Shown here in pieces: positions 1 through 36,818 of a DNA stretch of 36,818 nucleotides. The notes below the pieces were generated by a model that did not search any database, was not told the DNA's origin, and saw nothing but the letters and a program-made list of their open reading frames with translations. The stretch's first letter is position 1. Every line of letters begins with the position of its first letter. Position numbers and translations under genes: made by a program. Source of the stretch: a virus. Where the stretch lies: the IMG/VR virus record IMGVR_UViG_3300050821_003690, positions 1 through 36,818 of that record, one strand, 5' to 3'.

Positions 1-36
1 TATTGATCTGAGCCGTTGGAATAGAAATAATTCCGT
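1..36. repeat. Terminal direct repeat, left copy (assembly overlap of a circle)
   Basis: Bases 1-36 are identical to bases 36783-36818. The fibre reading frame continues in phase across the joined ends, which shows that the repeat is the overlap of a circular contig. A 36-bp length is short for a packaged terminal repeat, and the repeat lies inside a gene. Confidence 0.95.
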
Positions 37-2050
37 TAGTAGATGTTCCAGTTCCTGCTTGTAAAATAAGATTACCACCAATAGAAGTTGTGCCAGAAGC
101 CGATTGAGCCGCAATGGTCATATTTGCAGCAGTTGCAGAGGCTGTAGAAACTGCCGTTTGTGCTAATCCTGGTGCTGTAGTAGCTGCTGCCCAAGTTAGA
201 ATATTACCCGAAGTAGCAATAGGTACAGCTCCCGCCCCACCTGTAATGCTAATGACAGATTGTGAGGTAGAAGTTCCAGATAAATCTCCACCAGCTGTAA
301 ATGAACCGCCGCCTCCTCCAACAGTGGCCCATGCGGCTGCTGTTCCAGAAGTTGCCACGATGGTTTGCCCGTTAGTTGGGACACCCGAAACAACAACTCC
401 ATTAATAGCAAGGACTTGCAATGTTCCAACAGCACCAGAAATTGATGCTTGAACATCTCCTAATAATGAACCCCATACACAGCCTGTATTAGTGGCATTC
501 TGCATAAAAAATTGACGACCTGTAGTTGGTACATTGAGAATTGGATTTCCATTGACCTTAGCTACCGTTTGGTTAGTAGAAGTTCCTGTTAAGTCTCCTC
601 CAGCACTAAATGAACCAGATGGAACTGCCTGCCAATTGGCTGTAGCGGAACTGGTAGCCGTGAGTACATACCCTGTCGTAGGTAATGTATTAGAGACAGT
701 TACACCACTGATATTAGTAACGGTGCTCCATGCTGCTGCAGAACTGCTGGAAGCAACTAAAGAGTTGCCTGCAACTGGAGTGCCAGAAATAATAACACCC
801 TGAATGCTTCCAACTTCTTGAAAGGTTGATGTTCCAAATAAATCTCCGCCAGCTACGAAAGTTCCAGAAGGTGCATTCTGCCAATCAGCTGCATTTACAT
901 TGGTAGCCACCAAATATTGTCCGGCAGTTGGTACACCAGAAATAGTTATGCCAGAAATATTAGTGATTTGTTCTGGTTGCCATTGACTATTGGAATGACT
1001 CCAAATTAAAGCATATCCATCTTGTGAAGTTCCTAAAGTTCCAGATTCTACATGATTACCTTGCAAACCAATAACGGTTTGAGTAGAAGCAGATCCAGAT
1101 AAATCTCCAGCAGCTGTAAAAGAAGTGTTAGCCGGTTGCAATTGTAATTGCCCAGCACTATTAACCCAAGTTAAAACATAACCATTTTGACCACTACCAT
1201 AAGTGGCCGCTTGAATTGCATTTCCTTGCAAAGCATTAACGGTGATCGTGCCTGGCACTGAGTTGGATGAGCTAACATCTCCTGTTAAACGAATCCACTC
1301 ATTAAGAGTTCCGCCTGAGTTAGCGAGAAACTCTCCACCACTGGCAGGAGTTCCAGTAATAGGAATACCTCTAATACCAACTACAGTTTGTGATGTGGAA
1401 CTTCCAGACAAATCTCCACCAGCTGTAAAAGTTCCGGAGGGCGCATTTACCCAAGTTGCTGCAGACGAAGAACTGGCCGATAATATTTGTCCGCTACTTG
1501 GAGTCCCAGAAACTGTTATTCCAGAAATAATTGTAATAGGTTGCCAAGAGGCTGCAGATGAACTGCTGGCCATTAGAACTTTATTGGCAGCTGCGCTTCC
1601 AGAAATAGCAACACCCTGAATCTTAGCTACAGTTTGGCTAATATCAGTTCCGGTTAAATCTCCACCTGCTGCGAATGAACCAGAAGTTGCTGGAATCCAC
1701 ATAGCTGCAGTTGAAGATAATGCGCTTAAAATGTAGCCATCTCCTGGTACACCAGTAATAACAACTCCTTGAATAGAATTGACTAATGGATCCGGATAAT
1801 TGCCAGAAAGATCTCCACCGGCTGGACCAGTTGGAATAACTAATTGAGTAGTTGGACTACTAACTTGTGTGATTGAAGAAATGGTAATATTCTGCAACTG
1901 ACCAAAATAGCCGGAAAATTGTCCGGTCATATCTGGCGTATTTTGAACATCCCATAGGATTAATTCCCAGCCATTAGGACCAACTCCATTAAGAAGCTGT
2001 CCTTGCATGGTATACACGATTAAGATATTAGTTGGAACTGATTGACTCAT
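1..2050 (-). CDS. Tail fibre with GGDLSG repeats (N-terminal part; gene crosses the seam)
   Basis: The start is ATG at 2050, preceded by an AAGGAAC ribosome site. The frame runs to position 1 without a stop and continues in phase at 36782 to a TGA at 36397, giving 811 residues in all. After about 65 N-terminal residues the protein is built from repeats. I count seven clear AGGDLSG/AGGDLTG-type units plus two variants (TGDVSS, LGDVQA). Each is followed by a QTVxxIxG strand and a linker rich in Ser, Ala and Thr ending in a Trp. This GGDLSG-NYPDP motif is typical of phage fibres and of trimeric beta-structured shafts. The protein probably forms a fibre shaft, with residues beyond about 680 as the receptor-binding or capping tip. 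The GH5 gene follows directly. The partner receptor cannot be inferred. Long plus-strand frames opposite this gene are shadows caused by its repetitive composition. Confidence 0.9.
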   Translation of the reverse strand, partial: MSQSVPTNILIVYTMQGQLLNGVGPNGWELILWDVQNTPDMTGQFSGYFGQLQNITISSITQVSSPTTQLVIPTGPAGGDLSGNYPDPLVNSIQGVVITGVPGDGYILSALSSTAAMWIPATSGSFAAGGDLTGTDISQTVAKIQGVAISGSAAANKVLMASSSSAASWQPITIISGITVSGTPSSGQILSASSSSAATWVNAPSGTFTAGGDLSGSSTSQTVVGIRGIPITGTPASGGEFLANSGGTLNEWIRLTGDVSSSNSVPGTITVNALQGNAIQAATYGSGQNGYVLTWVNSAGQLQLQPANTSFTAAGDLSGSASTQTVIGLQGNHVESGTLGTSQDGYALIWSHSNSQWQPEQITNISGITISGVPTAGQYLVATNVNAADWQNAPSGTFVAGGDLFGTSTFQEVGSIQGVIISGTPVAGNSLVASSSSAAAWSTVTNISGVTVSNTLPTTGYVLTATSSATANWQAVPSGSFSAGGDLTGTSTNQTVAKVNGNPILNVPTTGRQFFMQNATNTGCVWGSLLGDVQASISGAVGTLQVLAINGVVVSGVPTNGQTIVATSGTAAAWATVGGGGGSFTAGGDLSGTSTSQSVISITGGAGAVPIATSGNILTWAAATTAPGLAQTAVSTASATAANMTIAAQSASGTTSIGGNLILQAGTGTSTNGIISIPTAQIN

Positions 2051-2061
2051 ATATTTGTTCC

Positions 2062-2472
2062 TTAGTCAGATGTGAGTGGAGCGCTGCCATAGACATTGAC
2101 GGTTAAGCCTGCCACATCAGATAAAGAAACATATCTCAATCGAACATAATGAGCACCAATACCACAGATCTGCCATTGAGAATCCCAATTGCCAGTTAGT
2201 GTATTGTGAGTAATCGTTTGCTGAGTACCAGTTAGCATGGTCGCATCATCGCCACCATTGTTTGGTTGGCCATATCCAGAACCACTTTGAAATGGTGCAT
2301 TGCTTGTTTCAATCCAAGCATAACCATCTGGTGCATTGGGGCCATAAAAAACAATAGAAATGCCAAAGACAGAAGCAGATCTTTTATCGAGCCAGTTAGA
2401 GACGAAACCATTACCAGGATTTGGTAAAGTAAGTGGTGCTGGACTAACCAGCATTTCATTGGAGCTTGCCAT
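2062..2472 (-). CDS. Small virion-associated protein, unknown
   Basis: 136 residues, with ATG at 2472 behind an AAGGAAAAA ribosome site. It sits between the largest ejection-type protein and the fibre gene in the late operon, with 11 bp to the fibre start. The sequence is soluble, rich in Gly, Ser, Asn and aromatic residues, and strand-like in pattern. It has no signal peptide or membrane segment. The context suggests a tail or fibre-attachment component, or a small carbohydrate-binding beta sandwich. I do not recognise a family. Confidence 0.75.
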   Translation of the reverse strand: MASSNEMLVSPAPLTLPNPGNGFVSNWLDKRSASVFGISIVFYGPNAPDGYAWIETSNAPFQSGSGYGQPNNGGDDATMLTGTQQTITHNTLTGNWDSQWQICGIGAHYVRLRYVSLSDVAGLTVNVYGSAPLTSD

Positions 2473-2505
2473 AATATTTTTCCTTTTTCAACAACATCAA
2501 CATAG

Positions 2506-2529
2506 GAAGGTAGACACTATATCTACTTC
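2506..2529 (-). terminator. Weak intercistronic stem-loop
   Basis: GTAGA (2510-2514) pairs with TCTAC (2522-2526), and the stem extends outward past one bulged base with GAA/TTC. It lies in the 81-bp gap after the 1022-residue gene. There is no T-run on either side, so it may be an RNA processing or stabilising hairpin and not a true intrinsic terminator. Confidence 0.3.
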
Positions 2530-2553
2530 TTAATATATCATAATATTCATTGG

Positions 2554-5500
2554 TTAATGACCAGAAGAACTCTGGCTAACCGTTTTGAAAGAGTCAACAA
2601 TATTATCTTGACTCTTTGAACTCATATGTCCTTTACCTTTTCCACCAGCAGGAGATCCTCCCAATGGTGCAACGGGACCATAAGCCGATTGTAGAACTGG
2701 AACTTGATCAGTTGATTCATCAATCTTTTCACCCATCATTATCTCTAATGATAATTGATGTTGATAAGCTAAATCTGGTTTTGATTTCATGGCTTCATTA
2801 ATTAAGGCATTTCTCATCTTTTGTAAAGTGGATGGATTAGTAGCAGCCGCAATGGCAACATCACCAGCTGTAATAGTATTATTCTTAACCATATCTAATA
2901 GTTTCAATGGATCAGCAGCAATGGTTAAAGCTCTTTGATATTTGAGTTTTGTAGCAGCCGAAATATCAGGTTCATCAACATTATTGGAAAATGGATGAGC
3001 TTTGGCCATAGAAGTATCAGCCGGAATAACTGTTTGAATAACCTTCATTAATCTTAATTGGTGCTGAGTATAAGCTTCAGCTACATCTGGTAGCCCCTCT
3101 TTGATAAGTGGCTCAGTTACTTTACTAATTCTATTAGAAAAGACTTCAGGATTGTTGGTAGACTCATTGACCATAGTTCTTAATTGTTTAAGCTGTTGAT
3201 CTTGAGATAAACCCACCCCATTATTTGGAAGAAGGTCCTTCACAGCATTATCAGAGCCTACAAGAGAACTAACGGCCTTCGGAGCGTTGGAGGACACGAA
3301 AGAACTTAATAAATTGCGTGTGCGTTCAGAAATTAGGTCGTCCTGTCGCTTCATAGAGTGTAGAATGACATCAGTAGCGGGCTGTTCCGATTCGCCCAAT
3401 AGTTTCTTAAAGGCACCAGCTAATTGTTGTTTTTCTATATATTGTTTTCCTAATTTAGCACCAATAGAAAGGACTACTCCAGCAGCAGCGGGAATGTGCA
3501 AGAAATGACTTAACATAGCGACTGGTAATGCTCTATGAGAAATATGTGCTCCCAATAAATCACCAATAGTAGAGTCGGGCATTTTCTTAGCAACTTGACG
3601 ATCAATATCATCTCCAAAAGCCTTGAAGAAAGTATAGCCGGCTCTGGCCTCTTGTAAGCCCTTCATTACTTCTGGCGAACCAATTTCTTTGGCAGCAGCA
3701 TCTTCTGCCTGTTGTAAGTTCTCATTGACAATACCATAAACTCTTTTACGAGCAGTATTGATAAAGCCATTATCTTTGCTGAAATTAGTTTGTTGTCCGA
3801 TCCATTGTTTTAACTTCTGAGTATCTTCAAAAGTTCCTTTCTTAATGGTATTATCAATTTCTGCCATGATAGGTTTGATGGCTCGATTCATTTGCATTTC
3901 AGAAGGAGATGGCTTGCCACCAAATCGTTGAGCAAAATTTGATTTGAGAGAATCCAATTCTGATTGAGCTGCCTTTATTTTTTCAGCGTTATTTTCTGGA
4001 ACAGAAGTTTCTGTAGTTTCCGTAGGGACTTCTTGTTTTTCAGCTTCAGGAACAGATTTTTCACCAGATTCTTCAGCATATTCCTCATCTAAATCGATTA
4101 GGGGCTCATTACCACCTGCTTGCCATTCATGCACTTTGTCCCAATAGACTTTCATTTCTTTATCATACAATTTTTCTGATGCGAAATCTTTACGATCTGG
4201 TTCAACTGGCTCTGGCTCCGGCTCCCATTTACTTGTCGTTGCCTTAGTCTGTTCAGGCACTTTTGTTTTAACTTCTGGTATTTCAGATGTTTTGCTTAAT
4301 TCTGCAATTTCATTTTCCTTGGCAGTGATAGCGGCTTGGGCATCTGTTCTCAATTTGAGTTCAGAGTTTAATCCTTCAATATCTTGCTTAGCCTTATTGA
4401 GAGAGTCTTCAATGATAGAACGTTTGCCATCAAATGAGTCTAATTGCTTAATTGTCTTACCAATAGCAGGGCCATTATCTTGTAAGTTTTGTAATTTATC
4501 CAAAGCTATTTCTGGAGTATCTTCTGGAACAATTTTAGCTGCCTTCATAGCTGGACCAATAATATCTCTATTCTTAGCTATCTTAGCAGGAGATAATCCA
4601 AACAATTTATTTCCAATTAAGTTTTCCGCCTCTTCCTGAGTTGCACCTTGTCCAATTCCTCCTGCTGCCTCTTTAATAGCTCGAGTCCCTTTTTCAATGG
4701 CTTCTGGAGCTGCATTAATGCCCGAGAATAAACCGTGCAATCCATAATTTACCACGATACCAGTAGCTAATGCCTCGGCAGAAGCGGCAGGATCTTTATT
4801 AATTAGTCCTTTAACAACTGGCACAGTTGAATAGATGGCTCCTTCAACACCGACCTTGGCCAAGCCAGATAATTCCAAAGCTTTAGATGCGGCAGATGCA
4901 GCTTCTCCTCCAGCAGCAGCGGTGGCTACTTCTCCTCCGATTGCACCAACATCAGCAGAAATTGGATTTTCTTCTTCAGCTCTATTGAAGTTTTTTTGTA
5001 TTTGTTGTTTTTGTTCTGGAGCATTAAACTCATTGGCAATTTCAAAACCCGGAGCGTGTTTAGCTGCAAATCCCAATGCAGTATCAGCGGGTCCACCAAT
5101 AATATTTTTGATACCAGTTAATCCAACTTTTTCTGATTGTGCATCAAGAACATTTTGAGTTTGAACTTTTTCTCTTTCATCTTCAGTAGAGATTCTATAT
5201 TTTCCAGTAGATAAAGCTGCTTTGATTTTATCAGCAGGCACATCTATCATAGCTCCATCATCTCTGATAAGCGGAACATTGGCAATAGAATGTGTGCCAG
5301 ATAAAACAGCTTGAGTAGCTTCTGATTCAGGTATTTGTTCAGATTGTCCAGTCTGCAAGTTTTTAGCATGCATCATAACTGGAGCGGCTTCACCCTTCTT
5401 AGGAATAGAAACTGAATTATTGGCTTGTTCTTCAGGTGCAATTGGAACATCAGATAAAGCAGTATCTGCTGGAGCAGCTTCTGGTATATCAGAAGGCCCA

Positions 5501-5622
5501 GTCAAATCATTTTGCTGAGGAGCACTTTCTGCTAATTTATAGTTGCCAGTATCTAAGGCAGCCGAAACTTTATTATCAGGTACATCAATTACTGCACCAT
5601 CATTACGAATTAGATTAGGCAT
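2554..5622 (-). CDS. Large ejection / internal virion protein
   Basis: 1022 residues with ATG at 5622. The stop of the preceding gene is directly adjacent (TAAATG) and there is an AGGAAAA ribosome site. The N-terminus holds two copies of a short motif, at residues 1-30 (LIRNDGAVIDVP) and about 115-145 (LIRDDGAMIDVP), each followed by AALxTGxY. I associate this motif with phage internal or ejection proteins. Alanine/glycine-rich helices follow, then a Glu/Pro-rich stretch near residues 440-550, further long helices and a hydrophobic segment near residues 697-722 that could cross a membrane. No lysozyme, transglycosylase or protease motif is visible. It is the last of four late genes with ejection-protein composition, placed as P22 gp16 is after gp7 and gp20. 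The likely role is DNA injection through the cell envelope. Confidence 0.75.
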   Translation of the reverse strand: MPNLIRNDGAVIDVPDNKVSAALDTGNYKLAESAPQQNDLTGPSDIPEAAPADTALSDVPIAPEEQANNSVSIPKKGEAAPVMMHAKNLQTGQSEQIPESEATQAVLSGTHSIANVPLIRDDGAMIDVPADKIKAALSTGKYRISTEDEREKVQTQNVLDAQSEKVGLTGIKNIIGGPADTALGFAAKHAPGFEIANEFNAPEQKQQIQKNFNRAEEENPISADVGAIGGEVATAAAGGEAASAASKALELSGLAKVGVEGAIYSTVPVVKGLINKDPAASAEALATGIVVNYGLHGLFSGINAAPEAIEKGTRAIKEAAGGIGQGATQEEAENLIGNKLFGLSPAKIAKNRDIIGPAMKAAKIVPEDTPEIALDKLQNLQDNGPAIGKTIKQLDSFDGKRSIIEDSLNKAKQDIEGLNSELKLRTDAQAAITAKENEIAELSKTSEIPEVKTKVPEQTKATTSKWEPEPEPVEPDRKDFASEKLYDKEMKVYWDKVHEWQAGGNEPLIDLDEEYAEESGEKSVPEAEKQEVPTETTETSVPENNAEKIKAAQSELDSLKSNFAQRFGGKPSPSEMQMNRAIKPIMAEIDNTIKKGTFEDTQKLKQWIGQQTNFSKDNGFINTARKRVYGIVNENLQQAEDAAAKEIGSPEVMKGLQEARAGYTFFKAFGDDIDRQVAKKMPDSTIGDLLGAHISHRALPVAMLSHFLHIPAAAGVVLSIGAKLGKQYIEKQQLAGAFKKLLGESEQPATDVILHSMKRQDDLISERTRNLLSSFVSSNAPKAVSSLVGSDNAVKDLLPNNGVGLSQDQQLKQLRTMVNESTNNPEVFSNRISKVTEPLIKEGLPDVAEAYTQHQLRLMKVIQTVIPADTSMAKAHPFSNNVDEPDISAATKLKYQRALTIAADPLKLLDMVKNNTITAGDVAIAAATNPSTLQKMRNALINEAMKSKPDLAYQHQLSLEIMMGEKIDESTDQVPVLQSAYGPVAPLGGSPAGGKGKGHMSSKSQDNIVDSFKTVSQSSSGH

Positions 5623-7443
5623 TTATTTTCCTGGTGAGATAACTTTACCAAATGGATCTTTGGATGGGTCTGGAGCTGCTTGTGGTTTCTTATCAGGACG
5701 AGCCAAATTGTTATCAATCATATCTTGATGATGTTGTACTAAAAACTTATCAAGAGAATCAAACTTAGATAAAGCTTTCCCTTCTTCAGAGTTTTTCCCA
5801 AAAAGTGGAACATTAGGAAGAATTTTATGTGTTAAAGCATCTTGTGCCTGAATGCCAAGTGTATGTTTTTCCCAATCTGGAAGTTGTCCTGCAATAGTTC
5901 CTGCATCTCTCTCTGCATTTGCGTTCTCACCAGAGTTACTCACAGATGGACCTCTTTTATATCCATATTCTTCCGGAGATATTTCAGTAATTCTCTTTTT
6001 AAGAGCTTCATAAGTACCTTGATCTCCAGAGTTCCAGGCTGCTCTGGCATCTTTTACTAAACCTACTAAAGTATTATGAGCATTAGAGTGAATATCATAA
6101 GCTTTGGCTGATTCTTCATTCTTGGCCAAAGTAGGCTCTCCATCAACTTTAACAATACGCTTTCGATCTGCTTCTTCCCTTTTAGCTGAATCTTCTGGTT
6201 TGATTCTTCTACCCTGAGCATCTAAAGTTGGTTCAACTAAATTACCATTCTCATCGAGTGTTGCCTCTTGAGATGTATTCGTTGAAGCTTTAGGTGCTGG
6301 ATAAGACCAACCTCGTTTGTTAATATCAGGATCTTTATCATTATATGTAACACCAATGCTGTCCATAATAGGAGAAACTTCACTTCTATTAAATACGCCT
6401 GCTGTGTCCTTAGCAGCTTCAATGCGCATTTGATCTTCTGGTAAATCTTTGTGCAATTCAAGTTGTTTTTGATAAAACTCTCTGATTTCTTTTTGACGAG
6501 CACGTTGTAATGCAGCTTGTGCGGCAGCTTGTGCAGCTTCACTATGAGACAATGCGGCTCTTGACTGATCAATTTGTCGATCTAAATCGGCTTTTGCCCT
6601 GGCAACAACGATAGGTACCATTTTACCAGTTGTTTTATTTGCTAAAGCATCTAATTCATATTTAGTTTGTTCTGATCCTATTTTATCAGAGGCTAAATGA
6701 TAATTAGCCATAAATTTATTATGGTTTTCAACTGTATCGACAATTTTCCCAGCATCTACAGATGACTTATATAAATCTTCCATATTTTGTTTATGAGCCT
6801 CATAATTGCCTTGGATTCTCTTATTAAGATAATCCATAAAAGGATTTCCTCCTTGACCTTTGGTAGCAAATCCAGTTCCAAAACCTGAAAGAGCGCCAGC
6901 TAAAACTGCTCCCAATTTGGCTCCGCCACTTTTATCCGCCCAAAATCCTTCACTGGGATCTTTTAATGTTCCAGCTGCATCTCTAAATTTATTATGTTCT
7001 GCTTGAGCTGCAGCAATAACAGAATGACCTTCATTATCTGCTTTTTGTATGAAAGCAGCACTATCCAATTTCTTTTGCAATTGTTCGGCAGCTGCTTTTT
7101 TATTAATCTCTTCGGCTTCTTTAGCAGCATCAGAGCGAATATCGCCCTCTTGTTCTACATTAGTTTTTTCCGCATTAGCCCTATTCATCCCGCCAATTAC
7201 TTCTTGTGCTGGAGTCATTCTAATAGCATTAGGTGCAGCGCCGCCCGAAACTACTAAAGGAGAAGGTTGGGATGGCGGAGGTGGCACAGGTTGTCCACCC
7301 AATTGACCTTGTGGAGGCATTGGCATCGCTTGAGGTGGTGGCATAGGTGTATCTTGAGATACTGCTCCAGGTGGTGCCGGAGGTGTTGCAGTTGGGCCGC
7401 CCAACTGTCCATTTTGTAGATCATCATCGTCAAAAAAAGCCAT
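5623..7443 (-). CDS. Ejection / pilot-type virion protein
   Basis: 606 residues. The ATG at 7443 overlaps the preceding stop by one base (TAATG). The first 65 residues are Pro/Gln/Gly-rich and contain two GQLGG motifs. Next come a Lys/Glu/Ala helical region (about 75-155), a Gly-rich hydrophobic stretch (KLGAVLAGALSGFGTGFATK, about 175-195) and long amphipathic helices. The arrangement of an acidic helix, a glycine-rich hydrophobic patch and a coiled coil fits proteins ejected into the periplasm with the DNA. The gene lies between the S74-domain gene and the 1022-residue gene. I cannot match it to one named family. Confidence 0.7.
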   Translation of the reverse strand: MAFFDDDDLQNGQLGGPTATPPAPPGAVSQDTPMPPPQAMPMPPQGQLGGQPVPPPPSQPSPLVVSGGAAPNAIRMTPAQEVIGGMNRANAEKTNVEQEGDIRSDAAKEAEEINKKAAAEQLQKKLDSAAFIQKADNEGHSVIAAAQAEHNKFRDAAGTLKDPSEGFWADKSGGAKLGAVLAGALSGFGTGFATKGQGGNPFMDYLNKRIQGNYEAHKQNMEDLYKSSVDAGKIVDTVENHNKFMANYHLASDKIGSEQTKYELDALANKTTGKMVPIVVARAKADLDRQIDQSRAALSHSEAAQAAAQAALQRARQKEIREFYQKQLELHKDLPEDQMRIEAAKDTAGVFNRSEVSPIMDSIGVTYNDKDPDINKRGWSYPAPKASTNTSQEATLDENGNLVEPTLDAQGRRIKPEDSAKREEADRKRIVKVDGEPTLAKNEESAKAYDIHSNAHNTLVGLVKDARAAWNSGDQGTYEALKKRITEISPEEYGYKRGPSVSNSGENANAERDAGTIAGQLPDWEKHTLGIQAQDALTHKILPNVPLFGKNSEEGKALSKFDSLDKFLVQHHQDMIDNNLARPDKKPQAAPDPSKDPFGKVISPGK

Positions 7444-8084
7444 TATTTTTTGCCCTTAAACTTTGCATCCAAAGATGCGTTTACTTTTTGTTCCAATTCA
7501 TTGATTTTCTGAGAAAAGATACCCGCCATTAATGGAGCGAGTTTAGCCGTATCAATTGCCTTTCCTTTGCCAGTTTCTTTAATAACAGAAGATCCAATTT
7601 TACTTTTTTCCAAATCTTGTGCCATTACCCCAGCTTCAGTTCTGGATCCATTCATAGGATCTTTATAATCAAATGATTGTGGAGTTAATGATTTTAAGAA
7701 ATCATTAATGTCTGCATCCATTGTTTTCTTGATATTAGTTTTTAATTTTTTATCAGACATAACATCAATTGCTCCACCTTCTCCTGCATCTGCATCTGCA
7801 ACTGGCGCAGCGGCAGCTGATGATGCTGCAGCAGCACTTCCAGCCTTTTGATTTTTACCAATAGCTTGCTCAGCAGTCATTATTTGTTGAGCGCCATTAT
7901 TAGGTTGTGGTGGTGGTGCCCCACCAGTTCCACCAATTTGATTGGCCGCAGGAGTTGTCAGATTCGATAATATCTTAGCTTGATCTACTTGACTTTGTTG
8001 AGTATTATTTGCATAAACACCAGAATTAATATTCTGATTCATGACATTCTCTAACATTTGTGAAAAATTAGTTGTATCGGCCAT
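7443..8084 (-). CDS. Virion protein with C-terminal S74 / intramolecular chaperone domain
   Basis: 213 residues, ATG at 8084 behind ATAAGGAAAACATAA. Residues 1-100 are Gln/Asn/Ala-rich and low in complexity, like neighbouring ejection proteins. Residues 110-200 match the Peptidase_S74 (endosialidase chaperone) pattern: SDKKLKTNI at 110-118, then a SFDYKD strand, GVMAQDLE (152-159) and a C-terminal heptad helix. In the family, self-cleavage uses a Ser and a Lys five residues later, and both are present here as Ser110 and Lys115. S74 domains normally cap fibres and spikes. Here the domain sits in the ejection cluster of a short protein, which is unusual. Cleavage before Ser110 would release a piece of about 104 residues. 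The fold assignment is fairly secure, but activity is inference. Confidence 0.8.
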   Translation of the reverse strand: MADTTNFSQMLENVMNQNINSGVYANNTQQSQVDQAKILSNLTTPAANQIGGTGGAPPPQPNNGAQQIMTAEQAIGKNQKAGSAAAASSAAAAPVADADAGEGGAIDVMSDKKLKTNIKKTMDADINDFLKSLTPQSFDYKDPMNGSRTEAGVMAQDLEKSKIGSSVIKETGKGKAIDTAKLAPLMAGIFSQKINELEQKVNASLDAKFKGKK

Positions 8085-8095
8085 TTATGTTTTCC

Positions 8096-9064
8096 TTATA
8101 GTAAAGCTAAGGCTCCCATAGCCGCCCCAGCTCCGCCCATTAGAGAACTCATAGCTCCTTGATTAGCTTCTCCAGCTGCAGTATAAGCATTATTCTGAAT
8201 TTGTTCTTGTCCTAATTGAGTTTGTGCATTTTCATTTTGAGCTGCAATTTGACCTTGTTGTTGTGCCAAATTTTGAGTACCCAATGTATTCATCAAATTT
8301 GTATTAGCAGCTAAGTTATTTTGTTGATTGCCCATTCCAACTTGATTTGCTTGAGAAGCATTGCTTGCATTAACACCAGCTTGCAACTGTTGTTCATTCA
8401 ATCCTTGACCCGCTATATTGGTTGCTAATCCTGATTGTGCCCCCATAGCAGCAAGTTCCTCTTGTGTCTTACCAGCAACCGTATTTTGAGCTACTTGATT
8501 TGCTCCTGTTGCTTGTGCATTACGAGCAGCTAATTGAGCAGCTGCTGGATTACCAGAACCACGAGCAGATCCCAACATACTTTCTGCCGAAGACAAATTA
8601 GCAGCACCTTGTTGTTGAGCCGCTACAGTTGCAGCAGATGGCCCTTGACCAGCTGCCATCTTACCATACTGATTAGCCATAGCTTGCTCTTGGGACAATC
8701 CACTATTCAATGTAGCTTGACTACCATATCCTGCTTGGGCCGGAGTAACTTGACCTGTAGTATTGCCAAGATAATGATTGAGTTGATTTCCTAATTGAGT
8801 TGATGCTTGTGCTCCGATTGGATTATTATATGCACTGGCATTAATATTGATAGCGCCAGGAGTATACATACCTGTTCCTAACCAAGATGGTTCATTATTT
8901 CCATTACCAGTAGTATTAGCAAAATTACCAGAAGGAGGTTGTGATCCAGGTTGAATAGGCACAGGAGTCTCTCCAAGAAACGTTGCACCATTCATAATAT
9001 TTGTGCCTGAACCAGGAGGTGGTGGAGGTGTTTGATCACCCAGTTGTGTAGTATTATATGGCAT
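8096..9064 (-). CDS. Ala/Gln/Asn-rich ejection-type protein
   Basis: 322 residues from ATG at 9064, which overlaps the hub stop as TAATG. A longer frame upstream would run into the hub gene and lacks support. The N-terminus has a Pro/Gly run. From residue 100 on the protein is almost only Ala, Gln, Asn, Gly and Ser in long helices, and it ends with a glycine/alanine hydrophobic tail (GGAGAAMGALALL). This composition is typical of short-tailed phage ejection proteins such as P22 gp7 and gp20. Its position directly after the gp10-like hub also fits. The exact counterpart cannot be named. Confidence 0.7.
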   Translation of the reverse strand: MPYNTTQLGDQTPPPPPGSGTNIMNGATFLGETPVPIQPGSQPPSGNFANTTGNGNNEPSWLGTGMYTPGAININASAYNNPIGAQASTQLGNQLNHYLGNTTGQVTPAQAGYGSQATLNSGLSQEQAMANQYGKMAAGQGPSAATVAAQQQGAANLSSAESMLGSARGSGNPAAAQLAARNAQATGANQVAQNTVAGKTQEELAAMGAQSGLATNIAGQGLNEQQLQAGVNASNASQANQVGMGNQQNNLAANTNLMNTLGTQNLAQQQGQIAAQNENAQTQLGQEQIQNNAYTAAGEANQGAMSSLMGGAGAAMGALALL

Positions 9065-12000
9065 TATTTTTTTACTCCAAAGATATTCTGACGAGGCATG
9101 CGCATTGTTCCCGCATGTGCTTGACATTCCAAAACTAAACCATTTAATGAAAATCCCTGACTATATGTTGGATTATTAATATCGGAGAATGTGAATTGAA
9201 TAGCTTCACATCTCGGTTGATCAATGTTAATTTGGAATTGATAATTAGCAAATTGGTTATTACCCCATAGACCTTGTGCGCCCCAAATAGTATTACCACC
9301 CCATCTATTAGAAACAACATTAGAATTGATTAATACGCTTCCTTTAATAGAAGAGTTGTAATCATAAGCAACCTGACAACTTAAGACATGTGGTCCTTGC
9401 AAAGTTCCCAAAAGAAGACAACTATAAACTGACTGATACCCTTGCAAACCATTCATTTTGATCCAAGGAGTTTTGACACTATAAACAATTGGTTCTATTA
9501 CGTTATTAAGATGCGTATCTTGCCAAACCGTATTGGTAATATCTTGAATAGAAACTTCTCCATTCTCTCGCAGAATACAAAGTTGATCTTGCCAAACACA
9601 AGCAGAAACGGCCGGCAAATTGGTCCATGTCGTCCAGGCATTGAAAAAATAATTATAGACAAGAGCCGTTCCCTCTAAGGTTGTAAATACGACTTGATTA
9701 GACTGAGACAGTAGGATAGCTGCCGTGATAGTAAGATTATTATACTTTTCTACAGGCGCCCCAATGTAGGTAATGGACTCATCTCGACCAAGCAGATAAA
9801 TGCCCTTGGGAGATTTGAAGAGCAAACCGCCAGGACTGTTTGGCGTTTGAGTAATGAAACATAATGAGTTTTGATTGGTGCAACCAGTATCAGAAACCAA
9901 CAATTGAGCATCATTAAATTGATCGGAAGTGGCCAAAGCATTAGGGCCATCTCCAGACAAAAGAAAAATAGATGTAGGTTTGAAAATAGCTAATTGAGCA
10001 TCCAGCCTACCAATAGCAGTAATTTCATTGCCCAAATTACTATCAATACCTTCTACGAAAGTAGTATTCCAATCCAAAGAAAGAGTATTGTATTGATCTT
10101 GCTCAAATTTATTCTGTGAGAACCAGATAACTCCCGGATCTTCATTAGAGTTAATCATTAATCTATTTTGATAAGTTGATATTAAAGAACAAGAAGGTGG
10201 TCCGCTATTTCCTAATTGTGAATTGGTATAGATATTTTCATCAGAAGCTATAATAGTATCTGGATTGCTAATATCATAAAATGTCCAAGTATCCACAGTT
10301 GTATCATTTACTAACGGGTCATTATCATCAGTAATCTTATAAAAAATTGGAAGACTATCTTGAGTTCTATAGATAGAAATAATAACGCCTGTACGAGGAT
10401 TAACTTTTTCAGTTAGTCTCAACATAGGGCCAGTTAACATGGCTCCTTGTCCAGCAGCCGTGGTGGTTATTCCGTTGGCGACAGAAGGTCCAGATCGTTG
10501 AACTTGTCCTTCATTATCTGTCCATTCATAAACTACAATGTATTGGTAAAAACTGGGAGCTAATGGATTGTAATTGAGACTTGTTCCTGATATTAAAGAA
10601 ATGCTGCAGCCATAACCATCAGCATTCTCTGGAAATATATTAAAATTATCTTCAACACAGGAGATACCATCGTAAATCTTTTTAATGCCGCCCACTAAAT
10701 GTAAATTGTTATTAGATTGAACATTATTGAATTGGTTTTGATTATTATAATCAATAGAATAACCGGCTACTCCCAAATTAACCACTTGAGCATTTTGATA
10801 AGAAGTAAATGGCCCTTTGCGTTGTCCGGCAAAAATAAATGTATTTTCATTGATTGGATCACACTGAGAAAGTAGGCCATTAGTTCTATAATTACCGCCA
10901 GTTGTGGGCGAATGTTTAGCAACAGTGGAAAATCCAACTGCCACTTCTGCGAGAAATGTAGATTGTAAATTAGTGGTTCCTTGTGTGAATCCAGTGCCTT
11001 GCGTTAAACATTGAGTCAAATATGTTGATTGCAAAGATGATTGAGATAATGTATTAACATAAATTTGGTTATTATAGTTGAATGGTTTGGATGCTAAGCC
11101 AACACCTCGTTGTTGACCAATAAAAGTATAATAGCCATCGACATTAACTATAAAGTTATTAATGCAATTATTGTTGATATTTTCAGCTCCTGATTGGGCC
11201 ACCTCTGCAGTTAAATTAAGCGAACCTTTATCAAGACCTTCTATTAAAGACAAGTTAATACTAACCATTGACCCAAAAACCCCAATAGCTATCGGACCCA
11301 TTATTGTAGTTAAACTATGAAATCTAAAATCATAAGTACAGGTCATAACATAGGTATTGATACCATCACAATAAACAATCCAGATTTGATCTAAACTATC
11401 TACACATATCCCTACTACTTGAATAGTAGTGCTATCTACTATAGGAAATGGTTCATTAATAGAAGTTCTTAATCCAGTTATAGATGCATAAGCGACTAAT
11501 GGCGACCCATTAAAAATACAAGCATCATATGGTATTGTAGCTTCATTTGCAATAGTGGAAAGCCCATCCTGTATTAAAATATCAAAAGGTGATATTGTAT
11601 TACAAGCTGAAACTGGAATGGTATTCATAATTAAAGCTTCAGAAGATGCACAATAGATAATATAGAAATTGTTCATACCATCGTTAAGAACTTTAGGTCT
11701 AAAAGCATTTGAATAAACTAATGTATCTGATACAATTATGGTGCCAGTTTGATTATTTATAACCTGATATCTAACACCTGCCGCAGAAGCTGGTTGTACT
11801 CGATTATCTTCCCAAGCATAGACAGAAATAGAATTAAGGCTTGAACAATCTGGCCCCGATTGAGTTGCTACTTTTGTATTAAGAACTCTAACCTGATCAT
11901 TAATGGTGGCAATGGCCGTCCCTCTATTAATCCAAAGATCAGACTCTTGCTGATATGAATAGAGATTAGTTCCATCTAATAATAGCAATTCATTATTAAA

Positions 12001-12216
12001 AGTGGTTAGACATGCGCCTTCAGAAATATTACCACCACCCTGAATGTTGGTAGAAACACATGTAAAACCTGTGCGTTTATCTATCTGACCAATTTGATTA
12101 TAGACACAATTCTCTGCTTCTTGCAAATTAGGCTGATCCAAAGTAAACTCTTGAGCCTTGGAGTTTAAGCCTCCCGAAAAAGCAATTGGTATGGGTATAG
12201 TTCCTGGTAAACTCAT
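9064..12216 (-). CDS. P22 gp10-like tail hub / DNA stabilisation protein
   Basis: 1050 residues. I chose ATG at 12216 (MSLPGTIPIPIAFSGGLNSK) because it overlaps the preceding stop as TAATG and the first residues match the usual gp10-like opening. That opening has a GGLN/D motif, then a line about leaving out or labelling 'ENCVYNQ', then KRTGF. Frames starting further upstream lie inside the needle gene. The rest is beta-rich with repeated short strands, as expected for the propeller-like nozzle ring of short-tailed phages. In that family the protein closes the portal channel below the gp4 adaptor and holds the packaged DNA. The protein is strikingly rich in Asn, which fits the phage carrying its own tRNA-Asn nearby. 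Confidence 0.78.
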   Translation of the reverse strand: MSLPGTIPIPIAFSGGLNSKAQEFTLDQPNLQEAENCVYNQIGQIDKRTGFTCVSTNIQGGGNISEGACLTTFNNELLLLDGTNLYSYQQESDLWINRGTAIATINDQVRVLNTKVATQSGPDCSSLNSISVYAWEDNRVQPASAAGVRYQVINNQTGTIIVSDTLVYSNAFRPKVLNDGMNNFYIIYCASSEALIMNTIPVSACNTISPFDILIQDGLSTIANEATIPYDACIFNGSPLVAYASITGLRTSINEPFPIVDSTTIQVVGICVDSLDQIWIVYCDGINTYVMTCTYDFRFHSLTTIMGPIAIGVFGSMVSINLSLIEGLDKGSLNLTAEVAQSGAENINNNCINNFIVNVDGYYTFIGQQRGVGLASKPFNYNNQIYVNTLSQSSLQSTYLTQCLTQGTGFTQGTTNLQSTFLAEVAVGFSTVAKHSPTTGGNYRTNGLLSQCDPINENTFIFAGQRKGPFTSYQNAQVVNLGVAGYSIDYNNQNQFNNVQSNNNLHLVGGIKKIYDGISCVEDNFNIFPENADGYGCSISLISGTSLNYNPLAPSFYQYIVVYEWTDNEGQVQRSGPSVANGITTTAAGQGAMLTGPMLRLTEKVNPRTGVIISIYRTQDSLPIFYKITDDNDPLVNDTTVDTWTFYDISNPDTIIASDENIYTNSQLGNSGPPSCSLISTYQNRLMINSNEDPGVIWFSQNKFEQDQYNTLSLDWNTTFVEGIDSNLGNEITAIGRLDAQLAIFKPTSIFLLSGDGPNALATSDQFNDAQLLVSDTGCTNQNSLCFITQTPNSPGGLLFKSPKGIYLLGRDESITYIGAPVEKYNNLTITAAILLSQSNQVVFTTLEGTALVYNYFFNAWTTWTNLPAVSACVWQDQLCILRENGEVSIQDITNTVWQDTHLNNVIEPIVYSVKTPWIKMNGLQGYQSVYSCLLLGTLQGPHVLSCQVAYDYNSSIKGSVLINSNVVSNRWGGNTIWGAQGLWGNNQFANYQFQINIDQPRCEAIQFTFSDINNPTYSQGFSLNGLVLECQAHAGTMRMPRQNIFGVKK

Positions 12217-13904
12217 TATGGCGTCAAGTTCGTAAGAGAGTAAGGATACCAAGTAGTTCCAATAAAAATCCAAGCTAATGAAACGATATAGCCTGCTGGA
12301 ATAACAGATCCCGCTGTATTAATTGTTAAAGTTGTTAATAGTCCCCCAGATGCATAATTGTAAAGGTTAGCATTCACTGGATTAATAGTTACGCTCCATG
12401 TGCTATTTTCACTTAAATTGTATCCGGCATTTCCTAAGATATTAATGATGATAACCCTCCCATTTACAAGTGCGGAATTATTATTTGGCAAATTGACCGT
12501 TATAGCTGTACCCGAACTACACATACATTGAACATAATAATCTCTGGTCAACCCATTATCACACGTATATGGTGTAACAGTTCCTGCTGGAATTATTACA
12601 GGATGATAACTAACTGCACCTAAAGTAGAATATCCTTCATTATTAATTGTTGCTGATGGTTGAATGGTTAAAACAGATCCACTTGGAACAATATTTACAC
12701 CAACCATATTTAATGTTCCATTAGAAGTAATAGTACTACTGGAATCAGTAGTTATAGATGAACTATTAAGGACTGATATAAGGCCTCCATGATTAACATT
12801 CATTGTTCCCAATAAAGTAGTACCAGTACCAGTGATATTAGTTAATCCTTGTAAATTGAGTGCCCCATTGATTGTGAAATGCCCTGTATTATCTGTAGTA
12901 CCATTCAAACTCCCGTTTAGAAATATTGAAGTGCCAAGATCCATTGTTAATGATGTTCCAGTTTCAAAGTGTTCGATAGCCGCACTTTTCCACAATAATT
13001 CCTGCGCTCCAGACATATTAATTGTACCATTAACAAAATCAGTAGTACTACCAACTATATTAAAATTACCACCATCAACAAATAATGTACTGGTATTATC
13101 AAGACTCAATTCACAACCATTTGTAAGACTAATGGTGCTATTATTATTAACAACTAATTGACTCTGATTATAGAGAGATAAAACTTCTGTATTATAAACA
13201 CTTTGTGCAAACGTAAACCATTTAGAAGAACCATCTGTATAAAGAGCAACATATCCTGCAGCTGCCGGAAGAACAAATGCTGTTAATCCAGAATCTCCAA
13301 AAACGTTTCCTGAACCAGGAGCTACTTGAATAGTGATTGTATTAACATTGGAAAAATTAATCATCCTAAATAAATAGATTCTTCCAATAGCGTTGGGTGT
13401 AATGAAAGCGGCAACTGGAAGAACAATAGTTATAGGCCCACCTGTAGTATCAATATCCAAACAATTATAAGTATCTGTTGGGAGAATAGTTGCGTTAGAA
13501 GTAATGGGCCCACGAATAGACCAATTAGTAGCCGGACCATTGGTTGAAGGCGCCAAAGTATTTCCAGCTGTAATTTGAATAGCAATGCCATCAGCATTAT
13601 TGTAGTATAGATTTCCATTAGATGCATAGACATTATTTACATCTTGCGATCCCACTAAAGTAGATGTGTTATTGACAAACTGAACAGAACGAACATTGCT
13701 CAGATTATAGCCATCCAATGATAAATCGCCACCAACGATCTGTCCAGAGATATTGATTAGTCGGCCGCCATATTGAGAACCATCATGATCATGCGCATCA
13801 ATGATAACAAGATCTGCATTAATCTCGGACGCATAAGCTGGACCCGATTGATTAAGATTAGGAACAGTTAGATCCATATAGGTTGTATTAGTTGTGTTTG
13901 GCAT
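12216..13904 (-). CDS. Tail needle / fibre-type protein with beta-helical shaft
   Basis: 562 residues, ATG at 13904 with AAGGAAC seven bases upstream. The N-terminal 45 residues (MDLTVPNLNQSGPAYASEIN, then IDAHDHDG) form a motif that I recognise from virion-anchoring ends of phage fibres and needles. Residues about 55-90 include a GGDLSL turn like the repeats in the seam-spanning fibre. The middle, about residues 240-420, is a series of short Ser/Thr/Asn/Gly strands typical of a beta-helix or triple-stranded shaft. The C-terminus is a separate beta domain. It lies just upstream of the hub gene, where P22 has genes for tail completion. It may be the needle, a spike or a fibre. The sequence alone does not decide. 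Confidence 0.7.
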   Translation of the reverse strand: MPNTTNTTYMDLTVPNLNQSGPAYASEINADLVIIDAHDHDGSQYGGRLINISGQIVGGDLSLDGYNLSNVRSVQFVNNTSTLVGSQDVNNVYASNGNLYYNNADGIAIQITAGNTLAPSTNGPATNWSIRGPITSNATILPTDTYNCLDIDTTGGPITIVLPVAAFITPNAIGRIYLFRMINFSNVNTITIQVAPGSGNVFGDSGLTAFVLPAAAGYVALYTDGSSKWFTFAQSVYNTEVLSLYNQSQLVVNNNSTISLTNGCELSLDNTSTLFVDGGNFNIVGSTTDFVNGTINMSGAQELLWKSAAIEHFETGTSLTMDLGTSIFLNGSLNGTTDNTGHFTINGALNLQGLTNITGTGTTLLGTMNVNHGGLISVLNSSSITTDSSSTITSNGTLNMVGVNIVPSGSVLTIQPSATINNEGYSTLGAVSYHPVIIPAGTVTPYTCDNGLTRDYYVQCMCSSGTAITVNLPNNNSALVNGRVIIINILGNAGYNLSENSTWSVTINPVNANLYNYASGGLLTTLTINTAGSVIPAGYIVSLAWIFIGTTWYPYSLTNLTP

Positions 13905-13933
13905 TGTTCCTTATATGTTATTTTATTATTAGA

Positions 13934-14009
13934 TGGCTCTGCCCCTACGATTCGAACGTAGATGTCTTTGGTTAACAGCCAAATCTATTGCCAGTTATAG
14001 TAGAGCAGA
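13934..14009 (-). tRNA. tRNA-Asn (anticodon GTT), CCA encoded
   Basis: A full 76-nt cloverleaf folds on the minus strand. The acceptor stem TCTGCTC pairs with GGGCAGA (one G-T wobble), followed by discriminator G and an encoded CCA. The D stem is CTAT/ATAG with a GG-containing loop. The anticodon stem is TTTGG/CCAAA with loop CTGTTAA, giving anticodon GTT. The T stem is CTACG/CGTAG with loop TTCGAAT. It lies between the 120-residue tail gene (4 bp away) and the needle gene, inside the late operon, so it must be cut out of the late mRNA by host RNases. Confidence 0.95.
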
Positions 14010-14013
14010 ATAT

Positions 14014-14376
14014 TTAGAAAACGAGAACGTCTACAATAACAGCTGCCGAACTATTTAGCACTAAATATGTAGATGTATTATATGTGGTTGAGTCTTGTTC
14101 ATCATAGACTAATGGTGCAATGCCTCTTTGTCTTACCAAACTCCATCCTGATAAAGTTCTTCCCAAAGTATGCGGAATGACATTAATTCCAGCAGAAAGT
14201 TGAATGTTGGTAAGAACTATACTATCCAACTGAGTTTTCTTTAATAGAGATGAGAAAATTTGTTGTAGGTTAGTGATAAGTGAGTTGTAAGCACGAATAA
14301 CAGCCAAGACAGTTGTGTTGGTGTTTTCTGATAATTTAGTTGTCGTCGTAAATTGCGGTAAGCTCAAACTCCCCAA
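14014..14376 (-). CDS. Small tail/head-fibre-type structural protein, TTG start
   Basis: About 120 residues. The C-terminal half (HTLGRTLSGWSLVRQRG, then VYDEQDS and a closing VIVDVLVF) is a small beta domain that I know from short phage structural proteins near adaptor genes. The N-terminal half is a helix with heptads. The only early start in frame is TTG at 14376 (or TTG at 14367), inside the last codons of the GIY-YIG gene, with AAGAGGG just before. The start may have been altered by insertion of the endonuclease. No ATG is available before the conserved part. Confidence 0.7.
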   Translation of the reverse strand: MGSLSLPQFTTTTKLSENTNTTVLAVIRAYNSLITNLQQIFSSLLKKTQLDSIVLTNIQLSAGINVIPHTLGRTLSGWSLVRQRGIAPLVYDEQDSTTYNTSTYLVLNSSAAVIVDVLVF

Positions 14377-14678
14377 CCCTCTTTAGGTAGGTTAATCCCA
14401 CCTCTAACTAAATTATATCCAAACAATCGATTTCTACTATTGAAATATTCGATAAAAACACTTTCCATTTTATCTGCAATTTCTTGGTTATAACAAATGC
14501 CGATTACTTCATATGAAAACTTATCAATTCCATATTTCTTAATTGCATTATAAAGATAAGGGCAACTTTCATATCCTTCACCATTATTAAATCGCTCTTC
14601 CAATGTCTTCCAAGTCTGCCCTACATAAACTTTTTGATTGATTCTGTTTGTCAACTTATAGATTGTACATTGTGTCAT
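14364..14678 (-). CDS. GIY-YIG homing-type endonuclease, short
   Basis: 104 residues from ATG at 14678. The GIY-YIG core is present: IYKLTNRINQKVYVGQT at residues 5-21 carries the two tyrosine strands, an Arg follows at about residue 29 (LEERF), a Glu lies in the helix (MESVFIEYF), and GYNLVRGG closes the domain. There is almost nothing after the catalytic domain, so target-site DNA binding is minimal or lost. The 3' end overlaps the start of the 120-residue tail gene by 13 bases. It is probably a mobile gene that cuts related phages lacking it. Confidence 0.85.
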   Translation of the reverse strand: MTQCTIYKLTNRINQKVYVGQTWKTLEERFNNGEGYESCPYLYNAIKKYGIDKFSYEVIGICYNQEIADKMESVFIEYFNSRNRLFGYNLVRGGINLPKEGWGV

Positions 14679-14690
14679 ACATTATTTAAC

Positions 14691-15410
14691 TTACTTATTT
14701 ATCCTTTTAGTTTTAAGTGTTTCGCTTATCTTTCTTTTTGTTTCTTCTGATTTTGGTTTGCCATACTGCGGATGATTTTTAGGATCGCTATATAATTCTA
14801 TTAGTTTCTGTCTTTGTTCTTCTGGTAATTTTCTTCCCTTTTTGAATGAACCGGAATTTGGTTTCATTTCTATTTTAGACAAGCTTTCTCTAATTTTTTG
14901 TCTAACTTCTTCGGGCCTTGTCATTCCCTTATTTGGCCCAATATACCCAACCTTATACTGCGTGGGTTCTAAACGCTCCAATATGAATTCTTTCTTTTCA
15001 TCAGAATAGTCTAACCATCTTTGAGTATTTTTGACACTCATTAGTTGTTTGAACTCTTCTGTTTTAGGAGCGTTAAAACCTCCTTCGGTGCAATTATATC
15101 CTTTGCCATTCCAAATAAGACTATCATATTGCTTGATTAGTTCTTGTTCCATTAGATTGGCATCATCTTGACACAGGCCCCTTTGTCCATGTTGGCAGGT
15201 GCAAGGTAATATGCAAGATGCTATAACTGTAAACTCGAAATTATGGTTGCCGTGCTTTTTGATTGCACAAGCAATTTTAGATTTAGGTTTATCTTCTGCG
15301 GCATCATTTCTGTGCCCATACCATCTGTGTCGCGGATCAACCGTTTGTCCAATGTAGTTTTTCTGATTGACCATGTTTGTTATTTTGTAAAGATAGTGTC
15401 GTTTTGTCAT
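14691..15410 (-). CDS. GIY-YIG homing endonuclease with NUMOD-type C-terminal motifs
   Basis: 239 residues. I chose ATG at 15410 because a near-ideal GGAGG lies seven bases upstream, and an earlier start at 15437 has no such site. The catalytic domain occupies residues 1-100: LYKITNMVNQKNYIGQT, an Arg-containing HRWYGHR, a Cys-rich loop (CILPCTCQHGQRGLC) and a Glu helix (LMEQELIKQY), closing at GYNCTEGG. The second half holds repeated basic helical motifs, RQKIRESLSK and KRKISETLKTK, like the NUMOD3 DNA-binding modules of homing enzymes. The loop cysteines could bind zinc. It sits directly in front of the second, shorter GIY-YIG gene, between two virion genes. Confidence 0.9.
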   Translation of the reverse strand: MTKRHYLYKITNMVNQKNYIGQTVDPRHRWYGHRNDAAEDKPKSKIACAIKKHGNHNFEFTVIASCILPCTCQHGQRGLCQDDANLMEQELIKQYDSLIWNGKGYNCTEGGFNAPKTEEFKQLMSVKNTQRWLDYSDEKKEFILERLEPTQYKVGYIGPNKGMTRPEEVRQKIRESLSKIEMKPNSGSFKKGRKLPEEQRQKLIELYSDPKNHPQYGKPKSEETKRKISETLKTKRINK

Positions 15411-15467
15411 GAATGACCTCCGCACACTATATATCACGATATTGCTTGTTTTAGGCTATTGGAGGAA

Positions 15468-16172
15468 TTAAATGCCATAACTTCCGCCCCAACCCAAAAG
15501 CGAGTAGTCGGAAATATTTCTTATGTTTACAATACACTTTGGTCCCGAAGACATTCTATTCTTGCAAGCATTACGCACAATATCTTCATAATAGCGCATC
15601 TCTTCTGCGAAACCCTGAGAAGATAGATTAAGTTTATTATAGACTTTCACGCCAGTTGATGCCACTGCATATTCAACAAAACCTTCCGTATCCATTGCGA
15701 TTGGAAGCAAATCAGTTGGCAGACATAACTCTTGAAATTTTGGAGTGTACCAGACTTGATATTGACCAGATGAAATATTCTCCGGTTCAACCACAATCTT
15801 GTTACCCATGACTCTAACTTTACGAGCAGCTTGGTTGCCATAAGGAGCGAACATATTTCCAATTGGATTCTGGAATCGATTTCTCTCTTGTAAACCATAA
15901 ATATAAATAGTAACCCAAGCTCCAGGCGCACCAAAGTCCACAGCCCTCAACTTGAGAAAGTCAGCAGGAAGTGGAATAACATTGTTACCACCAATAGTGG
16001 ACAAATATTTTGTTAATCGATAATCTTCATAGGCCGTCACTAAAATACTATCTAAAGTGGCCAATGAATTATTTAGGAGCCTTTGCAAAAATTGATCAGA
16101 AACAACATTATTCTGTTCGATACCAATTCTTTCCCTTGCATACTCTTGAAGTTGCAGAAAAGACATTGACAT
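15468..16172 (-). CDS. Head-tail adaptor, P22 gp4-like
   Basis: 234 residues, ATG at 16172 with GGAGA upstream. The N-terminus is helical (FLQLQEYARERIGIEQNN, then two helices). Then come a PLPADFLKLRAVD strand and a beta region ending in KIVVEPENISSGQYQVWYTP. This pattern of N-terminal helices, a 'LPADFL' strand and a 'Y.vwY.p' strand is what I know from adaptor proteins that attach under the portal ring of short-tailed phages. The order capsid, decoration, adaptor, then hub supports it. The role is inferred from pattern and position. Confidence 0.72.
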   Translation of the reverse strand: MSMSFLQLQEYARERIGIEQNNVVSDQFLQRLLNNSLATLDSILVTAYEDYRLTKYLSTIGGNNVIPLPADFLKLRAVDFGAPGAWVTIYIYGLQERNRFQNPIGNMFAPYGNQAARKVRVMGNKIVVEPENISSGQYQVWYTPKFQELCLPTDLLPIAMDTEGFVEYAVASTGVKVYNKLNLSSQGFAEEMRYYEDIVRNACKNRMSSGPKCIVNIRNISDYSLLGWGGSYGI

Positions 16173-16174
16173 TA

Positions 16175-16483
16175 TTATTTCTCCATCATGTCTTCTGAGT
16201 CTTGTTCCTTATCTTCACTTTGGATTCTATCTACTAACTCTTGAAGCAAAGAAGCTAAAGCAGAAGCGTCCTTAGACTCCATAGCATCTATCATATCAGA
16301 CGCAATTCCCATCATAGGAGAATCGCCTTCCTTTTCCGGAGATTCATCCATCTCATCCCCAGAGCCCATATGTTCGCCTTTATTAGAAGCGTTCTCTGGT
16401 TCTCCCATTTCAATCGAGCCAAGAATACCCTTACTCTTCATATCCTTAGCCAAATCCATTGCTTTTCTAACTGGTAGTGCCAT
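16175..16483 (-). CDS. Small acidic Met/Glu-rich late protein
   Basis: 102 residues, ATG at 16483 behind ATAAGGATTAATAA. The N-terminus has a basic helix (RKAMDLAKDMKSKG). The middle is very acidic and disordered, and the C-terminus is an amphipathic helix (LASLLQELVDRIQSED). The gene lies between the decoration-like protein and the adaptor. Many phages carry such a short acidic gene here, possibly an assembly helper. I do not recognise a family. Confidence 0.7.
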   Translation of the reverse strand: MALPVRKAMDLAKDMKSKGILGSIEMGEPENASNKGEHMGSGDEMDESPEKEGDSPMMGIASDMIDAMESKDASALASLLQELVDRIQSEDKEQDSEDMMEK

Positions 16484-16551
16484 TTATTAATCCTTATGTC
16501 TATTGTTTCTTTATATAGATGGATGAGATAAACTTTCGCTTACCTCACCCA

Positions 16552-16572
16552 TTGAAAACCCCATGTTTTCAA
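16552..16572 (-). terminator. Perfect 8-bp stem-loop after the decoration gene
   Basis: TTGAAAAC (16552-16559) and GTTTTCAA (16565-16572) form a perfect hairpin with a 5-base loop, immediately after the stop of the 131-residue gene. A second, imperfect inverted repeat (TGAG.TAA / TTA.CTCA) follows further along. No T-run is present. It may lower read-through from the capsid genes into the tail genes, or protect the mRNA 3' end. Confidence 0.45.
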
Positions 16573-16575
16573 GTC

Positions 16576-16971
16576 TTAGAATGAACACCATCCATATTCA
16601 ACATGTATTAGAAACGCACATCCTGATACCTCTGGAAGATCACTTGGAGTACCAGCTGAGTTGAAAACCCAGTTAATAACTAAGTGGCCATTAGAATCTA
16701 ATGTGTTTGGTAATAGTTGTGTTGAAAGATAATGACCTGACGGCAACATCGTCTTAACGTCAATATCAGTTACCTTAAATGCTACATCTTTCATAGTGAC
16801 TGACCAAACGCCTGTCGCAGAACGAACAGGATTAGAATGGAAAGCCGTGTAGCTGGATAATGTGCTTGTTACAGTATAACCATCAACAGAGCTGACAGAG
16901 ATTATCTCTCCATCTGCCACTACTTGTGGCTTAGCTTGATATTGTGGCTGAAATGCAGTAAAATCGGGCAT
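16576..16971 (-). CDS. Capsid decoration-like protein
   Basis: 131 residues, ATG at 16971 with AAGGAG upstream. It is beta-rich (repeated Thr/Ser/Val strands), with no membrane segment, and sits 14 bp downstream of the capsid gene. Small beta proteins in this position often stabilise or decorate the capsid lattice. The composition and place are the only evidence, and I see no diagnostic motif. The C-terminus ends in Trp-Cys-Ser-Phe. Confidence 0.55.
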   Translation of the reverse strand: MPDFTAFQPQYQAKPQVVADGEIISVSSVDGYTVTSTLSSYTAFHSNPVRSATGVWSVTMKDVAFKVTDIDVKTMLPSGHYLSTQLLPNTLDSNGHLVINWVFNSAGTPSDLPEVSGCAFLIHVEYGWCSF

Positions 16972-16985
16972 ATTATTTCTCCTTC

Positions 16986-18431
16986 TTAAGCTGCGATGTT
17001 GATTGTGATATTTGCGTTTGGTTCATCACAAACAGTGTTTCCGAAGCTGAAGAATCGATAAGCAACAGCATCCAAGTTTGCTTCTCTTAGACCTTGGTTT
17101 CCATCAAGAGCGTACATTTCAACTGGATCTCCCAAATGAATATAAGACCAAGAAGGCATATGAAGACCATAGATACGGTTAGTTCCGCAGAATCTATCTG
17201 GTAGAACGAGTGCCGAACCAGCTGCCGTATCAACTTCAATACCCTTGAAACTTAATTCAGGAATACTGGTTTGAACTGCACCACCTGGAAGAGTAACACG
17301 AGACATATTCGTCTTTAACAAACGAATGTATTGGTTAAAGTTCATAGCCAAAGTATCGACTTGCTTGTCAGATTGCATCGAGACAATCTGAGTTGCAGTG
17401 ATGATGGCATCTTCAATGTTCAAAACTGAACCCACATTTGGTCCAAGCGCACCAGTTGCATCCAACCAGTTACCAGCCAAACGAACCACATCTCCTACAT
17501 TTCTATTTACTCCGCAGAATAAATTGCCGGCGCTATCTCCTACTGGGCCTCCGAAGGGCACCCACGATTCAAATGAGTTGATTTTACTACCAACTCCAGT
17601 GGATGCTCCAAAAGCATAGTCGTTTGAAACACAGATAAAATCGCCTACAGCTGCATCACTAAAAACAGAGTTGATGGCAATAGCTGAGCCGGACGAGTTA
17701 ACAATGGAAATAGTTCCTAAAGCCCTATTGACCGAACCAACGAATAAACCGTGGCCAGTGCTATTAGCTCTCTTAGTAATAGTTCCAGAGTTGTTGTAGT
17801 AAAGATCAAGTTCTTGCCCGAAGCTAAACTTGTTGCTGTCGAATTGAGCATTCAAAGTTAGAACGCCAGTAGAAGAAGATACCGAAGTGGCCGATCCAAT
17901 TGTAGATAAGAATCCACTGTTTTGAGTAGAAACACCAGTAGAGGTGATATTACCACCTAACAAAGAGATTTCTTGATCATTACCAAGAACGTTCAAAGAA
18001 GAGTCAGTCAAACGAGTAACTGCGTTATCGAATGCGCCTCTCTTGGTTCTTGAACTAAGCATCAACTCAGTGCTGATGTTAGCATAAGCATAGTTCATAA
18101 CTCGAGGAACAGAGAACTGAGTAACCCCGATTGCTCCTACGTTTTGTGGCCCTGCAACCGTACCCGTTAAGGCGTTAGTGCTGTAAGCCGATAACCCTTG
18201 GCCCTGAGATTGAGCACCAGCAAACAAAACGTTTCTGGATTGGTTATCATTGGTTTGGATAGCGAACTGGAAGGTAGAACCTTCAACTTCAGAGCTATCA
18301 GCTTTCTTAGTAATCATCGCCCAAAACGGACGATTGGTATAAGTGGTGAGAACTACTCCACCATCCTTATACCATTGTTTTAATAGACCCGATACGGATG
18401 TATTTGTATTGCCTGTTGATCCTGATGCCAT
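16986..18431 (-). CDS. Major capsid protein
   Basis: 481 residues, ATG at 18431 with AAAGGAAAA upstream. The order terminase, portal, acidic scaffold, then this gene, makes it the major capsid protein. The start (KQWYKDGGVVLTTYTNRPFW) and later parts (SSRTKRGAF, ISLLGGN, GLHMPSWSYIHLGDPVEM) look like an HK97-fold subunit with an N-arm and a spine helix. A strong 10-bp inverted repeat sits in its leader and could stabilise its mRNA. No cleavage site or protease gene was seen. Confidence 0.85.
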   Translation of the reverse strand: MASGSTGNTNTSVSGLLKQWYKDGGVVLTTYTNRPFWAMITKKADSSEVEGSTFQFAIQTNDNQSRNVLFAGAQSQGQGLSAYSTNALTGTVAGPQNVGAIGVTQFSVPRVMNYAYANISTELMLSSRTKRGAFDNAVTRLTDSSLNVLGNDQEISLLGGNITSTGVSTQNSGFLSTIGSATSVSSSTGVLTLNAQFDSNKFSFGQELDLYYNNSGTITKRANSTGHGLFVGSVNRALGTISIVNSSGSAIAINSVFSDAAVGDFICVSNDYAFGASTGVGSKINSFESWVPFGGPVGDSAGNLFCGVNRNVGDVVRLAGNWLDATGALGPNVGSVLNIEDAIITATQIVSMQSDKQVDTLAMNFNQYIRLLKTNMSRVTLPGGAVQTSIPELSFKGIEVDTAAGSALVLPDRFCGTNRIYGLHMPSWSYIHLGDPVEMYALDGNQGLREANLDAVAYRFFSFGNTVCDEPNANITINIAA

Positions 18432-18454
18432 GTGATTTTCCTTTGTTGATAGAT

Positions 18455-18493
18455 CTATGATTGATCGTCAATAAAATTGATTTTCAATCATAG
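18455..18493 (-). promoter_or_regulatory. Long stem-loop in the capsid-gene leader
   Basis: CTATGATTGA (18455-18464) and TCAATCATAG (18484-18493) are perfect 10-bp complements. Inside them TCAAT (18468-18472) pairs with ATTGA (18476-18480) around a three-base loop, with a 3x3 internal loop between. The hairpin ends about 24 bases before the capsid ATG on the transcribed strand. It could be an RNase III type processing or stabiliser site. No T-run follows. Confidence 0.6.
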
Positions 18494-18568
18494 CATCCAT
18501 ATAAACAAGGATTTTTAATGGCTAACAACGAAGCCGCTATGAATTGTGTCAAAGTATATGTTAAATTA

Positions 18569-19675
18569 TTACCTATTTCTCTCTGCCTTCATTTGAAGAA
18601 GCCTCTCTTCTCTTGATAATAATGCGAATGGTGTTTTCTTACCCGAAGATGCTGCAGACTTTCTAACTGGAGTATTGCTTAATAACTTTTGCTCTTCCTC
18701 TTCGGCTTCTCTTATTAACTTTTCCGTCTCATCTTCTTGCAAATCAAAACGAGAATTTAATGGACGTGTCTCTCTATTGTTAAGAGTTGGTTCTATGACA
18801 CGTGATTGAGGGCGAACTTGTTCTTCAACTTTAGCTTCCTCTTCCGCCATTTCTTCTTGTTCTTCCTTAGTGAAAAACTGAGCCATCTTCTTCATTTCTC
18901 TCAGTTTCTTAACCGAAGCTGTATAAGATTCAACCATTTGCTCTTCAATTGCGTCAGCCAAATCAGCCGGATTAAGCTCTTCACCCGTCTCTTGAAAATG
19001 CTTATTAGCATATTCATAAATATAATCTTGGATCTTATCCGCCCCTTGTTTATGAATGAACTCATATTTATCTTTATCTGCTAAAGCTGGAGCAATCTTA
19101 TCCTTAATATAATCAGATTTAATTCTACTATACTTCCAAGCCGCTTGTTCTTGTTCAAATGCTTTACGTTCAGCTTTCCAATCAGCATCTTCCTTAGCCC
19201 TAATCTGCTCTGGAGTTAGGACAACTTCTTCTTTCTTATTTGGAATAGCAAGGCGAGCATTATCTACATAAGTAGCCAAATCAGTTGGAGACATATCCAA
19301 AGCCTTAGCGGCTCCTGCCAAATCCCCTTTAAATAATAGTTCTCTGGCCAAGGATTGTTTTTCAGCAGCTCGTTTGTTAGCTTGCTCTTGACGAGCCAGC
19401 TTCTTTTCAGCTTGTTCTTCTTTCCACTTGGCCTGACGCTCTTCCGAAGATGTTTTAGTATCTTTCTTTTCAACAACCGGAGGCTCTTCAGAACGAATCT
19501 CTCTCATTCCAGTCTCTGGGTTGTAATCAGTTAATGGAGCAATATTTCTCACAACTGGAGCGTCTGCTTTACGAGTGATAGTCGAGCCTTGACCTTGAGT
19601 TTGGCCGTTGACTACAGTCTTAGAACCTTCAGTAGATGATGGTGTCTTGATATTTAGATTAAATGATTCTGGCAT
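18569..19675 (-). CDS. Scaffolding protein
   Basis: 368 residues, ATG at 19675 with AAGGATAATTT upstream, three bases from the portal stop. It is strongly charged and helical: Lys/Glu/Ala/Gln heptads from about residue 70 to 330, a disordered N-terminus and a basic C-terminal helix (LLSREERLLQMKAERNR). In P22-like phages the scaffold's basic C-terminal helix contacts the coat protein, and that is the likely role here. The place between portal and capsid genes is the usual one. Confidence 0.85.
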   Translation of the reverse strand: MPESFNLNIKTPSSTEGSKTVVNGQTQGQGSTITRKADAPVVRNIAPLTDYNPETGMREIRSEEPPVVEKKDTKTSSEERQAKWKEEQAEKKLARQEQANKRAAEKQSLARELLFKGDLAGAAKALDMSPTDLATYVDNARLAIPNKKEEVVLTPEQIRAKEDADWKAERKAFEQEQAAWKYSRIKSDYIKDKIAPALADKDKYEFIHKQGADKIQDYIYEYANKHFQETGEELNPADLADAIEEQMVESYTASVKKLREMKKMAQFFTKEEQEEMAEEEAKVEEQVRPQSRVIEPTLNNRETRPLNSRFDLQEDETEKLIREAEEEEQKLLSNTPVRKSAASSGKKTPFALLSREERLLQMKAERNR

Positions 19676-19678
19676 AAA

Positions 19679-21616
19679 TTATCCTTGTGGCATTGGTGGT
19701 GGGGTCATTCTGGCTGGCGCCATTCCAGCTTGAGGAGCAATTGCTCCCGGTTGCGGTGGAGGTGCTGGATTGAAAACATCTTGCAATTGCTGAACTTCTG
19801 GATCGCTTCCGCTTAATAATACAGTAATCTCTCTGATCCATAAACGAACAAGGGCCAACTGTTCTTCAGGACAATTATCAATACAAAGCTGATTGTACGT
19901 AGCTTCGGAAATAGATAAAGCTAACTTAAGATTAAGATACTTCTCAGGATGATAATAGATTCCATCTTCTACCATCTGACACAATCTTTTCTCAGTTAGT
20001 CGCAATGAAGATGTTTGTAGTTTAATTTCATCTTCCAAATCTGGATCAAGTCCCAATAATTCCATACCACGTTCTTTGGATAGGAATTGATTAGAAATAA
20101 AATCTGTAATGGTTTGGATTCTACCAGCAGCAGAAGCTGGAAAGGCAGACACTGTATCACATTTGATGGTGAACATATCGGCCGGAAGATTGATCTTATC
20201 CCATTCCATCTCTTTCATCATCTTGGCTTTCTTGTCAAGATAATTAACTTTGAACTTCTTACCCTTCCAAGCTTTCTGGCCCATCTTGATAACTACTTCT
20301 GCGTTATCAACCATGAACTTCTCCCAATTCTTGGAGACTTGAATAAATCTGGAGGACTCAACATCCACCATCGTTCTCATAGCTACTGCCGATGTAACTC
20401 CCGGTTGTTTCTCACCGCCTGCAGAGGTTTGAGAAACTCCCACTTCTTGATAACACCAAGACATCCAACTATTCAAATGAGAATAAACTTCCTCGCTACT
20501 TCCTTGTGGCGAAATGAATTGCGGAGGCTGTGTTCCATTACGATATGGAATCATTCTGGAGACTTGGTTAGATAGAATAACATCTTCAGATATTTCAGAA
20601 GCACTGTCAACTACTAAATATGGTGAGCATTGTAGCTCTTGACATTGTTGAATGAACATCAATATTTTATTAATTTCAATCTGACCCGATAGAATCGTTT
20701 CAGTTATACCTCTACCATAAATGCCCGCTACCTTTTCGTAGTATGGAAAGACAACGATTGGAAAGAAGTCTTCATCATAATCTTCATTAAGCAATATCTG
20801 ATCCGCCAAGATAACACAATGTTTGCCGACTTTATCCCCAACCTTAAGATGCCATGATTCAACAATGACAACAAAATCAACAACCGTATCATTAGTGCGG
20901 AAGATGTTTGGATGAGTAGTACATGTTTCTAAAATTAACTCTTCCTTGTCCTTATATTTTTCGATAAGTCTTTCTTTCTGCATCATCTTAACTCGATGCA
21001 TGGATAAAGGCAAACCACGTTGAGCGTCATATTTATCGATCTTTAGTTCATCGATAAAGACCCATTCACATTTTGGCATTCCATCCTTGCAAATCTCCCA
21101 TTGAACAGCACCCAAACCATAGACTGATGCATCTCTAAAGACTTTGTTATTGGCGATCTGATAGAAATTGGAAACCTCAAAAACTCCTTGGCAGAACTTA
21201 GTCATGTTCTCAGCCTTCAACTTATCAAAATAATCGGCTCCGCTGGTAATGAAATAAGGTTGTGGATTGTCTCTGGCCACTTTAGAATGGACAGTATCTA
21301 CACAAGACTGAATGATATTATAGACTGGGCGATTGGATGTTTGCTCGGAACGAGTAGCGGATGTAATATTTGAATAGCCCAAAGCTTCATAGTTGCCATA
21401 CATTCTGGCAAAACGCATGAATTGCTCTCGTTCATTATAGTTGTTATCATCAATACGTTGAACTAAACCCGCGATACAATTAGCAATATTAGATTCATCT
21501 TGATCCCACCAATGAGTCATATCATCTGATAACGTTTGGTGGCCAGAAATCTTAACTGTTCGTCCAACCTTATTAGATTTAGGTCGTTTCATCGTTACTT
21601 TAGGAGCTTTGCTCAT
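19679..21616 (-). CDS. Portal protein
   Basis: 645 residues, ATG at 21616, overlapping the previous gene as ATGA. The N-terminal part (REQFMRFARMYGNYEALGYS, then RPVYNIIQSCVDTVHSKV) is characteristic of P22/podoviral portals, as are the DASVYGLGAVQWEI strand and the long central helix region. The C-terminal 30 residues are Pro/Ala/Gly/Met-rich and probably disordered. The length is within the range of short-tailed phage portals. It forms the dodecameric channel for packaging and ejection. Confidence 0.9.
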   Translation of the reverse strand: MSKAPKVTMKRPKSNKVGRTVKISGHQTLSDDMTHWWDQDESNIANCIAGLVQRIDDNNYNEREQFMRFARMYGNYEALGYSNITSATRSEQTSNRPVYNIIQSCVDTVHSKVARDNPQPYFITSGADYFDKLKAENMTKFCQGVFEVSNFYQIANNKVFRDASVYGLGAVQWEICKDGMPKCEWVFIDELKIDKYDAQRGLPLSMHRVKMMQKERLIEKYKDKEELILETCTTHPNIFRTNDTVVDFVVIVESWHLKVGDKVGKHCVILADQILLNEDYDEDFFPIVVFPYYEKVAGIYGRGITETILSGQIEINKILMFIQQCQELQCSPYLVVDSASEISEDVILSNQVSRMIPYRNGTQPPQFISPQGSSEEVYSHLNSWMSWCYQEVGVSQTSAGGEKQPGVTSAVAMRTMVDVESSRFIQVSKNWEKFMVDNAEVVIKMGQKAWKGKKFKVNYLDKKAKMMKEMEWDKINLPADMFTIKCDTVSAFPASAAGRIQTITDFISNQFLSKERGMELLGLDPDLEDEIKLQTSSLRLTEKRLCQMVEDGIYYHPEKYLNLKLALSISEATYNQLCIDNCPEEQLALVRLWIREITVLLSGSDPEVQQLQDVFNPAPPPQPGAIAPQAGMAPARMTPPPMPQG

Positions 21617-21894
21617 GATTGATCCTTATCCGGAACATTCAAACCATAATTCTTCAGGACTTCTTCATTCAAACGTGGAGCAGATGAACTAAAGAACATT
21701 ACGTCTTCCAATGGGGATTGAGTGAAATTGACCGGAGTATTTACTTTGGGGGGCAACTTATAGGATGGCAATTGCTTGATCTTAGGCGTATGAAGCTTCT
21801 TTGTGATGGTTATTCCCTCAACAGAAATAGATTCGATTTCATATTTTGTCATTAATTTTAATATTTTTTCAAGTTGTTTAATATCGATATTCAT
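21613..21894 (-). CDS. Small protein before the portal, unknown
   Basis: 93 residues, ATG at 21894, preceded by GAGGTTGAATGA. The N-terminus is a helix, then YEIESISVEGITITKK, a short beta hairpin motif that I often see in small phage proteins beside terminase genes. The rest is Pro/Lys-rich. It overlaps both neighbours (TGA/ATG), so translation is coupled. No function can be assigned. Confidence 0.7.
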   Translation of the reverse strand: MNIDIKQLEKILKLMTKYEIESISVEGITITKKLHTPKIKQLPSYKLPPKVNTPVNFTQSPLEDVMFFSSSAPRLNEEVLKNYGLNVPDKDQS

Positions 21895-22068
21895 TCATTC
21901 AACCTCTATTGCTGCAATGTTTGCGAGCGGAATAATTGTCCTACTATCATTATGTGAAATTATTATAGCATTTCCTTTTGTTTTAGTGTCAATCTCATAA
22001 GAATCAACTGAAATACGATTCAAATATTCAAAAACTGAACAAGTATTGATTAAATGTATTACAAACAT
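21895..22068 (-). CDS. Small beta-type protein, unknown
   Basis: 57 residues from ATG at 22068, supported by AGGAAAG seven bases upstream. Longer starts lie inside the GNAT gene and add an unlikely Ser-rich leader. The gene overlaps the end of the GNAT gene by 10 bases. The sequence alternates hydrophobic strands (NAIIISHNDSRTIIPLANIA). This alternation of strands resembles small phage proteins that resist annotation. Confidence 0.6.
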   Translation of the reverse strand: MFVIHLINTCSVFEYLNRISVDSYEIDTKTKGNAIIISHNDSRTIIPLANIAAIEVE

Positions 22069-22496
22069 GGCAACTTTCCTATGATGGTTGGATCGAACAA
22101 ATACTTCTCCATGAAATGAGCCATCAGATTTTCGTTCTTGGTTGGATGAGTCATAATAAGAGATTGATTCACTGGACCGGCCCACTTAAGCAATTCATTT
22201 AATAACCCTTGGTTTCTAATGTCTGCTTTAGTATAAGCGAAATGACATATTAAATGTCCCCTGAAGAATGTATATACTAAGAAAGATAGAATATCATCCT
22301 CATCTTCCTTGAGATGAGCGACCAATGTGATGGAATTATCGATGAGAGTTTGCATATGTGACTGGTAGTTCTGCGCAAAATCCACCTCAAACTGATGAGG
22401 ATAGATATGTCTCATTGTTTTAAGCCAAGCATCTTTGATGAATGGTACATCATTCAAAGTCCCTAACCTTATTAAATAGTCCGAGTGTTCTATCAT
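22059..22496 (-). CDS. GNAT-like acetyltransferase
   Basis: 145 residues, ATG at 22496, overlapping the terminase stop as ATGA. Features of the GNAT fold are visible: a start strand with IRLGTLNDVPFIKDAWL, the central strand ILSFLVYTFFRGHLICHFAYTK split by a loop, and a helix-capping IRNQGLLNELLKWAG where the usual acetyl-CoA loop (Q/RxxGxG/A) would be. The loop is degenerate (RNQGLL), so catalysis is uncertain. Genes of this kind sit between packaging and portal genes in several short-tailed phages. The target is unknown and could be a virion or a host protein. Confidence 0.65.
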   Translation of the reverse strand: MIEHSDYLIRLGTLNDVPFIKDAWLKTMRHIYPHQFEVDFAQNYQSHMQTLIDNSITLVAHLKEDEDDILSFLVYTFFRGHLICHFAYTKADIRNQGLLNELLKWAGPVNQSLIMTHPTKNENLMAHFMEKYLFDPTIIGKLPCL

Positions 22497-24049
22497 TGAA
22501 ACCTATTATTGAAAGCCATTAGTTTATTGCGCTTGAATAGTTCTTTGGTTAATGCATTCTGTTGATCTTGACCCGTTGGCAGCCCTGGCTTTGGCTTTGG
22601 AACCTGATACCAATGATGTCTGGAATAATAGAACGCATACAAAAAACTATCGCTTAAGTCATTCTTATACTTACTATCTTCCACATATCTACCTTCTTTC
22701 AATGGCTTAGCTTCCCATTGACATGTCTTTAATTGATTAATTAATTCTTCTGTGCCAGGCATAAAGACTACTGATCTTGTTTGCAAATCAGAGTTGAGAA
22801 CTAACTGATGAGATAACTTACCTTGCCTATTAGCCTTTTCTATATTAAATCCATAAGTTTGTTTTAATGTTTCAAAGACTTGCAAACTGGAACTATCTCC
22901 TACCATATAGGTATAATGATATAACTTATCCAATTGCTTAATCTTAGCCGCCACATCAGCAACTATCATCTCTGATTGATTAAACGTTTCCAAGACATAT
23001 AGTTTATTAGAGTATTTGGTGTTGTAGGCCACTGTAGTTAGTGCTGTCGGATCATTGTATCCCAAATCTATGCCCAGCACCTTCGTGGCAGTAGCTAGGA
23101 ATTCAGCAGACGGCATAGGAATGCGTTCATTGGTCCCAAAGTCAAGGCATTCCTGAGAAGTTAATAAATTGCCTTCCGAGTAACGATAGATGAGCGCATC
23201 CTTCTGTACGATCCATTCAGCATTCCACTCTTGTCGATAAGCATCGGTGAGTTGTGTTCCTGGATGATCTTTCTCTAATTTATCTAAGAAGTCTTTGACA
23301 TTATCACAGATACGATTACCAGTTTGTTCATCAATAGCGGTGTTATTGGCCCATTGACAACGATAGACAATCCATTCTGGATGCAGAGTTGAAGGACCGA
23401 CTGGAGTTTCTTTAGTATTATCTTTAGTAATTTCATACCAATAGTTCTCACCCAAAGCATTTCCAGCTGTTCCGCCGATAATCATGGCTGACTTAGTATC
23501 AGCTGCTGTGGGGCCCAGAACCTCATTAATAATAGTGGAAGTATCTTGTGTGAAAGATTGCATCTCATCAATTAGATTGAGCGAGGATTTAACTCCTCTG
23601 GCTTTTTCCTTTTGTTTTTCATTGGCATCCATCCCAATAAGATAGATGATGGAGCCATTCTCGAATCTCATTTCATTTCCATAGACCAATTTAGCTGGTA
23701 AATTATGTTTACGCAAGATACGAGCCAAGATTTGATCATACATAGCTCGTTTACAGCTATCTTGTGTTAATCCGATGTAGAGAACCTGAGAGAATGGCAC
23801 TCGTAGACACTGTTCGATAGCAGATAGAGCCATAAGAGTTGTTTTAGATCCCCTACGTTCTCCGAACAAAGCTTTCCTTGGATTCTTATCATTGATAAAA
23901 GTTCTTTGCCACGGATAATCGATAGTAGCCTCAATAATGAATTGTTGAGCCAGGTCTGGTAAGGAATGTTGTTGTTCTAAGATCTGCTGTTGAGCTTCTT
24001 GCTTAATTCTCTCAGCAAATGTTAGTTTCTTAGCTTTGGTTTTTGGCAT
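22493..24049 (-). CDS. terL: Terminase large subunit
   Basis: 518 residues, ATG at 24049, overlapping the small-subunit gene by 20 bases. The ATPase domain has Walker A GERRGSKTT (63-71) and Walker B LNLIDE (157-162), followed by a coupling GGTAGN (192-197). The nuclease domain has the first acidic residue in LGIDLG (325-330, Asp328), a second in VGDSS (about 385) and a third in the late KNDLSDSFLYAFYY motif. All key residues appear present. It drives DNA packaging through the portal and cuts concatemers. Packaging from a circularly permuted or headful substrate would fit the closed assembly. Confidence 0.95.
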   Translation of the reverse strand: MPKTKAKKLTFAERIKQEAQQQILEQQHSLPDLAQQFIIEATIDYPWQRTFINDKNPRKALFGERRGSKTTLMALSAIEQCLRVPFSQVLYIGLTQDSCKRAMYDQILARILRKHNLPAKLVYGNEMRFENGSIIYLIGMDANEKQKEKARGVKSSLNLIDEMQSFTQDTSTIINEVLGPTAADTKSAMIIGGTAGNALGENYWYEITKDNTKETPVGPSTLHPEWIVYRCQWANNTAIDEQTGNRICDNVKDFLDKLEKDHPGTQLTDAYRQEWNAEWIVQKDALIYRYSEGNLLTSQECLDFGTNERIPMPSAEFLATATKVLGIDLGYNDPTALTTVAYNTKYSNKLYVLETFNQSEMIVADVAAKIKQLDKLYHYTYMVGDSSSLQVFETLKQTYGFNIEKANRQGKLSHQLVLNSDLQTRSVVFMPGTEELINQLKTCQWEAKPLKEGRYVEDSKYKNDLSDSFLYAFYYSRHHWYQVPKPKPGLPTGQDQQNALTKELFKRNKLMAFNNRFQ

Positions 24050-24308
24050 TGAGCGGAATTATGGGGAATTGGACATTCAATTTATATGATTCTCGTTTGG
24101 CTTCTTCCTTGAGTTCTACCTTGAGGACACGATAACGCGCATATACGCCCATCATAGTCTCTGCCAGCTTCATAGAGAGGTGCAGGTCAGCTGCGGTTAA
24201 TTCGTTAGCCTTAGCCTTGGCATTGATATCTTCCACGCCCTTTTGCCAGGTTGGGATAAGCTCTTCGATAAGGTCAGGTAATTCTTCACAAGTTTTCTTT
24301 TTAGTCAT
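24030..24308 (-). CDS. Terminase small subunit (probable)
   Basis: 92 residues from ATG at 24308. Earlier in-frame starts lie inside the upstream gene. It is almost all helix: an acidic helix (CEELPDLIEELIPTWQKG), then KANELTAADLHLSMKLAETM, then a basic helix (EAKRESYK). Its position directly before terL and its 20-base overlap with it support a small-subunit role in recognising packaging sites. No helix-turn-helix is obvious, so confidence is limited. Confidence 0.62.
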   Translation of the reverse strand: MTKKKTCEELPDLIEELIPTWQKGVEDINAKAKANELTAADLHLSMKLAETMMGVYARYRVLKVELKEEAKRESYKLNVQFPIIPLNAKNQS

Positions 24309-24504
24309 TGGTTGCCACTTTGAGGTAAGGTTCTGGGAGCGGTTGTTCGGCATCAATTACTTCATATAGAAAATATGTTTGATGATTGGATAGAATTTTC
24401 CAACTTTCTTCCCCAACAGTTACAATATCATTAGGTTGAAAAGAAGCGAGCATCTTGAACATATGGCCCGGAAAATCTTTATCATCATAATCAAATCGAT
24501 TCAT
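24301..24504 (-). CDS. Small late-operon protein, unknown
   Basis: 67 residues from ATG at 24504, chosen because GAGGAA lies six bases upstream. An alternative start at 24537 lacks such a site. It overlaps the preceding gene by 14 bases and the small terminase by 8. The pattern FQPNDIVTVGEESWKILSNH followed by YFLYEVID suggests a compact SH3-like or ribbon beta protein. Function unknown. Confidence 0.65.
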   Translation of the reverse strand: MNRFDYDDKDFPGHMFKMLASFQPNDIVTVGEESWKILSNHQTYFLYEVIDAEQPLPEPYLKVATND

Positions 24505-24694
24505 CTGGTTCCTCGAGGACTTGTAGTTGTTTTGCATAAACTTGCTGTAAATGCGTTAATCCTATTTCAAGAGCCAAATTAATAAGATGTCCTCTTGTTA
24601 AAATTGGATCAATAAGAAGAAGAATATCGTTAACCAACAATAAATTTTTTTTATTAATGTGATACGGTATTCTTTTTGTAGCCAATGTAGCCAT
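24491..24694 (-). CDS. Ribbon-helix-helix-like DNA-binding protein, first late gene
   Basis: 67 residues, ATG at 24694. The arrangement of a strand (TKRIPYHIN), a first helix (KKNLLLVNDILLLID) and a second helix (TRGHLINLALEIGLTHLQQV) fits a ribbon-helix-helix fold. It is the first gene of the leftward block, and the predicted transcript start lies only about 8 bases ahead of its ATG, with no clear ribosome site. One copy of the ATGTGCCG repeat sits in its promoter, so self-regulation is plausible. The fold is inferred by eye. Confidence 0.55.
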   Translation of the reverse strand: MATLATKRIPYHINKKNLLLVNDILLLIDPILTRGHLINLALEIGLTHLQQVYAKQLQVLEEPDESI

Positions 24695-24708
24695 ACGTTA
24701 ATGTCTTG

Positions 24709-24736
24709 ATATTACCATGTGCCGCGCTAATGTTAA
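24709..24736 (-). promoter_or_regulatory. Probable late promoter with operator in the spacer
   Basis: On the minus strand TTAACA (24736-24731) is followed after 16 bases by TAATAT (24714-24709), preceded by TGG as in an extended -10. The motif CGGCACAT (24724-24717) lies wholly inside the spacer. Transcription would start near 24702 and lead into the RHH-like gene and the packaging genes. Confidence 0.5.
24717..24724 (+). repeat. ATGTGCCG motif, copy 1 (core only)
   Basis: The 8-base core matches the three longer copies further right, but the flanks differ (CC before, CG after). It lies between the -10 and -35 of the probable late promoter. Confidence 0.6.
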
Positions 24737-24794
24737 TTTTAGTTTAATTAGAAAAAGTTTATTAGAAGAAAAATAAGAGAAGATCAGAAGATCT

Positions 24795-24849
24795 GGTAAC
24801 TCTCTGTAATAACCCCCCACCTTTAGGTGGGGGTTTACTGTAGGTTACC
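24795..24849. repeat. 55-bp interrupted palindrome with GC-rich core
   Basis: The outer arms are GGTAAC (24795-24800) and GTTACC (24844-24849). The middle arms are GTAA and TTAC, and the core CCCCCACC pairs with GGTGGGGG around a TTTA loop (near 24813-24833). Only small internal loops interrupt the stem. The core ends in just three T's, so it is a poor intrinsic terminator in either direction. It may be an origin hairpin, a cruciform or a barrier between the divergent transcripts. Confidence 0.7.
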
Positions 24850-24857
24850 GTGTTGCT

Positions 24858-24870
24858 GCTATGTGCCGAA
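24858..24870 (+). repeat. GCTATGTGCCGAA motif, copy 2
   Basis: It matches the first 12 bases and the ATGTGCCG core of the consensus GCTATGTGCCGATT, then diverges. Its core starts 97 bp before the inverted copy 3. Confidence 0.75.
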
Positions 24871-24954
24871 TACTATAGGCTGCTGATGATAGAGGCTCCA
24901 AATTACTTAATGATTACGGTTAGTTGCAAAGGGCACTTTTTGACCTGCAGATAG

Positions 24955-24968
24955 AATCGGCACATAGC
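24955..24968 (-). repeat. GCTATGTGCCGATT motif, copy 3, inverted
   Basis: AATCGGCACATAGC on the plus strand is the exact reverse complement of copy 4. It lies downstream of a weak TTGACC element and could overlap a rightward promoter. Confidence 0.8.
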
Positions 24969-24987
24969 TTCCAATACCTTCCCACCT

Positions 24988-25007
24988 ATTTTTCAATATT
25001 GGAAAAT
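24988..25007. repeat. 20-bp AT-rich near-perfect palindrome
   Basis: ATTTTTCAATATTGGAAAAT is self-complementary apart from one T/G pair. It may be an operator for a dimeric regulator or an easily melted origin element, and it overlaps the candidate -35 of a rightward promoter. Confidence 0.55.
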
Positions 25008-25029
25008 TTTCTATCAATAAGGATATATT
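24999..25029 (+). promoter_or_regulatory. Candidate early promoter
   Basis: TTGGAA (24999-25004) and TATATT (25024-25029) are 19 bases apart, a long spacer. Transcription would begin near 25036, upstream of the motif copy at 25055-25068 and of the helicase gene. Other weak -10-like elements exist nearby, so the exact promoter is uncertain. Confidence 0.25.
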
Positions 25030-25054
25030 AAAGACAGAAGACAAAACGGCATAT

Positions 25055-25068
25055 GCTATGTGCCGATT
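25055..25068 (+). repeat. GCTATGTGCCGATT motif, copy 4
   Basis: Exact copy of the 14-base consensus, 17 bp before the helicase ATG. A CGGCA just upstream (25047-25051) makes an imperfect dyad CGGCA...TGCCG. A protein bound here could block early transcription or translation. Confidence 0.8.
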
Positions 25069-25085
25069 AACCTGCGGAGCTTACG

Positions 25086-26282
25086 ATGAATAATAGAATA
25101 CAGGCAGTTAGAGACGCGCTAAACATTGAGCATTACGATATGGCTCAAAGTATTTTGGAAGATATGTATGAGAAGCGCGAAATTAGTCTTGAGCAGTTCA
25201 AGAAGGAAGCTTCCGCATTACCAGATTTTCTCAAAATGAAGTTGCCAAAGCCATCTTTGAAATTTACTCCAATCAAAATGATTAAGGTAGGTTTGCATAA
25301 TATGAGCCCAAGAGAGTTTATTTTAGAGCGTTTCGATATGGAGCGTAAGAACGTCATTTTATTATGTGGAGGATCGAACGCCGGTAAAACCATTTTTGCA
25401 CAATATTTAGCTTTGGCTGTAGCTAATAACCTTCCGCTATTCGGAAAGTTTTCTATAAATAATCCTGAGAAGGCTAAGAGGGTATTGCATATCGACTATG
25501 AACAGTCAGAAATTCAGACTCAAAGACGATATGAGCGATTAGCTGTGTCTCTTGGTTTATCATCGTTTTGCATTGATCGTATCAAACTGCCTTATAAACT
25601 TGATGATATGACTATTGCTAAAGATGAGATGAAGGCAGCATTGATTGAGTTAATGAATGGCTATGATATGGTAATGGTGGACAGTTTGCGCCAATCAATG
25701 CAATGCGATGAAAACAGTTCGCAAGTTAGTTATGTATTAGAGCTACTTAAGTCTTTGGCAGAAGTAACAAACACGGTGATGTTATTAATTCATCACAAGG
25801 GAAAGAACCCAAATAGTAATAATAAGGATCAAGGTCGTGGTTCAAGTGCCATCTATGCTGGTGTGGATATTGTCATTGATTTGGATGCTGATGAAGAGGG
25901 CAATATTACTTTGAAATGCCAAAAGAATCGAGATCAAATATATTTTTCATCACTCATCTATCGTATGCAAGACGGCGGCCAAAAGGTGGAAAATCAACGA
26001 TGTACTGAGATGTTGCAATTAATGTTAGTTGATGGAGAAGTGAGAAAAGACAATAGAATTGAAACAATTCTCAATTTCGTAACCAACGGACAAGAGATAA
26101 ACTATACTGATCTTTATGATCAAGCGGGCAAAGGAGATAAGGGGAAGTTTAAGGCTTTGATTGCAGATATGGTTCAACAAAAACTATTGATGGAGAAGCA
26201 GTTGGGAAAAGCGAGAATGTTTAGCATGGCTGAGAATGGATTAGCCTATTTGGCTTATGAGGTAAAATATGAAACAGATTAA
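25086..26282 (+). CDS. RepA/RecA-fold replicative helicase-type ATPase
   Basis: 398 residues, ATG at 25086 with CGGAG eight bases upstream. The core has Walker A GGSNAGKT (95-102), an acidic strand VLHIDYEQ (133-140), Walker B MVMVDS (195-200), a sensor strand MLLIHHKGK and a GRGSSAIYAGVD loop (250-261). This order is that of RepA-like hexameric helicases (AAA_25 class). The C-terminus, about residues 320-390, reads as a winged helix (VTNGQEINYTDLYDQAG then FKALIADMVQQKLLME). The first 60 residues are a helical domain. It is the first early gene beside the putative origin, so it probably opens the origin or loads host replisome parts. No phage primase or polymerase accompanies it. Confidence 0.85.
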   Translation: MNNRIQAVRDALNIEHYDMAQSILEDMYEKREISLEQFKKEASALPDFLKMKLPKPSLKFTPIKMIKVGLHNMSPREFILERFDMERKNVILLCGGSNAGKTIFAQYLALAVANNLPLFGKFSINNPEKAKRVLHIDYEQSEIQTQRRYERLAVSLGLSSFCIDRIKLPYKLDDMTIAKDEMKAALIELMNGYDMVMVDSLRQSMQCDENSSQVSYVLELLKSLAEVTNTVMLLIHHKGKNPNSNNKDQGRGSSAIYAGVDIVIDLDADEEGNITLKCQKNRDQIYFSSLIYRMQDGGQKVENQRCTEMLQLMLVDGEVRKDNRIETILNFVTNGQEINYTDLYDQAGKGDKGKFKALIADMVQQKLLMEKQLGKARMFSMAENGLAYLAYEVKYETD

Positions 26283-26496
26283 ATGCGATCATTGCGGAAA
26301 ATTATTAGATAGTGAGTTTGATTTAGTGATTTGGAATCTTGAAAATGGAGAGATCACAGAATTGTCTTTTAGACATGGCAACCGCAGGGGTTGCGACGAT
26401 AGGAACTTCATCTATTCCAGACACATTAAAGACGGCTATGATGTTTTATTAACGGACTGGGCAAATAGCTCATTCAACAAAGGAGATACAGAATGA
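26269..26496 (+). CDS. Small Cys-rich early protein
   Basis: 75 residues, starting inside the last 14 bases of the helicase gene. The N-terminal CDHCGK is a CxxC knuckle. A further Cys occurs in RRGCDDRN, so a zinc site with three or four ligands is possible. The remainder is mixed strand and helix (DLVIWNLENGEITELSF). It may adjust a host enzyme or bind nucleic acid. I do not recognise a family. Confidence 0.7.
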   Translation: MKQIKCDHCGKLLDSEFDLVIWNLENGEITELSFRHGNRRGCDDRNFIYSRHIKDGYDVLLTDWANSSFNKGDTE

Positions 26497-26738
26497 TTAG
26501 ATACTATATTCACGGAGATTATCATGAAACAAATAAAAACGTGATCTATTGTAAGCATTGTGATTATTTTGAGGAAAAAGCACATTTCTATGTGGCACAC
26601 CAACCCGCACACACATCGGATTATGCTTTGGCTATTTGGATGCTGAAACATTTTGAGATACGCAAAGAATATATGAAGGAGGATGGGATACCATCTTCAT
26701 ATTATCGTCCTGATAATGCACCAAATGCTTGGATGTGA
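26493..26738 (+). CDS. Small CxxC early protein
   Basis: 81 residues, overlapping the previous stop as ATGA, with AAAGGAG upstream. YCKHCDYFEEKAHFYVAH carries one CxxC pair and two His, a plausible zinc site. A helical region follows (YALAIWMLKHFEIRKEYM). Function unknown. Confidence 0.68.
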   Translation: MIRYYIHGDYHETNKNVIYCKHCDYFEEKAHFYVAHQPAHTSDYALAIWMLKHFEIRKEYMKEDGIPSSYYRPDNAPNAWM

Positions 26739-26743
26739 AGACT

Positions 26744-26857
26744 ATGCATGATTATTGTGATGAATGCCAACAATACGAAGAACTCATTGAGGTTTGGGAT
26801 GAGGATACTAATGAAGTTATGTATATATGCGAAGAATGTTATTTGGAGGATGAATGA
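26744..26857 (+). CDS. 37-residue double-CxxC miniprotein
   Basis: A short frame from ATG at 26744 to TGA at 26857, ending in an ATGA overlap with the next gene. It has two CxxC pairs, YCDECQ at residues 4-9 and ICEECY near the end, with a short acidic beta hairpin between. That is a complete four-cysteine zinc ribbon. The coupling to both neighbours and the full ligand set argue that it is real although very short. Confidence 0.7.
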   Translation: MHDYCDECQQYEELIEVWDEDTNEVMYICEECYLEDE

Positions 26858-27207
26858 AAAAAAATACGTGCCCACTTTGTAATAGAAAATGCAAACCAAT
26901 TGAAGAAGATCTGCTTGGCGAAGATTATGTAATGTGTCCTATTGGACATTATATCTACAATTATGCTGATTATCAAGGACATGCTCATTCATATAGATAT
27001 GTCATTGGAAAATATATTGTGTTTCACTATGAAGGTGATTTATTTCATACAGGCGATTATTCTCAACAACTAATAACAATTGAAAACTCAAATGATAAAA
27101 ATTCTGCTATTGAGTTTCGTAATATAGATTTTGAAGAGTTATTTGGAGTTAAATATGTTTCTCAATTAACTGAAAATAGAATTGCGCTTGTGAGGGTTTT
27201 TTCATGA
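26854..27207 (+). CDS. Cys-rich early protein, unknown
   Basis: 117 residues, ATG at 26854 preceded by TTGGAGGATGA. The start has CPLCNRKC, a third Cys follows at VMCPIGH, giving a likely zinc site. The middle is aromatic and beta-like (YADYQGHAHSYRYVIGKY). It probably belongs to the host-takeover set. It has no known relatives that I can name. Confidence 0.7.
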   Translation: MKKNTCPLCNRKCKPIEEDLLGEDYVMCPIGHYIYNYADYQGHAHSYRYVIGKYIVFHYEGDLFHTGDYSQQLITIENSNDKNSAIEFRNIDFEELFGVKYVSQLTENRIALVRVFS

Positions 27208-27845
27208 AAAAATGTGAATGTGGTGTTTGTAAAAGATGTAAACACAGGGTGCATCAAAAGAAATGGTATGATGCACATAAAGAGGAAGCCAAAAAATATC
27301 AGAGAACATATCAAAAAAAATATTATAAATCTCATAAAAAAGATAGATGTGAATACATGAGGGCGCGTTATCATGATAATCAAGAACGTATTCTTTTGAA
27401 TGCCAAAAATTGGAAGTGGCGCATAGAGGGAAAATATACAGAAGCCAAAAGGCTCGCATTAAAATATAGATTTTATCAACAATTTTTAATGCCACTTCAC
27501 TATCTACCCAACCAAGAAGAAGTTTATTTGCTCATGACCAAAATGATTGAATGTCCTACTTTAACAAAGAATCAGAGAAATATTCTTGTCATGTTCAGGG
27601 CCGGGCATGACGCCTTAACCATCGCCAAACTTACAAATAGACAGCAGACCACACTTTGTGGTGCCATTAATGGAGCGCAGGTCTACAAAGAAGACGGAGA
27701 GGTTCGTTTTTATGGCGGAATTGCAAAGAAAGTAATTTGGATTTGTCAAAATTTTCAAGCCAAAGATCCATATCTAAAAGCGCTCATTGAGGAATTGGAA
27801 GAAAAAAAATGTTCCATGCATTTGGGCAAGAAAATCTGCCAATAA
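27204..27845 (+). CDS. Zinc-finger plus helix-turn-helix protein, putative regulator
   Basis: 213 residues, overlapping the previous gene by ATGA, with GAGGG upstream. The N-terminus CECGVCKRCKHRVHQKKW is a zinc finger-like cluster, followed by a very basic helix. The central segment, about residues 118-155, reads as a helix-turn-helix (TKNQRNILVMFRAGHDALT then IAKLTNRQQTTLCGAI) like LuxR or sigma region 4 folds. It is the only sizeable DNA-binding candidate in the early block. It might switch on late transcription. The role is inference. Confidence 0.65.
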   Translation: MKKCECGVCKRCKHRVHQKKWYDAHKEEAKKYQRTYQKKYYKSHKKDRCEYMRARYHDNQERILLNAKNWKWRIEGKYTEAKRLALKYRFYQQFLMPLHYLPNQEEVYLLMTKMIECPTLTKNQRNILVMFRAGHDALTIAKLTNRQQTTLCGAINGAQVYKEDGEVRFYGGIAKKVIWICQNFQAKDPYLKALIEELEEKKCSMHLGKKICQ

Positions 27846-27890
27846 TCAGATATATAATTAGTATAACTGATAAAACCGAAAGAGTTATAA

Positions 27891-28046
27891 GTGAAATTTA
27901 CGAGACAGATAACATTCAAACTGACGGAAGAACAATTTGCCAAGTTGGAATCGTTCATAGATAAACTAAAGCTTCCATCAACAGTTGGTGCGGTATTGAG
28001 ACTATTAATTGATCAAATGAAGGAGACTGAAAATGACACAAAGTAA
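27891..28046 (+). CDS. Ribbon-helix-helix protein, GTG start
   Basis: 51 residues from GTG at 27891 to TAA at 28046. The strand FTRQITFKLTE and the two helices (EQFAKLESFIDKLK and PSTVGAVLRLLIDQM) give a textbook ribbon-helix-helix pattern, so this is a small dimeric DNA binder. No strong ribosome site precedes GTG. It overlaps the next gene by 14 bases. It is a second candidate for binding the 14-base repeats. Confidence 0.72.
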   Translation: MKFTRQITFKLTEEQFAKLESFIDKLKLPSTVGAVLRLLIDQMKETENDTK

Positions 28047-28332
28047 AGATGATTTACAAGCAAAATATAATGAGTTGTGCAGACAATTGGGAGTATTGCA
28101 ATTAAACAAGCAGCGCAATGTAAGAATCATTGATAAGCAAATTGCAGAATTAGTTGATCAATGCATGACGTTGGAAAAGGAAGCGGAGCATATGGATGCT
28201 ATTGAAAAGGCCACCCAAGAAGCAATTAATAAATTAAATAAGCCAATCAAAACCACATCTGTGACGGATGATGAAGATTTCGATGTAATATTTCCAGGTG
28301 CACGTGCAAATGAAAAGGCGCAAGGAAACTGA
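28033..28332 (+). CDS. Coiled-coil early protein
   Basis: 99 residues, ATG at 28033 with AAGGAG nine bases upstream. Residues 5-70 are continuous heptads (DDLQAKYNELCRQLGVLQ then IIDKQIAELVDQC). The tail is acidic and disordered. It is likely a dimerising adaptor of unknown partner. Confidence 0.72.
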   Translation: MTQSKDDLQAKYNELCRQLGVLQLNKQRNVRIIDKQIAELVDQCMTLEKEAEHMDAIEKATQEAINKLNKPIKTTSVTDDEDFDVIFPGARANEKAQGN

Positions 28333-28386
28333 AGAATAAAGAAGATGCAAGTCCCAATAACTTAACAACACAAATAGGAAACTGCA

Positions 28387-28557
28387 ATGACTTCTACAAA
28401 ATTTGATTACATAAATTCATACATCATAAAACAGTTGGATGATGAGATAAGGGAACTGAAGGAGAAAATGAAGAATTTGGAAAACAGGATGAGAGAGTTA
28501 GAAGTGTCGAACTTCTATGGCTCGGTAAAATCAGGGAGATCTCAATATGACCAATAA
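28387..28557 (+). CDS. 56-residue coiled-coil protein
   Basis: A short frame from ATG at 28387 to TAA at 28557. It is a leucine/methionine heptad helix (IIKQLDDEIRELKEKMKN then LENRMRELE) with a short polar tail. Its end overlaps the next gene by 11 bases, the habit of this operon. No strong ribosome site is visible, so confidence is moderate. Confidence 0.6.
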   Translation: MTSTKFDYINSYIIKQLDDEIRELKEKMKNLENRMRELEVSNFYGSVKSGRSQYDQ

Positions 28558-29086
28558 AAATAACGAACAATCGCCAAAGAGCGCCATCGATGATGAGAAG
28601 TTTTGCACGCCTGCTTATCAAGTAAAAATGATTGATGAAGCATTTGGTAGATTGGAAAAGAAGATAGATAGATTATTGGAATCCGCCAACCATCCATCGA
28701 TGCCAAGAATTAATGGAATACCTGTTGAATTAACTAAAGAGCAACTCAAACATTTGGATGACCTACCTCGTGAAATTAGATATGATGCAAAAGAGACATC
28801 GATGCCAAAAGAAGTCTATACATCAGAAGTTGTTAGCCAGTTCAATAGATATACTCCGCTATCATTTGCAATAGATCAGAAGATAAAAGATGATAATGCA
28901 ACTGGCGACCCTCATGGCGCCAAAATTAATCTATCTGAAGTAATTAGACATTTGAAAACATTAGAAGCTGGTGCACAGATTAAAACAATAGGTTTTGAAC
29001 CGTTATCAGTTTCAGATGAAATGAAATGTGAATTGCAGAAGGCGATTGAGATTCTTGAAAAACATAATAATGAGAATGGAAAATAA
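28547..29086 (+). CDS. Early protein, unknown
   Basis: 179 residues, ATG at 28547 with GGGAGA upstream. A helix region (AYQVKMIDEAFGRLEKKIDR) is followed by a central Pro/Lys-rich part and a C-terminal helical bundle (LSEVIRHLKTLEAGAQ then KCELQKAIEILEKHNN). It has no Cys cluster and no enzymatic motif. Function unknown. Confidence 0.72.
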   Translation: MTNKNNEQSPKSAIDDEKFCTPAYQVKMIDEAFGRLEKKIDRLLESANHPSMPRINGIPVELTKEQLKHLDDLPREIRYDAKETSMPKEVYTSEVVSQFNRYTPLSFAIDQKIKDDNATGDPHGAKINLSEVIRHLKTLEAGAQIKTIGFEPLSVSDEMKCELQKAIEILEKHNNENGK

Positions 29087-29269
29087 ATGAAACCAGAAAT
29101 AGATTTATCGTATGCAATAAGAATATTGACTTCTCATGCATTTCACGTAGCAAATAATACAGGCAAAGAACTATCAAGAGAACAGATACTGTCTATTGAT
29201 TTGGCTATTGGTCTCTTACAAGATCAGCAAACCGCATTAGAAAACTCGCAAAAGAAGGTATCGAAATGA
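29087..29269 (+). CDS. 60-residue helical protein
   Basis: ATG at 29087 directly follows the previous TAA, with ATGGAAAATAA as ribosome site. Two helices separated by a turn (SYAIRILTSHAFHVANNTG then REQILSIDLAIGLLQDQQ). It may be a small dimeric adaptor. Function unknown. Confidence 0.68.
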   Translation: MKPEIDLSYAIRILTSHAFHVANNTGKELSREQILSIDLAIGLLQDQQTALENSQKKVSK

Positions 29270-29487
29270 GTGATGTAGATGAACTTATGAATAAAGCAAT
29301 GGTTCAAATTTCAGCCGCTGCAAGTAATCCACCAGATTCAATATTGGTGGATCCAAGATTGCTTGAGATAACTAAATTGCAGTTTGAGAATGCAGAACTA
29401 AAAGCCAAGATTAAACGATTGCAAAAGAAGAATAAGAAGTTAATGGAAAAGAATACAGAATTGCGCCAAAATGAGAGTGAAAAATGA
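29266..29487 (+). CDS. Basic leucine-zipper-like protein
   Basis: 73 residues, ATG at 29266 overlapping the previous gene as ATGA, with AAGGTATCGAA upstream. The second half is a zipper of Leu/Ile with a very basic face (LQFENAELKAKIKRLQKKN and onward). It could bind nucleic acid or a host factor. Confidence 0.68.
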   Translation: MSDVDELMNKAMVQISAAASNPPDSILVDPRLLEITKLQFENAELKAKIKRLQKKNKKLMEKNTELRQNESEK

Positions 29488-29666
29488 TGAGTATTATTGA
29501 TTGGTTTAGAGAGCAAGTATATCTTAATAAGATGACCAAAATCCATTATGCACAATATAAAAATTGGCTGGTAGAAAATGGTAAAACACATACACCAGAA
29601 TTATCACATCAATTCTGGAAAGAAGAGATAGGGCCGCTATGGTCAAATGAAACGAATGGAGAATAA
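29484..29666 (+). CDS. 60-residue early protein
   Basis: ATG at 29484 overlaps the previous stop. The sequence is helical and Trp-rich (IDWFREQVYLNK, QYKNWLVENGK, QFWKEEIGPLW). Function unknown. Confidence 0.65.
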   Translation: MMSIIDWFREQVYLNKMTKIHYAQYKNWLVENGKTHTPELSHQFWKEEIGPLWSNETNGE

Positions 29667-29861
29667 ATGACTTGTAATAATTGTGAAGATAATGCGGTTG
29701 ATGTCTATAATGAAGAAAAGATAAAAGATTTGGCAGCATATTTAAAAACGCATTCGGTCAATGAATTTAAAGAGAGACTTTATATAAATATGTGCTCAAC
29801 ATGTAGATTGTCTATTTTGCACATGTGCGATAGAGCTGAAGAGCGAACGGAGAATAAATGA
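29667..29861 (+). CDS. Four-Cys zinc-knuckle miniprotein
   Basis: 64 residues, ATG directly after TAA, with GGAGAATAA upstream. CNNCEDN at residues 3-9 and CSTCRL at about 43-48 give two CxxC pairs separated by a helix. This is a full zinc-binding set. Confidence 0.7.
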   Translation: MTCNNCEDNAVDVYNEEKIKDLAAYLKTHSVNEFKERLYINMCSTCRLSILHMCDRAEERTENK

Positions 29862-30115
29862 TTTGTCTTTGCAACATCGATATAAAACCATTGTATGATG
29901 GATCTGTAAGTTGCCATAAATGTGAAATGTATTATCGAGAAGGTATTATCTCTGAAATAAGAACACATAATGCAGATTTAGAAAATAACATATTTTGGAA
30001 GAAACTAACGGCTGGCAAAGAAGAAAATGATTTTATCAGTTGGTATTATTATAGAGATAATGTTTATACTATAGATGAATGGGAAAGAGTAATTAAACTA
30101 AAGGCTTTCTTATGA
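29858..30115 (+). CDS. Cys-containing early protein
   Basis: 85 residues, overlapping as ATGA, with GGAGAATAA upstream in the same form as the gene before. CLCNID near the start and CHKCEMYY at about 19-26 make a zinc ribbon. The C-terminal half is Trp/Tyr/Lys-rich (NDFISWYYYRDNVYTIDEW). Confidence 0.68.
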   Translation: MICLCNIDIKPLYDGSVSCHKCEMYYREGIISEIRTHNADLENNIFWKKLTAGKEENDFISWYYYRDNVYTIDEWERVIKLKAFL

Positions 30116-30264
30116 CTCATCCATTTGTTATTTCCAATAAAGGAAAACTAATTAAAAATCATGATTTTGCGACCGTTTTAATAAAACTATATGATATACA
30201 AGTAGCAATCAATAATTTTCAGATTGCAGAAAGTTGCCCAAAAATCAATGAATCCACAAAATGA
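30112..30264 (+). CDS. 50-residue early protein
   Basis: A short frame from ATG at 30112, overlapping the previous stop as ATGA, to TGA at 30264. It overlaps the methyltransferase-like start by 17 bases. No motif is recognised. Support comes from the continuous overlap pattern of the operon. Confidence 0.5.
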   Translation: MTHPFVISNKGKLIKNHDFATVLIKLYDIQVAINNFQIAESCPKINESTK

Positions 30265-30766
30265 TATTGTTTTTACTGACATCAAATTTGCTAAACGTAT
30301 AATAGATTACTTCTCGCCTCAATTCAAACTTGGTGATAAGTTCTTTGATCCATGCAAAGGTTCCGATGGTTATTGCATTCACTCTGATAAAGAAGGTGGA
30401 GCTTTCTATAAGAACATGCCACAACCAAAACTATTCGCAGAACTAACTGAAGGTATCGATTGCATTTCTATTATCGAACCTATTCAATGGTCAATAACTA
30501 ACCCACCATTTTCTGCCAAAGCTTATCGTAAAGTAGCACAACATTGTGCTAAAATATCTGACAATGTGATATTCTTGGTAAGATTAGATGTAGCTTTAGG
30601 GGTTGGTGCAAGGATTAAAGATTTTACCAAAGAGAAGCTTGCATTGAAAGAGATTATAGTTTGCAGATATGAGGATGCAGGATTTGCTGCCAGAGGATTT
30701 ACACTTGGAGTTTTTCATTGGCAAAAGAACTATGTAGGTGATACTAAATGGACATATTGGGTTTGA
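30248..30766 (+). CDS. Orphan DNA adenine-methyltransferase-like protein
   Basis: 172 residues from ATG at 30248. A TTG further upstream is possible but less likely. Motif I appears as FFDPCKGSDGY (32-42) and the catalytic motif as TNPPFS (84-89), the usual signs of N6-adenine methyltransferases. The region after that is a normal Rossmann half (NVIFLVRLDVAL), but no target-recognition domain is seen and no restriction gene is adjacent. The length is short, so the enzyme may need a partner or may be a degenerate anti-restriction or regulatory methylase. No other phage gene nearby explains it. Confidence 0.75.
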   Translation: MNPQNDIVFTDIKFAKRIIDYFSPQFKLGDKFFDPCKGSDGYCIHSDKEGGAFYKNMPQPKLFAELTEGIDCISIIEPIQWSITNPPFSAKAYRKVAQHCAKISDNVIFLVRLDVALGVGARIKDFTKEKLALKEIIVCRYEDAGFAARGFTLGVFHWQKNYVGDTKWTYWV

Positions 30767-30785
30767 AGGGCGCTCTCGCGTAAGA

Positions 30786-30808
30786 GATCTATACTCCCCC
30801 TATAGATC
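30786..30808 (+). promoter_or_regulatory. Perfect 8-bp stem-loop after the methyltransferase gene
   Basis: GATCTATA (30786-30793) and TATAGATC (30801-30808) flank a CTCCCCC loop. It lies 20 bases after the gene's stop. It could be an operator or a weak terminator, but no T-run follows. Confidence 0.5.
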
Positions 30809-30862
30809 CCCCATCGTTTTGTCGAGATCCAGTTTGAAAATATCGGAAAAATTATCCGCCCC

Positions 30863-30916
30863 TTGACGGCGCCCCGATCGTCCCTAAGTTGCGAGGAGGC
30901 CAAGGAGGCCCGTCAA
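30863..30916 (+). promoter_or_regulatory. GC-rich leader with inverted repeat and duplicated AGGAGGCC
   Basis: TTGACGG (30863-30869) pairs with CCGTCAA (30910-30916), which ends just before the ATG at 30918. Between them AGGAGGCC occurs twice, nine bases apart, and the second copy gives a strong ribosome site nine bases before the ATG. Folding the arms could hide or expose that site. The stretch is much more GC-rich than its surroundings. Confidence 0.45.
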
Positions 30917-30917
30917 A

Positions 30918-31121
30918 ATGGAATGTGATTTTTGCCACTGTGTAAAATCTGATGTTGAAACTGTAGATAGTCCTCATTCATTATTTCTATTATGCCAATC
31001 TTGCTATGATCAAGAAGTTAAGATTCAAACTATGCTTAAAATATCTTGTCCTGAGATATTTTGCGATTGTGAAGAGTGTGATGAAGCTTGTTCTAATGAG
31101 AATTGTGAAGGTAAATCATGA
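30918..31121 (+). CDS. Cysteine-dense zinc protein
   Basis: 67 residues, ATG at 30918 with AGGAGG upstream. Cysteines cluster as CDFCHC (3-8), CQSC (26-29) and CDCEECDEACSNENC at the C-terminus, about ten in all. This could hold two or three zinc ions. It is the first gene after the GC-rich leader. Confidence 0.7.
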   Translation: MECDFCHCVKSDVETVDSPHSLFLLCQSCYDQEVKIQTMLKISCPEIFCDCEECDEACSNENCEGKS

Positions 31122-31432
31122 ATGATGTTGATATTTGGCAGATTGTTTCGATTGTATCTTTTTTGGCTGTATTTGTCGGAAGTTTTGTTATCGTGGCTTG
31201 TGTAATGGCCAAAGGATTTAGAGCTGCCGATGCATGGTTGAAAGCTCCAAAAACAATTCCTCCCACTAGAGAACCAATGGATCCAGAAATGAAATCGGCT
31301 CTTATATCAGCTGGAGTTACTGTGGGCTTCTGGAGTATTGTTTTTAGTATTGTATCCTTCCCTATAGCTATTATCCTATTATTTTTATCAGGCAATAATT
31401 GCAGTTGTGGTCATTGCCATAAGTGCTGTTAA
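31118..31432 (+). CDS. Two-helix membrane protein with Cys tail
   Basis: 104 residues, overlapping as ATGA. Two hydrophobic helices (about 7-32 and 62-92) suggest an inner-membrane hairpin. The C-terminus ends in CSCGHCHKCC, five cysteines within ten residues. It is the last early gene, and its stop overlaps that of the converging late gene. It may be a holin-like or host-envelope modifying protein. The Cys tail is unusual for a holin. Confidence 0.65.
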   Translation: MNDVDIWQIVSIVSFLAVFVGSFVIVACVMAKGFRAADAWLKAPKTIPPTREPMDPEMKSALISAGVTVGFWSIVFSIVSFPIAIILLFLSGNNCSCGHCHKCC

Positions 31433-31674
31433 TCGGATTGAGAATATCTATTTTTGGAATAGGGCAATTTGCCAAGATATTTATCTTTCAATATTTTGCT
31501 TTTCTGAAATGCCTCTTTCCAATGAACATTATTCTCCACTGTGGGATCGAATGAAAAAGGTTGTTTATTGGCCTCTGCTTGACATTTTGGGCAGGCAGAC
31601 TTTTCCTCATCTGGCCCCAATAACTCTTCAAAAATATTACCACAACCACATTCTAAATTAAATAATTTCAACAT
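31429..31674 (-). CDS. Zinc-ribbon (FmdB-like) small protein, last late gene
   Basis: 81 residues, ATG at 31674 with AGGAGAATGAG upstream. The N-terminal half (LECGCGNIFEELLG and CPKCQAEANK) has CxC and CxxC pairs like the short FmdB-type zinc ribbons. The C-terminal half is basic and disordered. It converges with the early block. Confidence 0.72.
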   Translation of the reverse strand: MLKLFNLECGCGNIFEELLGPDEEKSACPKCQAEANKQPFSFDPTVENNVHWKEAFQKSKILKDKYLGKLPYSKNRYSQSD

Positions 31675-31675
31675 C

Positions 31676-31825
31676 TCATTCTCCTAATTGTTTTTTCGGG
31701 TGACTCTTAAAATATTCTACTTCCCTAAGACGTTTCTCAGCCTCTTCCTTGGAATCATATGAGCCAAGATTCTTAGATCCGTCTTCCGATTTAACATGCC
31801 ACTTACTACCTTCATGTACTATCAT
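31676..31825 (-). CDS. 49-residue phage protein of the KWxVxSxDGSKxLGxYxSKEEAExR type
   Basis: ATG at 31825 overlaps the upstream stop, with AAAGGATCAAA as ribosome site, and TGA at 31676. The sequence SKWHVKSEDGSKNLGSY then DSKEEAEKRLREVEYFK matches a very common small phage protein. Its function is unknown. It is too short for most gene finders. Confidence 0.85.
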   Translation of the reverse strand: MIVHEGSKWHVKSEDGSKNLGSYDSKEEAEKRLREVEYFKSHPKKQLGE

Positions 31826-32157
31826 TTTGATCCTTTTAAGAGTGCCAGCAAGAGATTTTTACTTTCACATTCCATTTTATATTCTCTTACCATATACAAT
31901 TCACGTGGCACATGAAGATTCAATTCTAAAAAAGAATCCAACATTGAATCTAATTCTTTCACATTCTTTCTCATAAGTTGATCGATTAAGATTTGCGATT
32001 CACTTATTTCCTCTTCAATGGAATATCCTTCCAAATATTTTTTGGCAATTATGTTCTGCAAACCTCTAATTAATTGATGTTTATCCGAACGTTGGGATGA
32101 TGCTACTTCATCCAAAGTAACTTGTAATTCTGTGATGGTTAAATTATCGATTATCAT
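31822..32157 (-). CDS. Small helical late protein
   Basis: 111 residues, ATG at 32157 with AAGGAAATAA upstream. Helical throughout (SDKHQLIRGLQNIIAKKYL, then SQILIDQLMRKNVKELDSM). No motif recognised. Its place at the end of the late block suggests a late assembly or lysis helper, without proof. Confidence 0.65.
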   Translation of the reverse strand: MIIDNLTITELQVTLDEVASSQRSDKHQLIRGLQNIIAKKYLEGYSIEEEISESQILIDQLMRKNVKELDSMLDSFLELNLHVPRELYMVREYKMECESKNLLLALLKGSK

Positions 32158-32165
32158 TTATTTCC

Positions 32166-32564
32166 TTATGATTGCAATACCTTTGCCCAACCGCTCCAGT
32201 TAATGGTTTGGCTTGCCACACCAGCAATTTGTAATAATAGATTGGCGCCAGTTGGTCCAGATGTCATACCAACACCAGCGACACCAGCGACACCAGCAAT
32301 TCCTTGCGGTCCCATTACTCCCATTATTCCTTGAGGCCCAGTCGCTCCTGCTGGCCCTTGCGGCCCAACAGGCCCAGTGATGCCCATGCCCCCTGTGGAA
32401 AGTAATAAATTGCCCTGAGAGTCTACTTGCAATAATCCTCCAGTAGCTAAATTGGGCGATATTAATTGAATAGAACGTTGGGTAGTATTGCCTCCCACAC
32501 CAGCCGGAATAGCTTCAATAACTAAATAACCATCACTAAGATAAATATAATTGTTATTAGCCAT
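32166..32564 (-). CDS. Collagen-like repeat protein
   Basis: 132 residues, ATG at 32564 with ATAAGGCATT upstream. Residues about 58-100 are Gly-X-Y repeats (GPVGPQGPAGATGPQG and on), a triple-helix collagen-like shaft, with a beta head before and after. Phages use such proteins as trimeric fibres or decoration. It follows the LamG-like gene and may carry or trimerise that protein. Confidence 0.78.
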   Translation of the reverse strand: MANNNYIYLSDGYLVIEAIPAGVGGNTTQRSIQLISPNLATGGLLQVDSQGNLLLSTGGMGITGPVGPQGPAGATGPQGIMGVMGPQGIAGVAGVAGVGMTSGPTGANLLLQIAGVASQTINWSGWAKVLQS

Positions 32565-32570
32565 AATGCC

Positions 32571-34637
32571 TTATGTTGCAATTCCATATACTGCATTCAG
32601 ATACTGTAGAACCTGCTGTCTCTGATAAGTAGAGAGTACGTACGAAAAAACCAGAACTTCATAGATATCACCAATCCATCCTTCTAAATCAGCGCTCTGA
32701 TTATTATATGAGCCTATAGTTAGATTAGTAGTAGCTTGCGAGGCTGTTCCGACCGAACCAGTTGCAGGTGTTCCACCATTCACAGCAATAGTTCCGTTAC
32801 CTGAACCATCATTAGTGAAGTCTCCAATAAATGGCGTTCCTACACCTATAGATTGTGTCTTAAGCGCTGCTCCATTGTAGAGCGCCAAGTCAGTTCCATT
32901 CTGGTATTGGTATATAAGATTGTTTTGGTCTCCTAAATCGACTAAACATTCAATTACTGTACTACCTGTTGATGTAGTAGTAGCCACTACGAACACTTCT
33001 ACTGGTGAGGCTGTGCTGTAAGTAAATGCTGTATTGGATAGAAAATTAGTGGTATTGAAGGTAAGACGAGGCTTATTGTTCGCTCCGCCTGATGTATTGA
33101 AGGCTGGTCTATCGATAGCTGTTCCTTGCGATAGATTGTAGCCATTGCCACTTCTATCATTCCATTGTGTCACCAGCCCTGATGTCTCTGTTACTCCTAC
33201 ATCAGATGAATACCACGCTAACGGATTGAGACTTAATGGCGCCTGTAATGCATATTTCGCATTCAAATAATTCAATAAATCTATTCTCTGTCCTGGTAAT
33301 AAACGATTAAAGACCAGAAGCTCTGAAACAGTTCCATTCCATGAATTAGTAGAACCTGCATCCGCCGATCCCATCGTCAAATACGGATTACCTTGAGCCG
33401 CTGTTCCTATAGAACCAGTCGAAGCTGTTCCACCATTCAGCGCTAATGTTCCGTTGCCTGAACCATCATTCGTCCCATCCACAATGAAAGGTTTATTATT
33501 GACTAATGACGGTCCAAAGATATTGGAAGTATTGTACATAATAATTTCACTACCAAATCCTGCTAAATCCTGATAGATGCAGTTATTAGTAAAGCCTAGA
33601 TCCACTAGGAAGTTAAAACCATTGGTTCCTGATGTGGTGCCTACTACGAAGATCTCTACTGGATTAGTGGTGGCTAAATGGAAATTAGTGTTAGCTAGGA
33701 AGTTGCCAGCTGCATTAGAAAATGTAACGTATGGTGTATTATTCGGACCGCCTATAGCCGAGTAAGCAGGCTGCAATGGTGCGGAAGCCTGACCTATTAG
33801 ATTTCCATTGCCTGATTTATCTGCCCATGTATACACATTGGATCCATTAAGAGTAATTCCATAAGTAGAATCGAACCATGCCAAAGGAGATAGAGCGGCT
33901 GGTGTAAAGGTAGGATTGACCCAGGATGGTTTATTATATCTTTGCGCCATATAAGCAGCGATAGCATCTCTTTGAGCTGCGGTATGTGCGCCTTCATAGA
34001 CTAATATCTCTGCAATCGTGCCTGGAAAGCTATCTACCTGTCCTACATAGCCGATTAATATTTCAGTGGTTAGGTTTCCTGATAAGGTTCCGGTCCCAGA
34101 AGAAATGAGAAGCGGAACATTCATATTATTCTGATAAGCGGTAGAAGCCGAACCATTATAGACACCACATAGCAGAGTAGGAGTATTAAGAACTAGAGTA
34201 TTAGAGCCATAGTTTGATTCAGGATTACCTAGATAGAATGTTTCATTAGCTACGCCAAACTCTGTATTATCTGACGAGTTAGTGATGATGATTTGGTCGC
34301 CGGATAATGAGGAAGGCGAGACAGCGGCATAGATGGTAAAAGGTTGAGTTTGACCGCCATTATTGAAATTAGGAGAAAGTAATCCGATACTGTTTGGATT
34401 ATTGATGGTAGGTTGATTATTGAAATTGGAATCAGAAGCTACATAGGTCCATAGGTCAGATGATGCTGTATTGGTATAGATGGCACCTTGCGAGGATTTA
34501 TCTATGAGAGAGTTTAGAACGGTTCCGGTATGAGTAGCGGAATCGCCACGAAGCCAGAGTGCTAACCCAGAAATATCCGAAGGGTTAAAAGCACCATGTG
34601 GTGTACATTCATTGCATCCTAAAACAATCATACCCAT
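32571..34637 (-). CDS. Three-copy LamG-like carbohydrate-binding fibre protein
   Basis: 688 residues, ATG at 34637, overlapping the previous stop as TAATG. Three tandem domains of about 210-220 residues start near residues 17, 248 and 470, each opening with LALWLRGD / LAWFDSTYG / LAWYSSDVG and continuing with a W(A/N)D(K/R)SGNG loop. Each closes with a QR...YLNAxY helix. The pattern is that of concanavalin/LamG jelly rolls. The second and third copies share stretches even at the DNA level (for example around 32745-32800 and 33420-33480), so the duplication is fairly recent. It probably binds surface glycans, and the neighbouring GH5 enzyme would fit that. Confidence 0.8.
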   Translation of the reverse strand: MGMIVLGCNECTPHGAFNPSDISGLALWLRGDSATHTGTVLNSLIDKSSQGAIYTNTASSDLWTYVASDSNFNNQPTINNPNSIGLLSPNFNNGGQTQPFTIYAAVSPSSLSGDQIIITNSSDNTEFGVANETFYLGNPESNYGSNTLVLNTPTLLCGVYNGSASTAYQNNMNVPLLISSGTGTLSGNLTTEILIGYVGQVDSFPGTIAEILVYEGAHTAAQRDAIAAYMAQRYNKPSWVNPTFTPAALSPLAWFDSTYGITLNGSNVYTWADKSGNGNLIGQASAPLQPAYSAIGGPNNTPYVTFSNAAGNFLANTNFHLATTNPVEIFVVGTTSGTNGFNFLVDLGFTNNCIYQDLAGFGSEIIMYNTSNIFGPSLVNNKPFIVDGTNDGSGNGTLALNGGTASTGSIGTAAQGNPYLTMGSADAGSTNSWNGTVSELLVFNRLLPGQRIDLLNYLNAKYALQAPLSLNPLAWYSSDVGVTETSGLVTQWNDRSGNGYNLSQGTAIDRPAFNTSGGANNKPRLTFNTTNFLSNTAFTYSTASPVEVFVVATTTSTGSTVIECLVDLGDQNNLIYQYQNGTDLALYNGAALKTQSIGVGTPFIGDFTNDGSGNGTIAVNGGTPATGSVGTASQATTNLTIGSYNNQSADLEGWIGDIYEVLVFSYVLSTYQRQQVLQYLNAVYGIAT

Positions 34638-34807
34638 TAGTTTAATCCACTTTCTCTCATATAAAGTCTCTCTTCAATGTCAGCAATTCGTTCGGCCAAC
34701 TGATTCATTAAGCCCAATAGCTCCAAGATCGCTTCTTGGGTAAGTGGCAATTTAACAATCGATTTATTGATTTCAATAATTTGTTCTAATGCAGATGTAG
34801 CGCTCAT
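34637..34807 (-). CDS. 56-residue coiled-coil protein
   Basis: ATG at 34807 with AAGG upstream, TAA shared with the next ATG. One amphipathic helix with heptads (LEQIIEINKSIVKLPLTQ then ILELLGLMNQLAERIADIEE). It is coupled to its neighbours, and may be a chaperone for the fibre protein that follows. Confidence 0.68.
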   Translation of the reverse strand: MSATSALEQIIEINKSIVKLPLTQEAILELLGLMNQLAERIADIEERLYMRESGLN

Positions 34808-34944
34808 ATAGCCTTCTTTTTTCTATTAATAAGTTTATTTAGAATGATATCGCATTTGAGATTAATTCTCTCATAAATATCATACCACTTATCTTTTTTC
34901 TTTTCTGGCAGAGTTTGAATTAATTGTAGTTCTATATTATTCAT
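34804..34944 (-). CDS. 46-residue basic helical protein
   Basis: ATG at 34944 overlaps the previous stop (ATGA) and its own TGA overlaps the next gene's ATG. The sequence (TLPEKKKDKWYDIYERINLK and onward) is basic and helical. Function unknown. Confidence 0.6.
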   Translation of the reverse strand: MNNIELQLIQTLPEKKKDKWYDIYERINLKCDIILNKLINRKKKAI

Positions 34945-35201
34945 TTGTCAAGCACCTTATCTAATTTAACATCCAATCTTAATAGAAGATCTGTTTTATT
35001 TTTGACTTCATTATTTAAGACGGAGATATTTTCTTTATTATCAGTAGTAAGTTTAGTTAATGCATCAAGCTCTTTTTGTTGATCAATACAAATTTGAGAA
35101 AGTTTATCAACCTGCTTATCTCTCCAATTTAGTACTATGATGGCACAATTGATTGCTCCGAAAACACATCCAATGATAGCGAGTAAAAGGGTAGGATTCA
35201 T
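34941..35201 (-). CDS. N-terminal membrane helix plus coiled coil; spanin- or holin-like candidate
   Basis: 86 residues from ATG at 35201, chosen because it overlaps the GH5 stop as ATGA and has AAAGG upstream. One membrane helix (LLLAIIGCVFGAINCAIIVL, about 4-23) is followed by a Lys-rich turn and a coiled coil to the end. This is the layout of inner-membrane spanins. It is one of only two clear membrane-protein candidates among the small genes. The lysis role is inference. Confidence 0.55.
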   Translation of the reverse strand: MNPTLLLAIIGCVFGAINCAIIVLNWRDKQVDKLSQICIDQQKELDALTKLTTDNKENISVLNNEVKNKTDLLLRLDVKLDKVLDK

Positions 35202-36400
35202 TGAGCCTTTAATGGAAGCATAATTTGCCAAGGTGCAATATTAGCATTATCTGTCCATGTTGGATATGATCCTGAATCTGGATAAACTTCATATGGATTT
35301 CCAGACTCATCTCCTTGGAATTGCGCACCAAATACCCACCAAGCTGCTCCAAGAATATTTCTGGTATTAGCTCCCATAGTCGCCACCAAATTGTTCATAC
35401 AAGTTGTTGCATTTCCAACCGATGGTGCATGAGATACACCCATCTCTCCAATGAAAATGCGATAGTTTCCATTAGCTTGAGAATGTGGTAGAATACCCGT
35501 TGTAGATGTCTGATCATTGATTAAAGTCAAATGAGTCGTTCCAATAGTATTATCAGCAACCGTTGGACTTGCAGCCAAAGAAATATCCGCCCCGGTACCA
35601 GAATAAGAAGTTGATCCGTCAAAATATGAATGCACACAAGCAACCAAATTATTGATTGGATCTGTTAAAGCTAAGAAGGTTGTACAATTAGCAGTTGATC
35701 CATATACAGAAGTAGAATTCCAATTAGAACAAGCTGTGTATCCATTACCTTCTACAAAAATCATATTAGCTGCACCGGTTGCTCTAATGGCGGTAATTGC
35801 TGCTTGATAGGCTGTTTGTAATAAAGCATTAGTTTGACCTGGAGTCGTATTAGTATTTGGCTCATTACCAAGATCAAAAATCAATCTATTGGTATTGCAT
35901 TTATAAGCAAGGTTTGATGGATTATTAAAGAAAGTTGCCATTTCAGACCAGAAGTTTGCATATTGGGCGGAGCTGGGACCACCACCAGACTGTCCAATAT
36001 ATTTACCACCATATCCAAGATAAACTCCACCAGAAGAAGACCAATATGGAGATGGCCTTATAGATACCCACATACCTAATGATAGAGCATAACTAACACA
36101 TGTTTGTAAAGCTGTAAAATAAGCGGTGGAGGTAGAAATAGCACTCGTGATTACTGGTTGAACTTGTTGCCAAGAGAATGGAAAGCATAGGAAATTACAA
36201 CCTTTAGCAGCAGCATAAAGAAGATCAGTGCCAGTAAAAGTGTTAGTACCATTAGTACAACCAGGAAAATTGTAATCTCCCACTGTAGCTGGATTTGGTT
36301 CTGTTGCATCATCCACTACTCCACCTCCTGCATTCCAACCAATAAGAATAGGCGCAGCAGAAGTATTAGGCATGTTTTTAGGAATAGGAAAACCAATCAT
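35198..36400 (-). CDS. GH5-family glycoside hydrolase (cellulase-like depolymerase)
   Basis: 400 residues from ATG at 36400, which overlaps the fibre stop as ATGA. A longer upstream frame lies in the fibre gene. The TIM-barrel pattern of family 5 is visible: CNFLCFPFSWQQVQP near the first strands, the acid/base Glu180 in FDLGNEPN, a HSYF motif (257-260), the nucleophile Glu319 in IFIGEMGVSH and a closing AAWWVFG (about 352-358). Both catalytic glutamates are present. There is no signal peptide. Coupling to the fibre gene suggests a virion-bound depolymerase that cuts a beta-glucan or similar host polysaccharide during adsorption, or an enzyme freed at lysis. Confidence 0.85.
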   Translation of the reverse strand: MIGFPIPKNMPNTSAAPILIGWNAGGGVVDDATEPNPATVGDYNFPGCTNGTNTFTGTDLLYAAAKGCNFLCFPFSWQQVQPVITSAISTSTAYFTALQTCVSYALSLGMWVSIRPSPYWSSSGGVYLGYGGKYIGQSGGGPSSAQYANFWSEMATFFNNPSNLAYKCNTNRLIFDLGNEPNTNTTPGQTNALLQTAYQAAITAIRATGAANMIFVEGNGYTACSNWNSTSVYGSTANCTTFLALTDPINNLVACVHSYFDGSTSYSGTGADISLAASPTVADNTIGTTHLTLINDQTSTTGILPHSQANGNYRIFIGEMGVSHAPSVGNATTCMNNLVATMGANTRNILGAAWWVFGAQFQGDESGNPYEVYPDSGSYPTWTDNANIAPWQIMLPLKAQ

Positions 36401-36818
36401 GATGTCATCACCGCAGAAGCTACGTATGTCCAAGACGTAGAAGTTGAACCAAAAGTTGCATTCGGAGTAACAGTGACCTGCACATTGGCCCCAGAATTAG
36501 CAACAGATAAAGTTGGAAGAGTAGTTACTCCTGTAGAAGCATCCAAAGAATCGGCCGGAGCAAAAGCTTTGAAAACTACAACAGTTCCAGAGTTATTATA
36601 GAGTTTGCCGACCCAAGTTTGATTAACGGCTAAAGCGGCTTGTCTTCCTGTGATAGTTACTGTCACTACTGCACAAGAACCAGAGGGAATTGTGAAGACC
36701 GTGACAGCAGAAGCGGCAGAGCTTGAAGTAGTCGTTTGATGCAAGATATTGGATGTTGTTCCTTGGTTAGAAGCAATTTGGTTATTGATCTGAGCCGTTG
36801 GAATAGAAATAATTCCGT
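36397..36818 (-). CDS. Tail fibre with GGDLSG repeats (C-terminal part; gene crosses the seam)
   Basis: This is the continuation of the fibre that starts at 2050. The codon phase agrees when positions 1-36 are laid on 36783-36818. The last 130 or so residues form a non-repetitive beta domain (SSSAASAVTVFTIPSGS, then GKLYNNSGTVVVFKAFAPAD) that resembles a capping or binding tip. It ends at TGA 36399-36397, overlapping the GH5 start. An isolated frame from 36744 is only the end of this gene. Confidence 0.9.
   Translation of the reverse strand, partial: GIISIPTAQINNQIASNQGTTSNILHQTTTSSSAASAVTVFTIPSGSCAVVTVTITGRQAALAVNQTWVGKLYNNSGTVVVFKAFAPADSLDASTGVTTLPTLSVANSGANVQVTVTPNATFGSTSTSWTYVASAVMTS
36783..36818. 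repeat. Terminal direct repeat, right copy (assembly overlap of a circle)
   Basis: Identical to bases 1-36. It should be counted once, so the unique circle is 36,782 bp. Confidence 0.95.

Follow-up and report, generated by a model that had tools for sequence, protein, structure and literature searches.

What is the role of a short DNA word that recurs four times between the two gene blocks of an uncultured phage? The window analyzed, IMG/VR virus record IMGVR_UViG_3300050821_003690, comprises 36,818 bp. Its ends share a 36-bp repeat, and an 811-aa leftward open reading frame (ORF) continues intact through the end join (36397 to 2050). The genome is thus complete and circular, with a length of about 36.78 kb, which means that counts of the word in the window are whole-genome counts.

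The divergent gap of a two-block circular genome

According to the ORF map, one block (25086-31432) reads rightward and everything else reads leftward. The blocks meet head-on at about 31430, and their only divergent junction is the gap listed in Table 1, an arrangement that would suit a switch between two operons. This gap is also the largest noncoding stretch of the genome, accounting for 391 of 1,291 noncoding bp (about 30%). The leftward block starts with the 67-aa protein and small genes, followed by terminase, portal and structural genes, and the rightward block starts with the RepA-like helicase, followed by small proteins without assigned function and a methyltransferase-like protein. 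A GIY-YIG/NUMOD3 homing-endonuclease-like gene was noted among the structural genes (14691-15437, minus strand), as was a tRNA-Asn(GTT) gene at 13934-14009 (minus strand).

Table 1. Positions of the features in and around the divergent gap, and of genes noted in a distant relative (last line).
Feature	Position	Strand	Basis or remark
67-aa protein, first leftward gene, candidate regulator	24491..24694	-	no family match
Sole divergent intergenic gap (391 bp), proposed control region	24695..25085		ORF map and gap list; circular completeness
Leftward promoter-like site TTAACA-16-TAATAT, TG before second hexamer (predicted)	24709..24736	-	consensus match only
Copy 1, 8-mer ATGTGCCG only	24717..24724	+	in spacer of leftward promoter-like site
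Strong imperfect hairpin, GC-rich stem, terminator-like	24795..24849		folding; z -3.9
Copy A, GCTATGTGCCGA	24858..24869	+	sequence match
Copy B, GCTATGTGCCGA, inverted	24957..24968	-	matches C over 14 bp (24955-24968)
Weak rightward promoter-like site TGGAAA-18-TATATT before helicase (predicted)	25000..25029	+	consensus match only
Dyad around copy C, CGGCATAT-GCT-ATGTGCCG	25047..25065	+	one mismatch between arms
Copy C, GCTATGTGCCGATT	25055..25068	+	17 bp before helicase ATG
RepA-like RecA-fold (AAA_25) helicase, first rightward gene	25086..26282	+	Pfam 5e-21; PHROG helicases
Ribosomal-protein-S21-like and pilin-like genes in relative G007	L117:9690-9932 and 13098-14780	-	by eye

Read from left to right, the gap contains the leftward promoter-like site with copy 1, an A+T-rich stretch (88% at 24735-24774), the hairpin, copies A(+) and B(-), a second A+T-rich stretch (82% at 24995-25034) with the weak rightward promoter-like site, and copy C(+). 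The hairpin is very stable, with few T residues after the stem on either strand. It is located between the two divergent promoter-like sites, where there is no obvious transcript for a terminator to end.

Copies of the repeated word

The 8-mer ATGTGCCG is present in exactly four copies in the 36,818 bp, starting at 24717(+), 24861(+), 24958(-) and 25058(+), and all four are confined to the gap. Only 0.42 copies are expected in the window, and four copies were reached in no shuffle. When the gap itself was shuffled with dinucleotide composition preserved, four or more copies of an 8-mer arose in 12 of 5,000 cases (0.24%). The longer 12-mer GCTATGTGCCGA occurs three times in the order +,-,+, at 24858, 24957 and 25055, and a 12-mer with three copies arose in none of the 5,000 shuffles of the gap. 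Copies B and C are identical over 14 bp (AATCGGCACATAGC and GCTATGTGCCGATT, respectively). The repeated word is therefore real. Four motifs in a divergent control region, three of them sharing a longer word with one copy inverted, had been proposed in a previous sequence-only reading, together with core spacings of 97 and 100 bp and a copy 17 bp before the helicase start, and all of this was borne out by the positions given above (copy C ends at 25068, the ATG is at 25086). Further copies scattered in coding regions, which that reading had named as grounds for abandoning the idea, were found nowhere in the whole circular genome. The starts of the 12-mers are 99 and 98 bp apart, and the orientation of the copies alternates at steps of about 98-144 bp.

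Copy 1 is the weakest member of the set, as it has only the 8-mer in common with the other copies and differs from the 12-mer by 3 mismatches; extra similarity to the other copies was looked for in its flanks and none was seen. More generally, flank similarity around the cores was not significant, with p = 0.06 for the best pair (A/B) and values above 0.2 for the other pairs, and the idea that the cores belong to larger, diverged repeats was consequently rejected. Three further readings of the word were discarded as well. All copies carry GGCAC, as sigma-54 sites would, but no GC follows 10 bp on (by eye). A phage RNA-polymerase promoter, suggested by ACTATAGG after copy A, is absent at copies B, C and 1, and no RNA polymerase was found among the large proteins of unassigned function that were scanned with Pfam and PHROGs. 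Finally, a -35 element of a phage sigma factor would call for a -10 at 17 bp, which is not present (by eye).

Regarding its surroundings, copy 1 overlaps one predicted promoter and copy C is situated just downstream of another. The sequence-only reading had placed one copy between the -10 and the -35 of the late promoter; copy 1 indeed lies between the two hexamers, but the promoter is a predicted one and the underlying scan, which gave 7 such sites with 3.3 expected by chance, is near chance level. Two properties of the gap go beyond that first reading, namely the dyad around copy C and the pairing of the inverted copies, in which B pairs perfectly with A (12 bp) or with C (14 bp), so that A and B form the arms of a potential long stem-loop. 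The strong hairpin at 24795-24849 is likewise an addition to that reading. No dyad was seen at sites A and B. Taken together, the word is well placed and probably functional.

Operators, origin sites and further explanations

A control region had been put forward earlier, in the form of operators of an early/late switch or iterons of an origin. This idea is supported, since the genome is a closed circle of two blocks with a single divergent junction and the word occurs only there; strict iterons do not fit the alternating copies and their wide steps. As the best explanation we favor that the word represents operators of a phage-encoded DNA-binding protein governing the divergent operons, a reading of the sequence to which we assign slightly less than an even chance. 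One such protein would recognize the repeated word, and the four sites in the junction would serve as its operators, with copy 1 inside the putative leftward (late) promoter, copy C and its dyad partner in the helicase leader, and A and B in between. The bound protein might then raise or lower the expression of the early helicase block, the late block or both, and sites about 98 bp from each other might be brought into contact. Pointing to operators are the location of all four cores in the only divergent gap, their clustering far beyond shuffles, the position of copy 1 within the spacer of the best-matching leftward promoter-like site, and that of copy C in the helicase leader, where it makes up one arm of the dyad with its single mismatch. 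Against them stand sites A and B, which have no dyad and no clearly similar flanks, the promoters, which are consensus matches only, and the relatives examined, among which no homologous control region was found.

The candidate proteins also count against operators. Ribbon-helix-helix folds had been assigned to the products of 24491-24694 and 27891-28046, and an HTH fold to that of 27204-27845, yet these assignments found no backing in Pfam, NCBIfam or the PDB. The 67-aa, 51-aa and 213-aa candidates had no matches in these collections or among phages, and family and PDB searches thus assigned no DNA-binding protein among them. When modeled from its sequence alone, the 67-aa protein formed one long helix instead of a ribbon-helix-helix, which is weak evidence, and the AlphaFold model of the 213-aa protein, with a pLDDT of 46, was of too low quality for interpretation.

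Protein-binding sites that recur within a divergent control region are familiar from other phages. In mycobacteriophage BPs, operators of gp33 are located in the divergent gap between genes 33 and 34, one of them between the -10 and the -35 and another downstream of the opposing promoter (PMC4557955). The full sites in BPs are built from unequal halves, one being dyad-like and the others having degenerate halves; the half site is a 12-bp palindrome, further sites are found elsewhere in the genome, and the binding protein is proven (PMC4557955). The gap described here resembles that of BPs in having several sites of one word, a similar placement relative to the predicted promoters, one dyad-like site and otherwise degenerate halves. 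In contrast to BPs, the 12-mer is non-palindromic, the sites are confined to one gap and a binding protein is only proposed.

The main rival to operators, which we regard as possible though rather unlikely, is that the gap is a replication origin and the word an initiator-binding box of the DnaA or P4 type, i.e., short, non-palindromic and of mixed orientation. The A+T-rich stretches would melt and the adjoining RepA-like helicase would be loaded there, with the helicase itself or another early protein acting as initiator and perhaps also regulating its own gene. Two features expected of an iteron origin, a replication gene directly adjoining the gap and A+T-rich stretches within it, are indeed present, and the strong hairpin and a cumulative GC skew minimum near 23-24 kb agree with an origin as well. 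Yet the skew tracks gene direction and the skew at fourfold sites gave no clear replication signal, direct repeats in tandem, spaced by roughly one or two helical turns, were not found, and no primase or initiator was identified. In plasmid RSF1010, RepC binds tandem 20-bp direct iterons at the origin oriV, which is served by the primase RepB and the helicase RepA. Like origins of this type, the gap combines a gene for a RepA-type RecA-fold helicase with noncoding repeats, A+T-rich tracts and hairpins; unlike RSF1010, it has no tandem iterons and no recognized primase or RepC. Priming at a hairpin as in RSF1010 was kept only as part of the origin explanation. DnaA-box origins carry short non-palindromic boxes in mixed orientation and at irregular spacing near an A+T-rich tract. 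The copies of the word are likewise short, non-palindromic, of mixed orientation, irregularly spaced and near such a tract, but the sequence of the DnaA box is unrelated to TTATCCACA, and the DnaA boxes expected of a DnaA-dependent origin were not found in the gap.

The sequence by itself does not distinguish operators from origin sites, and both roles may coexist. Replication proteins often regulate their own genes. It is conceivable, though we consider it quite improbable, that one phage protein, perhaps the RepA-like helicase, couples origin firing with the early/late switch via a non-palindromic 12-bp word arranged in alternating orientation at near-equal steps of about 98 bp. The sites indicate where a regulator or initiator would be expected to bind, and they delimit a compact region of this uncultured phage that is amenable to testing as a control region and/or an origin.

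Two further explanations are less likely than operators or an origin. The repeats might act as RNA in the rightward leader, where B would pair with A or C, or C would fold on itself before the ribosome site, resulting in a leader switch, an attenuator or a 5′ stabilizer for the helicase block. On either strand, the predicted fold of the whole gap is more stable than those of shuffled sequences (z -4.8 and -3.5), and the A:B stem and the C hairpin contain G.U pairs on the plus strand that correspond to A.C mismatches on the minus strand, a tolerance that weakly hints at a role as RNA. The A:B pairing is not independent evidence, however, since inverted copies pair automatically. Moreover, no clear plus-strand promoter was found upstream of A and an Rfam covariance-model search gave no match at threshold, leaving a structured leader RNA improbable overall. 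Alternatively, A/B and B/C could be inverted recombinase sites that flip pieces of roughly 86 bp and thereby switch a promoter. Perfect inverted pairs of 12 and 14 bp do flank 86-87 bp, but there is no evidence of a flipped form, and neither the 20 proteins scanned with PHROGs nor those scanned with Pfam included a recombinase or integrase, so that such an invertible switch appears highly improbable.

Relatives of the phage

Viral scans with single helicase, terminase, capsid and portal sequences yielded no usable relative; a terminase profile search led to a family of uncultured phages. The closest relative, G002 (IMGVR_UViG_3300032954_000043, roughly 40 kb), shares 55% identity in TerL and 65% in the capsid protein. 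It shares only the late structural block, which is syntenic, and is without the helicase block; the absence of the word from G002 is therefore uninformative. Proteins of the helicase block had no match in any relative, with a helicase relative in 0 of 20 records, and the word cluster was likewise seen in 0 of the 20 related records examined, in which the early block differs. No comparable clusters of other words were observed in the divergent gaps of G002, G006, G007, G011 and G017, and a dual-pattern scan of viral contigs for the geometry of A and B gave no match. Protein matches to sequenced phages amounted to about 23-28% for terminase and helicase, and no DNA match was found in phages or plasmids. 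The window thus represents an uncultured phage that only distantly matches sequenced phages, with a control region that has no DNA-level match.

Several observations in the relatives stand apart from the word. In G014, a distant relative, a unit of about 230 bp that includes a T run is repeated in tandem within a noncoding stretch (L123:12572-13167); these repeats resemble duplicated small-RNA or terminator units and are unlike the word cluster of the window. In the distant relative G007, a ribosomal-protein-S21-like protein just upstream of the terminase and two type IV pilin-like proteins were recognized by eye. G002 carries a CRISPR array (L114:3966-4569) with about 9 repeats of GTCTCAGATGTAAAGGCTCTGAGATGCCATTGCTAG and 8 spacers, for which no significant match was found in the other loci or phage records examined. 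Beside the array, a 582-aa Cas12 is encoded (L114:4593-6341, minus strand). Among solved structures, this protein best matches the DNA-binding Cas12m (23vw, E 7e-61), and PADLOC matched it to Cas12f (2e-82) and Cas12u1 (9e-77). This small, phage-borne Cas12m-like system is worth a separate look.
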